A DNA stretch of 64,000 nt from Methylobacter tundripaludum (lineage in GTDB: Bacteria > Pseudomonadota > Gammaproteobacteria > Methylococcales > Methylomonadaceae), in NCBI RefSeq assembly GCF_002934365.1, contig NZ_PTIY01000003.1:62001-126000 (forward strand), given 5' to 3'. Of the stretch, positions 1 to 64,000 are shown piece by piece (the stretch's first letter is position 1; each line of letters opens with the position of its first letter). A program made the position numbers and the translations under genes. Below the pieces are notes generated by a model. That model was not told the origin of the DNA and ran no database searches. It saw only the letters and a list, made by a program, of their open reading frames with translations.

Positions 1-393
1 ATGAACTTGCCCGGAGTAAAGCGTCCCGGCCAAAAAATCATAAAGCATCAATCCGAGTTTCAGGCGAATGCCGTTTAGCCGGCTGCCCTTAAAAACCGGG
101 ATGCCGAAACGCAGCGGCCAGACGCGGTGCGGAGCGGCTTTCTTCAACATCTCGCGTTCGCGCAAGGCTTTTTTAACCAGCTTGAAGTCCAGCGATTCCA
201 GATAGCGCAGGCCGCCGTGTATCAGCTTGCTGGAAGCGGACGAGGTTCCCGAGGCCCAGTCGCCCTGATCGACAATGGCAACCTTAAATCCGCGCAAAGC
301 GGCATCATACGCAGTCCATGCACCATAAATGCCGCCGCCGCAAACCAGCACATCAAAATGCCGGTCGGCCAGTTGCGCAAAGTCCCGTTTCAC
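1..393 (-). CDS. glpD: Aerobic glycerol-3-phosphate dehydrogenase, N-terminal part (runs off window)
   Basis: FAD-dependent oxidation of glycerol 3-phosphate to dihydroxyacetone phosphate at the inner membrane, feeding electrons to quinone. Only the first 131 codons are in the window. Translating the minus strand shows an FAD-binding Rossmann start (DVLVCGGGIYG), the AIVDQGDWASGTSSASSK segment and LIHGGLRYLE, all hallmarks of GlpD. The GTG start at 393 overlaps the stop of ugpQ (GTGA), which implies translational coupling. The ugpQ-glpD pair would turn glycerophosphodiesters into DHAP. The start codon is inferred from this overlap and from the length before the Rossmann motif; the rest of the gene cannot be seen. 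Confidence 0.88.
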   Translation of the reverse strand, partial: MKRDFAQLADRHFDVLVCGGGIYGAWTAYDAALRGFKVAIVDQGDWASGTSSASSKLIHGGLRYLESLDFKLVKKALREREMLKKAAPHRVWPLRFGIPVFKGSRLNGIRLKLGLMLYDFLAGTLYSGQVH

Positions 394-1175
394 GAATCGC
401 GCATCTGCAATGCCAGTTGCGGGTCGTCGGTAATCAGGATATTGACCTTCAGAGCCAGCGCCTTTTGAATCTCCTCGACGCTGTTGCAGGTATAAACCCC
501 GACGCCTTTGCCGTTGTCGCGCAAAAGCTTAGCAATAGAATCGTTATGGATGTCGATCGGCAGGCAAAAACCGGCAAGGAAGCCGTGTTCTACCATAAAT
601 TGCTCAATGTCGGCCTGGGTGTGATGACCGGACAGCAGATAGTAAAGCGGTAAATCCGGCGCGTGTTGATGGGCAAAAATCAGGCCGGGCAGGCTGAATG
701 AGGAAATAAACACGTCATCGGCGGCGGATGTGCCGATGATCGCCAGCATTTTCAGAATTTTAGTTTCCAACCGTTGCCGCGATTCCCCGTCGCGGCGTTT
801 AAGCTCAATATCCAGGCGGCAACGTCCCCGGAAACTATCGATAAACTCCTGAAGGCTCAACGCGCCTTCAGGCAACGCATCGGGCGAGCTGTATCCGGCA
901 AAATCCATTTGTTCAAGCTGCGCGAAATTAAAATCGTCGATGCATTTTCCCGGATGGCCCAATTTATCCAGCTCCCAGTCATGCCAGAGCACAGGCACCT
1001 CGTCCAGACTCAGCTGTACATCCGTTTCAATGCCGTCAATCGGGTATTGCAGGGCTTTGTTGAAGGCGGCTCGGGTGTTTTCGGCAATTGCTCCACCTCC
1101 TGCATCCATGTCGTCGGCGGCTTCCCTGCTAGCGCCGCGGTGGGCAAAGATTAAGCATGTGTTCCGGTTGCTCAT
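390..1175 (-). CDS. ugpQ: Glycerophosphodiester phosphodiesterase
   Basis: Hydrolyses deacylated phospholipid head-group diesters to sn-glycerol 3-phosphate plus alcohol. The GDPD fold motifs are present: HRGAS with His12, the metal-binding E-T-D (Glu50, Asp52), His65 in VLWHDWELD, and DIELK later. The chosen ATG at 1175 is preceded by GAGGAATGAAGTA, a good ribosome binding site; an upstream in-frame ATG at 1190 is too close to its own weak AAGG. No signal peptide is seen, so a cytoplasmic enzyme is expected. The stop overlaps the GTG start of glpD, so the two genes act in one pathway and probably one transcript. Confidence 0.88.
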   Translation of the reverse strand: MSNRNTCLIFAHRGASREAADDMDAGGGAIAENTRAAFNKALQYPIDGIETDVQLSLDEVPVLWHDWELDKLGHPGKCIDDFNFAQLEQMDFAGYSSPDALPEGALSLQEFIDSFRGRCRLDIELKRRDGESRQRLETKILKMLAIIGTSAADDVFISSFSLPGLIFAHQHAPDLPLYYLLSGHHTQADIEQFMVEHGFLAGFCLPIDIHNDSIAKLLRDNGKGVGVYTCNSVEEIQKALALKVNILITDDPQLALQMRDS

Positions 1176-1229
1176 TACTTCATTCCTCATTAACCTTAAT
1201 TTTATTCGCTGATACCCAAGCTCAAATTA

Positions 1230-2066
1230 TTATGCCACCAGTCTTGGGTTTACCAGTTCCAACACCGCGATTTCCGGGTAGCAATTAAACCTCACCGGCA
1301 AAATTGCCCAACCGATCCCTCGGCTTATAAAAAGCGGGGTTCTTGGCGTGGCGATAAGGCCGCTGGAATAGTCTTTGTTTTTTACCGGCAATCTGGGCGC
1401 GCCCAAAAAAGGTATTACGACCTGCCCGCCGTGGGTATGACCGCTCAGCACCAAAGACAACGGCGTTTCAAACCCCGTATCGACCGAATCCGGGTTATGC
1501 GACAACAGTATCCTACAATCTCCTTGATCCGAACTGGAAAATACCCTGTCGATCATTAGTTCGTCGCCCCAAAAGTCCCCTGCCCCGCCGATCAAAATTC
1601 GGTCGCGCCCTTTGTAAATCGGCTTGCATTGATGCCGAATATTCTGTCCCGATCGTTCCAGCCAATACAGGGATCTGTTGGAATCGCCCCAATGATCATG
1701 ATTACCCAATACCGAATAGACGCCGTACCTTGCACTTAGCTTGGACAAAATAGGCCATACCGTATCGATTTCTTCAATCGTGTTCCGATTATGGACATAA
1801 TCGCCGGTACATACGATCGCATCCGTGTTTAAGCTGTTTGTCCGGTGAACTATTTCTTCAACAAACGACGGTGAAACCAGAAAACCCAAATGTATGTCCG
1901 TCAGGTGCGCCAGCGTAAAGCCGTGGAACGAAAGCGGCAGATTATCGACAGGAATTTTATACCGATTCACCTGCACGATGTTTCGCTCGATCAATATCGG
2001 ATAACTCCCGGCAAAAGCAAGTGCGCCGCAGGATAGCGCTGATTTAAGAAAGGATCTTCTGTTCAT
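1230..2066 (-). CDS. Tat-exported metallophosphoesterase (YaeI-like)
   Basis: A calcineurin-like metallophosphoesterase of about 278 residues. Motifs in order: DIHLG (Asp57, His59), GDYVHN (Asp89), GNHDHW (121-126), a lone His190 in LLSHNPD, and GHTHGGQ (209-215), which together make the two-metal site. The start at 2066 gives MNRRSFLKSAL, a textbook twin-arginine signal followed by a hydrophobic stretch, so periplasmic export in folded form is expected. An open frame continues upstream to 2180, but that extension overlaps the remnants of a toxin gene and lacks export logic. E. coli YaeI, a Tat-exported phosphodiesterase of this superfamily, is the closest known relative in layout; the substrate here is not evident. 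Confidence 0.8.
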   Translation of the reverse strand: MNRRSFLKSALSCGALAFAGSYPILIERNIVQVNRYKIPVDNLPLSFHGFTLAHLTDIHLGFLVSPSFVEEIVHRTNSLNTDAIVCTGDYVHNRNTIEEIDTVWPILSKLSARYGVYSVLGNHDHWGDSNRSLYWLERSGQNIRHQCKPIYKGRDRILIGGAGDFWGDELMIDRVFSSSDQGDCRILLSHNPDSVDTGFETPLSLVLSGHTHGGQVVIPFLGAPRLPVKNKDYSSGLIATPRTPLFISRGIGWAILPVRFNCYPEIAVLELVNPRLVA

Positions 2067-2190
2067 AGGAGCATCTCGAATTAGGTTAATGCAGTCACTA
2101 GCCTTTATGGGATTTGCATAATTAGGGAATCTCGAAGGCCTAAGCTCTAGCTTCGCGAAACTGGAAGCAGCAGCCTCCAAAACCGAATTT

Positions 2191-2277
2191 CTAAACTAGA
2201 AGCAAAACTGAGATATATCGCACGACATCTTCAAGATCGCGGCAGGCTGACAATGACAGCGTTACCTCATAATCCAT
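2191..2277 (-). pseudogene. Truncated ParE/RelE-type toxin remnant
   Basis: Directly overlapping the end of the antitoxin frame there is an ATG at 2277 that opens a 28-codon frame beginning MDYEVTLS and containing ACRDLEDVVRYI. This is the N-terminal beta strand and first helix pattern of ParE/RelE toxins. The frame then diverges (SVLLLV) and stops at 2191. A functional toxin would be about 90-100 residues, so this looks like the stub left after deletion of the 3' part. The overlap of its start with the antitoxin stop is the usual coupling in such modules. Identification rests on a short segment. Confidence 0.5.
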
Positions 2278-2462
2278 GAGGGCAGTTCTTTTTCCAGCTG
2301 CTCAACTGTAACGCTTTCTCCGCGATCAAGCTCAGCCACTCCTTGCCGTACAGCAGCAATAAACTCAATTTCTTGCGCAATCTGGTGTAAAGAAACTTCA
2401 TCCGGCAGCCGCAAAAGCAAATCTTTGATAATTTCCTTGCTGCTCATGTTGCCGGTATTCAT
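2262..2462 (-). CDS. Small antitoxin-like protein, orphaned
   Basis: A 66-residue, mostly helical protein (SKEIIKDLLLRLPDEVSL, EFIAAVRQGVAELDRGE, ending VEQLEKELPSWIMR). The acidic C-terminal tail resembles short antitoxins found upstream of ParE/RelE toxins. AGGAAA lies upstream of the ATG at 2462. The frame directly downstream is a 28-codon toxin stub, so the antitoxin appears to have lost its partner. The exact antitoxin family is not recognised; the call is based on size, tail composition and the overlapping toxin fragment. Confidence 0.55.
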   Translation of the reverse strand: MNTGNMSSKEIIKDLLLRLPDEVSLHQIAQEIEFIAAVRQGVAELDRGESVTVEQLEKELPSWIMR

Positions 2463-2552
2463 AAATTAATTTCCTGACGGCCTGACTGTTTTGATGGGAT
2501 CGAGTATAAGACAACAGGACATGGCGTACAAACGAATACATCCTTAAGTCAT

Positions 2553-2606
2553 TCATGGTTCGACAAGGCCCTCCTGAGCGTAGCCGAAGGGCTCACCACG
2601 AACGGC
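2553..2606. repeat. Dispersed imperfect palindromic repeat
   Basis: Intergenic sequence TTCGACAAGGCCCTCCTGAG followed by CGTAGCCGAAGGGCTCACCA and CGAACGG. The halves are imperfectly complementary (TTCG..AGGCCCT with AGGGCT..CGAA). Sequences of this form are common interspersed repeats in proteobacterial genomes. It sits between the antitoxin and the glutathione transferase gene and may act as a weak transcript-end hairpin. Confidence 0.5.
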
Positions 2607-2626
2607 TTAAGGAAACCACGTTCGAT

Positions 2627-3235
2627 TCAAATAAGCCCTTCTTCCGTCATCGCTTTTTGCACCGCCGGACGCGCGGAAATTTTAGCGACATAGTCCACCA
2701 ACACCGGCCAGCGGGAAATATCGACATCGACATACGCGCCCCAACCCAGCGTGACGAACAAATAGGCATCTGCCACGGTAAAATGCTCGCCTAGCAAAAA
2801 TGCCCGGTTCGCAAGCTGCTCTGCAACAGTTCCCAGACGCGAAGTCAGTGACGCAATCGCCATTTTTTTAGCGGCTTCAGGCGTGGCGGGGTTAAACAAC
2901 GGCCCGAATCCGCCTTTATGAATTTCGGTTGCAATAAAATTCAGCCATTGCTGCAACTGATAACGCTCGAACGTGCCTGCTGAGGGGACTAAGTGCTTAC
3001 CCGGCGCCTGATCGGCAAGATACTGAACAATCGCCGGACCTTCTGTCAGCCGGTTGCCGTCGTCCAGTACCAGCACCGGCACGTAACCGTTAGGGTTTAT
3101 CGACAGGAAATCCTCCCCAGATTTGGTACGCTTAGTCGCCAAATCGACTTCAATGAGTTCAATCGGCAGTTCCGCTTCGCAGGCTATGATATGGGGCGAT
3201 AATGAACAGGCCCCTTTGCTGTAATAAAGTTTCAT
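2627..3235 (-). CDS. Glutathione S-transferase (GstA-like, beta class)
   Basis: A 202-residue cytosolic GST. The N-terminal thioredoxin-like domain begins MKLYYSKGACSLSPH, containing the beta-class active-site Cys10 and Ser/His region. NGYVPVLVLDDG carries the cis-proline, and LTEGPAIVQYLAD holds the glutathione-binding glutamate. The helical C-terminal domain includes FTVADAYLFVTLGW, the N-capping-box region typical of GSTs. Full length for the family. Conjugates glutathione to electrophiles or reduces peroxides. A purine-rich GGAGGAAAAAATC lies just upstream of the ATG. It stands alone between the antitoxin remnant and emrB. Confidence 0.85.
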   Translation of the reverse strand: MKLYYSKGACSLSPHIIACEAELPIELIEVDLATKRTKSGEDFLSINPNGYVPVLVLDDGNRLTEGPAIVQYLADQAPGKHLVPSAGTFERYQLQQWLNFIATEIHKGGFGPLFNPATPEAAKKMAIASLTSRLGTVAEQLANRAFLLGEHFTVADAYLFVTLGWGAYVDVDISRWPVLVDYVAKISARPAVQKAMTEEGLI

Positions 3236-3436
3236 GATTTTTTCCTCCGGGTTGCATTAAATTAATAAACAAGGCTGATCAAATGAAAATAATCTGTCAT
3301 TAAATACACCACATGGTCACGCCATGCAAGGTTTTGCGCTATCGACGACAACGGGTCGATCTTTATCGTTGCTACTAACAACCGGAGTGCAGGCACCCAA
3401 AGTAGGCGCGTTAGGCGAAGCTTGCACTTCCTGACT

Positions 3437-5002
3437 TCACTCGTGAATTACCGCATTTCCTTTTTCCACCTTCTGTAAAAAAGGCGCAACAACCAGCGAA
3501 GCCGCGAACATAACGGCGATAACCTGGAACAGGTTATTAAAGGTCATCACTTCCGCTTCCCTCATCGCAAGCCCGGTGATTTGCTTTAACGCGGCCAGAT
3601 CGGGATCGGGTAAATTCATTTGCCCCATCGACTCGGTTAATCCTTCCAGTATTTGCTGCGCCTGGTAGCTGGTTGCGGTAACCGAGTCGCGCAACACGGC
3701 ATAATGCGCTTTGGTTAAATAAATCATTTGCGTATTGGCGACCGCGAGCCCGATCGCACCGCCCAAATTACGCATCAGGTTATAAAGCCCGCTGGCGTTT
3801 TTAACTTCTTCGACTGGCAACCGGCCTAAGGCCAGCGTGTTGATCGGCAGGAAGCACAGCATCAAGGCGCTGCCCCGGATAGCCTGCGGCCAGAAAAACT
3901 CCCAATAGCCGGATTCGACGGTTAAATTGCCATTCAACCACGAACCCAGCGCAAACAAGCCAAGTCCCAGGCACAGCATCCAGCGCAAATCCATTTTTTT
4001 CTCCAATGGCCCCGCGATAAACGCGGAGAGTAACTGGAATATGCCGACAACCATCAAATAGTGGCCGATTTGCAGACTGTTAAGGCCTTTAACGCTGGAC
4101 AGATAAATCGGCGTCAGATAAATGATCGTATAAAGCCCCACGCCCAGTACAAAACTGTAACCGCAGCCTATCGCAAAATTGATATTGCGGAATGCGTAAA
4201 GGTCGATGATCGGGTGAGGCGTTTTTAACTCCCACACCAGCATCCCGATGCCGCTAACGACCGCAACAATACTTAACGCGACAATCAGATGATCTTCAAA
4301 CCACTGCTCGCTTGCGCCTTCTTCGAGCACAAACTGCATGCTGCCCAAGAACACGGCAATCAGCGCTATGCCGACAAAATCGATTTTCTGCAGCAGCGAC
4401 CAGTCCGGCCGGTCAATATCGAGGTACTTCCACACCAGGACGCAAACGATGATGCCGGGGATGACGTTGATCAAAAACAGCAATTCCCAGTTGTAGGTTT
4501 CGGTAAGATAACCGCCCAGCACCGGGCCGACGGTCGGGGCCATCGTCACAATCAAGCCGAGCACGATGCTCATGGCCGGTTGCAACCGCGGGGGGAATAA
4601 TATGAAGATCACGGTAAAGGTCATCGGGATCATCGCGCCGCCGACAAAGCCCTGCAAACAGCGGAACGCGATCATCGACGGCAGGTTCCAGGCGAATGCG
4701 CAAAGCAGGCTGGCCAGCGTGAATCCGCCCGCCGAGATGACGAATAAATAGCGGGTCGAAAACACCCGGCCCAGCCAACCCGACAACGGAATAACGATGA
4801 CTTCGGCGATCAGGTAAGAAGTCTGCACCCAGGCGATTTCATCCTTGGTCGCGGACAGCCCGGCCTGGATTTTCTGCAAGGAACTGGCGACGATCTGGAT
4901 GTCCAGCACCGCCATGAACACGCCAATCGCCATGCTGAAAAAACCGATCCAATGACCCAGGGTCAATGGCGCTTCGGCATCCTGCTGCTCCGTCTTTACC
5001 AC
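3437..5002 (-). CDS. emrB: EmrB-type MFS drug/proton antiporter (DHA2 family)
   Basis: A 521-residue inner-membrane transporter with about 14 hydrophobic segments, the expected size for DHA2 exporters. MAVLDIQIVASSLQKIQ near residue 35 is the family motif D1, the GWLGRVFSTRYLF loop is motif A, and MAPTVGPVLGGYL is motif C for antiporters. It starts with GTG at 5002, four bases after the stop of emrA, so the two form one operon. With EmrA and a TolC-like protein it would form a tripartite pump expelling hydrophobic compounds. The tolC-like gene is across the divergent promoter, under the same probable operator. Confidence 0.88.
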   Translation of the reverse strand: MVKTEQQDAEAPLTLGHWIGFFSMAIGVFMAVLDIQIVASSLQKIQAGLSATKDEIAWVQTSYLIAEVIVIPLSGWLGRVFSTRYLFVISAGGFTLASLLCAFAWNLPSMIAFRCLQGFVGGAMIPMTFTVIFILFPPRLQPAMSIVLGLIVTMAPTVGPVLGGYLTETYNWELLFLINVIPGIIVCVLVWKYLDIDRPDWSLLQKIDFVGIALIAVFLGSMQFVLEEGASEQWFEDHLIVALSIVAVVSGIGMLVWELKTPHPIIDLYAFRNINFAIGCGYSFVLGVGLYTIIYLTPIYLSSVKGLNSLQIGHYLMVVGIFQLLSAFIAGPLEKKMDLRWMLCLGLGLFALGSWLNGNLTVESGYWEFFWPQAIRGSALMLCFLPINTLALGRLPVEEVKNASGLYNLMRNLGGAIGLAVANTQMIYLTKAHYAVLRDSVTATSYQAQQILEGLTESMGQMNLPDPDLAALKQITGLAMREAEVMTFNNLFQVIAVMFAASLVVAPFLQKVEKGNAVIHE

Positions 5003-5006
5003 GGGC

Positions 5007-6023
5007 TTAATGCACTTTGACTTTAACTTCAGCCGACAAGCCCGGTCGCAGCAGCTGGATGTTCTCGGACGCGTCGAAGACTATCTTGACCGGCACCCGG
5101 CGCACAATCTTGGTGAAGTTGCCGGTGGCGTTTTCCTCGGGCAGGATGCTGAATTCGGAACCGCTGGCCGGTGAAAAACTGTCCACTTTACCGGTCAATT
5201 CAAGGTCGGGATAGGCGTCCACTTTAATCGTGACCGGCTGCCCCAAGCGCATGTGTTCGAGTTGCGTCTCCTTAAAATTCGCCTCCACCCAAATTTTGCT
5301 GTTTTGCACCAGAGAGGCCAACGCAACGCCGGGGCGGACCAACTGCCCAAGCTGCACGCCGCGATTGCCGATGATGCCGTCTACCGGCGCTTTGATCTGG
5401 GTATGTTCCAGGTCGATTTTCGCCAGGCTCAATTGCGCCTTGGCGTTTTCCAGCCGCGCTTCGGTTTCGGTGATTTCAATATCGAGCGTCGCTAGTTGGG
5501 TATGTTCCGCGTTGGCTGCGGATTGCGAGCCTCTGAGTTCGGCTGCGGCCTGTTTGGACTCCGATTCAACCTTATCCAGGGATTGCCTGGCCGCCGATCC
5601 CCTGTCAATCAGGTTCTGAAAGCGTTCCAGATCTTTCTGAATATGCTCCCGCCTGGCCTGCACCGCCGCTATGTTGGCGCCCGCGGTTTCGACATGCGCC
5701 CGCTGGGAGGCTTTCATCGCCCGCAAACGCTGGATATGCGCTATTTCCGCGCTGACATTGGCCTCGGCCTGAATGACTCTGGCCTGATAATCTCGGTCGT
5801 CAATCATCACCAGTACGTCGTTTTGCTTGACCGCCTGATTGTCGTTGACGGCTATCTGCGTCACATAACCCTGCACCCTGGGACTGATCAGTACGATGTT
5901 GCTTTGCAAATAGGCATCATCGGTGGTTTCGTATTGCCGGCGATCCAGCAGCCAGTAGCCTGTTCCTGCGACCAAAGGAAGGGCTATCAATAAAATCAGT
6001 AAAACAGAACGGAAACTGCGCAT
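5007..6023 (-). CDS. emrA: EmrA/HlyD-type membrane fusion protein
   Basis: A 338-residue periplasmic adaptor. One N-terminal membrane anchor (residues about 5-26), then YETTDDAYLQSNIVLISPRV, the EmrA signature around the first lipoyl half, followed by a long alpha-helical hairpin rich in Gln/Ala/Arg. The second lipoyl half is IKAPVDGIIGNRGVQLGQLV, then a beta-barrel domain. It bridges EmrB to an outer-membrane channel. It is the first gene of the emrAB operon; its start codon lies 13 bases from the TetR-type palindrome, so the operator probably overlaps its promoter or leader. Confidence 0.88.
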   Translation of the reverse strand: MRSFRSVLLILLIALPLVAGTGYWLLDRRQYETTDDAYLQSNIVLISPRVQGYVTQIAVNDNQAVKQNDVLVMIDDRDYQARVIQAEANVSAEIAHIQRLRAMKASQRAHVETAGANIAAVQARREHIQKDLERFQNLIDRGSAARQSLDKVESESKQAAAELRGSQSAANAEHTQLATLDIEITETEARLENAKAQLSLAKIDLEHTQIKAPVDGIIGNRGVQLGQLVRPGVALASLVQNSKIWVEANFKETQLEHMRLGQPVTIKVDAYPDLELTGKVDSFSPASGSEFSILPEENATGNFTKIVRRVPVKIVFDASENIQLLRPGLSAEVKVKVH

Positions 6024-6035
6024 AAACGACCTTGA

Positions 6036-6056
6036 TAAACTAAACGGTTTAGTTTA
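6036..6056. promoter_or_regulatory. Palindromic operator between emrA and the TetR gene
   Basis: The half-site AAACTAAAC (6037-6045) is repeated as its exact reverse complement at 6047-6055 around a single central G, and the symmetry extends one more base pair on each side. A perfect inverted repeat in the 71-bp divergent intergenic region is the expected binding site of the adjacent TetR regulator. Binding there could repress both emrAB and its own operon. Seen directly; the regulator assignment is inference. Confidence 0.8.
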
Positions 6057-6094
6057 GTCTAACTTATCATTTGGCATTACGCAAAAATAAAACA

Positions 6095-6709
6095 ATGACT
6101 TCAGAACCCATCGATCCTAAGCGGCAAGCCATCCTTGATGGCGCGACCCGCATGTTTCTGGCGCACGGCTACCGCAACGCGAGCATGGAAAAAATCGCCC
6201 AGGCCGCACCGGTTTCCAAGGCGACGCTGTACAACCATTTCGACAGTAAAAGCGCCCTGCTCTCGGCGGTCATTTCCGACCGTTGCAGATCTTTACTGCA
6301 AACCATGACCCAGGTCACTATCGAACCGGATGATGTCGAAAACAACCTGACCCAAATCGCGACATCCGCCGTGGACTTGATTTTCTCCGAAGACGCCCTG
6401 GCCATTTACCGGCTGGTGGTGGCGGAAAGCCCGGATTTCCCGGAACTGGGCCAACTGTTTTATCAAAGCGGGCCGCAAGCCGGACTGACGCAGCTGGAAA
6501 ATTATTTTCGGCGCTTGAATGCCACCGGAGATTTCAGCATTATTGATCCTGTATTTGCGGCAGACGCGTTTTTCAGCATGTTGAAAGGCGACCTGCATTT
6601 GCGTTGCCTGTTGTCGAAAACGCTGCGGCCTTCCGCCGACGAAAAAAAACGCCTGATCTCACAGGTCATTGCTTTTTATATGCGGGGAATACTCCATGCC
6701 AAGCCATAA
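6095..6709 (+). CDS. TetR/AcrR-family transcriptional repressor
   Basis: About 204 residues. The N-terminal TetR helix-turn-helix is clear: AILDGATRMFLAHGYRNASMEKIA then VSKATLYNHFDSKSAL. The remainder is the variable ligand-binding helical domain. ATG 6095 is preferred to the TTG at 6071 because it is the first ATG and leaves the operator outside the gene. Its last 14 bases overlap the start of the tolC-like gene, so it heads the efflux operon. Likely role: ligand-relieved repression of both divergent pump operons through the palindrome at 6036-6056. Confidence 0.85.
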   Translation: MTSEPIDPKRQAILDGATRMFLAHGYRNASMEKIAQAAPVSKATLYNHFDSKSALLSAVISDRCRSLLQTMTQVTIEPDDVENNLTQIATSAVDLIFSEDALAIYRLVVAESPDFPELGQLFYQSGPQAGLTQLENYFRRLNATGDFSIIDPVFAADAFFSMLKGDLHLRCLLSKTLRPSADEKKRLISQVIAFYMRGILHAKP

Positions 6710-7973
6710 CCATTATTTAATCGGCGCGTTACTGCTTCTTGCCGCCACCGCGGCTAATGCGGAAACGCTGGAAGACGCCTGGAGCAGCGCCATTAACAAC
6801 AACCACCAGATCAAAGCGGCGAAAGCCGACACCAGCGCCTCCGAACAGCAGCTGCATTCGGCGGAGGGCCAGCGCTTGCCCGACCTCAACGTCAGCAGCA
6901 GCTATACCCAGCTCAGCGAAACGCCGGCAGCCAAAACACAGATCAGCGGGCAAACGACGACGTTCAACATGTCCCAGCCCGGCAGCGTCAAGGCCCAGGC
7001 GATGGCCTCGGTGCCGATTTTTACCAGCGGACGCATCAGTCACACTATTAATGCCGCCGAAGCCTCATTACAGGCGGTTCAATCCAATGAGACCACCTCG
7101 GTATTAAACATCAAAATGCAGGTGGCGGAAGCCTATATCGCGGTATTGCGCATGGAAAGCGCCTTGCAGGTAGCCCTTAGCCATGTCGATGCGCTGGAGC
7201 TGCACATGAAGGATGTGAACAATCTGTTCGATCAAGGCATGGTCGCGCGCAACGACGTATTGACCGTCAATGTGGAATTGGCCAACGCCCGGCAGCTGGT
7301 CGTGCAGGCGAGCAATCAACTGGACATTGCCAAGGCCCGCTATAACCAGTTGCTGGACCGGAATCTTGCCGACGAGGTTAAGCTGGCCCATCAATTCCCT
7401 GAAACGCCTCAGGGAACCTTAAACGAGCTGAGCGGCAACGCATTAAAACAGCGTCCCGAACTGGTCACGCTGGCCCAGCAAATAGAGTCGCTGGAGCAAC
7501 AGGCGCAGAGTGTAAAAGCCGCGCTGTTGCCGCAGGTCGCCGTCAATGGCGGTTACCAATACCAGGAAAACCGCTATCAGGCCTTTGAAGGCATGTGGAC
7601 GGCCAATGTCGGAATGGATTGGAAAATCTTTGACGGCAGTTCAGGCCATCGCAGCGATGCGCTTACCCGGCAGGCGATTTCGTTAAAAGAACAACGCGAC
7701 GACTTGTCCAGCATGATCGGCTTGCAGGTAAGACAGGCCTGGCTGGATATTCAGGAAACGCAAAAGCGCATAGCCGTGGCTCAGCAGGCCATAGCACAAG
7801 CCGATGAAAACATGAAAGTCACCGCCGACCGCTACCAGCAGGGCTTGTCCACCAATACCGACGTGCTCAAGGCGGAAGATTTGCGCACCACCAGTCATGG
7901 CAATTTCAATAATGCCAATTATGATGCGACACTAGCGGCGCTGCATTTGCGGCGCGCGTTAGGTATTTTGTAA
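6696..7973 (+). CDS. TolC-family outer-membrane efflux protein
   Basis: A 425-residue outer membrane factor. The start at 6696 gives a signal peptide ending AATAANA/ETLED. The mature protein shows the duplicated coiled-coil layout of TolC proteins, with NVELANARQLVVQASNQL in the first repeat and LRTTSHGNFNNANYDATLAAL in the second. It overlaps the end of the TetR gene. It would supply the exit duct for the ABC exporter encoded next, and possibly for EmrAB across the promoter. Confidence 0.85.
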   Translation: MPSHNHYLIGALLLLAATAANAETLEDAWSSAINNNHQIKAAKADTSASEQQLHSAEGQRLPDLNVSSSYTQLSETPAAKTQISGQTTTFNMSQPGSVKAQAMASVPIFTSGRISHTINAAEASLQAVQSNETTSVLNIKMQVAEAYIAVLRMESALQVALSHVDALELHMKDVNNLFDQGMVARNDVLTVNVELANARQLVVQASNQLDIAKARYNQLLDRNLADEVKLAHQFPETPQGTLNELSGNALKQRPELVTLAQQIESLEQQAQSVKAALLPQVAVNGGYQYQENRYQAFEGMWTANVGMDWKIFDGSSGHRSDALTRQAISLKEQRDDLSSMIGLQVRQAWLDIQETQKRIAVAQQAIAQADENMKVTADRYQQGLSTNTDVLKAEDLRTTSHGNFNNANYDATLAALHLRRALGIL

Positions 7974-8013
7974 CACCGGGGTTCTTGAAATCAGGCTGGC
8001 AGGCACATCGAAT

Positions 8014-9123
8014 ATGGAAAATAAAAACCGAACATCCGTTGTCATTGCGCTGCTGACCGGCGTGTTGCTGATCGCGCCGGCCGTCTGGTGGCTGGCATGG
8101 CGCGAACCGCCTTTCCCCGAGGGGCTGGTTCAGGCCAATGGCCGCATCGAGGGCGATCATTACACCGCAGCCGGCAAATGGTCCGGGCGCGTCACCGAAT
8201 TGCTGGCCCGGGAAGGCGATCAGGTCGAAAAAGGACAGGCTCTGGTCACACTGGATGATGTCCAGACCCGCGCCCGACTAGATCAGGCCAAATCGGGCGT
8301 GGATGCGATTAAAGCAAAACTCACGGCCGCCCGGACCTCGCTGTCAGTGTTCAAGAAAAATGTCCCGTTAAAGATAGAAACGGCTAAAGCGGGGCTTACC
8401 CATGCCAATGCAAGCCGGGTTTCCGCCGATGCGACTGAAGAACAGGAACGCAAGGATGCCGAGCGCTTTCGCGAACTGTTAAAAAGACAGACGGTAGAAC
8501 AACATCGCAGCGAACAGGCCGAGCTAAGCTGGAAAGTGGCGCGCGCCCAACACACCACGACTCAAACCGCCGTCACCCAGGCGGAAAAACTGCTGGCCGA
8601 AGCGAGTCTGGGTTGGGAGCAGGTTAAAGCGCAGGAGGATGAAGTCGCGGCGCTGGAAGCTCAGGTGACGCAGGCGGAAGCCGCGCTGGCCGAGGCGCAA
8701 AGCGTGCTGGATGATCTTGTTGTCCGAGCCCCTGCAAGCGGCATGATAACCACCCGTATCGTCGATGCCGGCGAAGTGGTCGCGGCCGGCAGTCCGCTGT
8801 TCGATATTGTCGATCTGGATCGTCTGTATCTGAAAGTCTATGTGCCGGAAAAAGAAATCGGCAAGGTTCGCCTGGGGCTGCCCGCCCGGATTTATACCGA
8901 CGCATTTCCTGACCGGCCTTTCCCCGCGACGCTGCGTTATATCGCTTCCCAGGCGGAATTCACGCCTAAAGAGGTGCAAACGCCCGATGAACGGGTCAAA
9001 CTGGTGTACGCCGTCAAACTTTATCTGGATGAAAACCCGGATCACCGCTTGACTCCCGGTCTGCCCGCCGACGCGGTGATACGCTGGCAGGAGAATGCGC
9101 CATGGGCGAAACCGCGCTGGTAA
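8014..9123 (+). CDS. HlyD-family membrane fusion protein (YbhG-like)
   Basis: A 369-residue adaptor with one N-terminal transmembrane helix (about residues 10-28). Residues FPEGLVQANGRIEGDHYTAA match the YbhG/HlyD entry into the first lipoyl half. Then comes a long charged coiled-coil hairpin (residues about 85-235), the closing lipoyl half LVVRAPASGMITTRIVDAGE and a barrel domain. The last 22 bases overlap the ABC ATPase gene. It links the YbhF-S-R exporter to the TolC-like channel encoded just upstream. Confidence 0.85.
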   Translation: MENKNRTSVVIALLTGVLLIAPAVWWLAWREPPFPEGLVQANGRIEGDHYTAAGKWSGRVTELLAREGDQVEKGQALVTLDDVQTRARLDQAKSGVDAIKAKLTAARTSLSVFKKNVPLKIETAKAGLTHANASRVSADATEEQERKDAERFRELLKRQTVEQHRSEQAELSWKVARAQHTTTQTAVTQAEKLLAEASLGWEQVKAQEDEVAALEAQVTQAEAALAEAQSVLDDLVVRAPASGMITTRIVDAGEVVAAGSPLFDIVDLDRLYLKVYVPEKEIGKVRLGLPARIYTDAFPDRPFPATLRYIASQAEFTPKEVQTPDERVKLVYAVKLYLDENPDHRLTPGLPADAVIRWQENAPWAKPRW

Positions 9124-11063
9124 AAGAACCTGTCATCAAAATACAGGGATTTTGCAAAAGCTATAAAAAACAGCCCGCCGTAAAAGGGATAGACCTGAGC
9201 GTCGAGCGCGGCGAAATTTACGGACTGATCGGGCCGGACGGCTCCGGCAAAAGCAGCCTGATGAAAGCGATTGCCGGGGTGCTGTCCTTTGAACAAGGCG
9301 AGTTGGAAGTATTCGGCATCAAGGTTGATTCCGAATCGGCTGCCGAGCTTATAAAGGCCCGGTTGGGATTCATGCCCCAGGGGCTGGGGCTCAATCTCTA
9401 CGCTGACTTGTCGGTAGAGGAAAATATCGACTTCTTCGCGCAACTGCGCCAGGTAACGCCCGCCCAACTTGACCAGCGCAAACGGAAACTGCTCGGCATC
9501 ACCCGGCTGGACAAGTTTCGCGACCGGCCGATGAAAAATCTCTCCGGCGGCATGAAGCAAAAACTGGGTCTGGTCTGCACGCTGATTCATGAACCCGAAC
9601 TGATCATCCTTGATGAACCCACGACCGGGGTCGATCCGGTTTCGCGCGGCGACTTCTGGGCCATACTGGCCGAACTGCTGCGCGAACAGGGCGTTACGGC
9701 CCTGGTTGCGACCGCATATATGGATGAAGCGGCCCGTTTCCATCGACTTTCCTTGATGTATGACGGGCACATACTGGCCGCAGGGGAACCGGAATTCATT
9801 TGCCGTCAGGCGCAAGGAAGTCTGGTGGAGCTGTCGGCCGAACCGCAGATTCAGGCGCTGGACCAACTTAAAAATCATTATTCGCAGGTCGAAGCCATCG
9901 GCTCCCGCTTGCGGGTTTTTATCGATAATCAATCTTCGGATCAGGCGGCAAAAACCGTCTCCAACTTGCTGGTTGGCGTCGATATTAAAGCCATTCACGC
10001 GTCCCAACCCGAGCTGGAAGATGCTTTTATCGCCTTGTTGCGCAGGCAGCGGCTGTCCGAGCAGAAGACAAACTCGCATACCGTTCCCCGCTTCGATAAG
10101 CCCTTGCTTGAAAATCAGGGCATCGCTATTGCGGCGCGGCAATTAACCCGCGATTTCGGCCGGTTTCGCGCGGTCGATCAAATCGATTTCACGGTTCGGC
10201 AGGGCGAGATATTCGGCCTGCTCGGAGCCAACGGCGCAGGCAAGACGACCGCGATTAAAATGCTGACCGGCATACTGCCGCCGACCGGCGGCGAGGGCCA
10301 GGTTGCGGGCGCCGATATGCGCTATGCCGGGCAGACCATCAAGGAGCGCATCGGTTATATGTCGCAGGCGTTTTCCCTTTATCTGGACCTGACGGTGATC
10401 GAGAACATCCGGCTTTATGCCCGCATTTACGGCGTCAACAGAGACATCATCAAGCAGCGCATAGCCTGGGTCATCGATATTGCCGGGTTAACCGATGTCA
10501 CCGGACAGATGACAGCCGGTCTGCCGATGGGCATCCGCCAACGGCTGGCATTGGGTTGCGCGTTGGTCCACCAGCCCGGCGTGCTTTTTCTGGATGAGCC
10601 CACCTCAGGCGTCGATCCTGTCGGGCGACGCCGTTTCTGGGATATTCTGGTGCATCTTGCCCGCGTGGAACAGGTCGCTATTTTGGTGACGACGCATTAC
10701 ATGAGCGAGGCCGAGCATTGCGATCATCTGGCGCTGATGTATGCGGGCCGGGTCATAAGCGATGAGTCGCCGACAAACATGATCCAGTCCTTGCAACAGG
10801 AGGCGGGACAATTGCTTGAAATCACCACCGACCGTCCGCTGGAAACGCTGGCTTTGCTTAAACAGGCCGGGTTCAACGGCGCCGCTTTATTCGGCAAACA
10901 TATCCATCTGCTGGCGCTGGATATTGCAGCCGCGGAAAAACAGATTCGCGCGTTGCTGGATCGGCAGGCTATCCGGCTGATTGATTCAACGATCCACGCA
11001 CCTACGCTGGAGGATGTTTTTGTTTACCGGGTTCTGGCCCTGGAAAATAAGGAGCGGTTATGA
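9102..11063 (+). CDS. ybhF: ABC exporter with two fused ATPase domains (YbhF-like)
   Basis: A 653-residue protein with two ATP-binding cassettes. The first has Walker A GPDGSGKS, signature LSGGMKQK and Walker B LIILDEPTTGVDP. The second has Walker A GANGAGKT and Walker B VLFLDEPTSGVDP, but the usual LSGGQ is replaced by GLPMGIRQR, so one composite ATP site is probably degenerate. GGAGAATGCGCC precedes the ATG at 9102. It overlaps both neighbours (22 and 4 bases). It energises the two ABC-2 permeases that follow. Substrates of such systems include cationic drugs in E. coli; the substrate here is unknown. Confidence 0.87.
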   Translation: MGETALVKEPVIKIQGFCKSYKKQPAVKGIDLSVERGEIYGLIGPDGSGKSSLMKAIAGVLSFEQGELEVFGIKVDSESAAELIKARLGFMPQGLGLNLYADLSVEENIDFFAQLRQVTPAQLDQRKRKLLGITRLDKFRDRPMKNLSGGMKQKLGLVCTLIHEPELIILDEPTTGVDPVSRGDFWAILAELLREQGVTALVATAYMDEAARFHRLSLMYDGHILAAGEPEFICRQAQGSLVELSAEPQIQALDQLKNHYSQVEAIGSRLRVFIDNQSSDQAAKTVSNLLVGVDIKAIHASQPELEDAFIALLRRQRLSEQKTNSHTVPRFDKPLLENQGIAIAARQLTRDFGRFRAVDQIDFTVRQGEIFGLLGANGAGKTTAIKMLTGILPPTGGEGQVAGADMRYAGQTIKERIGYMSQAFSLYLDLTVIENIRLYARIYGVNRDIIKQRIAWVIDIAGLTDVTGQMTAGLPMGIRQRLALGCALVHQPGVLFLDEPTSGVDPVGRRRFWDILVHLARVEQVAILVTTHYMSEAEHCDHLALMYAGRVISDESPTNMIQSLQQEAGQLLEITTDRPLETLALLKQAGFNGAALFGKHIHLLALDIAAAEKQIRALLDRQAIRLIDSTIHAPTLEDVFVYRVLALENKERL

Positions 11064-12214
11064 ACTTAAGCCGGGTCTGGGCGGTGGCCTATAAAGAATG
11101 GCGTGAAGTTTTGCGCGACCGGCTGTTTTTCACCATGGCTTTTGTGCTGCCTTTATGCATCTTTCTGGTGCTGGGCTGGGGAATTTCCTTCGACGTGGAA
11201 AAGATCCCGTTCGCCGTACTCGATCAGGATAGGACGGCGATGAGCCGGGACTTTCTGCACCGGTTTATCGACTCCCGTTATTTCAACTACAAAGGCGATG
11301 TCCGCAGCGAACGCGAATTCGACGCGCTGCTCGCGCATAGCGACATACGCTTTGCGATTGTCATCCCGCCCAAATTTCAGGAGCGTCTGCTGGCCGGACA
11401 ATCGACATCGGTGCAAAGCCTTATCGATGGCGTTTTCCCTTACCGGGGACAGGTAACCCGAAGTTATGTATCGGGTATTATCGCCAATTTTAATCGTCAG
11501 TCTTTGGCCGGTTATTTAACCGGCGCCCGGGGCCTTTCCCAGGAACAAGCCCTTAGCCGGGTAGCCCCCGTGTTGCTTGAACCCCGTTATTTGTACAACC
11601 AGGCCCTGCGCAGTCAGTGGTCTATGGCGTCAGGATTGATGATGCTGGTGTTGATGGTGACGCCGCCGTTTCTTACCGCGTTGGGCGTGGTGCGGGAAAA
11701 GGAAAACGGCTCCATTTACAATATTTACGCCTCCACTATCAGCCGCAGCGAATTTATTCTGGGTAAATTCCTGCCTTATCTGCTGATTTCCTGCTTGAAC
11801 ATTCTTGTTCTCTGGTGGGTGGTCATGAACGTGTTCGGCACCCCATTCAAGGGCGACCCGCTGTTTTATTATGCCGCGTCGGTGATTTATGTGATCTGTA
11901 CGGCCGGTGTCGGCCTGCTGGTATCGTTGCTGGTTCAAACCCAGGTTGCCGCGATAACGCTGACGATGGTGATTTCCTTTGTTCCGGCTATGCTGTACTC
12001 GGGTCTGCTGGTGCCTATTGAATCAATGGAGCCGGGAACCCGATTCGAGGCGCATTTGTTCCCGACGCTTTATTATCTGCGTATCTCATGGGGCAGTTTT
12101 CTTAAAGGATTGGGCTGGGCCGAACTTTGGTTCGAGGTGGCCGCGCTAATGCTCTACGCGGTTATCCTGTGGGTTGTCGGTTACCTTAATTTCCACAAAA
12201 GGCCGAGGCGATGA
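11060..12214 (+). CDS. ybhS: ABC-2 type permease (YbhS-like)
   Basis: A 384-residue inner membrane permease. One transmembrane helix near the N-terminus (residues about 22-42), a large periplasmic domain, then five C-terminal helices. The amphipathic ABC-2 motif VVREKENGSIYNIYASTISRS lies before the helix cluster. The ATG overlaps the ATPase stop by four bases (ATGA), and its own end overlaps the next permease in the same way. Paired with the second permease as a heterodimer. Confidence 0.86.
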   Translation: MNLSRVWAVAYKEWREVLRDRLFFTMAFVLPLCIFLVLGWGISFDVEKIPFAVLDQDRTAMSRDFLHRFIDSRYFNYKGDVRSEREFDALLAHSDIRFAIVIPPKFQERLLAGQSTSVQSLIDGVFPYRGQVTRSYVSGIIANFNRQSLAGYLTGARGLSQEQALSRVAPVLLEPRYLYNQALRSQWSMASGLMMLVLMVTPPFLTALGVVREKENGSIYNIYASTISRSEFILGKFLPYLLISCLNILVLWWVVMNVFGTPFKGDPLFYYAASVIYVICTAGVGLLVSLLVQTQVAAITLTMVISFVPAMLYSGLLVPIESMEPGTRFEAHLFPTLYYLRISWGSFLKGLGWAELWFEVAALMLYAVILWVVGYLNFHKRPRR

Positions 12215-13365
12215 ACAGCAACCGTTTCCTGTTATGGTGGGACCGCGTGATAGCCATGACCGTTAAAGAGCTGAAACAGCTTTTCCGCGATCCGGTCCTG
12301 CTTGCGATCATTGTTTATTTTTTTACCGCCGACGTCTATCTCGCAGGCGAAGGCATCAAGCTGAATCTTCACAACGCATCGGTGATGGTCATCGATCACG
12401 ATCATAGCGCCGCGTCCCGTGAATTGATTTACCGCTTTCGCCCGCCTTATTTTGATTTGAAGGGGGAAATTTCCGGCAAGAAAGAAGCTGAAAATTTGTT
12501 AAATAAAGGAAAAGTCCTGGCTGTACTGGATATACCGGAACATTTCCAACGGAACCTGTTGCGGGGAAAGCAAGTCGCTGTTCAATTGCAGGTGGATACC
12601 AGCGATACGGTACTGGGCACACTGGCAACCTCGTATGCAGCGCAAATTACCGCGGACTTCGGCCAGGACTTTGCGATGCAAGAGCTTGGGCCGGTCACCG
12701 GGCAGACGGATAACCTGCCCGTTATTGAGGACCGGCACCGAGTGCTGTACAACCCCAACCAGATTGACGGCTGGTTTATGTCGATCTCGGAGCTGTTGAC
12801 CGTGATCACGATACTGTCGATGCTGCTGCCCGCTGCCGCTGCGGTTCGGGAAAAGGAGCGCGGAACCATTGAGCAGCTCGCGGTGTCTCCGCTGACGCCG
12901 TTACAGATTCTGCTGCCCAAAGTCATCGCGATGAGTCTGGTGATTCTTCTGGGCACTGCGGTATGTTTATTTCTGATTATCATCCCGGCTTTCCATTTGC
13001 CGGTTAAAGGCAGCATCCCGCTGTTCTTTGCGGTAACGGCTTTGTATGTATTCGCCACCTCGGGGATAGGTTTGTTCATAGCCACCGCCAGCCGTACCTT
13101 GGGCCAGGTGACGATGCTGGTGGTTTTACTGATGATGCCGATATTGCTGCTTTCCGGCGTATGGACGCCGCCGGAAGCCATGCCGCAAGGTCTGCGCTGG
13201 GCCATGACTTTTTCACCGTTGTATTACTTGACCGAAATGAGCTATGCCATTTTGCTCAAAGGAGCGGACATGTATATTTTGAAGGATTTGCTGTTGGGTT
13301 TAACGCTATTGGGCATTGCCTTCTTCAGTTTCGGCGTGTGGCGTTTCCGGCGGCAGTTTGGATAA
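12211..13365 (+). CDS. ybhR: ABC-2 type permease (YbhR-like)
   Basis: A 384-residue paralogue of the preceding permease, with the same layout: N-terminal helix, periplasmic domain, ABC-2 motif AVREKERGTIEQLAVSPLTP, and a cluster of C-terminal membrane helices ending in a basic FGVWRFRRQFG tail. Last gene of the TetR-tolC-ybhG-F-S-R operon. The order and overlaps match the E. coli ybhGFSR cluster, with a tolC gene added in front. Confidence 0.86.
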   Translation: MNSNRFLLWWDRVIAMTVKELKQLFRDPVLLAIIVYFFTADVYLAGEGIKLNLHNASVMVIDHDHSAASRELIYRFRPPYFDLKGEISGKKEAENLLNKGKVLAVLDIPEHFQRNLLRGKQVAVQLQVDTSDTVLGTLATSYAAQITADFGQDFAMQELGPVTGQTDNLPVIEDRHRVLYNPNQIDGWFMSISELLTVITILSMLLPAAAAVREKERGTIEQLAVSPLTPLQILLPKVIAMSLVILLGTAVCLFLIIIPAFHLPVKGSIPLFFAVTALYVFATSGIGLFIATASRTLGQVTMLVVLLMMPILLLSGVWTPPEAMPQGLRWAMTFSPLYYLTEMSYAILLKGADMYILKDLLLGLTLLGIAFFSFGVWRFRRQFG

Positions 13366-13377
13366 TCCGCGTGAGAG

Positions 13378-13413
13378 AGAAGTACGCAGATAAATTACGT
13401 GATGCGCACTTCT
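13378..13413. repeat. Inverted repeat between convergent genes
   Basis: AGAAGTACGC (13378-13387) and GCGCACTTCT (13404-13413) are complementary over 9 of 10 positions around a 16-base loop. The site lies between the end of ybhR and the end of the convergent ferritin-like gene, where a bidirectional transcript end is expected. No T-tract follows, so it is not a canonical intrinsic terminator. Confidence 0.4.
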
Positions 13414-13426
13414 CCGCCGATCGGCC

Positions 13427-13882
13427 TTACGGGTTAAAGGGCTGAACATCGCCCGGCTTACGCAGCATTTTATTCACTTCGTCAAGATGCAGTTCTTCCC
13501 CGACAATCATGTCTCTGGCATATTCCTCCAGCAACACTGAAACGCCCTCGGACGCTTTCAGCAGTTCAAAATAGGCCGCTATCGCCGTTTTTTCGTGCTC
13601 CAGACTTTCCCTTAGAATATCGCCAATATCGTGCTTGGCCGTTTCCAATAATGGGCCGATCTTCAGCGAAGGATGTCCACCCAATAAGGTCACCAGCTCG
13701 CCCGCTTTATGCGCATGGGCGAGGCTCTCGTCAGCATTGCCCTTAAGCCAGGAAACAATCGGAATGCGGTTATAGCCGTACACCATCAGAGAGTAATGCG
13801 TGTAGCGAACAACCCCCGCCAATTCAAGCTCCATAATTTTATTAAGAATGTCTACAGCCTGTTGCTTTTGTTGATCGTTCAT
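13427..13882 (-). CDS. Ferritin-like diiron protein (bacterioferritin family)
   Basis: A 151-residue four-helix protein. The metal-ligand pattern of the ferritin-like fold is visible: Glu in ELELAGVVRYTHY (helix A), ADESLAHAHKAGE (helix B), LEHEKTAIAAYFEL (helix C) and GEELHLDEV (helix D). The ATG at 13882 follows AGGGGAA at good spacing; the frame extends upstream without support. No signal peptide is seen. It may oxidise or store iron or deal with peroxide. It is shorter than ordinary bacterioferritin, lacks an obvious haem-ligating methionine in context, and stands as a single gene. Confidence 0.75.
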   Translation of the reverse strand: MNDQQKQQAVDILNKIMELELAGVVRYTHYSLMVYGYNRIPIVSWLKGNADESLAHAHKAGELVTLLGGHPSLKIGPLLETAKHDIGDILRESLEHEKTAIAAYFELLKASEGVSVLLEEYARDMIVGEELHLDEVNKMLRKPGDVQPFNP

Positions 13883-14004
13883 ATCGATTCCCCTTTTGTT
13901 GAAAAAAATACGCCGCCTAATCATCAAAGCCCTGATAGCGATGTACACGACACCGCTTATCCTTGATATTCGAGTATAAACCTATCTATTTCGGATAGAT
14001 AAGC

Positions 14005-14052
14005 AATCCTGCAAAATCGGCAATACTACTTAGTACAAACGCTTGCAGGATT
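14005..14052. repeat. Perfect 10-bp inverted repeat upstream of glyQ
   Basis: AATCCTGCAA at 14005-14014 is repeated exactly as TTGCAGGATT at 14043-14052, with a 28-base loop. It lies between the divergent ferritin-like gene and glyQ, upstream of a TATAAT at 14104-14109 that may be the glyQ -10 box. It could be an attenuating or binding element; nothing in the sequence identifies the factor. Confidence 0.4.
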
Positions 14053-14141
14053 CGCAGGCATAAATCCCCAATCTAACGGTATGCCTGATACCGCCTTTTC
14101 AGTTATAATCCCCCATTTTTATTGCCCAAGAGCATTAAACC

Positions 14142-15056
14142 GTGTCCAGCATAAACAACGACTTATCTACTTTTCAGGGACTCATCCTGGCCTTACAGAA
14201 ATACTGGTCAGATCAAGGTTGTATTTTATTGCAGCCGCTGGATCAGGAAGTGGGCGCAGGGACGTTTCATCCCGCCACATTCTTGCGCGCCATAGGCCCC
14301 GAGCCTTGGAATGCAGCCTATGTGCAGCCTTCGCGCAGACCGACCGACGGCCGCTTTGGCGAAAACCCCAACCGCCTGCAACATTACTACCAGTTCCAGG
14401 TGGTGTTAAAACCGTCGCCGGACAATATCCAGGAACTGTACCTGGGTTCGTTACGCCATTTAGGCCTGGATTTGCTCGAACACGACGTGCGCTTCGTCGA
14501 AGACAATTGGGAATCGCCCACTCTCGGCGCATGGGGCTTGGGCTGGGAAGTCTGGCTGAACGGCATGGAAGTGACCCAGTTCACCTACTTCCAGCAAGTC
14601 GGCGGCCTTGAATGCAGGCCGATCACCGGCGAAATCACTTACGGCCTGGAGCGCATCGCGATGTACCTGCAGGGCGTTAAAAGCGTTTACGACCTGGTCT
14701 GGACTAACGGCCCGTTCGGCACGGTCACTTACGGCGACGTGTTCCATCAAAACGAAGTGGAAATGTCCGCTTACAACTTCGAACACGCCAACGTCGAGTT
14801 CATGTTCGAGTGTTTCAACACCTACGAGCAGGAATGCACCAAGCTGATCGAATTGAACTTGCCGCTACCGGCCTATGAAATGGTGCTGAAAGCCTCGCAT
14901 GCGTTCAATCTGCTGGATGCGCGCCACGCCATTTCAGTGACCGAGCGCCAACGCTATCTGTTAAGAGTCAGGAATTTGGCCAAGTCCGTTGCCGAAGCCT
15001 ATTACCAACGCCGTGAATCGCTAGGGTTTCCGATGTTAACCGAGCAGGGAGCATAA
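14142..15056 (+). CDS. glyQ: Glycyl-tRNA synthetase alpha subunit
   Basis: A 304-residue catalytic subunit of the bacterial alpha2beta2 glycyl-tRNA synthetase; the E. coli protein is about the same length. Recognisable features: [14 protein letters not shown] at the start, then [36 protein letters not shown], and [19 protein letters not shown]. The start is GTG at 14142. It forms an operon with glyS one base downstream. Confidence 0.96.
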
Positions 15057-15057
15057 C

Positions 15058-17133
15058 ATGAGCAAACATTTACTATTCGAGCTGGGTTCGGAAGAACTGC
15101 CGCCCAAGACCTTGTTAAAACTGAGCAATGCCCTGTTGAATAACATCATCCAGGGGCTTAACGCCGCCGAGTTAAGCTTTACCGGCAGCAAGGCTTACGC
15201 AACCCCCAGACGTCTGGCCGTTTTCATCGAAAACCTAGCTAGCGCGCAACCGGACAAAACCGTAGAAAAGCGCGGCCCTGCGCTGCAAGCGGCTTTTGCG
15301 CCCGACGGCACCCCCAGCAAAGCGGCTTTAGGCTTTGCGCTCAGCTGCGGCACTACTTTCGACCAACTGGAACGCCTGAAAACCGACAAGGGCGAATGGC
15401 TCAGCTTTACTCAAGCCGTCAAAGGCCAAGCGACGGAAAGCCTGATTCCCGACATCATCCGCCAGAGCATCGCCGGATTGCCGATTGCCAAGCGCATGCG
15501 CTGGGGCAGCTTCACTACCGAGTTCGTCAGACCCGTCCACTGGGCCGTCCTGCTTTTCGGCGACAACGTCATCGACACCGAAATTCTGGGCCTCAAAACC
15601 GGCGCGGCTACACAAGGCCACCGCTTTCACGCGCCGCAAAAAATCACCCTGACCAAGCCGGAAGACTACGCCGATGCCTTGTACAAACAAGGCCATGTCA
15701 TTGCCGATTTTGAGCAACGGAAAACCATCATCCGCGACGCGGCGCAGAAAGCCGCCGCCGCAGTGAACGGTATTGCGCACATCGAGGACGATTTGCTCGA
15801 AGAAATCGCCGCCTTGAACGAATGGCCGGTGCCGATTACCGGGACTTTCGACCCGCGCTACCTGGAACTGCCGCCGGAAGTGCTGATCACCACAATGCAA
15901 ACCAACCAAAAATATTTTCCGGTTAAAAATGCCGAAGGCGGTTTGCTGGCGAACTTTATTACCTTCAGCAATATCGAAAGCAGCAACCCCAAGTCCATAC
16001 AACAGGGTAATGAGCGCGTGGTGACCCCGCGCCTTTCCGATGCGGAATTTTTCTGGAACCAGGACCGGAAAAAGATGCTGGAAGATCGAGTGGAAAGCCT
16101 GTCCAGCGTTATTTTCCAGGAGAATTTGGGCACGGTTTACGACAAAACCATGCGGGTTAAAAACCTCGCGAAATTCATTGCCGGACACCTGGGCGCCGAT
16201 GTTGAACTGGCCGAACGCGCCGCGTTGTTGGCCAAAACCGACCTGATGACCGAAATGGTCGGCGAATTCGGCAACCTGCAAGGCATTATGGGACGCTACT
16301 ATGCGCTGGCGGAGCATGAACCGAAATCGGTCGCGCTGGCGATTGAAGAACAGTATTTCCCCAAACAATCAGGCAGTCCGACTGCCGGCAGCACAATCGG
16401 GCAAATTCTGGCGATTGCCGAAAAAATAGACACCCTGGTCGGCATTTTTGCGGTCGGCCTAATCCCTACCGGCGACAAAGACCCTTATGCATTGCGCCGC
16501 GCCGCATTAGGCATCCTCCGCACCATCATAGAGAACAAGCTCAACATCAACATTGTCGAATTAACCGAATTCGCCAGCGCCCAGATCAAAACCGTTTCCG
16601 GGCAAACCCGCGATCAAGCCGAAACGGCCGACCGGGTGATCGATTTCATTTTCGACCGCTTGAAAGGCTATTGCCTCGACCACGGCTACACAGCCGATGA
16701 ATTCGACGCCGTCCTTACCGTGATTCCGGCGGAACCTTTGGATTTCATGCAGCGTTTGCAGGCGGTTAAAGCCTTCAGGCAACTGCCGGAAGCCGAAAGC
16801 CTGGCCGCGGCGAATAAACGCATCCGCAATATCCTGAAAAAGTCGGACACCCAACCGGCAGCCAGCGTCGGCGCATTGGTCGAAGCGCAAGAAAAACAGT
16901 TATTGCAAGCCGCACTGCAATCCGAAAGCGACATTCAACCGCTGCTGGCGCAACGCAATTACCAAGCCACGCTTAACCGCCTGGCCGGTTTGCGCAATGA
17001 CGTCGATGCGTTTTTCGATCATGTGATGGTGATGACCGACGATCTCGACTTGCGCGCCAACAGGCTGGCATTGCTGAACCTGTTGTCCGAGCAGTTTTTG
17101 ACTTGTGCCGACATTTCCAAATTGCAATCGTAA
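15058..17133 (+). CDS. glyS: Glycyl-tRNA synthetase beta subunit
   Basis: A 691-residue beta subunit of the tetrameric glycyl-tRNA synthetase, full length. It opens with LLFELGSEELPPKTL, the conserved first strand. It includes GHRFHAP, the HD-like segment NWESPTL-independent core LLAKTDLMTEMVGEFGNLQG, and GDKDPYALRRAALGILR, followed by the C-terminal DALR-like anticodon-binding domain. It begins just after glyQ, so the two are co-translated in near-equal amounts. Confidence 0.95.
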   Translation: MSKHLLFELGSEELPPKTLLKLSNALLNNIIQGLNAAELSFTGSKAYATPRRLAVFIENLASAQPDKTVEKRGPALQAAFAPDGTPSKAALGFALSCGTTFDQLERLKTDKGEWLSFTQAVKGQATESLIPDIIRQSIAGLPIAKRMRWGSFTTEFVRPVHWAVLLFGDNVIDTEILGLKTGAATQGHRFHAPQKITLTKPEDYADALYKQGHVIADFEQRKTIIRDAAQKAAAAVNGIAHIEDDLLEEIAALNEWPVPITGTFDPRYLELPPEVLITTMQTNQKYFPVKNAEGGLLANFITFSNIESSNPKSIQQGNERVVTPRLSDAEFFWNQDRKKMLEDRVESLSSVIFQENLGTVYDKTMRVKNLAKFIAGHLGADVELAERAALLAKTDLMTEMVGEFGNLQGIMGRYYALAEHEPKSVALAIEEQYFPKQSGSPTAGSTIGQILAIAEKIDTLVGIFAVGLIPTGDKDPYALRRAALGILRTIIENKLNINIVELTEFASAQIKTVSGQTRDQAETADRVIDFIFDRLKGYCLDHGYTADEFDAVLTVIPAEPLDFMQRLQAVKAFRQLPEAESLAAANKRIRNILKKSDTQPAASVGALVEAQEKQLLQAALQSESDIQPLLAQRNYQATLNRLAGLRNDVDAFFDHVMVMTDDLDLRANRLALLNLLSEQFLTCADISKLQS

Positions 17134-17155
17134 ATGAACAGATCACATGATTCAT

Positions 17156-17215
17156 CGTTCCCGCGCTCCGGCATGGGAACGCGGATGCTACCGCTCCAGC
17201 GGTGCGGGAACACAC
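17156..17215. repeat. Dispersed palindromic repeat after glyS
   Basis: CGTTCCCGCGCTCCGGCATG followed by GGAACGCGG, then CCGCTCCAGCGG. This is two adjacent hairpins (GTTCCCGCGC/GCATGGGAACGC, CCGCT/AGCGG) in the 90-bp gap between glyS and gmhB. Repeats of the CGTTCCCACGCTCC type are common in gammaproteobacterial genomes. It may protect the glyQS transcript end. Confidence 0.5.
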
Positions 17216-17223
17216 GATAAATC

Positions 17224-17756
17224 ATGCCCGAAAACCGCTACGTGTTACTGGATCGTGACGGCGTCATTAACCGCGACTCCGATGATTTCATAAAATCCCC
17301 GGAAGAGTGGCTGCCGATTGAAGGCCGTCTTGAGGCCATTGCGCTATTCAACGAGCATAACTATAAAGTCGTGGTGGTCACTAACCAGTCCGGCGTAGCC
17401 CGCGGCTTGTTCGATACCGCCACGCTGGAAAAAATCCATGCAAAAATGCAACGCATGGCTGCTGAAAAAGGCGGAAAAATCGATGCGATCTATTTCTGCC
17501 CGCACGGGCCGGACGACGGCTGCAACTGCCGCAAACCCAAGCCGGGATTGCTTGAAGCATTTGCAGCCGAGCACCATGCCAGCTTAACCGGTATGGCGGT
17601 TATCGGCGATTCGCTCCGCGACCTGCAATCGGCGCCAGCCCGATACCGGTCAAAACCGGCAAGGGCCGCAAAACCCTGAACGAAAACCCTAATCTCAACA
17701 TCCCCGTTTTTGAGAACTTATATGACGCAGCAAAATTCATCACAACCAGACAATAG
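17224..17756 (+). pseudogene. gmhB: D-glycero-D-manno-heptose 1,7-bisphosphate phosphatase, frameshifted
   Basis: HAD-superfamily phosphatase of LPS heptose synthesis. The first 140 codons are normal: LLDRDGVINRDS (nucleophile Asp), VVVVTNQSGVARG, the zinc-binding CPHGPDDGCNCRKPKPG, and VIGDSLRDLQSA. At about 17,635-17,645 the frame breaks, and the open frame ends at 17,679 with an unrelated tail. In the other frame the expected C-terminus resumes (VKTGKGRKTLNENP, NIPVFENLYDAAKF) and stops at 17,756, overlapping plsC by 35 bases. About four codons also seem missing at the junction, as if a short stretch between GGCG repeats was lost. Either a real frameshift mutation or an assembly error. Confidence 0.75.
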
Positions 17757-18468
17757 ACCTAAAAACTATATAGGCTCGGCGCTGTTATTTGTCGGAATCT
17801 TCTCGACCGCTACCATTGCCGGGCTATTGATTCTGTTGACCACGCCGTTTCCGTTTGTAATCCGCTACAACATCTCAAAGGCCTGGTGTACGGTTGTGTT
17901 ATGGATGTCCAAGGCTTTTTGCGGTCTCCGTTATGAAGTCGAAGGACTCGAGCGGATTAATCCGCAACAAGCTGTGATTGTGTTAAGCAATCATCAATCC
18001 GCATGGGAAACGCTGGCGTTACGGCATATTCTTCCGATGCAAAGCGTTTTATTGAAACGCTCGTTGCTGATGTTCCCGATTTGGGGCTGGGCGCTCGGCG
18101 TCGTCAAGTCCATCGCCATAGACAGGAACAACCAGCGCGCCGCATTGCGCATCTTGCTGGAAAAGGGGGCGCTTTATTTAAGCCAGGGTTTATGGATAGT
18201 TATTTTCCCTGAAGGCACCCGGACCGCAGCGGGCGAAGTCAGAAAGTTCAGTGCAGGCGGGGCCATGCTGGCGCAAAAAACCGGCGTTCCGGTCATGCCG
18301 CTCGCGCATAACGCCGGCGATTTTTGGCCGCGCTACAGCTTTTTAAAATATCCCGGCGTCATCAAGGTAAAAATCGGTCCGCTGATAGCGACTAAGGGAC
18401 GCAAAGCCGCCGACATCAACGCCGACGCGGAAGCCTGGATAGCTCAGGCAATTAAGGAGATGGATTAA
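17722..18468 (+). CDS. plsC: 1-acyl-sn-glycerol-3-phosphate acyltransferase
   Basis: About 248 residues. Makes phosphatidic acid from lysophosphatidic acid at the inner membrane. One long hydrophobic N-terminal segment (LLFVGIFSTATIAGLLILLT), then the acyltransferase motifs: LSNHQSAWETL, where the usual H-x4-D appears as H-x4-E, and FPEGTRTAAGE. The ATG at 17722 is chosen over TTG 17710; it lies within the shifted 3' end of gmhB, so translation is coupled if that gene is intact. The glyQS-gmhB-plsC order is a familiar gammaproteobacterial arrangement. Confidence 0.85.
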   Translation: MTQQNSSQPDNRPKNYIGSALLFVGIFSTATIAGLLILLTTPFPFVIRYNISKAWCTVVLWMSKAFCGLRYEVEGLERINPQQAVIVLSNHQSAWETLALRHILPMQSVLLKRSLLMFPIWGWALGVVKSIAIDRNNQRAALRILLEKGALYLSQGLWIVIFPEGTRTAAGEVRKFSAGGAMLAQKTGVPVMPLAHNAGDFWPRYSFLKYPGVIKVKIGPLIATKGRKAADINADAEAWIAQAIKEMD

Positions 18469-18480
18469 TTGCAGGCCAAT

Positions 18481-18539
18481 GGCGAAAGACAAAGGGCAAA
18501 CGCTCTCTTTTGCCCTTTGCCCTTTGCCTTTCGCCTTTT
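18481..18539 (+). terminator. Long hairpin terminator after plsC
   Basis: GGCGAAAG-CAAAGGGCAAA at 18481-18500 pairs with TTTGCCCTTTGCCTTTCGCC sequences ending at 18535, followed by TTTT. The stem is long and slightly bulged by an extra CCCTTTG unit. It should end the glyQS-gmhB-plsC transcript before the lipoprotein gene. Confidence 0.6.
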
Positions 18540-18601
18540 ACTCTTCACATATGCGTATAATGCCGCACATTGCATTTCAATTTAATAATGGTAACGCTCA
18601 C

Positions 18602-19018
18602 ATGAAAAAACTACTGCTCATTTCCCTATCGGCATTATTGCTCCCTGCCTGCGCAGATAAAACCCAATACGAACAGACTGTACTGGAGCAAATGCAGCTG
18701 GAAAAAGACATTAAGGATTACAAGCTGTCCCCCGAACGCATGGCTAAATGCGTTGTTGAGACAACTTCAAAAAACATGCCCGGCATTTTTGTTCTGGACC
18801 CCAAGCGCTTGACCGCTTACCGCAACTATACAAGAATGTTGATGCTGTCATCGTCTCAAGACCCTAAAAAAACCCTTGAAGAACTGCGTACTGAGTTCGG
18901 CTCGCCAAAAGAACTCGCAGACGCTCATTCAAACTATACCGAAAGCCTGATGGACTGTTTAGCCGTCCTGATTGCGGAATCGGAAGAAACTATAGAGCCT
19001 GCAAAAGAAGCAAAATAA
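18602..19018 (+). CDS. Small lipoprotein of unknown function
   Basis: A 138-residue protein. The start at 18602 gives a lipoprotein signal MKKLLLISLSALLLPAC/ADK with lipobox LPAC. The mature part is helical and charged, with two further cysteines (in MAKCVVETT and LMDCLAVL) that could pair in the periplasm. It is preceded by a terminator hairpin, so it has its own promoter. No family is recognised. Confidence 0.7.
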   Translation: MKKLLLISLSALLLPACADKTQYEQTVLEQMQLEKDIKDYKLSPERMAKCVVETTSKNMPGIFVLDPKRLTAYRNYTRMLMLSSSQDPKKTLEELRTEFGSPKELADAHSNYTESLMDCLAVLIAESEETIEPAKEAK

Positions 19019-19081
19019 CGCTGTTGTCGTTCGGCAACGCAACCGGCGGCGGCCTCTTTCCGGCCGCCGCCGACATAAACA

Positions 19082-19567
19082 TCATCCAGCCCCGCAACAG
19101 CGCTTAAATTTCTTGCCGCTACCGCATGAACACGGCGCATTCTTGCCCTGATTGGTCTGTAATCCGACCTTGCCGATGGACTTAACCAGCCCGTCCAGAT
19201 AAAGCCAGCCGCCCGCCCGTTTAACAAACTGGCTGATTTCATTCATCACGTACTCTTCGCCATCCTGCGAATAATACGCCTTAAACTCCACCACGCCTTT
19301 CGTATCCTTGGCTCCGCCTTTTTTAGTGTTGCCGATTTCCAGACGTCGCCACTCGACTTTTTCCTTGGAAAAGTCGATCGACTCCGGGCGCACAGTGGCA
19401 TCCCAAGTCTCCAGCAAATACTCGGCGTTATGCAGGGCGTAAGCGGTAAAGCGCGAGCGCATCAAGGCTTCGGCAGTTAGCGGCTTTTTTTCGCCGGAAT
19501 GAAATAAACCGCAGCATTGGGCGTATGCAACGCCCGAGCCGCAACGACAGAAGGCGGGGGTATCCAA
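19082..19567 (-). CDS. YchJ-like SEC-C motif protein
   Basis: A 161-residue protein with zinc-binding SEC-C motifs at both ends: CRCGSGVAYAQCCG at residues about 8-21 and CSCGSGKKFKRCCG at the C-terminus. The middle contains AEALMRSRFTAYALHNAEYLLETW, the signature of the YchJ/UPF0225 family. Full length for the family. Function is not established; SEC-C motifs bind zinc, as at the C-terminus of SecA. Single gene, convergent with the lipoprotein. Confidence 0.85.
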   Translation of the reverse strand: MDTPAFCRCGSGVAYAQCCGLFHSGEKKPLTAEALMRSRFTAYALHNAEYLLETWDATVRPESIDFSKEKVEWRRLEIGNTKKGGAKDTKGVVEFKAYYSQDGEEYVMNEISQFVKRAGGWLYLDGLVKSIGKVGLQTNQGKNAPCSCGSGKKFKRCCGAG

Positions 19568-19689
19568 CAGAAATTCCTTGTTAAAATTTTGGCTTATTTT
19601 ACCTTGATTCCTGTTTATTTGCTTAGCCGCGGATTTTCACAGACAAACGCTGATGTTGATGCGGCATAACTATTTATGGCTTGTTTTTT

Positions 19690-19774
19690 CACCATGAAGG
19701 GCATGAAGATAATGAAGGGACGAGAAGTTACCCGTTCATACCATAAGGAGCGCAATCTTCATGGTCTTCATGGT
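19690..19774. repeat. Hairpin repeat of the CACCATGAAGG type
   Basis: CACCATGAAGGGCATGAAG (19690-19708) and its inverted counterpart CTTCATGGTCTTCATGGT (19757-19774) flank about 48 bases. A sibling with the same design occurs at 62220-62291 (CACCACGAAGG...CTTCGTGGTG). These are dispersed intergenic repeats of the host chromosome; function unknown. Confidence 0.6.
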
Positions 19775-19882
19775 AAAAATAAATGACAATTTCTGTAATC
19801 AGCCCTCATTTTGCGCCGGCTCCATCTGATATTGCAAAGAACCCATCCATCTGGGCTTAACTGCATAAAAATGTCCATAGGT

Positions 19883-19888
19883 TATAAT
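19883..19888 (+). promoter_or_regulatory. Former dusA promoter -10 box (candidate)
   Basis: TATAAT at 19883-19888 lies about 57 bases before the displaced native dusA start and is the best -10 box in this 400-bp gap (19,568-19,990). Apart from this and the hairpin repeat, the gap shows no gene. The -35 region is weak. After integration this promoter would drive only the 28-codon dusA stub and then read into the phage left end. Confidence 0.4.
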
Positions 19889-19944
19889 GCTCAACCGTTA
19901 CGTTCGCGCCCATCGCTAACCCTTAACCAGCCCCCGATAACACA

Positions 19945-20031
19945 TTGATCTCTGACAAAATTAAAGCCCATCATCCCAGCAGAAAATTCTGCATTGCGCC
20001 GATGCTCGATTGGATACATTGTTTAATTTAA
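19945..20031 (+). pseudogene. dusA: Displaced native 5' end of dusA
   Basis: A frame from TTG 19945 encodes ISDKIKAHHPSRK followed by [14 protein letters not shown] and a stop at 20031. FCIAPMLDW is the conserved N-terminal strand of tRNA-dihydrouridine synthase A and matches LCIAPMLDW of the intact dusA at 59,507. Phage integration split the gene at this point: the original start stays here and the body lies 39.6 kb away with a phage-supplied start. The exact original start codon is uncertain; TTG is the only usual initiator in frame. Confidence 0.8.
19990..20017. other. attL
   Basis: TGCATTGCGCCGATGCTCGA then TTGGATAC. Aligned with 59591-59618 (TGCATTGCCCCAATGCTCGA then CTGGACCG) it matches at about 23 of the 28 positions, including an identical ATGCTCGA block at 20002-20009. 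It lies inside the codons for CIAPMLDW of dusA, a known phage and island insertion site. The crossover position within the block is not fixed. Confidence 0.8.
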
Positions 20032-20071
20032 GCATTAAATAACAACATCTTATATGATTTATATTATGCAT

Positions 20072-20090
20072 GTAGGACATATGTAGGTCA
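20072..20090 (+). promoter_or_regulatory. Candidate integrase arm-type sites, left end
   Basis: GTAGG occurs at 20072-20076 and again at 20083-20087, 11 bases apart (one helical turn), about 65 bp inside attL. The right end has the same pair, also 11 bases apart (59553 and 59564), and GTAGGACT forms one arm of the inverted repeat at the integrase start. The pentamer is short and also occurs by chance, so assignment as integrase or excisionase sites is inference. Confidence 0.35.
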
Positions 20091-20345
20091 GCCGTTCATT
20101 TTTTGCCATTGCTCAAGCGCCTTTTCGCGCTGGGCGTCGATAAGGTTGGCTAGGTCTTCAACGTGGACCATAAACGCGGATTTCTGCGTTCCACAGCGAA
20201 ACGTCGGCACGGGCAATCTGTTTAGGTTGGCCCGTTTTGCAGCCTCCGGCGGCTTTAAGCCGAAATATTTCTCGCAAACCTTGTCAAGCTCAACGCTGGC
20301 CGTTGAGTATTCGGCCATCAGTGCAAAAAATGTTGATGTCTTCAT
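20088..20345 (-). CDS. PrtN-family transcriptional activator
   Basis: An 85-residue protein matching the pyocin activator PrtN family: MKTSTFFALMAEYSTASVEL, VCEKYFGLKPPEAAKRA, LPVPTFRC, and VHVEDLANLIDAQRE. PrtN drives pyocin genes in Pseudomonas after DNA damage; phage homologues often sit next to att sites. Here it is the last gene of the leftward operon, abutting attL, so roles in excision or induction are equally plausible. It starts four bases after the truncated PAPS-reductase-like gene. Confidence 0.75.
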   Translation of the reverse strand: MKTSTFFALMAEYSTASVELDKVCEKYFGLKPPEAAKRANLNRLPVPTFRCGTQKSAFMVHVEDLANLIDAQREKALEQWQKMNG

Positions 20346-20348
20346 TCT

Positions 20349-20756
20349 TCACGCCTTGATTTTAAGTTTTGGTTGATGGTGTTCTGGCAATTCTCGTAAT
20401 TTTCGGCGTATGGGGTCTATTTTAAAGTCAACGGTGCATTGTCTTCTTAGTAAGTTTATCCGTCCATCGCCTTCAGTAATCCAGGCGGGTGGGGCTGATT
20501 GTTGATAATTATTGCCATTTTTCGAGGTACGCACGACCAAAGCGATTTCTGAAATATTACCCGTGGTAACTCGGTGGATAGGGTACGGCAATTGCTGTTC
20601 AAGCCAGTGTAGCCATTTGTACACCGAATCCGGCTCCGATTGGGTATCTGCAAAAATTGCGCAGTCTGGCATATCGATCTCGCCGTGTGCGGCCATTGGC
20701 GCTAATGTCGAACTTTGAACGCCAGCGCCCAGGCTTAATACGCGTATCGGATTCAT
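20349..20756 (-). CDS. PAPS-reductase-like (adenine nucleotide alpha hydrolase) protein, C-terminally truncated
   Basis: About 135 residues. The start MNPIRVLSLGAGVQSSTLA contains the PP-loop (SLGAGVQSS) of the PAPS reductase/adenine nucleotide alpha hydrolase fold. CAIFADTQSEPDSVYKWL and RRQCTVDFKIDPIRRKLREL follow, as in phage members of the family. Those are normally about twice this length; here the frame ends soon after RRKLREL, four bases before prtN, so the second half seems deleted. The ATG overlaps the previous stop (TGATG). Function in phages is not established; activity of the short form is doubtful. Confidence 0.65.
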   Translation of the reverse strand: MNPIRVLSLGAGVQSSTLAPMAAHGEIDMPDCAIFADTQSEPDSVYKWLHWLEQQLPYPIHRVTTGNISEIALVVRTSKNGNNYQQSAPPAWITEGDGRINLLRRQCTVDFKIDPIRRKLRELPEHHQPKLKIKA

Positions 20757-21217
20757 CAGTAGCTCACTGCAATCGGATATTCCGATATGCTGTTGCTGAA
20801 TCTGGATAGTTCTGGGCGTAGTTGTTGCGGTTCGCATTCATTACGCACGGGAACATGAACGCGTTTTGATTTTCCGGTGCCGGTGAATTTATGAGCGGGC
20901 CTAATACCAATGTGTATTTTCGAAATGGCGCTGCTGTCGAGGCGAGCCATTGGCTGTTTATATGTCCCAACGGGGGCGCGATCGGCTGCAACAAAGACCA
21001 TCGATTTGAGGTTATTAAGTCGTAGCCATTCCAGAACGGCCAATCTCGGGTAGATTAGCTTGCCTTTTGGCCCCGGCCTGGAGGGTTTTGGAAAGCCCCA
21101 TTTGTCACGAATGGTGACAAATCCGACTTTTGCCAGTGAGCAGCCTGCCATTTTGGCTATGTCCTCACGGGTAACTTCGGTTTCCGGGTCTATCGGTGCT
21201 GTAATTACTTTGCTCAT
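20756..21217 (-). CDS. Phage protein with AlpA/excisionase-like helix-turn-helix
   Basis: A 153-residue protein. Residues 14-70 (EVTREDIAKMAGCSLAKVGF through KLIYPRLAVLEWLRLNN) form a winged-helix HTH of the MerR/AlpA/excisionase type. The C-terminal half is basic and unassigned (KFTGTGKSKRVHVPVRNE). It overlaps the genes on both sides by four and one bases. Its place near attL allows a role in excision or control of early genes. Family call is by pattern only. Confidence 0.5.
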   Translation of the reverse strand: MSKVITAPIDPETEVTREDIAKMAGCSLAKVGFVTIRDKWGFPKPSRPGPKGKLIYPRLAVLEWLRLNNLKSMVFVAADRAPVGTYKQPMARLDSSAISKIHIGIRPAHKFTGTGKSKRVHVPVRNECEPQQLRPELSRFSNSISEYPIAVSY

Positions 21218-21312
21218 GCTGCGGCCTGCTGTTGGTTGCTCATCAGTTGTTGCGCCAGTTCTTCGCTTAGGCGTTGTTTTGATTTCCAGGGCGTTGGTTT
21301 ATTGGGTTTCAT
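21214..21312 (-). CDS. Small coupled phage protein, 32 aa
   Basis: A 32-codon frame (MKPNKPTPWKSKQRL, then SEELAQQLMSNQQQAAA) starts at 21312, five bases after the M15 peptidase stop, with GGAG about nine bases upstream. It ends ATGA into the start of the next gene. The tight overlap pattern, shared with its neighbours, is the main reason to believe it is translated. Basic N-terminus and Gln-rich C-terminus; function unknown. Confidence 0.5.
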   Translation of the reverse strand: MKPNKPTPWKSKQRLSEELAQQLMSNQQQAAA

Positions 21313-21319
21313 CAGCGAA

Positions 21320-21745
21320 TTACTCCGGCAGGCGGGATAATTGAAAGTGCATGCCGTCCGGCATTGACCAGTTGCCGCCCCAATCGAAGTCAGCGTCGGT
21401 GAAGCAGGCGACCAATTCCTTCGGCATAGTTGGTTTTTTCCCATAGCCGTTCCAGGCGGCGTTTATGTCAATAGCTACACCCCACGAATGCAATGACGGT
21501 GTTGTGCCCTGCGCTTTTTTGCGGATGTTGAAGCAGCCGTCAAAGGTTTTTAGCTGCTGGATCAGTCCGCGGTCGATGATATTGGCAAATGCCCGCTCTA
21601 ACGGCGGGATGATGTCTCTGTTGCAATATAAACGTTTAGGGATTGCGCCGATCTCAAGGTGGTGCGGTACATCCCATAGTGTCATTGCGGCTTCTTTTTC
21701 GGCTGGTCCGTATTTTGCAAGGCAGGTTTTGTGTGAGACGGTCAT
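21320..21745 (-). CDS. M15-family peptidase, probable endolysin
   Basis: A 141-residue zinc peptidase of the VanY/L-alanyl-D-glutamate peptidase type. SLHSWGVAIDIN gives the first zinc ligands (His, Asp), DFDWGGNW the conserved loop with the catalytic acid, and PDGMHFQL the last zinc histidine. Size matches phage endolysins that cleave peptidoglycan cross-links. No signal peptide, so holins would be needed for release; two holin genes are 21 kb away in the late operon. Its place in the leftward early operon is unusual. The GTG/ATG start overlaps the previous stop. Confidence 0.75.
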   Translation of the reverse strand: MTVSHKTCLAKYGPAEKEAAMTLWDVPHHLEIGAIPKRLYCNRDIIPPLERAFANIIDRGLIQQLKTFDGCFNIRKKAQGTTPSLHSWGVAIDINAAWNGYGKKPTMPKELVACFTDADFDWGGNWSMPDGMHFQLSRLPE

Positions 21746-22308
21746 GTTGATTTTCCTATTGGAGATTTGTTAATTCTGGTGAAGGGGAACTCGGATACGC
21801 GGGTCTCCAGTTTCTCCCGATCGTTCTTATGATTTATTAATTGCAACTCCATTTTATTAATTTGCTCTTCGAGTTCTGCTATCCTACTGGTAAGTCCTAT
21901 TATTTTGCAGTCGGCGGTATTCTTGGCCCAGGCGATGACTGTGTTTATGTCGGTTGAAAACGTATTGTCATACATTATGTAGCCGTCGTGTGTGACGTTC
22001 GGCCAGCCCGGCATTTCGCATTGCTTTTCGATGATGTCGGCGCCGTTGTAGGTATAGACTATTACCGATGCCGTAAACGTGTCAGGCGACTGAATAAGTT
22101 TGCGTAGCATCGCTGGATCGGCATCCATTTCGCGCAGATAGCGGCTAAGGTCTTCATTGTTCAGGCTATGGATGCGTTTTTTTATGGTTCCATCGAGTCC
22201 GATTACGATAATGTTGTGGAAATAGGCCGATCCGATGCAGATGCCTTCTTCAGTGACCTGGACGATGTGCGCTATGCGGTAATGCTCTTTCATGTTTTTC
22301 CAGCCCAC
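21742..22308 (-). CDS. Phage hypothetical protein with C-terminal coiled coil
   Basis: Up to 188 residues. The N-terminal 130 residues look like a mixed alpha/beta domain (AHIVQVTEEGICIGSAYFHN, IIVIGLDGTIKKR). Residues about 140-170 (IAELEEQINKMELQLINHK) form a coiled coil. It starts with GTG 22308 overlapping the previous stop, or with ATG 22293, which gives MKEHYRIAH. It overlaps the M15 gene by four bases. Family not recognised. Confidence 0.6.
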   Translation of the reverse strand: MGWKNMKEHYRIAHIVQVTEEGICIGSAYFHNIIVIGLDGTIKKRIHSLNNEDLSRYLREMDADPAMLRKLIQSPDTFTASVIVYTYNGADIIEKQCEMPGWPNVTHDGYIMYDNTFSTDINTVIAWAKNTADCKIIGLTSRIAELEEQINKMELQLINHKNDREKLETRVSEFPFTRINKSPIGKST

Positions 22309-22544
22309 TAGATCACCTCCACTCTGGACAGCGCTATATAGTTATGGATGCCCTTTAGCCAGATAATTGGCGTCGATTTCATTAACAGCATAGCCGGCGC
22401 CGATGTCGGCGCTTTGGTTACAACGCCGAGGCTGTTGGATACTTGTACTAATGTGCCTACGGGGTGCTTTAGGTTCCACTCATCAACCGTGTTTTTTCCG
22501 TGCGTGATGGTTTCTGACGTGTCGCGTGGTGTTATTTTGCACAT
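22308..22544 (-). CDS. Phage hypothetical protein, 78 aa
   Basis: A 78-residue protein with a compact beta-rich pattern: HPVGTLVQVSNSLGVVTKAPTSAP, then TPIIWLKGIHNYIALSRVEV. Short proteins of the form PVGTPV..VWLEGI.GCY.LDRV are frequent in early phage operons and have no known role. Two bases separate it from the upstream membrane protein gene and its stop overlaps the next start. Confidence 0.6.
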   Translation of the reverse strand: MCKITPRDTSETITHGKNTVDEWNLKHPVGTLVQVSNSLGVVTKAPTSAPAMLLMKSTPIIWLKGIHNYIALSRVEVI

Positions 22545-22546
22545 AA

Positions 22547-22780
22547 TTATTGCTCCGGGTTGTTGTGGTCGCCGGGATCATGCAAGTACGCCGAATTATC
22601 GAACTGCGAGTTATCTGGAGCGCAAACAACATCGATAACTGTGGCTATTAATGCAGATATAACAACGGTGAGTCCTATTATGCACAGCCAGGTTTCTATT
22701 TTTTCTCGTTTGTTTTCTGACTGCTCTTGCTCAAGGTATCTGCGATGCAAATGGATTTGATCAAACATGAATATTTTCAT
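22547..22780 (-). CDS. Phage single-span membrane protein
   Basis: A 77-residue protein. A charged N-terminal segment (RRYLEQEQSENKREKIE) precedes one transmembrane helix WLCIIGLTVVISALIATVID and an acidic tail. N-in topology is likely from the positive charges. No family recognised. Inhibition of superinfection or of host envelope functions would be typical for such genes, but nothing in the sequence shows it. Confidence 0.55.
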   Translation of the reverse strand: MKIFMFDQIHLHRRYLEQEQSENKREKIETWLCIIGLTVVISALIATVIDVVCAPDNSQFDNSAYLHDPGDHNNPEQ

Positions 22781-22814
22781 GGTGTCGCCTCGTGATGTAA
22801 AAATATCCGGGTTG

Positions 22815-22836
22815 CATGGCGCATTTCTGCGCCATG
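22815..22836 (-). other. Perfect hairpin with GAAA tetraloop
   Basis: CATGGCGCA and its exact complement enclose TTTC on the plus strand. Read on the transcribed minus strand this is a 9-bp stem capped by GAAA, a stable GNRA loop. It lies in the gap between the DUF2303 gene and the membrane protein gene. No U-tract follows directly, so an RNA processing or stability element is more likely than a terminator. Confidence 0.55.
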
Positions 22837-22848
22837 GTTAGGTTCCAG

Positions 22849-23688
22849 TTATGATTGATACTCCATATTGCCGATATAGATGCTGATACCATCAACAGTA
22901 ATGCTGCTTTGGATCTTGTCGCGGAATTGCTCGGCGATTTTTTCTTGATGTTGCGCCAGCTGAACGATGCGATATTTCAGAAACACTTCTTTTGTGTCTG
23001 GCATGGCACGAAGTTGGCAGTCGAAAACGACTTTTTCAAAGCCGTCGTGGGGGATGGTTTTGAAGAGAAACCCGGCAGGCGGTTGCTCTGCCCCGGCAGT
23101 GACTTCGATTGACTCCATTGCGGAGCGATTTGCGGCAAAGTTGCCGACTTCGGTTTCCGATGTGTTCGTTGCGGAAGTTTTTAGTTTGCGCAAGGTTCTG
23201 ATGGTGGATTTGAAATCTGCAATATTTTGATCGCTAGATCCGTAGTAAAAAGACACGTTATCTTGCCAATCTTCGGCAAAATCGATAAAGCTTTGCTGGT
23301 TCATCCGTTCGTCGTGAAGGCGGATTAACGCGGCATAGGCGGGTGTTCTATCCAGAGCTACGTTGGCTTTATGCTTGCCCCAGTTGGGCGCTTCGTGACT
23401 GCCCATATCGATAATGGCCGCCGCCGTCATTTTGTTCTGATCGATAAATACACCAGTATCCGAGGTGGCATTTCCGTCTATGTAGCCGACGAATTCGGAC
23501 AATACGGCGGTTCTGAATGTTCCGCGAAACTGATCAGGATTCGGCAACAGCCGTTCCAGATTTTCGACCGAGTAGTCTTTTGGAATAACGATAGCGGTTA
23601 TGGGTGGGTGTTGGCTTATTTCATGTTGCGCCGCTTTGGCCGCAGATAGACCTGCGATTGCTTCTATTGCTGATTTGTCCATTGACAT
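22849..23688 (-). CDS. DUF2303 family phage protein (YfdQ-like)
   Basis: A 279-residue protein with the DUF2303 pattern: IPKDYSVENLERLLPNPDQFRGTF near residue 36, AAIIDMGSHEAPNWGKHKA, FIDFAEDWQDNV, and a C-terminal FLKYRIVQLAQHQEKIAEQFRD. E. coli prophage CPS-53 YfdQ belongs to the same family. Role unknown; members usually sit in early operons beside recombination or small regulatory genes. It directly follows the 23,691-24,044 gene, two bases apart. Confidence 0.75.
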   Translation of the reverse strand: MSMDKSAIEAIAGLSAAKAAQHEISQHPPITAIVIPKDYSVENLERLLPNPDQFRGTFRTAVLSEFVGYIDGNATSDTGVFIDQNKMTAAAIIDMGSHEAPNWGKHKANVALDRTPAYAALIRLHDERMNQQSFIDFAEDWQDNVSFYYGSSDQNIADFKSTIRTLRKLKTSATNTSETEVGNFAANRSAMESIEVTAGAEQPPAGFLFKTIPHDGFEKVVFDCQLRAMPDTKEVFLKYRIVQLAQHQEKIAEQFRDKIQSSITVDGISIYIGNMEYQS

Positions 23689-23690
23689 TG

Positions 23691-24044
23691 TTAGCCGCCT
23701 ATTTTGGTTACGTTGCCGCGCTTTTCAGACTCTTTAAAAAGATCGTCTTGTGTTTGCGGGCTGATGGTTAAATAGCCGAGGTTGTCGGCGTACATTGGGG
23801 TTGAGGTGGTGTTTTCCTCACTGGTTTTTCCGTTTTTGGTCGGCCTGGAAAATTTCAGCGTATGTTTTATTTGCACGCTGCTGCTGTCGCCGATCCGATC
23901 AAGGTCGAGCGTGATGCTGACTTGGCCTTTTTTGCCTGTGGCGATTACGCCCATGGCTACTTGCTTTAGGGCTTCGTGGGTTTTTTGGGCAAATATCCCG
24001 GCGTCTAGTTCGCCGAGTGTTTCGTCTAAGGTTGGTTTTGCCAT
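23691..24044 (-). CDS. Phage hypothetical protein, 117 aa
   Basis: Start at 24044 (MAKPTLDETLGELDAGIF) is set by GGAGAG a few bases upstream; the open frame runs on to 24149 into the structured-RNA region without support. The protein has a helical N-terminus and a beta-rich core (VSITLDLDRIGDSSSVQIKH). It is paired with the DUF2303 gene. No firm family assignment, although proteins of this shape commonly precede DUF2303 genes. Confidence 0.65.
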   Translation of the reverse strand: MAKPTLDETLGELDAGIFAQKTHEALKQVAMGVIATGKKGQVSITLDLDRIGDSSSVQIKHTLKFSRPTKNGKTSEENTTSTPMYADNLGYLTISPQTQDDLFKESEKRGNVTKIGG

Positions 24045-24065
24045 TGTGGCTCTCCGGTTGGTTTT

Positions 24066-24090
24066 AAAAAGGTGCGCATGGGGCGCATCC
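24066..24090 (-). terminator. Terminator-like hairpin at the 3' side of the structured-RNA region
   Basis: On the minus strand GG-A-TGCGC (24090-24083) pairs with GCGCACC (24077-24071) around CCCAT, followed by TTTTT (24070-24066). One bulged A. It lies 22 bases before the start of the 24,044 gene. It would end or attenuate the RNA coming from 24,640. Confidence 0.5.
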
Positions 24091-24640
24091 AGTGGTTTAA
24101 AGGGTTTAAAGCCGCGTCCGTGCGACTGATGTTGTTGGCGTTTCCGCATCTTTGCCCGGCTTGAGACGAGTTGGGCTGCTCGTATTTGTTAATGCTGTGC
24201 AGGCCGGGCGTTAATCCGGCTCGACGGACTGTTTAAATCGCAGCTTCCCGTCCGGTCAAGGATAGGTAAGACCAGCATCGGCCCCGTCTAGGCTTTTGGG
24301 ATATGATCCCCGTTCCCATGTGTTTCTACTTTCAACACCGCTGCACAATAGTGGGCACTGATGGATAACCGGCCATTGGCCGCCATTGGCCGTTCTGAAT
24401 TTAACCTTTTAAATCCAGTACCCACTATTGTTGCCTCTCCTTACTGTCCCAGGGAGAGGCGTCTGGTTGCACCGGTAACCACACCGGTTGATGCTTGTCT
24501 TTCCAGCATGTCAGTGCGCTGGTTTATTGACTGGTCCTGTTCGGGACGGCTACACTCTCGGTCTATCCGGTTTTGGAGTCCGGCAACTCATCTTTCTCGG
24601 CGATTTCTCGCTGTCGAAATTCGGTTAAGCGGTGGTCTCA
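24066..24640 (-). ncRNA. Candidate large structured non-coding RNA (about 575 nt)
   Basis: A gene-free stretch on the transcribed strand of the PL operon, dense in hairpins. Stems: 24154-24160/24203-24209 with nested 24166-24170/24179-24183; 24298-24302/24306-24310; 24346-24360/24416-24430 (15 pairs, one mismatch); 24433-24440/24453-24460 (8 perfect pairs); 24491-24495/24505-24509; 24534-24537/24544-24547; 24600-24603/24608-24611 with a GAAA loop when read on the minus strand. It is bracketed by terminator-like hairpins at both ends. Size, ornateness and phage setting recall the ROOL and GOLLD RNA classes; no match to either is claimed. Decayed coding sequence is the main alternative. Confidence 0.5.
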
Positions 24641-24662
24641 AAAAATGCCCTGTTGCCAGGGC
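24639..24662 (-). terminator. Intrinsic terminator after the first PL gene
   Basis: On the minus strand GCCCTG-GCAA-CAGGGC (24662-24647) followed by A and six T (24645-24640). A GNRA-capped stem plus U-tract is a canonical terminator. It sits 27 bases after the stop of the 24,690-24,935 gene and at the 5' edge of the structured-RNA region, so expression beyond it needs read-through, antitermination or another promoter. Confidence 0.75.
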
Positions 24663-24689
24663 GAGGTAGAGGCCGCTGCTTGGTAAATC

Positions 24690-24935
24690 TTATGTTGCAC
24701 TCGGGCGTGCTGCTTTTAATATCTCGTTTGCGTACTGCATGGCTTTCTCAAACCGCCTATTACAACGGGCGTAAGCGCGTTGTATGAGGTTTGATAAGCG
24801 CCAGCAAAATTCCTGTCCATCATCTTCGTGCTTTAGCTCTAACTGAATCAGTTTGAAATGCAACTTATTTGCCTGATGGAGTAGTGCAGATGATTGATCA
24901 AATGATTGTTGGTTTTTGTCTAATGTTGTGGTCAT
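24690..24935 (-). CDS. First gene of the leftward phage operon, unknown function
   Basis: An 81-residue helical protein (MTTTLDKNQQSFDQSSALLH, FKLIQLELKHEDDGQEF, IQRAYARCNRRFEKAMQYANE). Start 24935 follows AGGGGG. It is about 75 bases downstream of PL and just before a strong terminator, the position of lambda N or another early regulator. It has basic patches (RAYARCNRRFEK) but no clear arginine-rich N-like motif at the N-terminus. Role as antiterminator is a guess from position only. Confidence 0.6.
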   Translation of the reverse strand: MTTTLDKNQQSFDQSSALLHQANKLHFKLIQLELKHEDDGQEFCWRLSNLIQRAYARCNRRFEKAMQYANEILKAARPSAT

Positions 24936-25019
24936 GGTCGGCCCCCTTTTTTTTGTTGTTTTTAATGTCGGGCAACTAAAAGATTTTGCCTGGCCTACTT
25001 GGCTACTTGACTGGAACAC

Positions 25020-25048
25020 ACAATAACAACTTGTTACTTTGAAGTCAA
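25020..25048 (-). promoter_or_regulatory. Leftward early promoter PL
   Basis: Read on the minus strand: -35 TTGACT (25048-25043), a 17-base spacer and -10 TATTGT (25025-25020). The spacer contains a repressor operator palindrome. Spacing and sequence match PR at 26950-26978 nearly base for base. It drives the 24,935 gene and the rest of the leftward operon. Confidence 0.8.
25024..25036. promoter_or_regulatory. Operator OL1
   Basis: TAACAA-C-TTGTTA, a perfect 13-bp palindrome in the PL spacer. The same motif recurs at 25049-25061 and, with one mismatch, at 26962-26974 in PR. Expected binding site of the repressor at 26,506 and the Cro-like protein at 26,986. Confidence 0.78.
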
Positions 25049-25061
25049 TAACAAATTGTTA
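25049..25061. promoter_or_regulatory. Operator OL2
   Basis: TAACAA-A-TTGTTA, a perfect 13-bp palindrome directly upstream of the PL -35 box. Centre-to-centre distance to OL1 is 25 bp, suitable for cooperative binding by repressor dimers. Confidence 0.75.
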
Positions 25062-25080
25062 TTTATTTTTTGTAAGGCAC

Positions 25081-25104
25081 AAAAAAACCTGCATGCGCAG
25101 GTTT
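25081..25104 (-). terminator. Terminator of the repressor operon
   Basis: Minus strand ACCTGC-GCAT-GCAGGT flanked by AA/TT, followed by a run of T (plus-strand A 25081-25087). It separates the minus-strand immunity genes ending at 25,163 from PL, preventing transcription from the lysogen into the early left operon. Confidence 0.75.
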
Positions 25105-25162
25105 AATTAAGTGTCGGGGGTTATGTATAGGGTTGTTGCTTAATATTGTTTATTGGGTAGAC

Positions 25163-25735
25163 TTACCTGGAAAATTTACCATTTGCGGGGTTAAAAACTA
25201 AGTTTCCCCAAGAGGTAGAGTTACTTAGTAGGGGGTAATCTGGATGTGTTTTTATTAATTCAGACTCAAACAATATAGGGATTTTATGTTCAATGAAAAT
25301 TGGCAATGGTCTTCTTGGCCTTTGTTCTATTTGTGGGTCTTTGGGTATTGTTAGGTCTATATAGCGTTTATACAGCAACTCAGTTATATCCTCGTCCGAG
25401 GCGTTGCCAATCACGATCAATTTAGTGTATTCCTTTGTAATATCACGCCATTTTGCGGTCAACTTATTCATGGCATCTTCATCCGTGATGCCGAACTTTA
25501 TCTCAGGAATATACTCAAAACCCAAGGCTTTGCAGATGTGCCGTTGGTCAGTCATGGATAAATGCGAATATAGTCCTAAAAAGGCGATACGCGGTAACTG
25601 AAAGCCTTTGGCTCTGGGTTTAAATGAGTGCTTAATGGATTTAAAGTCAATATCATCAATTGATCTCGATAAAAAAGCGCCGTCATTAAAATCCAGCCGG
25701 CACATTCTCTGATAATGGCTATCTTGATCTTCCAT
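25163..25735 (-). CDS. Immunity-region protein of unknown function, 190 aa
   Basis: Third gene behind the repressor, apparently on the lysogenic transcript. The sequence has a hydrophobic alpha/beta character (IAFLGLYSHLSMTDQRHICKA, KLIVIGNASDEDITELLYKR, PIFIEHKIPILFE) and is more AT-rich than the structural genes. No signal peptide, membrane span or catalytic motif is recognised. Its position is the usual place for genes expressed in the lysogen, such as exclusion or anti-phage functions. Function is not known. Confidence 0.65.
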   Translation of the reverse strand: MEDQDSHYQRMCRLDFNDGAFLSRSIDDIDFKSIKHSFKPRAKGFQLPRIAFLGLYSHLSMTDQRHICKALGFEYIPEIKFGITDEDAMNKLTAKWRDITKEYTKLIVIGNASDEDITELLYKRYIDLTIPKDPQIEQRPRRPLPIFIEHKIPILFESELIKTHPDYPLLSNSTSWGNLVFNPANGKFSR

Positions 25736-25771
25736 TAGAGTTAAAAGTACAAATATTGGTAGTTGGTAGCT

Positions 25772-26098
25772 CTAGGATAAATTACGCGCATGACTAATAA
25801 TCGCTTCTGCTGCGGCGATGAGTACATTGCTGAAATGTGTATCGTAAAATCGAAGTTCTGTTTTTGTTGGGCTCATAGTTGATTGGTTTACGCCGTATTT
25901 CAATCCTGATGGCGTGAAGGCCCAGTATTTTTTTATTTCACCGCTGCCGGTCGAGGATAGATAGGTTAGTTGCTCAACTAGCCCAGCTATACTTAAAGCC
26001 TTGAATAAGGTTGCTGAGTCCATTGGGCTACCAGTACTATCAAGTAGGTGTTTCGCTGGGCTTGTAAGGTTTTGTTGGTTGATTTTGTCGAAGTCCAT
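25772..26098 (-). CDS. Immunity-region protein of unknown function, 108 aa
   Basis: Contains a winged-helix-like pattern (SATLFKALSIAGLVEQLTYL, then GEIKKYWAFTPSGLKYG), resembling the end of some phage regulatory proteins where the helix is followed by a T..G.KYG hairpin. It lies between the small membrane protein and the 190-aa protein, separated from each by short gaps, and reads from the same strand as the repressor. DNA binding is inference. Confidence 0.55.
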   Translation of the reverse strand: MDFDKINQQNLTSPAKHLLDSTGSPMDSATLFKALSIAGLVEQLTYLSSTGSGEIKKYWAFTPSGLKYGVNQSTMSPTKTELRFYDTHFSNVLIAAAEAIISHARNLS

Positions 26099-26102
26099 TC
26101 AC

Positions 26103-26414
26103 TTACCCCGGCATACCCGCGCTATCGCAGTCGGCTTGTTGTGTTTGCTTCCATTTTTGATAATTGGCTTCATCCTTCGCTTGCAGGTAGGCAGCTGTAA
26201 CCATGCCCGCTTGTACGCAAATATCTATTGCTGTTCCGTTACGCTTGGCGATTCCGTATTGTGTCACCGCATCATTAGCGACCTGGTTGGTAATTTCTTG
26301 CATGTTACTCGCCGCTTGGTTTTCAATGCCGCCTCCCCAAAAATACCAGACTGCTGCCGCAGCACATATAATGCTAAAGATGAATTGTGATGCGCTGCTC
26401 TTTTGTTCGGCCAT
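26103..26414 (-). CDS. Membrane-anchored or exported small protein in the immunity region
   Basis: A 103-residue protein with a hydrophobic N-terminal segment (SASQFIFSIICAAAAVWYFW) that can be a signal anchor, followed by a soluble helical domain (GMVTAAYLQAKDEANYQKWK) with two cysteines. Directly behind the repressor gene, so likely made in the lysogen. Such proteins can block DNA entry by other phages; that is inference from position and topology. Confidence 0.55.
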   Translation of the reverse strand: MAEQKSSASQFIFSIICAAAAVWYFWGGGIENQAASNMQEITNQVANDAVTQYGIAKRNGTAIDICVQAGMVTAAYLQAKDEANYQKWKQTQQADCDSAGMPG

Positions 26415-26505
26415 GATGGCTCCTTATGCTTAAGTTTATAGTTTTTAACTCTGTAGGTGATTACTTACGCCGTAGTTGATGCGCTATTTTTTCTTTTGTT
26501 CATCA

Positions 26506-26901
26506 TCACGTCCCTTTTGATGTTTTTGGTAAGGCGTCGTAAGATCCTTTTTTCTCTCTAATGATTTGCTGAGTGCGCGTGTCAACATGCGCTTTAAAAA
26601 TTGCCTTTTCTACATCTGGCAATTCCGATATATCAAGGCAATCCATGTCACTTGGACGGGGGCGCATTGGCCCTCTACCGGTCAGTAGCCATTCTACACA
26701 GCAGCCCATTTCTGAGGATATAACAATGGCTTGGTTCATAGTGGGCAAGCGATCACCGTTCCACCAGTAGGTTACTGCGGGACCTGTAACTCCTAGGCGT
26801 TTACCTACGTCTTCACGCCGATCCTGTGCCCATCCTTTTTCATTCATTAATCGCCTGAAGCGATGGGAGAATTCAATAAGTAGTGCTTCTTTGTCAGTCA
26901 T
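26506..26901 (-). CDS. Phage repressor, CI-like without peptidase domain
   Basis: About 131 residues. The N-terminal lambda-repressor-like HTH is clear: FSHRFRRLMNEKGW, then DVGKRLGVTGPAVTYWWNG and PTMNQAIVISSEMGCCVEWLLTG, typical of short phage repressors of the Cro/C1 type. There is no S24 LexA-like peptidase domain, so induction must differ from RecA-driven self-cleavage, for example by an antirepressor. The start at 26901 leaves the PR/operator region free; upstream ATGs would run into the operator. Divergent from the Cro-like gene. Confidence 0.8.
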   Translation of the reverse strand: MTDKEALLIEFSHRFRRLMNEKGWAQDRREDVGKRLGVTGPAVTYWWNGDRLPTMNQAIVISSEMGCCVEWLLTGRGPMRPRPSDMDCLDISELPDVEKAIFKAHVDTRTQQIIREKKGSYDALPKTSKGT

Positions 26902-26949
26902 GCTTACAGCATGACCGATACGCGAGTAACAATCAGTTTTTAAAATCAT

Positions 26950-26978
26950 TTGACCGCCAAGTAACAAACTGTTATTGT
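26950..26978 (+). promoter_or_regulatory. Rightward early promoter PR
   Basis: TTGACC (26950-26955), 17-base spacer, TATTGT (26973-26978), just before the Cro-like start at 26986, so the mRNA is expected to have a very short or no leader. The spacer carries the operator TAACAAACTGTTA. The design is the mirror image of PL. Confidence 0.78.
26962..26974. promoter_or_regulatory. Operator OR1
   Basis: TAACAA-A-CTGTTA, one mismatch from a perfect palindrome of the OL type, in the PR spacer. A weaker half-match (TAACAATCAGTTT) lies at 26927-26939 on the repressor side and could be a second right operator. Confidence 0.7.
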
Positions 26979-26985
26979 CTCGCCC

Positions 26986-27273
26986 ATGGATAAACTTATT
27001 TTATTTTTTGGCGGACGTGTTGAAGCGGCTAATGCAATCGGGGTCAGTCCCAGCTACATCAGCATGATTAAGAGTGGCAAACGAAAATGTTCGCCAGCTC
27101 TGGCCGTGCTCGTAGATAACATAACCAACGGCAAAGTCTCTAAGCAAGAATTGCGCCCAGACATTTGGTCTCCGTCCATAGATAGCGGCGCCTTCCTGAA
27201 AAAAGAAGGCGTTGAATCAACCCAATCAAACACAGATACCGCTCAGGCATCCGGGCAGAATGCGCTCCGATGA
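26986..27273 (+). CDS. Cro/YdaS-like DNA-binding protein
   Basis: A 95-residue protein. The HTH is FGGRVEAANAIGVSPSYISMIKSGKRK, followed by SPALAVLVDNITNGKVSKQELRPDIW, the conserved end of Cro/YdaS proteins. The C-terminal 25 residues are polar and probably disordered. First gene of the rightward early operon, divergent from the repressor, and expected to bind the same TAACAA operators. Confidence 0.82.
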   Translation: MDKLILFFGGRVEAANAIGVSPSYISMIKSGKRKCSPALAVLVDNITNGKVSKQELRPDIWSPSIDSGAFLKKEGVESTQSNTDTAQASGQNALR

Positions 27274-27340
27274 CCGCCGCGGTGTAAATACTAATACTTA
27301 AGTGAGTTTACCTATGAACACGATAATTTACGCCAGCGGT

Positions 27341-27973
27341 TCACCAGACCCCCTTGAATTTTTTGGAAGAAAGGAACGCCGGTTTCGCGTTCCCATGTTG
27401 GTCTTCCAAGCCGATTTGAGCCATAGGTTTCGAGGGTTTTCTGTACCAATTGGTGCATATGTCGATGAGATCAACGTATGCCTGCAAGGATCGAAAACCG
27501 GCAATCTTTTCGAGGGTGAGCATGTCGTTAGGAAGACAGTAGAACGCACCTTGCGATTGAAGTTCAAGCAGGGACAGCGCGGATTTCGACAATGGCTTTT
27601 GAAACATCAGTCGTGGACACGGCTGGTGCCCAAGGGAGGCAACGATTTCAGGGAATACCAACGAGGAAAAATCAAGGAACCAACCATTCGCCTCAACCCA
27701 GCAGTGAAAGTTGGTTTTGTCGATGGCGACGAAATCTTCTTCCGGGGTTGCAAACGCAATGGCTTCTGCCCCGGTAAGGTTAAAGGCGGCAGTGCCAACA
27801 ACGGCTCTCGCTTTTAGCTTGTAATGTCGATTGAGGATTGATTCGCCGATGATTCCAAAAAATAAGCAACTGGCTGTTATGTTCGCATTCTCTGCGATAA
27901 GGATTCCGAGAATTGATTGTGAGATTCTCTCGAAATCACGTAATGGTACAGGAGGTGTTTTAGATGGGGTCAT
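27341..27973 (-). CDS. DUF2026 family protein, possible cysteine-triad enzyme, against operon direction
   Basis: About 210 residues matching the DUF2026 pattern: PLRDFERISQSILGIL, NITASCLFFGIIGESILNRHYKLKA, and TNFHCWVEANGWFLDFSSLVFPE. A cysteine (Cys36), a histidine in NFHCWVE (His90) and an aspartate in FLDF (Asp101) are ordered as in papain/transglutaminase-like enzymes; catalytic use is inference. The ATG at 27973 puts the start just before the conserved domain; 28006 is an alternative. It is the only minus-strand gene between Cro and the replication genes, so it is likely a later-acquired cargo gene with its own promoter. Confidence 0.7.
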   Translation of the reverse strand: MTPSKTPPVPLRDFERISQSILGILIAENANITASCLFFGIIGESILNRHYKLKARAVVGTAAFNLTGAEAIAFATPEEDFVAIDKTNFHCWVEANGWFLDFSSLVFPEIVASLGHQPCPRLMFQKPLSKSALSLLELQSQGAFYCLPNDMLTLEKIAGFRSLQAYVDLIDICTNWYRKPSKPMAQIGLEDQHGNAKPAFLSSKKFKGVW

Positions 27974-28004
27974 ATTCAAAGCACGGGTTTTATAGGTGTA
28001 GGTC

Positions 28005-28250
28005 ATGGTTTTTCTAGGTCTTAGGTTTAAGGGGTTGTTAGGTGGGGCGGTCATTTCTTATACGTCATGTAATGAGGTCGCTGGTTTGATCTTTGGCAAA
28101 AGAGCAATTTTTTATTATCCGCCTGGTTGTAAGAAGGGGTGGACGTTAAAAAGGATAGTAGTTGTTTCATTGTTTTGCTATTTGGCTTGGTCGCTCGTTT
28201 TTAGGGTGGCTGAGGTTTTTGTAATGGGTCTTTATTTAAGTAGCTACTGA
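28005..28250 (+). CDS. Doubtful small membrane protein
   Basis: An 81-codon frame ending in a hydrophobic helix (RIVVVSLFCYLAWSLVFRVAE). Its stop overlaps the next start as TGATG, which favours translation, but its own start lies at or within the DUF2026 5' region and has no good ribosome binding site. It may be real only in its 3' part or may be chance. Confidence 0.3.
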   Translation: MVFLGLRFKGLLGGAVISYTSCNEVAGLIFGKRAIFYYPPGCKKGWTLKRIVVVSLFCYLAWSLVFRVAEVFVMGLYLSSY

Positions 28251-28738
28251 TGCAAGCTAATACCTCCAATAACATTGATGACGCCATTAAGCAGGCGGTC
28301 GCCCAAGAATTCAACGGCATGAATCACCGGGAGCTGATGCAAAAATACCGGATTTCTATGCGGGATATTTACGTCAGTATTAGGGTGATTCAGGCTGATC
28401 ATTGTCAAGCATGCCGCCAGTCGGCAGTCACGGCCTTAAGATCGGCTTTAAGCTCTTTAGTCGATCCGGGATTGCATCAATATCTGCCAGACAATCAGCT
28501 TGGTGCTTTAGTGCGGCTACTAGATGCGCTGGGAGAGATTGATGCCGCTCAACGGCTTCGATCTCTGTATTTAAGCAGGCGGCAATATTGCGGCGGTGTG
28601 CAGGGTCATCCAGATATGGCCCCCAGATTACGGCGCGCATTAGGAATTCCTGGATTAGGAGTCTGTCTTCGATGGTTAGCGGTGTTGTGGTTTCGGGCTC
28701 GGTCATGGGCTTTGTTTAAGGGTTGGTTAAATGCTTAA
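28250..28738 (+). CDS. Protein with Mor-type helix-turn-helix
   Basis: A 162-codon frame. Residues 8-46 (DDAIKQAVAQEFNGMNHREL, then MQKYRISMRDIYVSIRVIQ) match the C-terminal HTH of the Mor transcription activator family. The rest (CQACRQSAVTALRSALSSL, LGALVRLLDALGEIDAAQR) looks plausible to about residue 105. The last 50 residues are Arg/Trp/Leu-rich and may be read-through; an antisense frame at 28428-28706 is also protein-like, so the true 3' extent is uncertain. Likely an early regulator. Confidence 0.5.
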   Translation: MQANTSNNIDDAIKQAVAQEFNGMNHRELMQKYRISMRDIYVSIRVIQADHCQACRQSAVTALRSALSSLVDPGLHQYLPDNQLGALVRLLDALGEIDAAQRLRSLYLSRRQYCGGVQGHPDMAPRLRRALGIPGLGVCLRWLAVLWFRARSWALFKGWLNA

Positions 28739-28782
28739 TCATAGCAGTCGGTTAAATTTTAATGAGGTTGAGGGGATATAGC

Positions 28783-29388
28783 ATGCGTAACGAAACGCAA
28801 CAGCAACATTGTTCGGCGACGCAGTTGTTGAATAAGTACATCGACACTTATAAGCGGGAGACGGGCGTGACTGACGGGACGTTTGCCACAACAGTGCGCG
28901 AGCATTACGAGCGTACGCATTTGCCGCAATCAAGGGCTATTGAGTGGAGCCAAGCGCCAGATGCTTATGCGCGTATGACGCGTGACGCGGCGCAGTTAAA
29001 CCGATGGCTGGGAGATAATATTTTAAAGCCTTTGTCTATTGATCTGTTGGGATCGGTCATCGCTGCTTTCCCGCCTGATCTTCGTTTTCGTTTGCAAATT
29101 GAGCTGGCTGCGTGGCAGGGGATGGTTACCTTCCCCATGCCGAGTGGTTATCCGTCTGATGATGGTGTGTTTTTGGGTAGTGTAGCCAAGGAGGTTGGTG
29201 ATGTGCTGATTGCAGGTGCTACTCTGCTGGAGGATGGGGTGATCGATAGTAGGGATAAGGACAAGGCCCCCGAGTTTATGCTTCAGGTCGATGAGGCGAT
29301 TGCTGTTTTGTTTGCGATGAAGGCTCATGTATCTAGGGCCGTTGGACAGCCGCCCGTCGTTGGTGTTGATCTTAGGGCGGTTGACTGA
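28783..29388 (+). CDS. Phage early protein of unknown function
   Basis: About 201 residues, start 28783 set by GAGGGG. N-terminal helical part (ATQLLNKYIDTYKRETGV), a central LRFRLQIELAAWQGM segment and a C-terminal helical half with LQVDEAIAVLFAMKAHVSR. The size and position, just upstream of the primase-helicase, suggest a replication or regulatory accessory factor. No family recognised. Confidence 0.65.
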   Translation: MRNETQQQHCSATQLLNKYIDTYKRETGVTDGTFATTVREHYERTHLPQSRAIEWSQAPDAYARMTRDAAQLNRWLGDNILKPLSIDLLGSVIAAFPPDLRFRLQIELAAWQGMVTFPMPSGYPSDDGVFLGSVAKEVGDVLIAGATLLEDGVIDSRDKDKAPEFMLQVDEAIAVLFAMKAHVSRAVGQPPVVGVDLRAVD

Positions 29389-29594
29389 TGAAAGTATCAC
29401 CCTTACTCAAGCCGAGCCATATAGCTTGCCCCCGCTCCCCCTTAGTGGGTAAAGCGTTTTTAAAGCAAGTGCTATCACTTGTTAAGTTAGCGATTAACAG
29501 TCAGCAGCCAGGTAAAAGGTACTTCCTAGCATCCTCCCCTGCGGGTATGAATGGCCTCGTTTTTGGTGTAGGTAGTGGCGTTGTGAGTTACTAA
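29388..29594 (+). CDS. Doubtful small frame before the primase gene
   Basis: A 68-codon frame that starts in a TGATG overlap with the previous gene and ends three bases before the primase start. Composition (Ser/Leu/Gly/Val) is not distinctive and there is no recognisable domain. Coupling is the only support; the alternative is a 200-bp untranslated spacer. Confidence 0.3.
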   Translation: MKVSPLLKPSHIACPRSPLVGKAFLKQVLSLVKLAINSQQPGKRYFLASSPAGMNGLVFGVGSGVVSY

Positions 29595-29597
29595 ACA

Positions 29598-32006
29598 ATG
29601 GCGTCTAATTACGATGATGTAAGATTGCAGCTGATTGGGTTCGGTCTCCAAGTAGACCGACTGACGACCGGGCGCATGATCCGCTGCCGGGTTGAGGGCG
29701 ATCGAGAGAAACGCGGCTGGTATATCCTGCATGAAATTACCCTATCAGGCGGCGACATCGTCTTTATCGGCTCGTATGGCATCTGGCAGGGTGCGGACAA
29801 CAACGCACAAAAGATAGAAATCACCCGAAACGACCTCAGCGCCGACCAAAAAGCCGCCATCAAGCAGCGTATCGCCGATGATAAAAAGCGGGCGGATGCA
29901 GAGCAAAAACGCAAAGCCGAACAATCCGCCGCCAAAGCCAGCGCCGCCTGGCGCAAACTCGAAACAGACGGCGACTGCGACTACCTGCACCGCAAAGGCG
30001 TCATCGCCCACGGCGTAAGATTCACCGAAAAAGGCGCATTGGCCGTGCCGATGCTGGACACAATGGGCCGCATCCACGGCCTGCAATTCATCCTCGACAA
30101 GGTCAAGCAAAAAGACCTGATCGAAAAACATGGCCGAGACAAACAATACTGGCCAGCGGGCGCAATCAAAAAAGCCCACTACCACTTGATCGACAGCCCA
30201 ACCACCCTGATACTGGTTGCCGAAGGCTACGCCACCGGTGCGACCTTATACGAAGCCACCGGCTTCCCGGTAGCGATCGCTTTCGATGCCGGGAACCTGC
30301 CATCCGTCGCCCAAGCGCTTAAAAAATACTACCGCGAAGCACAGATCCTAATCTGTGCCGACGACGATGCTTTTTCCCGCTGCAAACACTGCCAAAAACC
30401 GGTACAAGTCAACCTATCAGCGACCTGTCCCCACTGCAACGAGCCACACGGCAAGAAAAACGCCGGCAAAGAATACGCAGAACTGGCGGCACTAGCCGTC
30501 AATGGTCGTGTAGTATCGCCAAAATTTGAAGACGAAGCCGCCCGGTTCGACCACTACTGCCGAAACCAAGGCAAACTGACCGACTTTAACGACCTACACC
30601 AGACCGATGGGCTCCACCTGGTAAGGATTCAGATCGAGCAAGCCATTAAGCAAGCAGGATTCACCGCCGCGGTCAAAGCGCGGGAAGCGCAACTACAGGG
30701 GGGCGGGGAAGATAAGAAAGCCGCACTAAAACCCATCGACTGCTACGACCATGCATTGGGGCGATTCTCACTCGTCTACGGCATGGGCGGCATGCTATTC
30801 GACGGACAGGAGCATATGCGCATAGCCCTCAACGACTTCAAACAGGCTTGCATTCACTCAGACATACCCAAGCGCTGGCAAGAAAGCAAACAGCGGCGCA
30901 TTGTCCGCCCCGACGAAGTCGGCTTCGATCCCACCGGAAAAGACAAAAACATCACCTGTAACGTCTGGGACGGCTTCCCGACCACGCCGATTGAGGGTAA
31001 CTGCGAGCGCCTGCTAGACCTGCTCATGTACATGTGCGCCGAAGAAAAACACAGCGACGCCGTTTACAACTGGGTACTGCGCTGGCTGGCCTACCCGCTG
31101 CAACATCCCGGCGCAAAGATGAAAACCACCATCGTCATTCACGGCCCGCAAGGCACCGGCAAAAACCTATTTTTCGACGTCATCCTCGGCATCTACGGCA
31201 AATACGGCCGCATCATCGACCAGTCGGCCATTGAAGATAAATTCAACGACTGTTTCGGCGGCAAACTGTTCATGCTTGCCGATGAAGTGGTGGCACGATC
31301 CGACCTTTACCACATCAAAAACAAACTCAAGGGACTGATCACCGGCGACCGCATCCGCATCAATCCGAAAAACATGGCCGCCTACGAAGAAGCCAACCAC
31401 GTCAACCTCGTTTTCCTATCCAATGAGCGAATGCCGGTCGTCCTCGACCAAGACGACCGGCGGCACCAAGTCATCTGGACGCCCGCCAAGCTCGGCCCCG
31501 ACTTTTACAAAGAAATAGCGCTGGAAATCGACAACGGCGGTGCGGAAGCCCTGCATTATTACCTGGTCAACCTACCGCTGGGCGACTTCAACCCGCATAC
31601 CAAACCGCTGATGACCACTGCTAAACAAGACCTTCAGGATCTGAGCAAAGACAGCATTATTCGCTTTTACGACGAGTGGAATACCAAAGAAATCAGCGGC
31701 GTCCCGCCTATTCCGGCGCTGTCGGAAGACGTCTACACCCTATACGTCCACTGGTGCAGACGAGAAGGCGTCAGAGCCGCACCCAAAAACAAAGCCATCG
31801 ACGCCATAGCCAAGCGCCCCGGCGTCAGAAAAGAACGAAAGCGTTTCATGATCGGAGTATCAATGGTCGAAAACCCGAAAACCATCATCATCCCCGCTAA
31901 CGCCGAAGAAATGTCGCCCGGCAATTCAGAGACAGGATGGCTGGGATTTTGTATCAGCGACTTCAAAAAATCAGTCGATAGCTATAGGGAGGCGAGTAAT
32001 GCTTAA
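29598..32006 (+). CDS. Phage replication protein: TOPRIM primase plus SF3-type helicase (DUF5906)
   Basis: An 802-residue replication enzyme. The TOPRIM domain is at about residues 200-335 (LILVAEGYATGATLYE, ILICADDD, LTDFNDLH). It is interrupted at about 258-285 by a zinc ribbon (CKHCQKP...CPHCNEP). The C-terminal part is a DUF5906/SF3 helicase with Walker A GPQGTGKN (about residue 516), Walker B LFMLADEV and VFLSNERMPV. A charged coiled coil (KKRADAEQKRKAEQS) links the N-terminal region to the TOPRIM domain. P4 alpha-type proteins combine primase, helicase and iteron binding; the iteron array directly downstream fits such a role here. Confidence 0.88.
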   Translation: MASNYDDVRLQLIGFGLQVDRLTTGRMIRCRVEGDREKRGWYILHEITLSGGDIVFIGSYGIWQGADNNAQKIEITRNDLSADQKAAIKQRIADDKKRADAEQKRKAEQSAAKASAAWRKLETDGDCDYLHRKGVIAHGVRFTEKGALAVPMLDTMGRIHGLQFILDKVKQKDLIEKHGRDKQYWPAGAIKKAHYHLIDSPTTLILVAEGYATGATLYEATGFPVAIAFDAGNLPSVAQALKKYYREAQILICADDDAFSRCKHCQKPVQVNLSATCPHCNEPHGKKNAGKEYAELAALAVNGRVVSPKFEDEAARFDHYCRNQGKLTDFNDLHQTDGLHLVRIQIEQAIKQAGFTAAVKAREAQLQGGGEDKKAALKPIDCYDHALGRFSLVYGMGGMLFDGQEHMRIALNDFKQACIHSDIPKRWQESKQRRIVRPDEVGFDPTGKDKNITCNVWDGFPTTPIEGNCERLLDLLMYMCAEEKHSDAVYNWVLRWLAYPLQHPGAKMKTTIVIHGPQGTGKNLFFDVILGIYGKYGRIIDQSAIEDKFNDCFGGKLFMLADEVVARSDLYHIKNKLKGLITGDRIRINPKNMAAYEEANHVNLVFLSNERMPVVLDQDDRRHQVIWTPAKLGPDFYKEIALEIDNGGAEALHYYLVNLPLGDFNPHTKPLMTTAKQDLQDLSKDSIIRFYDEWNTKEISGVPPIPALSEDVYTLYVHWCRREGVRAAPKNKAIDAIAKRPGVRKERKRFMIGVSMVENPKTIIIPANAEEMSPGNSETGWLGFCISDFKKSVDSYREASNA

Positions 32007-32010
32007 CATT

Positions 32011-32257
32011 GTGCAGGGTGTGCAGGCAGTTGTGCAGGGTATTGTGCAGAGTCAAAGCCGCGCCGTGCGTGGCCTGTGCAGGGTGTGCAGTACCGCCCTT
32101 TACGTGACACGCGAGAAACAAACCACCGCCACCACCAAAAATAAAACCGCCCTCGCGTATATAGGCACCCTGCACACCCTGCACACCCTGCACAGATCAC
32201 GAACGCCAACGCCTCGCGATTTTTCGTACCCTGCACTCGCGCCTGCACACCCTGCAC
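32011..32257. repeat. Opposed iteron array, candidate replication origin
   Basis: Six copies of GTGCAGGGT or close variants on the plus strand (starts 32011, 32020, 32032, 32044, 32076, 32085) face six copies of ACCCTGCAC or variants (starts 32167, 32176, 32185, 32228, 32240, 32249), around a central spacer of about 76 bp without the repeat. An AT-rich run (CTTTATTTTATTAAAAAAAA) follows. The block lies in the only long gap of the right early region, directly after the primase-helicase gene. Short frames over it on both strands encode only repeat-derived peptides. Origin function is inference, by analogy with P4 iterons. Confidence 0.72.
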
Positions 32258-32279
32258 AACCTTTATTTTATTAAAAAAA

Positions 32280-32618
32280 ATGAAAAAGATAGTTTGTGGT
32301 ACAGAAAACGTAAGAGAGTTTAACCGGCAAATGAAAGCCTTAGCGCCTGAATTTCATGACTTTGCCAAACAGCTCCACGCTGCCGGCTTAATACGCGGTC
32401 TGGCTGGTGCTACCCTGGATTTTTCAATTATCGACGTAGAGGCGATTGAAGATCAGCTGCCATTGCCCCATGAAGGCCACTTTTGCGAAGAGTGCGTTAG
32501 CTGGCATCGTATGTATCCGGCCTCTAAATCCGGTCACTGTTTCGTAACGTCAGGTTATCCAAGGACTACGAAATTTAATGCAAATGCCTGTAAGCAATTT
32601 GAGGGGGCGGGATGTTAA
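32280..32618 (+). CDS. Cysteine-containing phage protein, 112 aa
   Basis: A protein of unknown family. The helical first half (VREFNRQMKALAPEFHDFAK) is followed by a Cys/His cluster (HFCEECVSWHRMYPA, GHCFVTSG, NACKQFEG) that could bind one zinc. It starts right after the AT-rich end of the iteron array and overlaps the small terminase gene. Likely a DNA-associated accessory of replication or packaging. Confidence 0.55.
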   Translation: MKKIVCGTENVREFNRQMKALAPEFHDFAKQLHAAGLIRGLAGATLDFSIIDVEAIEDQLPLPHEGHFCEECVSWHRMYPASKSGHCFVTSGYPRTTKFNANACKQFEGAGC

Positions 32619-33154
32619 TGAGCCAATCCGCTTTTGCCGCTCACATCGGCGTCAATCGCAGCCACGTAACCCAGCTTAAAAACGCCGACCGCTTGGTTAT
32701 GGAAGATGGCAAAGTCGACGTCGAAGCCTCCATTAAACGCATAGAAGACACCAAAGACCCGGCTAAAGAAGGCGTAGCAAAGCGTCATCAGCAAGAGCGC
32801 AGCCAAAAAGGGCAGGGCCAAACAGACAAGGCGCAACCCGTGTCAGGCACCGGCAGCCGCTTCCAATCAGCCAAAGCCCGCCGCGAAGAAGCCAACGCCG
32901 AACTAACCGAAATCGAACTACAAACCCGTCGTGGTCAATTACTGGTAGCCGACGAAGTCAGACTGGCCGTAGCCGACGGCGACACCATCATCCGCAACCG
33001 GCTGGAATCACTGCCCGACATCCTGGCCCCGCAATTGGCCGCTGAAACCGACGAACAAAGAATCCGGTCCATGCTGATGGATCACATAGAATCCCTGCTC
33101 GGCGACTTGTCGCGCAGTTTTTATGATCTAGGTAAGGAGAAAGAACAGCTATGA
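32612..33154 (+). CDS. Terminase small subunit-like protein (Nu1 type)
   Basis: About 180 residues. The N-terminal HTH (SQSAFAAHIGVNRSHVTQLK, then NADRLVMEDGKVDVEASIKR) is the DNA-recognition domain found in lambda Nu1-like proteins. A long charged linker and a helical C-terminus follow (AKARREEANAELTEIELQTR, then GQLLVADEVRLAV). Start 32612 or 32618; both follow GAGGGGG. It recognises the packaging site and delivers DNA to the large subunit encoded two genes on. Confidence 0.75.
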   Translation: MLMSQSAFAAHIGVNRSHVTQLKNADRLVMEDGKVDVEASIKRIEDTKDPAKEGVAKRHQQERSQKGQGQTDKAQPVSGTGSRFQSAKARREEANAELTEIELQTRRGQLLVADEVRLAVADGDTIIRNRLESLPDILAPQLAAETDEQRIRSMLMDHIESLLGDLSRSFYDLGKEKEQL

Positions 33155-33390
33155 ACACCTCGAATAATAACGAAATTACGCGCACACAAGTATCAATAGC
33201 GTTAGCCAAATTGTTCACAGGTACATGGCCGGGTGATGAAATGTGGGGTGATCTGGACTATCAGGCGCTTGAGTTCGCTTTAGGTTGTTCGGTAGATCGT
33301 AAGCCCTATTACAAAGGAGGTGGGGATATTCCATGCGCCTCAAGAACGACTGAAAACCCAATAACTGATTCATTCGCAGCTAAAAATTAG
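33151..33390 (+). CDS. Phage hypothetical protein, 79 aa
   Basis: Starts in an ATGA overlap with the terminase small subunit and ends eight bases before the large subunit. TQVSIALAKLFTGTWPGDEMWGDLDYQALEFAL is the only structured-looking part, shown here in pieces: an N-terminal helix, then WGDLDYQALEFALGC. No family recognised. Confidence 0.5.
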   Translation: MNTSNNNEITRTQVSIALAKLFTGTWPGDEMWGDLDYQALEFALGCSVDRKPYYKGGGDIPCASRTTENPITDSFAAKN

Positions 33391-33398
33391 AGGCAGCT

Positions 33399-35327
33399 AT
33401 GCTGGCAACAAAATACCCAGACGCCGCCCTCATCATCAACGCCGCCCGCGCCCGAGCCTATGCCCCGCGCAAAAAGCAAACCGTGTCCGAGTTTTCCGAT
33501 CAAAACATCCAACTCTCGGCGGCAAACAACAACGAGGCCGGGCGCTGGCGCACCAGCAGAAATCCGCCGCTCCAGGAGCCGATGGACTGCCTCAGCATTC
33601 GCTCGCCGATCCAAGACGTTGTTATGATGTTCCCCGTACAATTCGGCAAAACAGCAGTTTTGCTGAATTGGCTCTCCTACATCATCGTCAACGGCTACGG
33701 CGGCTTATTGGTGGTTTTCCCGACCGAAAAACTGTTAGATATTTTCAGCGACGACAAACTGGACCCGTTAATCGAATGCAACCCCACCGTTGCCGGCGCA
33801 TTCAAAACACAGTCCAGCCGGAACTCGCGCAACACCAAAGAATTCAAATCCTTCATCGGCGGCTCATTGCGGCTCGGCCATGCCGCAACGCCGTCAAACC
33901 TGAAGATGGTCAGTACCCGCTTTATCGCGGTCGACGAATTAACGGCAGTCGCTAATCAGCTCGGCCTTGATGATCCTATGCAAATGTTGGAGGATCGCTG
34001 CTCATCGTACCCATCCACCTACAAAAAACTCTATATCTCCTCGCCGGGGATAAAAGGCATTTGCCGGACAGACGAAGCGTATCAAGAATCCGATCAGCGT
34101 AAATACCACATGCCTTGTCCGCATTGCGGCGACATGATCACTTTCGAATGGTCCGGACTGCACTGGGATAAAGGCGGCGACCGTGTCCGCTACGTCTGCC
34201 CGGAATGCGCCTGCGAGATTGAAGAGTATCAAAAAACCGATATGATCAAAGCGGGTCGCTGGGTACCGCAAAACCCCGAGTCAAAAGTGCGCGGCTATAC
34301 CATCAACTGCCTGTATTATCAGATAGGCCTGGGCCCAAGCTGGAAATCCCTGGTAAAGATGTTTTTAAAATGCATCAACGACCCGGCCAAACTAAAAACC
34401 TTCATCAATAGCCGCTTGGCCGAAGCCTGGGAAGATCCCTCCATGCGCTCGGTCAAGCTCAACGTCATCGCCGACCGCGCCGAACCCTACCGCCTGCGTG
34501 TCGCCCCGCTTGGCGTTTGCGCCGTTACCGCCGGAGTCGATACCCAAGACAACCGCCTGGCTGTGCAAATTGTCGGCTGGGGCAAGGGTATGGCTTGCTG
34601 GGTGCTGGACTACATCGAACTGATGGGTGATCCCGCCGATGATGCCGTTTGGATAGCTTTAACCGACCTGCTCAACCGCCCAATCGAACACATCAACGGC
34701 CACGCCCTGCCGATCCAAGCCACCGCCATTGACGCAGGCGGACACCGCACCGAAGCCGTCAAAGACTTCGTGCGCCGCCGCATGATCCGCCGCCCGATGG
34801 TCATCTTCGGCGCTGTACCCAACAACGCCCCGGTACTGTCCCGGCCCAAAGCCCAAGATGTCAACTGGAAAGGCCAATACAACAAACGCGGTGTCATGAT
34901 CCAGCACGTCGGCACCGTAGCGGTTAAAAACGTCCTGTTCGGCCGCATGAGCACCGACGGCGATAAAGACAACGCCTCCCGGCTGCTGCATTTTTCCGAA
35001 GATTTGCCGCGCGAATACTTCACCGGCATTGTCTCGGAAACCTTTAACCCACGCACCAACCGCTTCGAGACCAAGCGAGGCGCACGTAACGAATCGCTGG
35101 ACACGCTGGTTTACGCCTACGCCGCCGCTCATCACCATGAATTGCGGCTGCACCTGCATACCGCTGCTAAGTGGGATGAATTGGGCACAAAACTGGCGAC
35201 GGTGTCGAGCGATGAATATAGGCGATTGCAAGACCAGGCGGCAAAAGCCGCCCGGCAACCGCTATTGCCGGTATTGCCCAAAGCACCCATAACCAAAAAA
35301 CCTAAACGGAATAGCCAACTATTATGA
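33399..35327 (+). CDS. Terminase large subunit (lambda GpA family)
   Basis: A 642-residue DNA packaging motor and nuclease. The ATPase domain has a variant Walker A (VMMFPVQFGKTAVLLNW), adenine-binding LLVVFPTEK and Walker B FIAVDELTA. A zinc-binding element CPHCGDMITFEW...CPECACEIEEY follows. The nuclease domain starts at AVTAGVDTQDNRLAV and contains ATAIDAGGHRTEAV and NESLDTLVYAYAA. The full-length GpA layout places this phage in the cos-packaging lambda-type group for its head module. Confidence 0.9.
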   Translation: MLATKYPDAALIINAARARAYAPRKKQTVSEFSDQNIQLSAANNNEAGRWRTSRNPPLQEPMDCLSIRSPIQDVVMMFPVQFGKTAVLLNWLSYIIVNGYGGLLVVFPTEKLLDIFSDDKLDPLIECNPTVAGAFKTQSSRNSRNTKEFKSFIGGSLRLGHAATPSNLKMVSTRFIAVDELTAVANQLGLDDPMQMLEDRCSSYPSTYKKLYISSPGIKGICRTDEAYQESDQRKYHMPCPHCGDMITFEWSGLHWDKGGDRVRYVCPECACEIEEYQKTDMIKAGRWVPQNPESKVRGYTINCLYYQIGLGPSWKSLVKMFLKCINDPAKLKTFINSRLAEAWEDPSMRSVKLNVIADRAEPYRLRVAPLGVCAVTAGVDTQDNRLAVQIVGWGKGMACWVLDYIELMGDPADDAVWIALTDLLNRPIEHINGHALPIQATAIDAGGHRTEAVKDFVRRRMIRRPMVIFGAVPNNAPVLSRPKAQDVNWKGQYNKRGVMIQHVGTVAVKNVLFGRMSTDGDKDNASRLLHFSEDLPREYFTGIVSETFNPRTNRFETKRGARNESLDTLVYAYAAAHHHELRLHLHTAAKWDELGTKLATVSSDEYRRLQDQAAKAARQPLLPVLPKAPITKKPKRNSQLL

Positions 35328-35569
35328 CCGGAATAATTCAAGAGATGCGCCGCGTGGTTGCCAGCGTGGTGGGTGATGACCAAAAGGCCAGCGACGTGGT
35401 TTATGCACTGATCACAAACTTTGGCGGCGAACGCTTAACCATGCCGGCTAATGATTATGATAAGCGCAATCAGGAAATAAAAGACCTGCACGATTCCGGC
35501 GCTACGGTTGAGCAGCTGGCTAGGCGTTACCGGCTATCGCCAAGAACCGTCTATAGAATTTTGGACTAA
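35324..35569 (+). CDS. Mor transcription activator-family protein
   Basis: An 81-residue protein overlapping the terminase stop by four bases. The C-terminal HTH is KRNQEIKDLHDSGATVEQLA, then RRYRLSPRTVYRIL, the Mor-family DNA-binding end. The N-terminal part (IIQEMRRVVASVVGDDQKAS) is the dimerisation region. In Mu, Mor activates middle genes; here it sits between packaging and the structured leader before the head genes, so activation of the late head and tail operon is plausible. Confidence 0.72.
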   Translation: MTGIIQEMRRVVASVVGDDQKASDVVYALITNFGGERLTMPANDYDKRNQEIKDLHDSGATVEQLARRYRLSPRTVYRILD

Positions 35570-35634
35570 GAAGATAAGCCCCGCACAGCCATGAACCTAT
35601 TGACTCATAACGAAAACGGCCTTATCCTTGCTCG

Positions 35635-35816
35635 TACTGCCCCTTATTGGGCAGGCGGGTTTGGTCGCCCGTATGGTTCTGGCGCAGAAGCTTCGCGCCG
35701 TCAGGTTCGTGGCTTTTTTTATGCCCTCACAGTTATGGTGGGTGGTGTATTGGGAGGCTGCGAAGCCTGCCGGACCCAGAGCCCGGTCGACCAACCCGAT
35801 ACATCATCCACCACCC
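35635..35816 (+). ncRNA. Structured RNA region resembling Ash/Icd-C4 immunity leaders (candidate)
   Basis: The 300-bp gap between the Mor-like gene and radC holds consecutive hairpins: TGCCC/GGGCA near 35,638-35,653, GGCG/CGCC, and GGCGC/GCGCC near 35,680-35,700. A long arm follows: 35740-35747 with 35809-35816 and 35748-35754 with 35795-35801, enclosing AGGCT-GCGA-AGCCT (35755-35768), a GNRA-capped stem on the plus strand. A frame across it (AGGFGRPYGSGAEASRRQVR, then GFFYALTVMVGG) resembles peptides annotated as Ash or host cell division inhibitor Icd-like, which in P4 overlap C4/CI-type antisense RNA. The class assignment is tentative. Confidence 0.42.
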
Positions 35817-35869
35817 TAAGTTTGGTCGCTTCGGTTGGTGGTTTAAAGCTACTGCTCTGGAGTTACATC

Positions 35870-36406
35870 ATGAACACTCAAGTTACAGGCGAAATCCGCC
35901 CAGCAAAAACAACCAAAATACCCCACTTTGTCTGCGACGAACGCGGCAAGTACCGCGCCTCAAAGCCTCTCACCGATAAGCAAATCATCAAGGCCGCTAA
36001 GTCTATTTTAGATAACAGCTTTAGCCCTGGCACATTACTGGTTAACCCTGGCGACGCCAAGACCTGGCTACAAGTTCATTATCAAGATATGGAGCACGAG
36101 GTATTCGTTTGTGTTTTCCTGGATACCCGGAACCGCGTTATTTCTCATGAGGTTTTGTTTCGCGGCACGATTGACGGGGCCAGCGTTTACCCACGAGAGG
36201 TGGTCAAGCGGGCTTTGCAACTGAATGCCGGGGCGGTCATCTTTGCTCATAATCACCCGTCAGGCGCTACAGAACCTAGCCCGGCAGACGAAAAAATAAC
36301 CCGCTTGCTAAAAGAATCATTGGGATTGCTGGATATACGGGCGCTTGATCACTTTATCCTGGGCAAGAAAAGCGTTTTTTCATTTTCAGAGCATAATCTT
36401 ATTTAG
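35870..36406 (+). CDS. radC: RadC-family JAB/MPN protein
   Basis: A 178-residue RadC-type protein. The metalloprotease-like motif HNHPSGATEPSPAD (JAMM core H-x-H plus downstream Asp) and LDIRALDHFILG are clear. The N-terminal HhH part of chromosomal RadC is missing, as usual in mobile-element forms. Start 35870 follows TGGAG; the open frame upstream covers the structured RNA. The role of RadC is unsettled; mobile forms are thought of as DNA-repair or anti-restriction accessories. Confidence 0.85.
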   Translation: MNTQVTGEIRPAKTTKIPHFVCDERGKYRASKPLTDKQIIKAAKSILDNSFSPGTLLVNPGDAKTWLQVHYQDMEHEVFVCVFLDTRNRVISHEVLFRGTIDGASVYPREVVKRALQLNAGAVIFAHNHPSGATEPSPADEKITRLLKESLGLLDIRALDHFILGKKSVFSFSEHNLI

Positions 36407-36416
36407 AGGTAGTACC

Positions 36417-37298
36417 ATGTCGAATGCATTGCAACAATTTCAATTTTACACCTTCACATTGGAAATTATAGAAAGTGAAGGCGAGCCTTGGTTTATTGCC
36501 AGTCCATTAGCTGAATTTCTTGGTTATCAGAATCCAGCTCGCGATATTCGTACAAATGTTGATGATGAGGATATACAAAATATGTATATCCCAGTTAAAT
36601 CAAACAATTATATCTGTGTTAATGAGTCTGGACTTTACTCTCTAGTTATCCGTAGCAGCAAGCCAGAGGCAAAAACCTTCAAGCGCTGGGTAACGCATGA
36701 AGTTTTGCCTTCTATTAGAAAGCATGGTTATTACCTAAGCCCTGATTTGGCTAACCCAGGTCTTGACGAAGTCACCGGCAACCTGCCATTCCAGCGCCTC
36801 AATACCGCAAAATTCGACACATTGCGAAAAACGTCAAGATCGCTGGCGCAAGCTTACTTATTGGAATGCGGCATCACGCCGGATTATGTTCAACAACAGA
36901 TCGGTCAGGTAGGCCATCATTCAGCCATCTATGGTGAAAAAACATCAAATAGCCTTGATGTTTTGGTGGAGCGTTTCGTTGAAGATTGGAAAGGCGTTGG
37001 CATGGTGATCGCTGCGCCTTATGCGCACTGCTTAAGCACACAAGCCTTGCGCTTGTTTCATGCCTGGGCAGATGGAAAAAATATCCCGTTGCGCATGGGC
37101 GATAATCACATTATTCCGGCTTTAGCTCGTCATCCTGATCTATACAGCAAGCGAGTCAGAATATCGCGCGGCTCTGCGCCAAGAGCGCTGCTCATGATTG
37201 ACGGTTTAAAAGCGCCTGATGATGTTGATTACACCAACTGGCTGGGTGGTTGCGTTGCTGAAATGGAAATGGCGCTTACGCAAATGGGGGTTTCTTAA
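36417..37298 (+). CDS. BRO-family N-terminal domain protein (antirepressor-like)
   Basis: A 293-residue protein. The Bro-N domain covers about residues 8-110: WFIASPLAEFLGYQNPARDI, ESGLYSLVIRSSKPEAKTFK, RWVTHEVLPSIRKHGYY. The C-terminal 170 residues are a second helical domain without a known name. Phage Bro-N proteins include antirepressors; with a repressor that lacks the self-cleaving domain, this is the best candidate inducer in the element. Start 36417 follows TAGAGG. Confidence 0.8.
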   Translation: MSNALQQFQFYTFTLEIIESEGEPWFIASPLAEFLGYQNPARDIRTNVDDEDIQNMYIPVKSNNYICVNESGLYSLVIRSSKPEAKTFKRWVTHEVLPSIRKHGYYLSPDLANPGLDEVTGNLPFQRLNTAKFDTLRKTSRSLAQAYLLECGITPDYVQQQIGQVGHHSAIYGEKTSNSLDVLVERFVEDWKGVGMVIAAPYAHCLSTQALRLFHAWADGKNIPLRMGDNHIIPALARHPDLYSKRVRISRGSAPRALLMIDGLKAPDDVDYTNWLGGCVAEMEMALTQMGVS

Positions 37299-37438
37299 CC
37301 TAAACCTCTAGCGCCGAGTGTTACAGGTCTGGCCGCGTCTTTTTGTTGCTCAGTATTGTTTAAACCTTGTAAGCTTTTTCCCAATATTCATACCGACGCA
37401 TATACGGTATTGTAAGGGGTCAACTAATGAGGTGTGAT

Positions 37439-38188
37439 ATGAAAAATAAAATAATGATGGCGGCTGTGTTGCTTTTACTGTTCGGGTGTAGCGATCCTAA
37501 AGATATTGTTTTAGGCCCTGAGCCTTTAAAGCAACTTGCAGATCAAGGGGAGCAGATCAAGAAATTGCCCGAGGAAGAAAGGACGCTTTTAGCTGCGTAT
37601 CTCACGGCAAACGCAATAGGTAATTTATTTGGCGGACAAGCAAAAGCTGTTACCGGCATGACGATCGGTGAAGTCCTTGCGGATGCGCAAGCCTGGAAAG
37701 AAAAAATGCAAGCCCGAGAAGTAGAGGCGAAAAAGAGAGAGGCTGAAGCTGAAGCGCTAAGGGCAAAGATAGTCGCTGAGCGCCAGATTATTGCTGATAA
37801 AATTTCGTCGAGTGCCGTTGTTACTATTATTGAAAAGAAAGTGCTGCCAGAGGATTTTTCGGTAAAGCGTTTTGGTGAGATGCTCTCATTAAGATATGTA
37901 ATCGAAAATAAATCAACTAAGGCTATCCAGCAAATCAAAGGAATAGCTGTATTTAAAGACGCTACAGGAGATCAGATAGGGGAATTATATGTTGATATTA
38001 ACGAACCGGTAGCGGCTGGAAAAACTCTAAACACTACAACCGGCATTGGATGGAAGATTAATCCGTTCCTTGCTGGGGATGTTGAGAAAATTGCAAGAAC
38101 AGAGCTTAGTTCAATGACAGCTATTTTTGAGCCGGAAGCAATTGCGTTTGATGACGGTGAAATCATTAAAGCGCCAGATATTGATTAG
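37439..38188 (+). CDS. Phage-encoded lipoprotein
   Basis: A 249-residue protein. The start at 37439 gives a lipoprotein signal MKNKIMMAAVLLLLFGC/SDP. A helical charged segment at about 85-125 (REVEAKKREAEAEALRAK) precedes a beta-rich C-terminal domain (LRYVIENKSTKAIQQIKGIA). It stands between regulatory genes and the head operon, more AT-rich than both, and its gene is bordered by two related hairpin-like sequences (37,325-37,365 and 38,195-38,232). Probably cargo that alters the cell surface of the lysogen; the effect is unknown. Confidence 0.65.
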   Translation: MKNKIMMAAVLLLLFGCSDPKDIVLGPEPLKQLADQGEQIKKLPEEERTLLAAYLTANAIGNLFGGQAKAVTGMTIGEVLADAQAWKEKMQAREVEAKKREAEAEALRAKIVAERQIIADKISSSAVVTIIEKKVLPEDFSVKRFGEMLSLRYVIENKSTKAIQQIKGIAVFKDATGDQIGELYVDINEPVAAGKTLNTTTGIGWKINPFLAGDVEKIARTELSSMTAIFEPEAIAFDDGEIIKAPDID

Positions 38189-38254
38189 TAAGTTCCCAGG
38201 TTGGGCAGCAGCTTTTCGTTGCCCAATGTCTTAACTAGGTAATCAACCCTATAG

Positions 38255-38269
38255 ACTTTTTTAAAAAGT
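38255..38269. promoter_or_regulatory. Palindrome upstream of the head operon
   Basis: ACTTTTT-T-AAAAAGT, a perfect 15-bp palindrome about 50 bases before the gpW start, in a short AT-rich gap. It is positioned to serve as binding site for an activator such as one of the Mor-like proteins. No good sigma70 -35/-10 pair is obvious beside it, which would fit activator-dependent late transcription. Confidence 0.35.
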
Positions 38270-38318
38270 GACATTTTCTGCCTAGTTTTTGTCACAACAT
38301 ATCAGCCATGATAGCACC

Positions 38319-38528
38319 ATGGCATACACACAAACTCAACTCAACGCATTAGAAACCGCAATCGCACAGGGCGCTTTGTCCGTGCAATTCGGCGAGCGGC
38401 GCATCACCTATCATTCTCTCGCTGAGATGGAACGGTTGCGTAATACTATGCGTTCAGAGTTGGGCGTGGCAACACCTGCCACTGCAAGAGCGCGCATTAT
38501 CAATATTCCGACAGGGAAGGGGCTATGA
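38319..38528 (+). CDS. gpW-like head-tail joining protein
   Basis: A 69-residue protein beginning MAYTQTQLNALETAIAQGAL and containing ERRITYHSLAEMERLRNTMR, the lambda gpW pattern. It plugs the portal after packaging and forms the platform for tail attachment. The start is ATG 38319 (upstream in-frame ATG at 38289 adds ten unsupported residues). It overlaps the portal gene by four bases. Confidence 0.82.
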   Translation: MAYTQTQLNALETAIAQGALSVQFGERRITYHSLAEMERLRNTMRSELGVATPATARARIINIPTGKGL

Positions 38529-39925
38529 CCAACGTCGTCCCTTTTAAACGCCGCTACGATGCCGCCAGCAAAACTACGCGCACCAGCAACTGGCTAACGC
38601 CAGCAACAGACGCCAATTCGGCAATTTCAAATCCCTCCATTATCCGCAACCGGGCGCGCGATTTAGTTCGCAACAACCCGTGGGCGAATAAGGGCGTGTC
38701 CGTCATCACTAACAACGTGGTCGGCTACGGCATCCTGGCGCAGTGGAAAGCAAAAACTAAGGCCAACACCAAACGCGCTCAGGATTTGTGGAAGGCTTGG
38801 GCCGAATCAACCCAGTGCGACGCCTATGGGCTGACCGACTTCTACGGCATCCAGCAGTTAGCTATGCGGGCGATGGTTGAGTCCGGCGAATGCTTTATCC
38901 GGCTGCGACCTCGCCTTGCCTCTGACGGGTTGGCTGTACCGTTTCAATTGCAGCTGCTTGAAGCAGATTATCTTTACGAGTTCGCCGACGGCCCTTTGCA
39001 AAACGGTGGCTATGTCCAGCGCGGCATCGAATACGATGCTATCGGTCGGCGTGTTGCCTATCTGTTGTATAAAGCCCATCCCGGCGCAACAGGCCGTTTT
39101 TACGGCACTTTTAGCTTCGGTTATTCCCGCGTCCCGGCTTATGAAGTCATCCATTTATTCCGCAGCGACCGCCCAGGACAAGAGCGCGGGGTATCGTGGC
39201 TTGCTCCGGTAATGATCCGCTTGCGAGAGCTGGACATTTACGAGGATGCCTATTTAAACCGCCAGAAACTCGCCAACCTGTTCGCGGCATTCATCTATAC
39301 CGACGAACCCGCCGAGACAGAAGAAGAGTTCAGCGACGTTTCAGAATTAACCCCCGGCTCCATGTACACCATGAAGCCAAACCGGCGCATAGAATTTACC
39401 ATCCCGCCAAAAGCTGACGATTACGGCCCTTATACGGTCGAGGTGCAGCGCGGCGTTGCTGCCGGTCTTGGCATCACTTTCGAGTCATTAACCGGAAATT
39501 TATCCGAGGTTAATTTTTCATCCGCGCGCATGGGCTGGCAAGAATTTGGCCGCAGCATTGATGCCTGGCGCTGGCAGTTGTTTATTCCGCGCGTCTGCGG
39601 CGGTGTTGCCCGCTGGTTTTCTGATTATGCTGGCATTCCCGACCTATCGCAAGAATGGACTCCGCCAGCAAGAATGATGGTCGATCCAGCCCGCGAGATT
39701 CCGCCGATTATTGCGATGGTCAGGGCGGGGCTTTGTCCGTTGCCAGAGGCGATCAGGTCATTGGGCTACGATTTTCATGCCACGATGGAGGAGATAAAAC
39801 TCAGTAACGATTATCTGGATCAGTTGGGGCTGATTCTTGACAGCGATCCACGAAATGTCGCCGGATTAGGACAAATACAAACAATAGGGGCTAGTGATGC
39901 CAAAACAAACAAGACAGCTGCCTGA
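38525..39925 (+). CDS. Portal protein (lambda family)
   Basis: A 466-residue portal protein. SIIRNRARDLVRNNPWANKG at about residues 38-57, then LQLLEADYLYEF, VIHLFRSDRPGQERGVSWLA and YLNRQKLANLFAAFIYTDE are family landmarks. It makes the dodecameric ring for DNA entry. Its last 29 bases overlap the protease-capsid gene. Size normal for the lambda GpB group. Confidence 0.9.
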   Translation: MTNVVPFKRRYDAASKTTRTSNWLTPATDANSAISNPSIIRNRARDLVRNNPWANKGVSVITNNVVGYGILAQWKAKTKANTKRAQDLWKAWAESTQCDAYGLTDFYGIQQLAMRAMVESGECFIRLRPRLASDGLAVPFQLQLLEADYLYEFADGPLQNGGYVQRGIEYDAIGRRVAYLLYKAHPGATGRFYGTFSFGYSRVPAYEVIHLFRSDRPGQERGVSWLAPVMIRLRELDIYEDAYLNRQKLANLFAAFIYTDEPAETEEEFSDVSELTPGSMYTMKPNRRIEFTIPPKADDYGPYTVEVQRGVAAGLGITFESLTGNLSEVNFSSARMGWQEFGRSIDAWRWQLFIPRVCGGVARWFSDYAGIPDLSQEWTPPARMMVDPAREIPPIIAMVRAGLCPLPEAIRSLGYDFHATMEEIKLSNDYLDQLGLILDSDPRNVAGLGQIQTIGASDAKTNKTAA

Positions 39926-41831
39926 TTTACATACGCGGGCAGATTTCGCCCCAGCAACGCTAAACGAAGCAGCGAGAACGGTAGAGCTTACCTGGTCAAC
40001 TGGAGCACAATCCAGAAGATTTGACGACTGGGACGACTGGATAGAAGAGCTGAGTATGAATCCGGCTGATGTCCGCATGGATTTTCTTAACTCTGGATCG
40101 GCGCCGCTGCTGGCAGATCACAACAATTATGGCCTTGGCGGCGTGATTGGTGTAGTTGAAAGGGCGTGGATTAAAGATGGCGTCGGTCATGCCGTGGTCA
40201 GGTTTAGCGAGCGTGATGATGTTGAAGTCATTTTTAAGGACGTAAAAGCGGGAATTTTAAAAAATATCAGCGTTGGCTACAAGATATACAAGATGGAAAA
40301 GCAGCCGCAAACAGAAACGCAAAGCGGACTGCCCATTTATCTGGCAACTGACTGGGAGCCTAAAGAAATATCAATAGTTCCAATCCCTATTGAAGGCGGT
40401 GCAAAAATCCGCAGCGAAGGGAATACAAGTTCCGTAACAATTATTAACAAAGAGGTTAAGGCAATGCCTAAAACAGTCGAAGAAAAAACGACCGAAACAC
40501 GGGCGGATAACGCTCCGGCTGTATCGGTTAAACCAGAAGCCAGAATCGATGAATCTGCTATCCGTGCAGATGCAGCAAAGCAAGAGCGTCAGCGTCAGGT
40601 GGACATTCGTAAATTTGCCCAGATGTCCCGTGCTGATGATGCTGTTGTTAATGGTTTCATTGAGCGCGGCGATAGCTTTGAAGTTGCAAAAGAGCAAATG
40701 CTTAAAAAATGGTCTGAAAAAGTTGACTCAGAAGCAACTCGCGGCGATGCATCAGTAACCACCGACGAAAAAGACAAATTTATCGAAGCGGGCGTTAACG
40801 CCATCCGTGGCCGTGCCGGTGTCGATAAGATGGATGCTGGCAACGAATTCCGTGGCATGCGTATGACGGAAATCGCCAAGTTGTGCCTTGATCGTGCAGG
40901 CGTGTCGTCCAGAGGTATGGGTGAACTGGAAATGGTAAAACGTGCATTCACCACCAGCACCAGCGACTTCCCGGTATTGCTTGAAAACGCCATGCATAAG
41001 ACCTTGCAAGGAGCTTATGCAACAGCGCCTGATACCTGGAGCCGCTTTTGCTCCGTCGGGTCAGTGACAGATTTTCGCGCTCACAACCGTTACCGCTTAG
41101 GGTCATTTGGCAATCTGGATGCGCTGGGCGAAAACTCAGAGTTCAAGAATAAATCGATCCCGGATGGAGAAAAATCAACCATCACTGCGACCACTAAAGG
41201 CAACGTGATCAATATCAGTCGCCAAACCATCATCAATGACGACTTGTCCGCTTTTATCGGCCTATCGAAAATGCTGGGACGTGCCGCGCGCAGGACTATA
41301 GAGGCTGATGTCTATGCTCTGCTTGCCAGCAACCCGCTTATGTCTGACGGCATTGCTTTATTCGACGCAGCGCATGACAACCTTGCAGGCACTGCGGCGG
41401 TTGTTTCTGTTGCATCTATTGAGGCCGCGCGGGTCGCAATGGCGAAACAAATGGACGTAAGCGGTAATGACTTCCTGGATTTGCGCCCAGCGTTATGGCT
41501 TGGCGGAATGGGTGCAGGCGGCAGCGCCCGTGTTGTCAACGAAGCGCAATATGATCCTGATACCGCAAACAAGCTGCAAAGCCCTAACAGGGTGCGCGGA
41601 TTGTTTAGAGATGTAATCGACTCACCGCGCATTTCTGGAAATGAATGGTATGTATTCGCCGATCCTGCCGAGTCTCCCGTTATCGAAGTCGCCTTCCTGA
41701 ATGGCGAGCAAGAACCGTTTTTAGAAAGCGAGCAAGGCTTTGAAGTTGATGGTCTGCAATGGAAAGTGCGCCTTGATTATGGTGTGGGGTTAAACGACTA
41801 CCGTGGCGCATACAAAAACGCCGGCGCTTAA
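39897..41831 (+). CDS. Prohead protease / major capsid protein fusion
   Basis: One 644-residue polypeptide with two head functions. Residues about 1-190 are a prohead protease of the HK97-S78-like type (PLLADHNNYGLGGVIGVVER, GILKNISVGYKIY, WEPKEISIVPIPI). A charged linker/scaffold-like segment (residues about 190-310) follows, then a major capsid domain (VKRAFTTSTSDFPVLLENAM, INDDLSAFIGLSKMLGRAAR, LFRDVIDSPRISGNEWYVFA). Self-cleavage would release the mature capsid protein. ATG 39897 follows AGGGG. Such fused genes are known in several temperate phages. Confidence 0.85.
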   Translation: MPKQTRQLPDLHTRADFAPATLNEAARTVELTWSTGAQSRRFDDWDDWIEELSMNPADVRMDFLNSGSAPLLADHNNYGLGGVIGVVERAWIKDGVGHAVVRFSERDDVEVIFKDVKAGILKNISVGYKIYKMEKQPQTETQSGLPIYLATDWEPKEISIVPIPIEGGAKIRSEGNTSSVTIINKEVKAMPKTVEEKTTETRADNAPAVSVKPEARIDESAIRADAAKQERQRQVDIRKFAQMSRADDAVVNGFIERGDSFEVAKEQMLKKWSEKVDSEATRGDASVTTDEKDKFIEAGVNAIRGRAGVDKMDAGNEFRGMRMTEIAKLCLDRAGVSSRGMGELEMVKRAFTTSTSDFPVLLENAMHKTLQGAYATAPDTWSRFCSVGSVTDFRAHNRYRLGSFGNLDALGENSEFKNKSIPDGEKSTITATTKGNVINISRQTIINDDLSAFIGLSKMLGRAARRTIEADVYALLASNPLMSDGIALFDAAHDNLAGTAAVVSVASIEAARVAMAKQMDVSGNDFLDLRPALWLGGMGAGGSARVVNEAQYDPDTANKLQSPNRVRGLFRDVIDSPRISGNEWYVFADPAESPVIEVAFLNGEQEPFLESEQGFEVDGLQWKVRLDYGVGLNDYRGAYKNAGA

Positions 41832-41902
41832 TATGGTTGGGTTTGGCGTTAGCTGAACCTAACATTTTACTTACCAGTTGAAACAGAATAGTAGGCAACA
41901 AC

Positions 41903-42574
41903 ATGGCTATAAATTTTAAACATTCCGGTGAAAATATTGATTACGTCAATGGCACCGGTGCCATCATTAAAAGTGGCGATCCAATCGTTATCGGTAACGC
42001 GCAAATTGGCATTGCCTTGGTTAATATCGCCATCGGCGCAACCGGTACGGTAAAAAAGGAAGGCGTTTTTGTCCTGGCTAAAAACACCAGCGATGCAGTC
42101 GTGCAAGGTCAGAAACTCTGGTGGGACGCAACGGCCAACGAGGTCGTTAACGCCCCGGCGCTTAACTCCTACTTTATCGGCTATGCAGACAAAGCAGAGC
42201 TGGCCGCAACAGCAACCGTGCATGTCGATCTGGAAGAATTCAGCGAAGAAGGCCCGCGTACTTTAACCCTGGCGGCAACCGGTGCACAAACCCTGAATGT
42301 AGGCGACTTCGGCAGCGGCGATTTGACCTTGCTGGCAACTAATACCGCTGCGCAGACGGTCAACATCCCCAGCGTAGCAACTATTCCGCCCGGCGCCAAG
42401 TTGATTGTAAAAAAGACCTCAGCCGATGCTTTTGCAGTGACGCTCGATCCAGCCGCGTCCGAAACAATTGCAGGCGGTGCCACGTTTGCCACGCTTGATG
42501 CGGCTAATGATTTAGGCCAGTTCGTGTCTACCGGCGCGGCCTGGGTGTTGATTAATTCAGTTATTGCAGCTTAA
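41903..42574 (+). CDS. DUF2190 capsid decoration protein with extra C-terminal domain
   Basis: A 223-residue protein. The first 110 residues are a DUF2190 capsid-cement domain (IDYVNGTGAIIKSGDPIVIG, TVKKEGVFVLAKNTSDAVVQ). The last 110 (LTLAATGAQTLNVGDFGSGD, IPPGAKLIVKKTSADAFAVT) form a second beta-rich domain of the kind seen on phage surface and fibre proteins. The two-domain form is longer than the usual 110-120 residues and may display an exposed domain on the capsid. Confidence 0.78.
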   Translation: MAINFKHSGENIDYVNGTGAIIKSGDPIVIGNAQIGIALVNIAIGATGTVKKEGVFVLAKNTSDAVVQGQKLWWDATANEVVNAPALNSYFIGYADKAELAATATVHVDLEEFSEEGPRTLTLAATGAQTLNVGDFGSGDLTLLATNTAAQTVNIPSVATIPPGAKLIVKKTSADAFAVTLDPAASETIAGGATFATLDAANDLGQFVSTGAAWVLINSVIAA

Positions 42575-42577
42575 GCC

Positions 42578-42991
42578 ATGCTCGGTATTGATGACGCCAT
42601 AACAGCTGTAACCACGCTGGCCGATAGCGCAATTAAGCGTATTTGGCCGGATGCCACAGAAATTGAAAAAGCTAAACTGGCAGAGCTATCACAAGAGATG
42701 CAGAACCAGTTTAATTTGGTTATGGGCCAGCTCGACATTAATAAAATCGAGGCGGGTAGTAGCTCGGTGTTTGTGTCGGGTTGGCGTCCCGCGATTGGCT
42801 GGATATGTGGGGCAGCATTGGCGTACTCGGCGTTGATTGAGCCATTCGCGCGATTTGTCGCAGTAGTTGCCTTTGGTTACGCCGGTATTTTCCCGGTTAT
42901 TGACACTAATATTACGTTGCAAATCCTGATGGGGTTGTTGGGACTATCAGGGATGCGGTCTTTTGAGAAAACAAAAGGCGTCGCCCGTTAA
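42578..42991 (+). CDS. Holin of the 3-TM family
   Basis: A 137-residue protein. An amphipathic N-terminal half (AIKRIWPDATEIEKAKLAEL) precedes FVSGWRPAIGWICGAALAYS and two more hydrophobic helices, the layout of Holin_3TMs proteins, which carry the SGWRP.IGW motif. It would make the inner-membrane lesion that lets endolysin out. It is followed at once by a second, unrelated holin. Confidence 0.82.
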   Translation: MLGIDDAITAVTTLADSAIKRIWPDATEIEKAKLAELSQEMQNQFNLVMGQLDINKIEAGSSSVFVSGWRPAIGWICGAALAYSALIEPFARFVAVVAFGYAGIFPVIDTNITLQILMGLLGLSGMRSFEKTKGVAR

Positions 42992-43004
42992 TCTTCTTTT
43001 GACT

Positions 43005-43346
43005 ATGGACAAGATGATGCCAGAAAAAGACCCGCTTTCATACACGCTGTTGACCTATGCCTGGGTATTCGCTCTGTCGTTATTCGGCGGGTGTGTTGGA
43101 TACTTGCGTAAGGTTAAGGCCGGAATTATCAGCCGGTTTAGTATCCATGAATTGTTGGGAGAATTGTTGATCAGTGCATTTGTCGGGGTAATCACCTTTT
43201 ACTTGTGCGAGTACGCGCAGCTCCCAGGTCCGCTGTCTGCGGCTTTTATCGGCATTTCAGCGCACATGGGTAGCCGGGCGATATTTATATTTGAGACGGC
43301 GGCAGATCGCGCGTTTGCACGATTCACAACAACAGGAAAGTTATGA
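43005..43346 (+). CDS. LydA-like holin (second holin)
   Basis: About 113 residues. YAWVFALSLFGGCVGYLRKV, FSIHELLGELLISAFVGVIT and AAFIGISAHMGSRAIFIFE match the LydA/holin superfamily III pattern with three membrane segments. The start is taken at ATG 43005; 43014 and 43017 are also possible. Two holins in tandem suggest a holin/antiholin pair. It overlaps the next gene by four bases. Confidence 0.72.
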   Translation: MDKMMPEKDPLSYTLLTYAWVFALSLFGGCVGYLRKVKAGIISRFSIHELLGELLISAFVGVITFYLCEYAQLPGPLSAAFIGISAHMGSRAIFIFETAADRAFARFTTTGKL

Positions 43347-43540
43347 CCGACATCATCGACCAAGCCAACGATTACGCCGAGAAAGAGCGCGAAATCGCTA
43401 TAGCTAACCGTATTCCGTTTACGCTGGATGCGGGCAAACCTGGCGACTGCGATTTCTGCGGCGAGTGGTTTGGGCGGCTTGTCGATGGCGCTTGCGTGCC
43501 GTGCCGCGATAAGTATCAGCCTCGTGGGGGCAGATCATGA
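43343..43540 (+). CDS. TraR/DksA-family C4 zinc finger protein
   Basis: A 65-residue protein. The N-terminal acidic helix (MTDIIDQANDYAEKEREIAI) and the zinc finger CDFCGEWFGRLVDGACVPCRDKY define small phage TraR/DksA proteins. TraR binds in the secondary channel of RNA polymerase and mimics DksA-ppGpp. Here the gene lies between holin and head-completion genes, so it could tune host transcription late in infection. Confidence 0.82.
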   Translation: MTDIIDQANDYAEKEREIAIANRIPFTLDAGKPGDCDFCGEWFGRLVDGACVPCRDKYQPRGGRS

Positions 43541-43902
43541 GTTTTGCAACCGCCTTTGCTTCGGCCGATGCTGTGATTATGTCAGCGCTGGGTGACGACA
43601 TCGTGCTGACGCCGCCTGTTGGCGCGGCTCTGCCGGTTAAGTGCGTGCTAGCATCCCGTCCCGGAAAAAACAATCAGGACGGCTATTCGTGGCTGGATAA
43701 CATCATTGCTAAAGTGGATGTTTACAGCGTGATCGTTGAGGTGCTAGACAATGATGTGCCAGGGATCTGTAAGGGTTGGTCAGCGCTGTATTTTGGTAAA
43801 ATCTATGACGTTTCAGAAGCCCTGCCAAAAGGCGATGGCGTGTTGGTCGTTATTTTAAATCAGCCGGGCAACACCACGGCCACAGCCAACGGGTGGAAAT
43901 AA
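43537..43902 (+). CDS. Head-tail attachment protein (gpFII-like)
   Basis: A 121-residue protein with the lambda FII-like pattern: FASADAVIMSALGDDIVLTP at the start, a central AKVDVYSVIVEVLDNDVPGI and YDVSEALPKGDGVLVVILN at the end. It completes the head neck after gpW. ATGA overlap with the zinc finger gene; one base before the next gene. Confidence 0.68.
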   Translation: MSFATAFASADAVIMSALGDDIVLTPPVGAALPVKCVLASRPGKNNQDGYSWLDNIIAKVDVYSVIVEVLDNDVPGICKGWSALYFGKIYDVSEALPKGDGVLVVILNQPGNTTATANGWK

Positions 43903-43903
43903 G

Positions 43904-44467
43904 ATGGCGATCACCGGTGGCTCAGATTTTGGCTGGCTCGATGTTGAGCTAAATACCAGCGACCTTGATCGGTTAGAGCTAAGCGTTTTATCGCCCGCCG
44001 CAATAAAACGCATCCAGTCGCGGGCTATTAATGAAACTACGGCATGGATAAAAAGCCGGTTGCTGCGAGAGCTACCCTCTGCAACAGGTCTCCCGAGAAA
44101 GAATTTATTAGGCAGGGTAAGGCAAGGTATGGCTTCGGCAAATCTGAATGCCATTATTACCGGCAAAGTCTGGCTAGGGATAAAGCCAATTGATGCGATG
44201 GCGTTAAAAGACGAAGGCGCAATCGATAGCGGTTATATGGCGGGCGGTTTTTATTTTAAGGGCGGATTTAAGGCTGTGACAAAATCCGGGCATACCGGAA
44301 TTTTTGCACGCAAATCAAAGGCCCGGTTGCCTATCAGACGCCAAAACGTCAGGATCGACAGTTTTGCCAATGAAGTCGTCCGCCGCCTAATCCCCCAAGC
44401 TGAGCAGCAGCTATCCAGCCGGACCCAGCGCTTAATCGGATTTGAGTTAGAGAGGGCGACGCGATGA
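43904..44467 (+). CDS. Minor tail protein Z-like
   Basis: A 187-residue protein. AIKRIQSRAINETTAWIKSR and LRELPSATGLPRKNLLGRV match the start of phage tail protein Z (head-tail completion in lambda). The basic C-terminal half has ARKSKARLPIRRQNV and FANEVVRRLIPQAEQQ. It overlaps the next gene by four bases. Confidence 0.68.
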   Translation: MAITGGSDFGWLDVELNTSDLDRLELSVLSPAAIKRIQSRAINETTAWIKSRLLRELPSATGLPRKNLLGRVRQGMASANLNAIITGKVWLGIKPIDAMALKDEGAIDSGYMAGGFYFKGGFKAVTKSGHTGIFARKSKARLPIRRQNVRIDSFANEVVRRLIPQAEQQLSSRTQRLIGFELERATR

Positions 44468-45009
44468 CCGCGCTTACAGTTCCCAGTTTTCATGCAGCTA
44501 TCAAAGCCACCATTGCCGCGCATTTCGGCGCTAACGTCAATACGGTTGAATGGTACGAGCAGGGTGATGAGGCAAGCGGACAGCCAAAACCGATAAAAAC
44601 GCCGGCCATTATTCTGGAGTTGGAGTCATTTAGTCCAGGCGACGATGTTGGCGACGGCAGAACGCCGTTGGACTGTCAAATTACGGCGAATTGTATCCTT
44701 GGAAGGTCAACCCCCGATTTGCAGATACAGACTAGCAACTTTGCGGCGCAATTTCTATCAAACGCCAGGAATAATAAATGGGGCCTTGCGCGTGATGCAA
44801 GTTTCCCTAGTAGTTTTACTGCTGGGCCTGGCAAGTTCGACCCTGAAAAAAACGGCTACGAGTCGTGGTTCGTGTCGTGGGACCAGACATTTTATTTAGG
44901 CGACAGCATTTGGGCGCCGTCAGGCATTGTGCCGTCTACCGTATATTTAGGGCAGTCGCCATTGATCGGCACTGGCAATGAAGATCAGTACATACAGGTA
45001 GCGCCATGA
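44464..45009 (+). CDS. Phage tail protein, probable tail terminator
   Basis: A 181-residue protein with HAAIKATIAAHFGANVNTVE near the start, then KTPAIILELESFSPGDDVGD and the central LDCQITANCIL strand. This is the fold order of Gp37/DUF1834-like and tail-terminator proteins that follow gpZ-like genes. No decisive motif; the call is from position between the neck and baseplate genes and general pattern. Overlaps both neighbours by four bases. Confidence 0.5.
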   Translation: MTALTVPSFHAAIKATIAAHFGANVNTVEWYEQGDEASGQPKPIKTPAIILELESFSPGDDVGDGRTPLDCQITANCILGRSTPDLQIQTSNFAAQFLSNARNNKWGLARDASFPSSFTAGPGKFDPEKNGYESWFVSWDQTFYLGDSIWAPSGIVPSTVYLGQSPLIGTGNEDQYIQVAP

Positions 45010-45497
45010 GCTTTGATGTAACTGAAATAGACCGCCGCATCAGTAACCTGATTCGCATCGGCAAAGTGGATCAGGTTAATTATGGCATTAGCCCGCCCAA
45101 GGCCAGAATTTGGATAGGCGAGGACTCTAAAGAGCGTGGATTTTTAACGGAATGGCTGCCGTGGTTTGGACTGAGCGCGGGCGAGGATAGAAGTTGCGAC
45201 CCGCTCGACGTAGGCGAGCAGGTTATGATTTTCTCGCCCAGCGGCGAGATGAATCAGGGCGTCGCGTTGGCTGGGATATTCCAGACCGCGCACCCTTACC
45301 CGGTCACGTCACCCGACAAGCACAACACCACTTACAAAGATGGCGCAGTAGTCGAATATGATCGGGTTGCTCATGCCTACAAAATAAATATTCCTTCCGA
45401 CGGGTCAGTTGTTATCACTGTCGGCAGGACAACTCTGGAGCTAAAAGACGGAGCAACGACGCTGACAACGCCGAAATTCGAGGGGCTACAATCATGA
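45006..45497 (+). CDS. Baseplate assembly protein V
   Basis: A 163-residue homologue of P2 gpV. The OB-fold start IDRRISNLIRIGKVDQVNYG, then ARIWIGEDSKERGFLTEWLP and CDPLDVGEQVMIFSPSGEM are typical. Its C-terminal triple-beta-helix repeat (TYKDGAVVEYDRVAHAYKIN, VVITVGRTTLELKDGATTL) makes the membrane-piercing spike. Four-base overlaps join it to its neighbours. Confidence 0.88.
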   Translation: MSFDVTEIDRRISNLIRIGKVDQVNYGISPPKARIWIGEDSKERGFLTEWLPWFGLSAGEDRSCDPLDVGEQVMIFSPSGEMNQGVALAGIFQTAHPYPVTSPDKHNTTYKDGAVVEYDRVAHAYKINIPSDGSVVITVGRTTLELKDGATTLTTPKFEGLQS

Positions 45498-45760
45498 GTT
45501 TCGGTATAGCGGTAAATACGACAGATTCTGCCGGTGGCGAACAATTAAACGGTGGGCAGTCCTGGTTTTTTGTCGAGTCCCAAAAAGTCATTCTTTTGGG
45601 CGATCCAGTTCAGGGGCATGGCACAGGCGCACATGCTGCGCCGGTTATGGCTGAGGGCTCGGCATGGATGACGCTGGGCGGCGTTCCTGTATGTAGGCAA
45701 GGGCATCTTGCTTCGTGCGGTCATGCGTCCAGCGGGCGCAATTGGTTTTTGATCTCATGA
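45494..45760 (+). CDS. PAAR-domain spike tip protein
   Basis: An 88-residue PAAR protein: VILLGDPVQGHGTGAHAAPV, MTLGGVPVCRQGHLASCGH and the terminal SSGRNWFLIS. It caps the gpV spike and coordinates a metal through the Cys/His residues. ATGA overlap with the gp25-like gene. Confidence 0.8.
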   Translation: MSFGIAVNTTDSAGGEQLNGGQSWFFVESQKVILLGDPVQGHGTGAHAAPVMAEGSAWMTLGGVPVCRQGHLASCGHASSGRNWFLIS

Positions 45761-46095
45761 TCGGAATCAACAACCAAACCGGAACGGCGTTGGGTGGCAT
45801 TGATCACCTCAAGCAGTCCATCCGCGACATTTTGACAACGCCTATCGGCACACGAGTCATGCGCCGCGATTACGGATCGCGATTGTTCGAGCTGATCGAT
45901 GCTCCTCTGAACGGAACAACGATTATCGATATTGTCGCGGCCACCGCTGAGGCGCTGGATAAGTGGGAACCGCGCATAAAATTGGAGCGGGTCGAGCTGA
46001 ATGGCGTAACCGATACAGGTAGCGTGGAGTTGACACTGTACGGAAAATATAGACCTGAAGGCAACCAGATTCGGTTAGATGGGATTATTTTATGA
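45757..46095 (+). CDS. Baseplate wedge protein, gpW/gp25 family
   Basis: A 112-residue protein starting MIGINNQTGTALGGIDHLKQ. IRDILTTPIGTRVMRRDYGS is the strongly conserved gp25-like motif, and the C-terminal strand is VELTLYGKYRPEGNQIRL. Matches P2 gpW. The start at 45757 overlaps the PAAR stop; four-base overlap with gpJ downstream. Confidence 0.9.
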   Translation: MIGINNQTGTALGGIDHLKQSIRDILTTPIGTRVMRRDYGSRLFELIDAPLNGTTIIDIVAATAEALDKWEPRIKLERVELNGVTDTGSVELTLYGKYRPEGNQIRLDGIIL

Positions 46096-47054
46096 ATTTT
46101 ACTCAGATTGATTTATCGCTGATACCGGCCCCCGATATAGTCGAGACACTGAGTTTCGAGGCGATAGTCGCCGATATGCTCGCCGATTTGCAGGTGCGCG
46201 ACAGTGCATTTAGCGCCTTATTGGAGTCAGACCCAGCCTATAAAATTTTGGAGATTGCAGCGTACCGTGAACTGCTGTTGCGCCAGCGCGTCAACGATGC
46301 GGCGCTGGCTGTGATGCTGGCTAAGGCTAAAGGCCCGCAATTGGATCAGTTCGGGGCTAATCCTATTTACAACGTTCAGCGGTTATTAATAACCCCGGCT
46401 GATCCGAATGCTATCCCTCCGGTCGCCGCAGTCTACGAGCAAGATGAGCCATTTCGTCGACGCATTCAACTGGCATTCGAAGGCATAACCACGGCCGGCA
46501 GTATCGGCAGTTACATTTTCCACGGACTGAGCGCCAGCGGCGATGTCGAGGACATTGCCGTTGATGCCGTGGAGTTCCATTTAGATGGCACAGGTTTAGT
46601 CGTGATTGATTATGCCGCCAATTTGATCACGCCGGAGCCTGGCATGGTGGCAATTACCGTATTATCCAGGCTGGGCAATGGTTCTGCCGATGCGCCGCTG
46701 CTAGCGTTAGTCGATACTGCCTTGAGGGCGGATAAAGTTCGGCCGTTGACGGATAGGCTAACCGTGCGCTCCGTGGAAGTCATCGATTACGTCATTGACG
46801 CTACCCTGTACTTTTATGACGGCCCCAGCAGTGCGACTGCATTGCAGGCTGCTGATGATGCGCTTAATGCCTATAAAGCCTCAGCCCGTAAAGTGGGCGA
46901 TGACATCACATTAGCGGGCATCTATGCGGCGCTTAAGCAGCCTGGCGTGCAAAACGTCGTTTTGGCGAGTCCTGTTTCCGATGTAGTGATCAGTAAGCAC
47001 CAAGTTGGATATTGCACGGGAATAACAATCACCAATGGCGGCGTAAGTGTCTAA
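46092..47054 (+). CDS. Baseplate assembly protein J
   Basis: A 320-residue P2 gpJ homologue: LEIAAYRELLLRQRVNDAA (coordinates about residue 55) followed by AVMLAKAKGPQLDQFGA, EQDEPFRRRIQLAFEGITTA and GSIGSYIFHGLSASGDVEDI. A gp6-like wedge subunit of the contractile baseplate. Overlaps gpI by eight bases. Confidence 0.9.
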   Translation: MNFTQIDLSLIPAPDIVETLSFEAIVADMLADLQVRDSAFSALLESDPAYKILEIAAYRELLLRQRVNDAALAVMLAKAKGPQLDQFGANPIYNVQRLLITPADPNAIPPVAAVYEQDEPFRRRIQLAFEGITTAGSIGSYIFHGLSASGDVEDIAVDAVEFHLDGTGLVVIDYAANLITPEPGMVAITVLSRLGNGSADAPLLALVDTALRADKVRPLTDRLTVRSVEVIDYVIDATLYFYDGPSSATALQAADDALNAYKASARKVGDDITLAGIYAALKQPGVQNVVLASPVSDVVISKHQVGYCTGITITNGGVSV

Positions 47055-47610
47055 TCTGCTACCGCCCAATGCTAATCAGCAAGAGCATGCGCTGGATGAT
47101 GCGATTTCCCGCGTGGGCAGCGTTCCTGTGGACATCGTTAAATTATGGAACCCTCAAACTTGTCCCGTGGCGTTTCTTCCCTGGCTGGCTTGGGCGTTGT
47201 CAGTTGATGAGTGGGACGAAACCTGGACCGAAACGCAAAAACGCAACACGATTGCCGTCAGCTACGAAGTGCATAGCCATAAAGGTACGCCGTTTGCGAT
47301 CCACACAGCATTATCGGCGCTGGGTTATGACAATGTTACGATCAATGAAGGCACTGTCAATTACTACAACGGTGCGCATACCTATGACGGCAGCTGGACG
47401 TATGGAGCTGACAGTGCGTGGCCGATGTTCGATGTCGTGTTAAATATCGGGTCGACTCCCGATGAGGCTATGATTCAAAAAATACGCGACCGCATTATGC
47501 GTTATAAAAACGCCAGATCGGTGCTGCGTAATTTGATATTTGCGAACTTATTTTATGACGGAACGTGGGCTTATGATGGGACAAAAAAATACAATGGCGG
47601 AGTACTGTAA
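47047..47610 (+). CDS. Tail protein I
   Basis: A 187-residue P2 gpI homologue. LLPPNANQQEHALDDAISRV, LWNPQTCPVAFLPWLAWALS and WDETWTETQKRNTIAVSYEV are characteristic; it links fibres to the baseplate. Start is GTG 47047, inside the end of gpJ. The stop and the fibre start overlap as TAATG. Confidence 0.88.
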   Translation: MSNLLPPNANQQEHALDDAISRVGSVPVDIVKLWNPQTCPVAFLPWLAWALSVDEWDETWTETQKRNTIAVSYEVHSHKGTPFAIHTALSALGYDNVTINEGTVNYYNGAHTYDGSWTYGADSAWPMFDVVLNIGSTPDEAMIQKIRDRIMRYKNARSVLRNLIFANLFYDGTWAYDGTKKYNGGVL

Positions 47611-48713
47611 TGGCTGATCTACCGGAAACGGCTACATATGATGTAGGTGTCTATCAAAAAGAAACTAACGATATTGCAATGGGCGGTCCCGACGGGAAAG
47701 CGAACGCGGGAATCAGAAATTTAGCAAATCGTACTGCATATCTAAAGCAGCATCTGGATTCTTTGGAGACTATCGTTCCTCAAGCCGAAGCGGAGGCCGG
47801 AACGGCTACAATAGTGAGAGCGTGGAATGCGCTACGCGTCAGGCAGGCGATTAATGTAGCCGTTGCGAGCGTCGTTAATTCGGCGCCTGCGGTGCTTGAT
47901 ACTCTGTCCGAATTAGCCGCCGCGCTGGGTAACGATGCCAGTTTTGCCGCAAACGTAGCTAACGCGCTGGCGCTAAAAGCGCCGATTTCAAGCCCGGCGT
48001 TTGCCGGAGATCCGACGACGCCAACTCCATCTCTATTTAATAATGGCGGATCTGTCGCCAGCACGGCGTTCGTTAAAAAAGTGCTGGGTAATTTTTCCGG
48101 GTATTATTATTTAGACGCTTCGACCGAATTATCGGTAACACATTTGGGAGGTTTCATAAATCTGGGGGGGAACACGCCCAATCAAATATATACGTTACCG
48201 GGATTGTCCAGCACATTGGATGCAACGATGTCCCCCGGATTATGGCTTTGCAATATTTCCGGTCAGCCCGTTATGCTTAAAGGATGGGAAAATGAAACAA
48301 TTATATCCCCACGAGGGGCCGGGAATACGCTGATATTAGCGGTAGGCGAATCATGTTTTGTCAGCGGTAATGATGCACAGAACTGGAACATCGGTGGATT
48401 AACACTGGCGATCGGCGTCGGTCAAACAAACAGAGACAAAACAGCAGAACGCGCTATGAATACGACGTATACCAACAGCTCATATTCACCCATAGCTGTG
48501 ACAATGTCGATCACTAACTCGGTGCAGGCGCATGCGATTATACGCGTCACGAACCCGTACACCGGCGAAATATGTGAAATTATAGGCAGCGGCTCTTACC
48601 TGGGCTATGACCAGGCATGCACGGTATCGGCGATAGTGCCGCCGTTTCACACGTATAGGGGGCTCACGAATATAGGGACGGCCTCGTTAATCAATTGGTC
48701 AGAACTTTATTAG
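47610..48713 (+). CDS. Tail fibre protein
   Basis: A 367-residue fibre. The N-terminal baseplate-binding part (TYDVGVYQKETNDIAMGGPD, GIRNLANRTAYLKQHLDSLE) is conserved among contractile phages, and the central segment holds a repeated fibre shaft (LDTLSELAAALGNDASFAAN, SPAFAGDPTTPTPS). The C-terminal half is the likely receptor-binding domain and has no recognisable relatives. Short compared with P2 gpH. Confidence 0.75.
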   Translation: MADLPETATYDVGVYQKETNDIAMGGPDGKANAGIRNLANRTAYLKQHLDSLETIVPQAEAEAGTATIVRAWNALRVRQAINVAVASVVNSAPAVLDTLSELAAALGNDASFAANVANALALKAPISSPAFAGDPTTPTPSLFNNGGSVASTAFVKKVLGNFSGYYYLDASTELSVTHLGGFINLGGNTPNQIYTLPGLSSTLDATMSPGLWLCNISGQPVMLKGWENETIISPRGAGNTLILAVGESCFVSGNDAQNWNIGGLTLAIGVGQTNRDKTAERAMNTTYTNSSYSPIAVTMSITNSVQAHAIIRVTNPYTGEICEIIGSGSYLGYDQACTVSAIVPPFHTYRGLTNIGTASLINWSELY

Positions 48714-48723
48714 GATCGCTTTT

Positions 48724-49221
48724 ATGACACATAAATATTTCAAAGATCCCGCTGGAACGGAAATATACGCCTACGATGCGGATGGATCACAAGATGATTT
48801 CATCCTGCCGGGTCTGATCCCTTGCTCCAAAGCTGAGGCGGATGAGATTCGATTTCCGTTCGCCGATCACATAATAGCGAAAATAGCTGAAATAAAGAAC
48901 GCGCGGGATGCTGCGGTGGGGAGCGGCTTAACAAGTGCCGCGCTTGGATCACCACATGCTTACGGGACGCAGGCGGAAAACAGGAATTACTTAAATAACT
49001 TGATCTCGCTGGGCAACGGCGGCAAATTCACCTGCACCGATGTTGATGGGATTAAAGCCCGTAGGCTGCATACGCACGCTCAGCTGCTGGCGCTGGCGCA
49101 CGACATTGAGGCGCATATCTCCGCTCAGTTCGACCACTATGAAACCAAATTGGCAGAGATCGACGTCATAGTTAATTCGCCGTCACCTGCTTACACCGAT
49201 TTTGACTGTGTTGTCTGGTAA
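48724..49221 (+). CDS. DUF4376 protein, probable tail fibre chaperone or accessory
   Basis: A 165-residue protein. MTHKYFKDPAGTEIYAYDAD at the start resembles tail fibre assembly proteins, and the C-terminal DUF4376-like part includes IAEIKNARDAAVGSGLTSAA and ARRLHTHAQLLALAHDIEAH. It directly follows the fibre gene, the normal place for a fibre chaperone. Confidence 0.62.
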   Translation: MTHKYFKDPAGTEIYAYDADGSQDDFILPGLIPCSKAEADEIRFPFADHIIAKIAEIKNARDAAVGSGLTSAALGSPHAYGTQAENRNYLNNLISLGNGGKFTCTDVDGIKARRLHTHAQLLALAHDIEAHISAQFDHYETKLAEIDVIVNSPSPAYTDFDCVVW

Positions 49222-49277
49222 TGACACGGAGATCGTTAATTGTAATAACTTAATTTTATCACCCGGAGTTTAAAAAG

Positions 49278-50777
49278 ATGTCCGAACAATTCTTACACGG
49301 CGTCGAAATCGTTGAGGTAGACGATGGACAGCGCCCCATTAGTACCGTCAAAGCATCTGTTATCGGATTGATTGGGACGGCCCCCAACAGCGCTCCGGCA
49401 GCGACGGCCAGTCTGTTGACCGGCGTAGTCGCAAGCAATAACGCCATCACATACACAGCCGTTACGCCCGGCAAAGCGGGTAACGACATCACTGTGCATC
49501 ATAAAGACCCGAAGGGCAACAGTCAGGCGCTCAGCGTATCTGTCAGCGGCACGGTGATTACGGTTAATCTTGCCACCGGCGTTACCGGGGCAATTACATC
49601 AACCGCAGCGCAAGTTATTGCCGCAGTTACCGCCAGTGCAGCGGCTGCTTTATTAGTTACTTCAGCGAACACCGGCGCATCGACAGGCGCTAGTGCGGTA
49701 GGGGCATCGGTTAAGGCGCAGCCGTTGTCGGGCGGCGTAAACGAGGCTTTCCCGCTCAACACTCCGGTGCTGGTAACTGGTAGCCGCAACGAGGCCGCAG
49801 GGCTTGATACGGTAGGTGACAAGCAGGGCACATTGCCTGATGCGATGGACGATATTTTCGATCAGGTCGGCGCAATGGTTGTTGTGGTCAGGGTTGCGGA
49901 AGGCATTGATGCCGCCGCGACCAAATCCAACATTATTGGCGGCATCAATGCAGGTGTGCAGGTGTTTTTAAATGCCGAGTCTGTCGTCAAGGTGCGGCCT
50001 CGCATCCTGATTGCGCCTGGATTTACCAACGATGTTGCAGTGGTTTCCGAATTGCTGGGCATTGCTGACAGGATGAAAGCGGTTGTCCCTACCGAGGGAC
50101 CTGGAACGGATGACGCCGCCGCGATTAGTTTTCGCGAGAATTTCGGCAGCAAGCGAGTGTATGTTGTCGATCCTCCTGTCAAGGTCTGGGATACCATTTC
50201 TAACTCTGAAGTAAGTCGGCCAAATTCGGGCCGTGTGGCCGGGATAATAGCCAAATCGGACAACGAGCGTGGTTTTTGGTGGAGCCCATCCAATCGGGAG
50301 GTCTACGGTATTATTGGAACGGGCCGGGCAATCGACTTCACTTTAGGCGATGTTAACTCTCGAGCTAATTATCTCAACGAAAATGAAGTAGCTACCATCA
50401 TTCAAAAGGACGGCTACCGTTTATGGGGCAACCGCACTTGTTCAGCCGATCCAAAGTGGGCGTTTTTGTCAGTGGTAAGAACTGCCGACATGATCGAGGA
50501 ATCGTTGTTAGTTGCTCACATGTGGGCAGTAGATCGCAACATCACTAAAACCTACATTGAGGATGTCGTTGAGGGTGTGAACGCCTATTTACGGCACCTG
50601 GTTACTGTCGGCGCTATTTTGGGCGGTTCTTGCTGGGCTGATGAAGCTTTGAATACGCCGGATCAAATCAGCCAGGGCAAGGTGTATTTCGATTTCGACT
50701 TTACCCCTCCTTATCCTGCTGAGCATGTCACTTTCCGCAGTCATTTGGTCAACGATTACATTAAGGAATTATTCTAA
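49278..50777 (+). CDS. Tail sheath protein FI with inserted domain
   Basis: A 499-residue contractile sheath subunit. Start HGVEIVEVDDGQRPISTVKA and the C-terminal half (AVVPTEGPGTDDAAAISFRE, WSPSNREVYGIIGTGRAID, RLWGNRTCSADPKWAFLSVV) are typical of P2 FI. Residues about 51-154 form an extra Ala/Thr/Val-rich beta domain (AITYTAVTPGKAGNDITVHH, ALSVSVSGTVITVNLATGV) inserted before NTPVLVTGSRNEA. It probably decorates the outside of the tail. Confidence 0.88.
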   Translation: MSEQFLHGVEIVEVDDGQRPISTVKASVIGLIGTAPNSAPAATASLLTGVVASNNAITYTAVTPGKAGNDITVHHKDPKGNSQALSVSVSGTVITVNLATGVTGAITSTAAQVIAAVTASAAAALLVTSANTGASTGASAVGASVKAQPLSGGVNEAFPLNTPVLVTGSRNEAAGLDTVGDKQGTLPDAMDDIFDQVGAMVVVVRVAEGIDAAATKSNIIGGINAGVQVFLNAESVVKVRPRILIAPGFTNDVAVVSELLGIADRMKAVVPTEGPGTDDAAAISFRENFGSKRVYVVDPPVKVWDTISNSEVSRPNSGRVAGIIAKSDNERGFWWSPSNREVYGIIGTGRAIDFTLGDVNSRANYLNENEVATIIQKDGYRLWGNRTCSADPKWAFLSVVRTADMIEESLLVAHMWAVDRNITKTYIEDVVEGVNAYLRHLVTVGAILGGSCWADEALNTPDQISQGKVYFDFDFTPPYPAEHVTFRSHLVNDYIKELF

Positions 50778-51283
50778 TGGCACTGAACGATATTTTAAAG
50801 AATTTAAACCTGTTTGTTGATGGTCGCGGCTATGCCGGTAACGTCGAAGAATTGTCGCCGCCCAAACTGACCATGAAAACCGAAGAATTCCGAAACGGCG
50901 GCATGGATGCGCCGGTTGAAGTTGAAATGGGCATGGACAAACTGGAGGCGAGCTTCTCTCTGACTAAATACGATGCCGAGGTGTTAAAGATATTTGGACT
51001 GGCTCCCGGCAACATCAAGCCGCTGACTTTCCGTGGCTCCCTCAGCAGCGAGGACGGCATAGAAAAGCCGGTCATTATCCAGATGCAAGGCATGTTGAAA
51101 GAAATGGACCCTGGCAGCTGGAAACCGGGTGATAAGGCGAGCCTGAAGGGATCGTTGGCACTGCGCTATTACAAACATACGATCGGCAACGAGGTGGTAC
51201 ATGAAATCGACGTGCCGAACATGATCCGCATCGTCAACGGCGTAGATCAATTAGCAGTCACGCGTAAAAACCTGGGGATGTAA
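50777..51283 (+). CDS. Tail tube protein FII
   Basis: A 168-residue P2 FII homologue: LNDILKNLNLFVDGRGYAGN, ELSPPKLTMKTEEFRNGGMD, GMDKLEASFSLTKYDAEVLK and YYKHTIGNEVVHEIDVPNMI. It forms the inner tube within the sheath. One-base overlap with the sheath gene. Confidence 0.92.
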   Translation: MALNDILKNLNLFVDGRGYAGNVEELSPPKLTMKTEEFRNGGMDAPVEVEMGMDKLEASFSLTKYDAEVLKIFGLAPGNIKPLTFRGSLSSEDGIEKPVIIQMQGMLKEMDPGSWKPGDKASLKGSLALRYYKHTIGNEVVHEIDVPNMIRIVNGVDQLAVTRKNLGM

Positions 51284-51430
51284 ATGAGCGAATACATTGT
51301 AAAAAAAGCGATTGAAGGCAATGCCGAAGGCGACACTATCAAGCTGAACAGCAGGCAGGCTAAATACCTGTTGTTGTCTGGTCACATTGAATTAAAACCG
51401 GCTGAAAAGCCCAAAACAGAGGTTAAGTAA
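51284..51430 (+). CDS. Small phage protein between tube and chaperone genes, 48 aa
   Basis: A 48-residue frame (MSEYIVKKAIEGNAEGDTIK, then LNSRQAKYLLLSGHIELKP) exactly fills the gap between FII and E, with adjacent stop and start codons on both sides. The content is protein-like with a balanced helix/strand pattern (SRQAKYLLLSG), like short head or tail accessory proteins that bind through a KYLxxxG turn. Function unknown. Confidence 0.65.
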   Translation: MSEYIVKKAIEGNAEGDTIKLNSRQAKYLLLSGHIELKPAEKPKTEVK

Positions 51431-51730
51431 ATGAGCGCAGAAACGGCACAAACATTACCGGGCAGTGAGGCGATAGAACTGCTGTTCCCGCTGGAAAACG
51501 GCCTTAGCAAATTGACCATGCGCCGCCCGAAAGTCCGGGACATACGCGCAGCAAGTAAGGTTGAGGGGGGCGATGTTGAGGTGGAAATCGCTATGTTCGC
51601 TAATCTATGCGAAGTAGCGCCCGAAGACATAAACAACATGGATATGGCTGATTACGGCGCGATTCAGAAGGTGTATAAAAGTTTTTTGTCTGGTCGGAAA
51701 AAGACATCAGAATCGCCTGCATCGTCGTAG
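51431..51730 (+). CDS. Tail assembly chaperone E
   Basis: A 99-residue P2 gpE-type chaperone (Phage_TAC_7): AIELLFPLENGLSKLTMRRP, KVRDIRAASKVEGGDVEVEI, MFANLCEVAPEDINNMDMAD. It binds the tape measure during tail assembly. The zero-frame product ends at 51730; a programmed -1 shift at 51682 gives the longer E-E' form. Confidence 0.85.
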   Translation: MSAETAQTLPGSEAIELLFPLENGLSKLTMRRPKVRDIRAASKVEGGDVEVEIAMFANLCEVAPEDINNMDMADYGAIQKVYKSFLSGRKKTSESPASS

Positions 51731-51840
51731 CCGCTAGTACCGGTTGGCGGCTTAGCGAGATGCAGGATTGGACTTGTGATGATTTGCTTGAATGGTATGA
51801 GTCAGTGAAAGAAGCGAGAGAACGGCGGCTAATAGGATGA
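51431..51840 (+). CDS. E-E' frameshift product of the tail chaperone
   Basis: The slippery heptamer T TTT TTG lies at 51682-51688 in the correct phase (zero-frame AGT TTT TTG). Shifting by -1 continues as FFVWSEKDIRIACIVVAAST, then GWRLSEMQDWTCDDLLEWYE to a stop at 51838-51840, adding about 52 residues. P2 uses the same TTTTTTG in E/E', and the dual chaperone is conserved in long-tailed phages. Frame, heptamer and gene position all agree; the ratio of products cannot be seen. Confidence 0.85.
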
Positions 51841-52030
51841 CCGCGCAAAGATACGGCAGTAATAACAGCAGAGCGGCAAGGGGTGCGGCAATAGCCGCAA
51901 CAACCAGCGCCGCCCACGCCGGATTATCGCCTTGGATCATGACAATAAAGCAACCGGAAAAACTGAGCGCCATGATCGCCTGCGGATGATACGGCCAACT
52001 CATAATGCGGTCGAAGATGGATTTAGGCAT
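51752..52030 (-). CDS. Small membrane protein antisense to the tail operon
   Basis: A 92-residue minus-strand gene between E' and the tape measure. The start MPKSIFDRIMSWPYHPQAIM follows a perfect AGGAGG seven bases upstream. Two or three hydrophobic segments: IMALSFSGCFIVMIQG, then WAALVVAAIAAPLAALLLLL and YLCAVILLAAVLSLLSL. It overlaps the end of E' on the other strand by 89 bases. A gene against a late operon with such a strong ribosome binding site is likely an independently expressed cargo gene, perhaps for superinfection exclusion. Function is inference. Confidence 0.65.
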   Translation of the reverse strand: MPKSIFDRIMSWPYHPQAIMALSFSGCFIVMIQGDNPAWAALVVAAIAAPLAALLLLLPYLCAVILLAAVLSLLSLTHTIQANHHKSNPASR

Positions 52031-52080
52031 AAAACCTCCTGTGTGAGCCTTAAGTATAATCAATAATACCGGACATTGTC

Positions 52081-54384
52081 ATGGCAAATAACATATCGTT
52101 AGGCATCATTATCGGCGCTGCGCTGTCCGGCACCGTGGGGCGCACGTTCCAGACGCTGGATGCCAAAGCCGTCGGGCTCGGTAAGAGTCTGCAAAGCGTT
52201 CGGCTGGGCCGTGCTGCGTCTGATGATGTGATGCAGTATCGGACAAAACTGGCTAATCTGACAGCTGCGCAGCACCAGTTTGGCTCAAGCAATACGAACC
52301 TGGTCGGGCAGATTGCAAGAACTGAATTGGCGTTGGGCAAAGCATCGGAAAAGGCCAGAAAATACGGCATCGATGTCGGCAGCATCGTTGGCGAAAACCG
52401 CAAGCTGATACAGTCAGAGCAAGCGCTGTCGAGGCAGCTGGCGCGTACCAATGCGCTAAAAGCCAACCGCGACCGGCGTAGCGAGCTGGGCGGGCAAATG
52501 GTCGGGACTATCGGCATGGCCTATGCGGCATCAGCTCCGATTAGTGAGGCCGTCAAATTCGAAACAGCAATGGTAGGCGTCTCAAAGCAAGTTAGCGGCG
52601 CGCGCGATCCATCCGGTCAGTTGACCGGCGTCTACGCGGATATGCGAAAGCAAATCCAAATGCTGGGCCGTGAAATGCCTGTCGCCACGAACGGTATTGC
52701 CGATATGGTGACGGCCGGCGCTCGAATGGGTGTCGAAAAAGAGAATTTAATAGGCTTCGCAAAAGTTACGGGGATGATGGCAACGGCGTTCGAGCTGCCG
52801 GAGGGTGAGTTGGCCGATAACATGGGGAAAATCGCCAAGCTTTACAATATCCCCATCAAAAACATTGAAGGCCTCGCCGATACCATAAACTATCTTGATG
52901 ATAATGCTATCGCCAAAGGCGGGGATATTATCAGCTTTCTGTCGCGGGTCGGCGGTGTTGCGGCATCGGTAAAAATTGGCGACAAGAGCATGGCTGCTTT
53001 GGGTTCAACGCTTTTAACCCTCGGCGAGACTACCGATACGGCAGGCACAGCGACTAATGCGATGTTCCAAAAGCTAGCAAATGCCGAGGGCGGCACAAAG
53101 GACTTTAAAGAGGCGATGGGTAGCATTGGCCTAAGCCTTTATGATGTGCAAAAAGGCATGCAAATTGACGGAGAGGGTACGTTCCTGAAAGTGCTTGAAG
53201 CGATACGCAGCATGCCTAAAGGTCAGCGGTTAGGGATTATGGCGGATCTTGTTGGCATGGAGCATTCCGATACTATGGCAAAATTGGTCGGCGGTATTGA
53301 GGAGTATCGATCGCAAATCAAAATGGCGAATAGCGAAGCGGCCAAGGGCAGTATATCAAAAGAATTCTCAGCTCAATTGGCTACAACTGCTGCGCAATTG
53401 ACTATCACAAAGAACAGGGCGACTGAGCTGGCGGTCAATTTGGGTAGCGTGTTATTGCCCGGATTTAATACCGCGCTGGGTGCTGCCGGGGGTCTATCAT
53501 CCGATTTGGCTGATTTGTCGGCGGAATTCCCTGGGGTCACAAAAGTGGTAATAGGTGCTACAGTGGGTCTGATCGGCTTAAAAGTAACGACTTTGGCCGT
53601 TGGCTATGCCGTGACTGTTGTTAAGGATGTATTTACCGTTGCTGCCGGTATTTTGGATTTTTTCCAGTTGTCGTCATTAAGAGCTACCGGAGCATTGGTC
53701 GCGCAAAAAGCCGCTGTTCTCGGCGCGGCTATCCAGCAAAAAGCCCTGGCTACCTGGACCGGCGTGGTTACTACAGCTCAATGGTTATGGAATGCGGCCA
53801 TAATAGCAAACCCTATCGGGGCAATGGTTGCCGTTGCCGTTGTCGCTGTCGCTGCCCTGGGTGCGGCCGTCTATTATATATATAACAATTGGGGTGGGAT
53901 AACGACGTGGTTTAGCGGTGTATTTACGGCCATCGGCGGAGTAGTAACTACGGTGGGTAGCGCCATTGGGGCTGCTTTTTTTACTGCCGCATCATCTGTA
54001 CGTGCAGTTTGGGAGCCAGTAATAAACTGGCTGGCTGAAAAGTTCGCATGGATTGGTCAATCAGTCGAGTGGATTAAGGGGATAGGTAGCTCGATTGGAG
54101 GGGTGGTATCATCGGCAGCTAGTAATATCTCTCAGCAAGCCAAAGGCACTGTATTAGGTGCGGCAATGGCCTCAACGGTTGCGGCGCCGGCGCTGGCTAC
54201 GCCGTTGCCTGCGATGCCGCCTGCTGCTGGTTCAGCCCCCGCGACGGCTATTCATCAAACCAATACCGCGACGATCCATATCACCCAGCAGCCTGGGGAA
54301 GATCAAAACGCCCTGGCCGAACGGGTAGCAAAGCATTTGAAGCGGCAACAGGCCGCAGACGCCAGAGGCGCTTTGCATGATTAA
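52081..54384 (+). CDS. Tail tape measure protein T
   Basis: A 767-residue TP901-type tape measure. The N-terminal coiled coil (RKLIQSEQALSRQLARTNAL) leads into the conserved domain (FETAMVGVSKQVSGARDPSG, MREMPVATNGIADMV-like LGREMPVATNGIADMVTAGA, LSRVGGVAASVKIGDKSMAA). Hydrophobic helices follow at about 480-620 (TKVVIGATVGLIGLKVTTLA, AMVAVAVVAVAALGAAVYYI). Its length sets the tail length; this is a rather short tail by that measure. Confidence 0.9.
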   Translation: MANNISLGIIIGAALSGTVGRTFQTLDAKAVGLGKSLQSVRLGRAASDDVMQYRTKLANLTAAQHQFGSSNTNLVGQIARTELALGKASEKARKYGIDVGSIVGENRKLIQSEQALSRQLARTNALKANRDRRSELGGQMVGTIGMAYAASAPISEAVKFETAMVGVSKQVSGARDPSGQLTGVYADMRKQIQMLGREMPVATNGIADMVTAGARMGVEKENLIGFAKVTGMMATAFELPEGELADNMGKIAKLYNIPIKNIEGLADTINYLDDNAIAKGGDIISFLSRVGGVAASVKIGDKSMAALGSTLLTLGETTDTAGTATNAMFQKLANAEGGTKDFKEAMGSIGLSLYDVQKGMQIDGEGTFLKVLEAIRSMPKGQRLGIMADLVGMEHSDTMAKLVGGIEEYRSQIKMANSEAAKGSISKEFSAQLATTAAQLTITKNRATELAVNLGSVLLPGFNTALGAAGGLSSDLADLSAEFPGVTKVVIGATVGLIGLKVTTLAVGYAVTVVKDVFTVAAGILDFFQLSSLRATGALVAQKAAVLGAAIQQKALATWTGVVTTAQWLWNAAIIANPIGAMVAVAVVAVAALGAAVYYIYNNWGGITTWFSGVFTAIGGVVTTVGSAIGAAFFTAASSVRAVWEPVINWLAEKFAWIGQSVEWIKGIGSSIGGVVSSAASNISQQAKGTVLGAAMASTVAAPALATPLPAMPPAAGSAPATAIHQTNTATIHITQQPGEDQNALAERVAKHLKRQQAADARGALHD

Positions 54385-54769
54385 CATCATGATGCGCTTA
54401 GGGGTGTTTAATTTCTCCATCAACACCGCCGCTTATCAGGCCTTTAGCCGATCAACCGCTTACCGATGGCAGGCTGTCGAGCGTTACGGAAAGCTGCCGG
54501 CGCAACAATACACCGGCCCTGGCGATGATTCGATCACACTATCGGGCGACATCTACCCCGATTATGCTGGTGGACTGCATCAGATAGACAATATGCGCAC
54601 CGAGGCCGGAAAGGGTCAGCCGTTGATATTGGTCGACGGTAACGGCTATGTTTGGGGTAAGTGGTGCATTCAGTCAATCGAAGAGAGCAAAGATACATTT
54701 TTATCCAACGGCGTGGCCCGCAAAATGTCCTTTACTTTAAAAATGACCCGATACGGTGAAGATGCATGA
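54377..54769 (+). CDS. Tail protein U
   Basis: A 130-residue P2 gpU homologue: MMRLGVFNFSINTAAYQAFS, WQAVERYGKLPAQQYTGPGD, WGKWCIQSIEESKDTFLSNG. Tail completion protein near the baseplate. Eight-base overlap with the tape measure gene and four-base overlap with gpX. Confidence 0.88.
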   Translation: MINIMMRLGVFNFSINTAAYQAFSRSTAYRWQAVERYGKLPAQQYTGPGDDSITLSGDIYPDYAGGLHQIDNMRTEAGKGQPLILVDGNGYVWGKWCIQSIEESKDTFLSNGVARKMSFTLKMTRYGEDA

Positions 54770-54972
54770 CCCAATACCGCACCAAAACCGGCGATATGAT
54801 CGATGCGATTTGCCACCGCTACTACGGCGGTAGTCCCGGTGCGGTTGAGCTGGTCTATGAGGTCAATCGAAACTTGGCCGATCATGGGCCCGTGTTGCCT
54901 TCGGGCGTAGTGATTGATTTACCGGAAATACCCGTCTCAGAAACGGTGAAAACGATTAAATTGTGGGATTAA
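54766..54972 (+). CDS. Tail protein X (LysM-like)
   Basis: A 68-residue P2 gpX homologue: YRTKTGDMIDAICHRYYGGS, VELVYEVNRNLADHGPVLPS, IDLPEIPVSETVKTIKLWD. The LysM-like fold may contact the gpV spike or peptidoglycan. One base separates it from gpD. Confidence 0.88.
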   Translation: MTQYRTKTGDMIDAICHRYYGGSPGAVELVYEVNRNLADHGPVLPSGVVIDLPEIPVSETVKTIKLWD

Positions 54973-54973
54973 T

Positions 54974-55978
54974 ATGGCGTCGGCATTTAAAGTAGATAAG
55001 GTAACACCGGCGTTTAAGGTATTAGCCGGCGGCTCAGACATTACAGCGCTCATCAACGATCGATTAATCAGCATCAAGACAACTGATGAGGCCGGTTTTA
55101 GGTCAGATACCTGCACTATTGAATTGGACGATCGGGATGGGCTGTTTGCCTTGCCGCGCAAAGGCGCAAAATTGGATATTTACCTTGGCTACGAAGAAAC
55201 CGGGATTAGCAAAGTTGGCATTTACACGGTCGATGAAATCTCGTTAACCGGATTTCCTGAAACGCTGAGCATTAGCGGAAAAGCCGCTGACATGTCCGCC
55301 GGCGAGCTTAAATCTCAGCAAACCCGGCACTTCGATAACATTACTCTGGGCGATCTGGTTAAAACAATCGCCGGCAGTAACGGCCTTGTCGGCAAAACAT
55401 CTGCCAATCTATCTGCTATCCAGTTGGGGCATGTGGATCAAACGCAAGAATCAGACCTGCATTTGCTCACCAGGCTGGCTGAAAAATACGGCGCTGTCGC
55501 CAAAGTTACTCACGATCATTTGATCCTCGCCAAAGCCGGCGAGTCGAAAAGCGTTGGTGGCGCCAGCTTATCGCCGATTATTATCGACAAAACACAGGTA
55601 TCTGGGTACCAATGCACTATTGCAGATCGCGGTAAATATGCGGCGGTGACCGCGATGTATCACGACAAACAGACCGGGCAGAATATCGCGGTCAGCACCA
55701 GCGCCGAAAAACCTGCGCATACCCTGCGGCACACCTATGATGACCAGCAACAAGCGATCGAAGCGGCGCGGGCGAAAAAATCAGAGCTTGATCAGGGTGC
55801 GGCGACAGTCGACATTACTTTATCGGTCGGAGATCCAGATTTATTTGCAGAGTCGCCGTTGATTTTAAACGGGTTTAGGACTGGCATCGCCGGCGAGTGG
55901 ACAGCAATTCGGGTCGAGCATTCGTTTAGTAAATCTGGGTTTACAACTCAGATTAACGCTAAAGTAAAGGCAGATTAG
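54974..55978 (+). CDS. Late control protein D (baseplate hub)
   Basis: A 334-residue P2 gpD homologue, the gp27-like hub: FRSDTCTIELDDRDGLFALP, GAKLDIYLGYEETGISKVGI, LTRLAEKYGAVAKVTHDHLI, and the terminal WTAIRVEHSFSKSGFTTQIN. Last gene of the late operon; its 3' end overlaps the convergent minus-strand gene by 20 bases. Confidence 0.9.
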   Translation: MASAFKVDKVTPAFKVLAGGSDITALINDRLISIKTTDEAGFRSDTCTIELDDRDGLFALPRKGAKLDIYLGYEETGISKVGIYTVDEISLTGFPETLSISGKAADMSAGELKSQQTRHFDNITLGDLVKTIAGSNGLVGKTSANLSAIQLGHVDQTQESDLHLLTRLAEKYGAVAKVTHDHLILAKAGESKSVGGASLSPIIIDKTQVSGYQCTIADRGKYAAVTAMYHDKQTGQNIAVSTSAEKPAHTLRHTYDDQQQAIEAARAKKSELDQGAATVDITLSVGDPDLFAESPLILNGFRTGIAGEWTAIRVEHSFSKSGFTTQINAKVKAD

Positions 55979-56186
55979 GATATTTGTTTGCGCCATCAGC
56001 GGCGTCAATGTCATCGCTTGAAATAATTCTGATTGGTTTGTTGATTCCGTCGGTGATGGTGCAACTTAAGTTGCCGCGCATCTTTGCCTTGAGCAGTAGA
56101 GCGTGGCCAAGCGCTTCAAGGTTATGAGGCTCTCCAATTATCAGAACTTCGTCATCTCTGCAAATGATGTAGGGTGTAGCGGTCAT
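55959..56186 (-). CDS. Small phage protein, 75 aa
   Basis: Start 56186 (MTATPYIICRDDEVLIIGEP) is set by GGAGAAC just upstream. A compact alpha/beta pattern: YIICRDDEVLIIGEPHNLEA, LGHALLLKAKMRGNLSCTIT. It converges on gpD with a 20-base overlap and lies before the late terminator, so late transcription runs antisense over it. Family unknown. Confidence 0.6.
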   Translation of the reverse strand: MTATPYIICRDDEVLIIGEPHNLEALGHALLLKAKMRGNLSCTITDGINKPIRIISSDDIDAADGANKYPNLPLL

Positions 56187-56216
56187 TTGTTCTCCTAACA
56201 CGGCACTCAAGGTGAC

Positions 56217-56244
56217 GCCGCCGTTCGGCGGCGCGGTTTTTTTT
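56217..56244 (+). terminator. Terminator of the late operon
   Basis: GCCGCC-GTTC-GGCGGC (56217-56232, extendable by one C/G pair) followed after four bases by eight T (56237-56244). A strong intrinsic terminator on the plus strand, about 240 bases after gpD. Confidence 0.88.
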
Positions 56245-56278
56245 AAAAAAATCGTCGTTTTTACCGAATATTCCGTAG

Positions 56279-56470
56279 TTATAAATCTATCGGGTAATCA
56301 GTCCTAATAGGTTGTTGTCCGGCCCTTTTTGCCGCAATATCTTTTTCAAATGCCGCCAAATTCAGCAATGCCCGCATCATGCGGATGTTAAGTTCTTCGC
56401 CTGTATCTGGCGACCATCGGCCTACAACGTCTTCCAAAATTTCTCTTGTCTCTTGTGCTTGATTGCTCAT
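56279..56470 (-). CDS. Small phage protein, 63 aa
   Basis: A helical 63-residue protein: MSNQAQETREILEDVVGRWS, NIRMMRALLNLAAFEKDIAA. GGAG stands six to seven bases before the ATG. Belongs to the row of minus-strand genes between the late terminator and the integrase. No family recognised. Confidence 0.55.
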   Translation of the reverse strand: MSNQAQETREILEDVVGRWSPDTGEELNIRMMRALLNLAAFEKDIAAKRAGQQPIRTDYPIDL

Positions 56471-56523
56471 ATATACTCCAAAATAAATTTATAACCCATC
56501 GCTCAACGGCGACCTCCGCTACG

Positions 56524-56853
56524 CTACGGCGCGTTAGCTGTTGCGGGCAGCTTAAGACCGGCTCGCTCATAAGCTCGTTTTTGCAATTCCTCGGCCTCGT
56601 CCCAGTCCTCGCTAAATCGCGGCAATACTAATGTGATGCATCCCCATCCTTGCGGTGCGCCAATTAATTTACGGTACTCTCGCTCAATCCTTGCTACGGC
56701 ATCGGCCACTTGTTGCCGCATCATTCGCGGTGTAGCAGCATTACCGGCTTGCGTCAATCCCATCCCATCAACAAGTACGGCTCGTGCAGTGGCGGTAGTA
56801 TGTGGTCTTAGTCTTGTTTTTGATGCTGCTAAATCAAATTCTTCTGGCGTCAT
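56524..56853 (-). CDS. TrfB/KorA-like DNA-binding protein
   Basis: A 109-residue protein whose first 65 residues fit the TrfB HTH family: MTPEEFDLAASKTRLRPHTT, TARAVLVDGMGLTQAGNAAT, MMRQQVADAVARIEREY. KorA of IncP plasmids (TrfB) has the same ARGVLVDG core, where it represses replication and transfer operons. The C-terminal 40 residues are extra. A plasmid-type repressor here hints at control of a maintenance or lysogeny function. Confidence 0.65.
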   Translation of the reverse strand: MTPEEFDLAASKTRLRPHTTATARAVLVDGMGLTQAGNAATPRMMRQQVADAVARIEREYRKLIGAPQGWGCITLVLPRFSEDWDEAEELQKRAYERAGLKLPATANAP

Positions 56854-56963
56854 TGACTTTGGCCTTTTTTAGTCTTAGAGTGGCCCCGAGATCGTCAGGG
56901 CCTCATTGAAGTGAAGCTTCGTATTTATCGATTAGTTACTGCTAATCGATTTCCTTGACGGTC

Positions 56964-57239
56964 TCAAAATAAATCCTCAAAAGTTTCGGCGTCATCATCA
57001 AAGTCGAAATCGCCAAAAAATACGCAATCGTCCGCAGTGGCATCTATTTTAGTTACATCGCCTTCTGGCGAAACTTCAATAAATTCATTTGATCCTGCTT
57101 GAAATTTACTGGTGCGCCCAATTTTGTATTTACCTAATCCGCCCATTACTCGGTCTTCGTCAACGGCATAAATAACGCCATCAACATCAACGATGGCAAA
57201 GTCTGAATCAGGTCTGCTTGATGTGTATAGTGTTTTCAT
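56964..57239 (-). CDS. Acidic phage protein, 91 aa
   Basis: Start 57239 follows GGAGATAAG. Beta-rich N-terminal part (FAIVDVDGVIYAVDEDRVMG, FIEVSPEGDVTKIDATADD) and a strongly acidic end (FGDFDFDDDAETFEDLF). Such acidic tails occur in DNA-mimic inhibitors of host enzymes, but there is no specific evidence. Family unknown. Confidence 0.6.
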   Translation of the reverse strand: MKTLYTSSRPDSDFAIVDVDGVIYAVDEDRVMGGLGKYKIGRTSKFQAGSNEFIEVSPEGDVTKIDATADDCVFFGDFDFDDDAETFEDLF

Positions 57240-57438
57240 TGTCTTATCTCCGATAATCACCGGCTTCGTCCGGTATCCGCCTGGATCAGTTATCTACTCC
57301 ATTGACTAAAGATTCTCCTCCTTTTTTATCCCTTTGTCTATACTTTTGTATACACTTTATGCGTATGGCCTAACCCGTCAATTAACCAGACGCCGTTAAT
57401 AATCTTCGTTTTGTTTGAGGTGTCGTGGGCGGCGCTGG

Positions 57439-58017
57439 TTATTTCAGCGCGTTAAGCACACACATTTCGGCCAATGCTACCAGCCAGGATGCAAGATCAG
57501 GCGGTGTGTGCTCGCGCTCGGCCTTGCTTATTTCCGGCCGCTTCCCATTTCCTGCCCTTCCCACATCGCCGATTACATGCGTTGGGTAGTCCAAGCGCAT
57601 TGGCATGTTCGGGATGTTTTTTGGTTCACAGCCGACAATATAAAGCCGCGTTTTTTTCTCCGCACGGTGTCCCCACCAATGCTGGTTTATCGGGAGCGTC
57701 CAGCCGCCAAAATTGTCGCGCTTACCTGGCTCTGGTAATCCCAGCGTCGGCCACAACTTTGACCCCGCCGGATGCTCAAGCACTCCGCCAAACGCTCTAA
57801 TTTGCTCAATAGCCCAAATCGCAAGCTCTTTTTCGCCAGGGCGTGGTTTTGCAAACATTGCAAAGTTTCCCCACGCCCGGCATGGAGGGTGTGCAATTAC
57901 TGGATTACCGCCTGGCCATCGTAGTGCATCGCGCTCCGCGTCCCACACATCGCAACCGTCCAGCATTTTGTAGTTGCTGTCTGATCTGGCAAAAAGTACA
58001 GATACTGTCATCATCAA
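57439..58017 (-). CDS. Phage protein with cytosine-methyltransferase-like PPC motif
   Basis: A 192-residue protein. ALRWPGGNPVIAHPPCRAWG carries a PPC motif as in motif IV of DNA cytosine methyltransferases, followed by FAKPRPGEKELAIWAIEQIR and GGVLEHPAGSKLWPTLGLP. Homologous small phage proteins are common and are often annotated as DNA methyltransferase-like or hypothetical. The SAM-binding FxGxG motif is not evident, so enzymatic activity is uncertain. Convergent with nothing; it reads toward the 57,239 gene. Confidence 0.65.
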   Translation of the reverse strand: MMMTVSVLFARSDSNYKMLDGCDVWDAERDALRWPGGNPVIAHPPCRAWGNFAMFAKPRPGEKELAIWAIEQIRAFGGVLEHPAGSKLWPTLGLPEPGKRDNFGGWTLPINQHWWGHRAEKKTRLYIVGCEPKNIPNMPMRLDYPTHVIGDVGRAGNGKRPEISKAEREHTPPDLASWLVALAEMCVLNALK

Positions 58018-58133
58018 AGCCTAACTAATCGGTCAAGGCGAACCGCCGCCCTAAGCGCGGTTCGCAGGTTGGTGTTTTTCAAAGTTATTCGTGCTTGTTG
58101 GCGTCCTTTAGCGGCGGTCGCCTGAACATGGCG

Positions 58134-58325
58134 TTATACATAAATTTCCTTAACTGCCTGTCCGTTGTACTGCTCTTGGTCGTAGACCATAATCCATTTT
58201 CCAATCCTTCTGTCTCGCTCTAGTTTTTGCAATAACTCTTTCGCCGCAGCATGTATTTGCTCCTCTGCGCCAGAGTAAATTATGCAAAAATCTCCCGCCC
58301 CGTTGCACCTACTGTTTACCCGCAA
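58134..58325 (-). CDS. Small phage protein, 63 aa
   Basis: A 63-codon frame with a good protein pattern (DFCIIYSGAEEQIHAAAKEL, DRRIGKWIMVYDQEQYNGQ) but a TTG start preceded closely by AAAGGA. It lies between integrase and the methyltransferase-like gene. Family unknown; start uncertain. Confidence 0.45.
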   Translation of the reverse strand: MRVNSRCNGAGDFCIIYSGAEEQIHAAAKELLQKLERDRRIGKWIMVYDQEQYNGQAVKEIYV

Positions 58326-58412
58326 GTCCTTTTGTTGCCCGTATCTTCGTAAGTTAATATTGCTCGCATTAATGTATAACTCTTAGTTCAAGTGCGACAA
58401 GCCGCCACAGCG

Positions 58413-59435
58413 CTAAGCTATCAAATTTTCAGGACGCAAATTAGTATATCGTTTTAGCTCTGTCCAGCTCTGATGAAGGCTAACCAATTGCACCTGCTCA
58501 ATTTGTAGCCCCGACTCAAACAAACGACTAACTCCCTCGTGGCGCAAATCATGGAAATGCAGATCATGTATTTCCAGCATCTCGCAGGCGTCAGCAAAGT
58601 AGCTGCAAATTGTTTTTGAGTTGTATGGGAAAATCCGCTCGTCTACCTTAGGCTGCTTTTGAACAATTTTCCAGGCTGATTGCGTATATTTGAACCGCTT
58701 ATTGTTCCCCTTCTTTTTTTTGGGATGCTTGAGATCTCTGACCATGCCAGTCGCCTTTTGATCATTATTGTCAGACCATAACAGCCTGCAAGCCTCGTTC
58801 GCCCGCCGAGTTGAGTAGATTGCAAACCACATTATGCGCAGCATGGGTATAGTCCCCTCTCGTTTTGCAAAATAGCGTGATAATCGCCACAATTCAAGCG
58901 AAGTTGGCCGGCGCTCTCTTCTGTTTGACTTTGCTATCAACTTTTCCCTTTTTAGCGCGATTGTGGCATCATCAAACACATCCATACTGTAGTCGTGTCC
59001 GTCAACATCTCGCATAGTGCGCATGATGACGCGTAGCCAAATCACATCATTCTGCACCGTTTGCGGCTGCGCCACTTTATTGCGCTCAATGCAGTGATTC
59101 ATTAGGTGTGATACCTTCAGTTTATAGGCGTCGATATTTGCTATGTCGTAGTTTGTCAGTCGTTTGATGTCAGCCTGTTTGCTGCGCCCATAATTATCGA
59201 CAAACCGTTCGATATACTGGCTGATAAGATCTTTAATCAAAACCGACTTTTGTTCGCCATAAACCTCAATCTCCTGCAATTCCAGTTCGCGCTTTGCCCC
59301 CCAAGCTTTAGCAAGTGCATGCCTGTCAAACGTCCTGCTTTCTTGGTGTACAATTACACCTTTTCTTTTAATGCGTATGTCGGCCCGGTAGGCAATCGTG
59401 CCGTCGCTGCGCTTCCGCTTAGTAATGCTCGCCAT
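58413..59435 (-). CDS. int: Tyrosine recombinase, phage integrase for dusA
   Basis: A 340-residue integrase. The N-terminal arm-binding part starts MASITKRKRSDGTIAYRADI, the core-binding SAM-like domain lies at about 75-165, and the catalytic domain shows the first Arg in FAIYSTRRANEACRLLW, the box II HDLRHEGVSR, a late His in LHQSW and the nucleophile Tyr in KRYTNL. ATG 59435 is the last possible before MASI; the frame upstream runs over attR and is not supported. Its start codon lies inside a 10-bp inverted repeat. Gene orientation is leftward, next to attR. Confidence 0.92.
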   Translation of the reverse strand: MASITKRKRSDGTIAYRADIRIKRKGVIVHQESRTFDRHALAKAWGAKRELELQEIEVYGEQKSVLIKDLISQYIERFVDNYGRSKQADIKRLTNYDIANIDAYKLKVSHLMNHCIERNKVAQPQTVQNDVIWLRVIMRTMRDVDGHDYSMDVFDDATIALKREKLIAKSNRRERRPTSLELWRLSRYFAKREGTIPMLRIMWFAIYSTRRANEACRLLWSDNNDQKATGMVRDLKHPKKKKGNNKRFKYTQSAWKIVQKQPKVDERIFPYNSKTICSYFADACEMLEIHDLHFHDLRHEGVSRLFESGLQIEQVQLVSLHQSWTELKRYTNLRPENLIA

Positions 59436-59464
59436 AGTCCTACACCAAAATTGAGTAGGACTAT
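59434..59464. promoter_or_regulatory. Inverted repeat over the integrase start
   Basis: ATAGTCCTAC (59434-59443) and GTAGGACTAT (59455-59464) are exact complements around 11 bases. The left arm overlaps the integrase ATG. It could be an operator for autoregulation by the integrase or an RNA hairpin that hides the start. It contains GTAGGA, as do the candidate arm sites at both phage ends. Confidence 0.55.
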
Positions 59465-59506
59465 CGTAGCACCGGCAGAGCAAAAATAGCAAAAAATAGA
59501 GATATA

Positions 59507-60541
59507 ATGACCGACAATAAAAATATAAAAGCATCATACAAACCAGCCGTAAGTAGGCAATCAGTAGGTATTCCGCCTGCTCGGAGGTTATGCATTGCCC
59601 CAATGCTCGACTGGACCGACAGGCACTGCCGTTATTTTCATCGGCTGATTTCACAACACGCGTTTTTGTATACCGAAATGGTGACTACCGGCGCGCTGAT
59701 TCACGGCGACCACCGCCGTTTTTTGCAATTTAATGCCGCTGAGAATCCGGTGGCGTTCCAATTGGGCGGCAGCAATCCCCGGGAATTAGCCGTTTGCGCC
59801 AAGATGGCAGAAGATTACGGCTATGACGAGGTCAACCTGAATGTCGGCTGCCCCAGCGACCGGGTGCAGAACGGCCGTTTTGGCGCTTGCCTGATGGCGG
59901 AACCGGAGCTGGTCGCCGAATGCGTTGCCGCAATGAGCCGGGCGGTGTCGATTCCGGTCACGGTCAAGTCGAGAATCGGCATCGATGAGCGCGATTCTTA
60001 TGAAGAACTGGTGCAGTTTGTATCGACGGTTGCCGTCGCCGGCTGCGAAACCTTTATCATCCATGCCAGAAAGGCGTGGCTGAGCGGCCTCTCGCCGAAA
60101 CAAAACCGCGATGTTCCGCCGTTGCGCTACGATATGGTTTACCAAATAAAACAGGACTTTCCGCAGCTGGAAATCATCCTGAACGGCGGCATCACGACTT
60201 TGGAGCAGGCCGAAGCTGTTTTGCAGCATGTTGATGGCGTCATGGTCGGCAGGGAGGCCTATCACAACCCTTATATATTGGCCGATGTGGACCGGCGCTT
60301 TTATGGCGAGACCCAAGAGCCGCGGTCGCGGGAAATGATTATGGAGCTGTTAATCCCTTATATTCGGCAGCAGCTTGAGCTTAACGACGGCGTCCGCTTA
60401 AACAGCATCACCCGGCATATTTTAGGACTTTTTCATGGCGAGCCGGGCGCCAGGGGCTGGCGCAGGCATCTTAGCGAAAATGTCTGCAAACCCGGCGCGG
60501 ACATCAATGTGGTTTTGGAAGCACTACCTGCTCGGATATAG
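59507..60541 (+). CDS. dusA: tRNA-dihydrouridine(20/20a) synthase, with phage-derived 5' end
   Basis: A 344-residue FMN enzyme reducing U20/U20a in t[23 protein letters not shown] opens the TIM barrel, [20 protein letters not shown] and [20 protein letters not shown] follow, and GACLM holds the catalytic Cys. [10 protein letters not shown] and [12 protein letters not shown] are the flavin phosphate-binding end. The first about 28 residues ([20 protein letters not shown]) come from the phage side of attR and replace the host start left at 19,945. TATAAT overlaps the ATG, and a weak AGAGAT is the only ribosome site, so expression level may have changed. Confidence 0.92.
59553..59568 (+). promoter_or_regulatory. 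Candidate integrase arm-type sites, right end
   Basis: GTAGG at 59553-59557 and 59564-59568, 11 bases apart and about 40 bp inside the attR core, the same spacing as the pair at the left end (20072 and 20083). They fall within the new dusA coding sequence. Inference from symmetry; the pentamer is short. Confidence 0.35.
59591..59618. other. attR
   Basis: TGCATTGCCCCAATGCTCGA then CTGGACCG, matching attL at 19990-20017 with an identical ATGCTCGA block at 59603-59610. Lies in the CIAPMLDW codons of dusA. The phage attP half keeps the reading frame and even the amino acids, so dusA stays intact after insertion. Confidence 0.8.
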
Positions 60542-60600
60542 GTAAAGAGCGGGAGCTTTGCCTACAGGGATGTAGGTAAGGAGCGTGAGCAGGGAGCGGA
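60539..60600. repeat. Short direct and inverted repeats between dusA and folE
   Basis: TAGGTAAAGAGCGGGAGC (60539-60556) recurs as TAGGTAAGGAGCGTGAGC (60573-60590), with CCTAC-AGGGAT-GTAGG forming a small hairpin between them. It looks like another dispersed host repeat family. No gene in the gap. Confidence 0.4.
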
Positions 60601-60665
60601 AGCTTTAAAATTCACAACGCCATACTGTATACTGACCGACTATTTTTATAACTGAGATTGAAACA

Positions 60666-61208
60666 ATGGAACAGCATTTTGCCAAGATTATCGAAGCGGT
60701 CGGTGAAGATTTAAATCGCGAGGGCCTGCTCGATACGCCAAAACGTGCGGCCAAGGCTTTCAAATTTTTAAACAACGGCTACGAAAAAACGCTGGAAGAA
60801 GTGCTTAACGGCGCCATCTTTAGCGCCGACACCGAGGACATGGTTATTGTGAAGGATATTGAGCTGTATTCCTTATGCGAACACCATTTGCTGCCGTTTA
60901 TCGGCAAATGCCATGTGGGTTATTTGCCGAAAGGCAAAGTGATGGGCCTGTCCAAAGTGGCTCGCGTTATCGATATGTACGCACGCCGCCTGCAAATCCA
61001 GGAAAAACTGACCAAGCAAATCGCGGACGCGATTGAATTGGCAACCGGCGCCCGAGGCGTGGCCGTGGTTATCGAGGCCAAGCATTTGTGTATGATGATG
61101 CGCGGCGTCGAAAAGCAAAATTCGGTGATGACCACGTCAGTCATGACCGGCGTGTTCCGCAAAGAAATCAGCACCCGCTCGGAATTTTTAAATTTGATCA
61201 ACCGATAG
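60666..61208 (+). CDS. folE: GTP cyclohydrolase I
   Basis: A 180-residue enzyme converting GTP to dihydroneopterin triphosphate, the first step of folate and pterin synthesis. [19 protein letters not shown], the zinc-binding [18 protein letters not shown] and [19 protein letters not shown] are diagnostic. Full length. It shares a short gap with hemH and probably a transcript. Confidence 0.95.
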
Positions 61209-61238
61209 GTCTGACCTGTGGCGAACGAGGTCGAACTG

Positions 61239-62207
61239 ATGACGACGAAAAAGACCGGTGTATTACTGGCGAATCTGGGTTCGCCTACCGCACCGACAAC
61301 GTCGGCGGTCAGGCGGTTTCTTAAGGAATTTCTTTGGGACCCGCGCGTCGTCAACCTGCCGCGGCCATTATGGTGGGTGATACTGCATTTTTTTGTGCTG
61401 CCCTTTCGCCCCCGCAAATCGGCCTCAGCCTACCGCAATATCTGGCATGAGAAAGGCTCTCCGTTAATTTTCCTGACCCTGCAATTGACCGAACGGGTTG
61501 CGGATAGGTTGCATGCCAGAGGCGTCACTACCCGGCATGTAATGCGCTACGGCGAACCTTCGATAGCGACGCAGTTAAAAGCCTTCAAAACGGCGGGCGT
61601 CGATAACTTAATCATCCTGCCGCTGTATCCGCAGTATTCCTCAACCACCACCGCGTCCATCTATGACGACATGGTTAAGGAACTGAATACCTGGAAACAT
61701 CTGCCCCACATTCACTTCATCAGCGATTATCACCAGCACAGCCACTATATCGCCGCAGTCGCCGAATCGATCAAGCAGAGCTGGCGGGAACACGGCAAAA
61801 ACGAGCTGTTATTGATGTCCTTTCACGGCTTGCCCGAGCAGCTGACAAAATGGGGCGACCCTTATTTTCACCAATGCCATAAAACCGCGGCCCTGATTGC
61901 CGAAAAATTGGGTATTGGTGAGAAAGAATGGATGATTGTGTTCCAATCGCGCTTCGGCAAGGCGGAATGGCTGAAACCTTATTGCGTGGACACCTTAAAG
62001 GAGCTTCCGGGCCGCGGCATTAAAAAGGTGGATGTCGTTTGTCCTGGGTTTGCGGTGGATTGCCTGGAAACGCTGGAAGAAATAGCGATGGAGAACAAGG
62101 CTATTTTTATGGAGTCCGGCGGTGAAGAATATCGCTATATAGCCGCATTGAATGATTCGGAAATTCATGTTGATGCTATAGTTAATCTGCTTGAACAGAA
62201 GCTTTAA
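61239..62207 (+). CDS. hemH: Ferrochelatase
   Basis: About 322 residues; inserts ferrous iron into protoporphyrin IX as the last step of haem synthesis. GVLLANLGSPTAPTTSAVRR at the start, YPQYSSTTTASIYDD, LMSFHGLPEQLTKWGDPYFH with the metal-ligand His, and VVCPGFAVDCLETLEEIAME with the catalytic Glu region. ATG 61239 is preferred over GTG 61218 because GAGGTC lies at good distance. Follows folE. Confidence 0.93.
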   Translation: MTTKKTGVLLANLGSPTAPTTSAVRRFLKEFLWDPRVVNLPRPLWWVILHFFVLPFRPRKSASAYRNIWHEKGSPLIFLTLQLTERVADRLHARGVTTRHVMRYGEPSIATQLKAFKTAGVDNLIILPLYPQYSSTTTASIYDDMVKELNTWKHLPHIHFISDYHQHSHYIAAVAESIKQSWREHGKNELLLMSFHGLPEQLTKWGDPYFHQCHKTAALIAEKLGIGEKEWMIVFQSRFGKAEWLKPYCVDTLKELPGRGIKKVDVVCPGFAVDCLETLEEIAMENKAIFMESGGEEYRYIAALNDSEIHVDAIVNLLEQKL

Positions 62208-62219
62208 TTTTAGACATTG

Positions 62220-62291
62220 CACCACGAAGGCACGAAGAACACGAAGTTTTTATGTTGGCTTTTTCTTCGTGCCCTTCGTGTCTTCGTGGTG
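62220..62291. repeat. Hairpin repeat of the CACCACGAAGG type
   Basis: CACCACGAAGGCACGAAG and the inverted CTTCGTG-CCCTTCGTG-TCTTCGTGGTG flank about 25 bases with a T-rich loop. Same design as 19690-19774. It lies just after hemH and may double as a transcript end. Confidence 0.6.
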
Positions 62292-62365
62292 AATCAATCT
62301 GTTGACATTTATTGATTGAATATACGCACTTTTGGTGTTGCAAACGGCGGACAAAGGCTAATCAG

Positions 62366-63961
62366 ATGAAACAAACACTATTACAAAGCTGGCAAGACAG
62401 CAGCTGGCCGACCATCAAATCCAGCAAACCGCTGGAAACCGGTGACGGCGTTATCGACCAGCGAACCTTCAACACCATTGAAGTTGATGAACTGTTCGAC
62501 GCCGTCAATCACGCCTCGACGATTGCCGGGCAAGCGGTGTTATACCGTTCTTTAGCCCAGCCGATGAATGAGTTGGACCAGATCAAGGCCAAACAGCAAG
62601 CCGTTGAAGAACTGCGCAATAATCCGGCGCTAAAAGAGCGGCTTGAACAAATCATCCAATACGCTGTACCCGATGAAAAAAACTTCTATTTGCTGTTGTT
62701 CGGCGAATTCCTAGGTACGTTCGGCACCGCCAGGGAAGAGCATGAAATCGAGGGCTACGGCTATCTGCAATATAAACGGGGTGTCCGTTTTATGCTGGAA
62801 CTGGTCGATCAGGTTCAATCTGCCGAAGCCCCGCAAAGCGACTACCTGAAAGGCCTTTTCGACAAAATCAAAGCCTTCGCAGAGTCGCGGCCCTATTCGC
62901 TGATGCAGGGACCTGTTTACATCACTGAAAACGATATTCAATGCAAGGAACAACGGAAAGGTTCGTTTTCGCCTGCGGTTATTTTCAAGCCCCGGCTGTT
63001 CAAACCGCTGCTGATCAGCCTGTTTTTCGGAGCCGTCTGGGCGCTGGCGCATTTTTTCCCGACCGACATGTTCCAGGTTTCGGTTGAGGCGATCCCGACC
63101 GCAAGTATTTTCTTTGTGCCTTTCTTGCTGGTCTATTACCCGATCGTCGGCGGCTTCGACCGCGACAGCTGCATTATTCCGCTGAGAAACGAGTTCAAGA
63201 GTTCCCCTGCTGTTGGCGAAACCTTGGATGCGCTGGGCCGGCTCGACGAATTGCTGTCGTTTATCAAATTCGCCGATGCGTTCGGCGGCAGCAAGGTGTT
63301 GCCGGAACTGGTCGATGCGCCGCATCACCGGATAAACCTTGAAGATGCCAGAAACCCGGTTTTGGGCAAACAAAACCCGGATTATGTCGGCAACGACTTC
63401 GTACTGGAAGACGACAAACTGGTGCTGGTCACAGGCCCCAACAGCGGGGGCAAGACGGCTTTTTGCAAAACCGTCACCCAAATCCAGCTGCTCGCGCAAA
63501 TCGGCTGCTATGTTCCGGCCAAATCGGCAACGCTGACCGTCGCCGACCGGATTTTTTATCAGGCCCCCGACATCAGCCATCTGGATGACGGCGAAGGCCG
63601 CTTCGGCACCGAATTGAAACGCACCAAAGATATTTTCCTGGCCGCAAGCCCGAAAAGCCTGGTGGTGCTGGACGAATTATCCGAAGGCACGACCTTCGAG
63701 GAAAAAATGGAATCGTCGTCGAATGTGCTGAACGGCTTTTACCGGAAAGGCAACAGCACCATTTTAATCACCCACAACCATCAACTGGTCGATCATTTTG
63801 TCGCTCAGCGCATAGGCCTGCCGAGACAGGTCGAGTTTGCCGACGACGCGCCGACTTACAAACTGGTTCCGGGCATTTCGCGGGTCAGCCATGCCGACCG
63901 CGTGGCGAAAAAAATCGGTTTTTCCAAAGAAGACATCGACAACTATCTGGCGGATTCATAA
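62366..63961 (+). CDS. Membrane-anchored MutS-like ATPase
   Basis: A 531-residue protein with a MutS core (clamp/lever) and ATPase domains but no mismatch-binding domain I. LYRSLAQPMNELDQIKAKQQ is the lever-domain start, GPNSGGKTAFCKTVTQIQLL the Walker A (about residue 356), LVVLDELSEGTTFEE the Walker B, and STILITHNHQLVD the downstream loop. Two hydrophobic helices (PLLISLFFGAVWALAHFFP, ASIFFVPFLLVYYPIVGGF) interrupt the core at about 212-262. This is a MutS-family protein of unknown role, probably at the membrane. The stop overlaps the next start (TAATG). Confidence 0.82.
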   Translation: MKQTLLQSWQDSSWPTIKSSKPLETGDGVIDQRTFNTIEVDELFDAVNHASTIAGQAVLYRSLAQPMNELDQIKAKQQAVEELRNNPALKERLEQIIQYAVPDEKNFYLLLFGEFLGTFGTAREEHEIEGYGYLQYKRGVRFMLELVDQVQSAEAPQSDYLKGLFDKIKAFAESRPYSLMQGPVYITENDIQCKEQRKGSFSPAVIFKPRLFKPLLISLFFGAVWALAHFFPTDMFQVSVEAIPTASIFFVPFLLVYYPIVGGFDRDSCIIPLRNEFKSSPAVGETLDALGRLDELLSFIKFADAFGGSKVLPELVDAPHHRINLEDARNPVLGKQNPDYVGNDFVLEDDKLVLVTGPNSGGKTAFCKTVTQIQLLAQIGCYVPAKSATLTVADRIFYQAPDISHLDDGEGRFGTELKRTKDIFLAASPKSLVVLDELSEGTTFEEKMESSSNVLNGFYRKGNSTILITHNHQLVDHFVAQRIGLPRQVEFADDAPTYKLVPGISRVSHADRVAKKIGFSKEDIDNYLADS

Positions 63962-64000
63962 TGAAAATAGGCACCGCATTATCAAACGGCGCAACCAAAG
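63961..64000 (+). CDS. purT: Start of formate-dependent phosphoribosylglycinamide formyltransferase (runs off window)
   Basis: Only 13 codons are visible: MKIGTALSNGATK. E. coli PurT begins with a [20 protein letters not shown] segment, and the GTALSNGATK order fits that start. The ATG overlaps the stop of the MutS-like gene. The call rests on ten residues, so it is provisional. Confidence 0.5.
   Translation, partial: MKIGTALSNGATK

What the first reader, a model, noticed from the sequence alone, without database searches (positions are those of the whole stretch)
24066..24662. Candidate large ornate RNA in the leftward early operon
Seen: about 600 bases without a credible gene on the transcribed strand of an otherwise gene-packed phage operon, holding at least nine local hairpins, including a 15-pair long-range stem (24346-24360/24416-24430), an 8-pair stem (24433-24440/24453-24460) and two GNRA-capped stems that are GNRA only when read on the minus strand (24600-24611, 24647-24662). 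Terminator-like hairpins with U-tracts bound both ends. Known: ROOL and GOLLD RNAs are 500-800 nt, occur in phages and have no known function. Inference: this could be a member or a new class.
Basis: partly seen in the sequence, partly recalled or inferred. Interest (0 to 1): 0.8.

Follow-up and report, generated by a model that had tools for sequence, protein, structure and literature searches.

The report
New mobile structured RNA in prophage
A stretch of prophage DNA without a gene encodes a large folded RNA whose core also turns up in other prophages, in an integron-like cassette and beside sugar-storage genes of a distant group of bacteria, so it is a real RNA family absent from the RNA database that was searched, with a job still to be found.

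Summary
The stretch is a structured RNA on the minus strand of a Methylobacter-type prophage, without an Rfam match, so ROOL or GOLLD membership is not supported. It is an insert: three relatives of the leader carry 35-37 nt where this phage has 456 nt and the M. tundripaludum SV96 prophage 431 nt. The core, 'module B' (24346-24197, minus), is an independent domain. It occurs alone in a Mu-like prophage and alone between two attC-like sites beside another prophage. A covariance model from three copies then found it in a distant class (probably Alphaproteobacteria): 28 of 75 genomes of one family; 29 of 76 of its order with a second model trained partly on those. Of 20 copies examined there, 13 lie directly 3' of treY and 4 before GlgE- or treS-type loci, on the same strand. 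In an alignment of 24 copies three helices pair in 384 of 384 cells, with two-sided changes at 9 of 16 pairs (0 of 500 shuffles). Two hairpin loops are nearly invariant between the classes. I read it as an Rfam-absent, horizontally mobile RNA family, here the core of a larger leader RNA, probably acting through a partner that binds the two loops. Expression and function are untested.

The parts
24690..24935 (-). Upstream gene of the leftward operon (81 aa, no PHROG or Pfam match at E <= 0.001)
24640..24662 (-). Terminator-like hairpin 1 with U tract (GCAA loop); a similar hairpin and U tract precede the insert or the short hairpin in L023, L081, L083 and L017 (by eye)
24184..24639 (-). Ornate insert, 456 nt; empty leaders have 35-37 nt here
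24600..24611 (-). GNRA-capped hairpin of the variable 5' domain (no blastn match to this part in the SV96 copy)
24433..24489 (-). Module D: AACCGGTGTG..TTACCGG element shared with the SV96 copy, and 8-pair hairpin with compensatory changes in L014 and L015
24345..24431 (-). Long stem A (arms 24431-24416 and 24360-24345) with capping domain; two two-sided changes against L015; L014 keeps a stem here with a different sequence
24197..24346 (-). Module B, the independent RNA domain: closing stem, 5' hairpin with loop GAAAGUAGA, inner helices, 3' hairpin with loop AUUAACGC
24110..24183 (-). Module C: putative H-type pseudoknot CGAG-CAGCCCAA-CUCG...GGGC, GAAA-capped hairpin and ACGGAC hairpin; module C is present in all five leaders compared, the last hairpin not clearly in L017
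24066..24087 (-). Terminator-like hairpin with U tract before the next gene
23691..24044 (-). Downstream gene, PHROG 204 family, followed by a DUF2303 gene (22849-23688)

Best explanation
The stretch is an RNA made as part of the leftward early transcript of a temperate phage (transcription itself is inferred from gene order). Shown by comparison: it is a mosaic leader into which about 456 nt of folded RNA has been set, and its core, module B, belongs to a separate RNA family absent from Rfam 15, found also in other prophages, between attC-like sites, and beside trehalose and alpha-glucan genes of a distant bacterial class. Inferred: module B folds on its own wherever it is placed, because its closing stem is rebuilt at each site. 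It works as a transcript-borne RNA, in place or after processing, that presents two nearly invariant hairpin loops (GAANGYAGA and AKURRCGN) either to each other or to a protein or RNA partner conserved across proteobacteria. In the phage the surrounding helices would insulate, stabilise or multimerise this core. Its spread among phages and into a cassette-like site looks like that of a cargo (moron) RNA.
For: Three copies of B (window, L016, L024) give 11 of 43 pairs changed on both sides and 96.1% of 128 cells paired, 0 of 500 shuffles as good on these two measures. The strand of the RNA pairs in 123 of 128 cells, its complement in 112, because 11 cells are G-U. The model from these three hit a genome outside the class at 42.8 bits, the two other listed non-own hits in those 299 genomes being 18.8 and 18.5 bits. 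In that genome's family 28 of 75 genomes match at 32.8-48.3 bits; with model R3, which was built on 20 of these copies, 29 of 76 genomes of its order. In 24 aligned copies three helices pair in 384 of 384 cells, with 9 of 16 pairs changed on both sides, 0 of 500 shuffles. Within the 20 distant copies alone 3 pairs change on both sides in 7 cells (0 of 500 shuffles for cells, 7 of 500 for pairs). Empty versus occupied leaders: 35, 35 and 37 nt against 431 and 456 nt; the upstream genes of L081 and of the SV96 contig encode proteins 94% identical. B stands alone in a Mu-like prophage, closed by a perfect 19-pair stem, and between attC-like sites. In the distant genus B follows treY on the same strand in 13 of 20 copies. 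No Rfam match to the element.
Against: No transcript has been seen; everything is comparative. The window's own type of large RNA is known from one other prophage (SV96) and, in reduced form without a recognisable B (no match of R1 in its genome, or of R3 in L015), from L015. The SV96 copy of B keeps only the closing stem and the two end hairpins. The distant copies were found with a model that contains the structure, so the three end helices are favoured by ascertainment, and they form one close clade, so many cells are few events; the inner helix (2 pairs, 6 cells) is freer of the first objection. Module C has little covariation. The invariant loops could be a tertiary contact inside the RNA rather than a binding site. 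The family is rare: nothing beyond the window's own copy was accepted among 369 genomes of the class, and of 142 genomes of the distant class only G744. Regular linkage to trehalose and alpha-glucan loci in the distant genus points to a cis role there, which a pure cargo reading does not explain.
Confidence: 0.5

Rival explanations
1. A cis-acting leader: the folded RNA and module C regulate read-through or translation of the genes downstream, as an attenuator or antiterminator, and module B is the sensor domain.
For: It lies between operon genes beside terminator-like hairpins. In the three empty leaders the same place holds a hairpin whose arms include the U tract of hairpin 1. Module C stands in five leaders before at least four different genes (by eye; families). 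In the distant genus B is linked to treY or GlgE- and treS-type loci on the same strand.
Against: B also stands where no gene follows in a leader arrangement: between attC-like sites and 3' of treY with a convergent next gene in L104. The genes downstream differ between phages.
Confidence: 0.28
2. A miniature mobile element: module B spreads as DNA or RNA, for example as a relic of an intron or transposon, and its conserved fold serves its own movement.
For: Occupied and empty leaders; patchy distribution; flanking complementary arms, a perfect 19-pair inverted repeat in L016.
Against: The closing arms differ between the phage sites and covary; the fold shows RNA-type G-U pairs; 18 of 20 distant copies examined keep to one kind of locus. 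Neighbours were not searched systematically for recombinases; among the frames scanned only a phage integrase (L101) and a Mu-like transposase (L016) turned up.
Confidence: 0.12
3. A phage cage RNA of the ROOL or GOLLD type (member or close functional analogue).
For: Size of about 450-600 nt, phage location, elaborate fold.
Against: No ROOL or GOLLD match in scans against all Rfam 15 families; no tRNA gene in the window; the conserved core is only about 110-200 nt and lives alone elsewhere.
Confidence: 0.04
4. A coding stretch or a chance fold.
For: Short open frames exist on both strands; one frame of B's 5' part reads similarly in the three copies compared.
Against: Compensatory changes; no phase bias and no frame open in all three copies.
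Confidence: 0.02

Closest known systems
ROOL and GOLLD RNAs
   Same: Large, elaborate, prophage- and phage-encoded RNAs of unknown function (PMC12286853, passages read).
   Different: No covariance-model match; no tRNA gene in this window; a small autonomous core that also lives on chromosomes and between attC-like sites.
sRNA-Xcc1 (RF02221)
   Same: A small RNA carried by integron cassettes, with evidence of horizontal transfer (PMC12444791, passages read); a copy lies in the same Mu-like prophage as one module B.
   Different: The RF02221 model does not match module B; different place in that prophage.
OLE RNA
   Same: About 600 nt (PMC9723947, start of abstract in a search listing), ornate and conserved (PMC12286853, passages read).
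   Different: No match; found mainly in extremophilic bacteria (PMC12286853); different context.
Phage-borne antitoxin mimic RNA of phage PhiTE (pseudo-ToxI)
   Same: A phage non-coding RNA acting in trans against a host system (PMC3475682, abstract and outline read).
   Different: I did not test the window for such repeat arrays, and no toxin partner is known for this RNA; analogy only.

Membership tests
ROOL (Rfam) | Covariance-model match | tested here: not met
   (no ROOL among matches at the gathering threshold or at E <= 10)
ROOL (Rfam) | Lies often near tRNA islands in phages and prophages | tested here: not met
   no tRNA gene in the 64-kb window; the feature is from PMC12286853
ROOL (Rfam) | Homo-oligomeric nanocage | not testable with these tools
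   needs structure work
GOLLD (Rfam) | Covariance-model match including the universally conserved 3' region | tested here: not met
GOLLD (Rfam) | Increased expression during phage lysis of the host | not testable with these tools
   no transcript data; the feature is from PMC12286853
HEARO, group I and group II intron RNAs (names recalled; taken to be in the Rfam library) | Covariance-model match | tested here: not met
   none of these families listed
Module B family (defined here) | Closing stem plus 5' hairpin with loop GAANGYAGA plus 3' hairpin with loop AKURRCGN | tested here: met
   24 of 24 aligned copies; the window copy is 24346-24197 minus. L015 and the divergent L133 copy, which were not in the alignment, do not show it in full
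Integron cassette (for the L024 copy) | Bounded by attC-like sites in a shared array | tested here: inconclusive
   site 4011-4099 of L101 fits the recalled attC arms, site 3710-3812 has an imperfect R' box; no integron integrase on that contig

The most novel reading that the evidence does not exclude
Module B is a horizontally mobile RNA gene, a folded RNA with one conserved cellular partner, that is resident in trehalose and alpha-glucan loci of one bacterial genus and has been captured by phages and an integron-like array as cargo; in this prophage it has grown into a 456-nt composite RNA built round the captured core.
Probability: 0.35. Interest if true: 0.8.

Novelty: new variant of a known kind. 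Interest (0 to 1): 0.62.

Why it matters
To my knowledge (recalled, not searched) few structured RNA families are known to cross between chromosomes of one bacterial class and phages and cassette-like arrays elsewhere. Two loops kept nearly unchanged across that distance give a concrete handle for finding the partner by pull-down, in a named methanotroph (M. tundripaludum SV96) and in a genus that carries it widely (29 of 76 genomes of the order searched, all in that genus). The composite phage RNA shows how a large ornate RNA can be assembled by setting an autonomous RNA domain in the place of a short leader hairpin, which bears on how the large phage RNAs of unknown function arise.

Tried and rejected
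blastn of the 661-nt region against 50,697 phage and 72,556 plasmid records found nothing; nor did module B of L024 or a distant copy, L104. Rejected as chance: four blastn matches with a single short match and no further collinear similarity, L018-L021 (they look coding by eye, which was not tested); pattern matches L027-L031 and L045-L050, dropped after reading the sequence round the pattern; R1 matches of 14.3-19.6 bits in 7 of 237 family genomes and of 15.3 and 16.2 bits in 2 of 369 class genomes (sequences seen, frames not tested); R1 matches of 18.8 and 18.5 bits in 2 of 299 phylum genomes (only the model alignments were read); a second R1 match of 11.6 bits in the window's own genome; R3 match in G1001, 49 nt at 30.8 bits and R3 matches of 15.0-24.8 bits in six loci rejected before, L030 the best. 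L009 and L010 (blastn, E about 0.003) were not examined. Model R2 for module C reached E <= 0.1 in 149 of 237 genomes, with a capped match list, so its E-values do not discriminate: only G000, G019 and G013 (74-87 bits) were accepted; of the rest I read four sequences (L054-L057) and dropped the others on score (30.2 bits or less); the best of them, L054, lies inside a 198-aa frame. Module C pairs are well kept but covariation is weak (59 of 500 shuffles as good for two-sided pairs, four sequences: 122 of 500), so its pseudoknot is a proposal; so is the ACGCAC/GUGCGU pairing in the distant copies, which is 99.2% kept but never changes on both sides. Eight more distant relatives of the SV96-type upstream gene (L085-L092, six genomes) are not followed by this leader as far as read by eye (L088 ends after about 125 bases). 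A small conserved peptide in the 5' part of B was considered and rejected. Set aside without a test of their own: retron, IS110 bridge RNA, riboswitch.

Literature: the listings of eight searches of the open-licence library showed no paper on this RNA; the listed papers were not read, apart from PMC12286853 (passages), PMC12444791 (passages) and PMC3475682 (abstract and outline).

Full report
Setting. Loci of its relatives carry names: G019, of the same genus, has the contig length and coordinates of Methylobacter tundripaludum SV96, and G191 those of a Methylovulum MAG, so I call the host Methylobacter-type. An IMG/VR virus contig of 40.5 kb holds the identical region (L022). The minus-strand genes run from a repressor-like gene (26506-26967) past an 81-aa gene (24690-24935) to a PHROG 204 gene (23691-24044) and a DUF2303 gene.

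The observation. The minus strand folds better than shuffles (z = -3.69), but so does the plus strand (z = -3.16), so energy alone settled nothing. Comparison with relatives did.

First relatives. blastn over 237 genomes of the family gave 11 genomes with a match at E <= 0.01. Counting the window's own genome I accept five: G000, G019 (SV96), G010, G013 and G191. Four have one short match and nothing collinear (L018-L021) and two (L009, L010) were not examined. Patterns in viral contigs added L024 and L032, and a protein search added L083. No phage or plasmid record matched.

The stretch is an insert in a short leader. In L081 (the same contig as L032), L083 and L017 the leader has a terminator-like hairpin, then 35, 35 and 37 nt, which form a hairpin together with the U tract in the predicted fold, then module C. 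In the window the same gap is 456 nt and in L023 (the SV96 prophage, also held as L014) 431 nt. The proteins of the upstream genes of L081 and the SV96 contig are 94% identical; the gene downstream in L023 matches the recombination-associated PHROG 724, and the L081 one starts with similar DNA (25 of 27 bases). This is a clean pair of empty and occupied sites. Module C is well paired in five leaders, 91.3% of 80 cells, but with little covariation.

Architecture of the insert. From 5' to 3': a variable domain; module D with an 8-pair hairpin that is rebuilt by compensatory changes in L014 and L015; stem A, 16 of 16 pairs in both the window and L015 with two two-sided changes, and replaced in L014 by another stem, 13 of 14 pairs; then module B. 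L015, about 1.6 kb from exonuclease VIII- and RecT-type genes on the same strand, has stem A and a very short junction in place of B.

Module B stands alone. It is closed by a perfect 19-pair stem in a Mu-like prophage (L016: transposase, transposition protein, HU-like protein, anti-repressor, terminase). It lies alone in L024/L101, beside a prophage with a tyrosine integrase, between two attC-like sites whose presumed crossover points are 301 bases apart, with no frame of 50 aa or more over it. The second site has an imperfect box and no integron integrase lies on that contig, so 'integron cassette' is likely, not proven. The attC consensus used is recalled. The host of L024 is not known.

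Covariation in the three full copies. 11 of 43 pairs change on both sides and 96.1% of 128 cells pair, 0 of 500 shuffles as good; sliding the partners by one column drops pairing to about 45%. On the opposite strand 112 instead of 123 cells would pair, because 11 are G-U, which favours a minus-strand RNA. There is no codon-phase bias and no common open frame.

Reach of the family. With model R1 I accept only G000, G019 and G191 among 237 family genomes (10 listed at E <= 0.1) and only the window's genome among 369 drawn from the class (3 listed). Among 299 drawn from the phylum it hit G744 at 42.8 bits; the other two non-own hits listed have 18.8 and 18.5 bits. In its family 28 of 75 genomes match, all in one genus. 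With model R3, which was trained on 20 of these copies, 29 of 76 genomes of its order match, again one genus; the 29th, G910, is a divergent copy with a degraded 5' hairpin at a site where I saw no treY (by eye). Of 142 genomes drawn from that class two matched and only G744 was accepted. Searched sets overlap, and searches of over 40 genomes used stricter filters that lose weak matches.

Alignment across classes. Twenty distant copies (of 28 found; loci were given for 20) and four others (window, L016, L024, L023) were aligned by MAFFT. Closing stem, 5' hairpin and 3' hairpin pair in 384 of 384 cells; 9 of 16 pairs change on both sides, 0 of 500 shuffles. The copies were found by a structural model, which favours these helices, and the distant ones form one close clade. 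Within the 20 distant copies an inner helix has 2 pairs with 6 two-sided cells and the 3' hairpin 1 pair with 1 cell (0 of 500 shuffles for cells, 7 of 500 for pairs); the inner helix was not aligned to R1's inner helix in the match I read. Loop consensus GAANGYAGA and AKURRCGN (read off), with much of the rest variable between the two groups, is what one expects of a scaffold that presents two loops. Eight distant loci scanned give one sub-threshold Rfam match at E <= 1, outside the RNA (L111 2412-2486).

Context in the distant genus. In 13 of 20 copies the frame directly upstream, 11-62 nt away and on the same strand, is treY (the frames are fragments cut by the locus end, and score 389.7-464.1 bits against the whole-protein cut-off of 498.65). 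L117 has a 4-alpha-glucanotransferase frame about 250 nt upstream on the same strand. L112, L116 and L119 lie before a frame that reaches a GlgE N/S domain, and L110/L130 before a cluster with treS and glgB (the frame next to the RNA has no NCBIfam match). L115 and L126 gave no match. So 18 of 20 are tied to trehalose or alpha-glucan genes. In L104 the next gene is convergent, which speaks against a simple leader role there.

Mechanism. Shown by comparison: structure, independence of module B, insertion into a leader, presence in two classes. Inferred: transcription; that B acts as a transcript-borne RNA through its two loops, with a partner conserved in both classes, or through a loop-loop contact; that in phages it is cargo. 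The cis-leader reading remains the strongest rival and could hold for the chromosomal copies while the phage copies do something else. ROOL/GOLLD membership fails on the model test and on the tRNA context.

Novelty. The family is absent from Rfam 15, and the listings of eight literature searches of an open-licence library showed nothing on it; papers outside that library were not searched. It is a new structured RNA family, hence a new variant of a known kind.

Noticed in passing
window 35731-35818 (+): C4 antisense RNA (RF01695, 60.7 bits), as in P1/P7-type phages (recalled); another C4 lies in the SV96 locus L014 1858-1940 (-).
   Followed up: no
L016 9428-9509 (+): sRNA-Xcc1 (RF02221) in the same Mu-like Methylovulum prophage as a stand-alone module B, just upstream of an anti-repressor gene.
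   Followed up: partly
window 24110-24183 (-), L023, L017, L081, L083: Module C, a putative pseudoknot plus hairpins, recurs between different gene pairs in five phage leaders: a recurrent intergenic module of its own.
   Followed up: partly
L101 3710-4614: A prophage with a tyrosine integrase borders an array with attC-like sites; the phage may have integrated at or beside the array.
   Followed up: no
L133 3517-3638 (G910): A divergent distant copy of module B with a degraded 5' hairpin; by eye its downstream flank resembles that of L125.
   Followed up: partly
window 20349-20837 (-): Phosphoadenosine phosphosulfate reductase-like gene (PHROG 424) further along the leftward genes.
   Followed up: no
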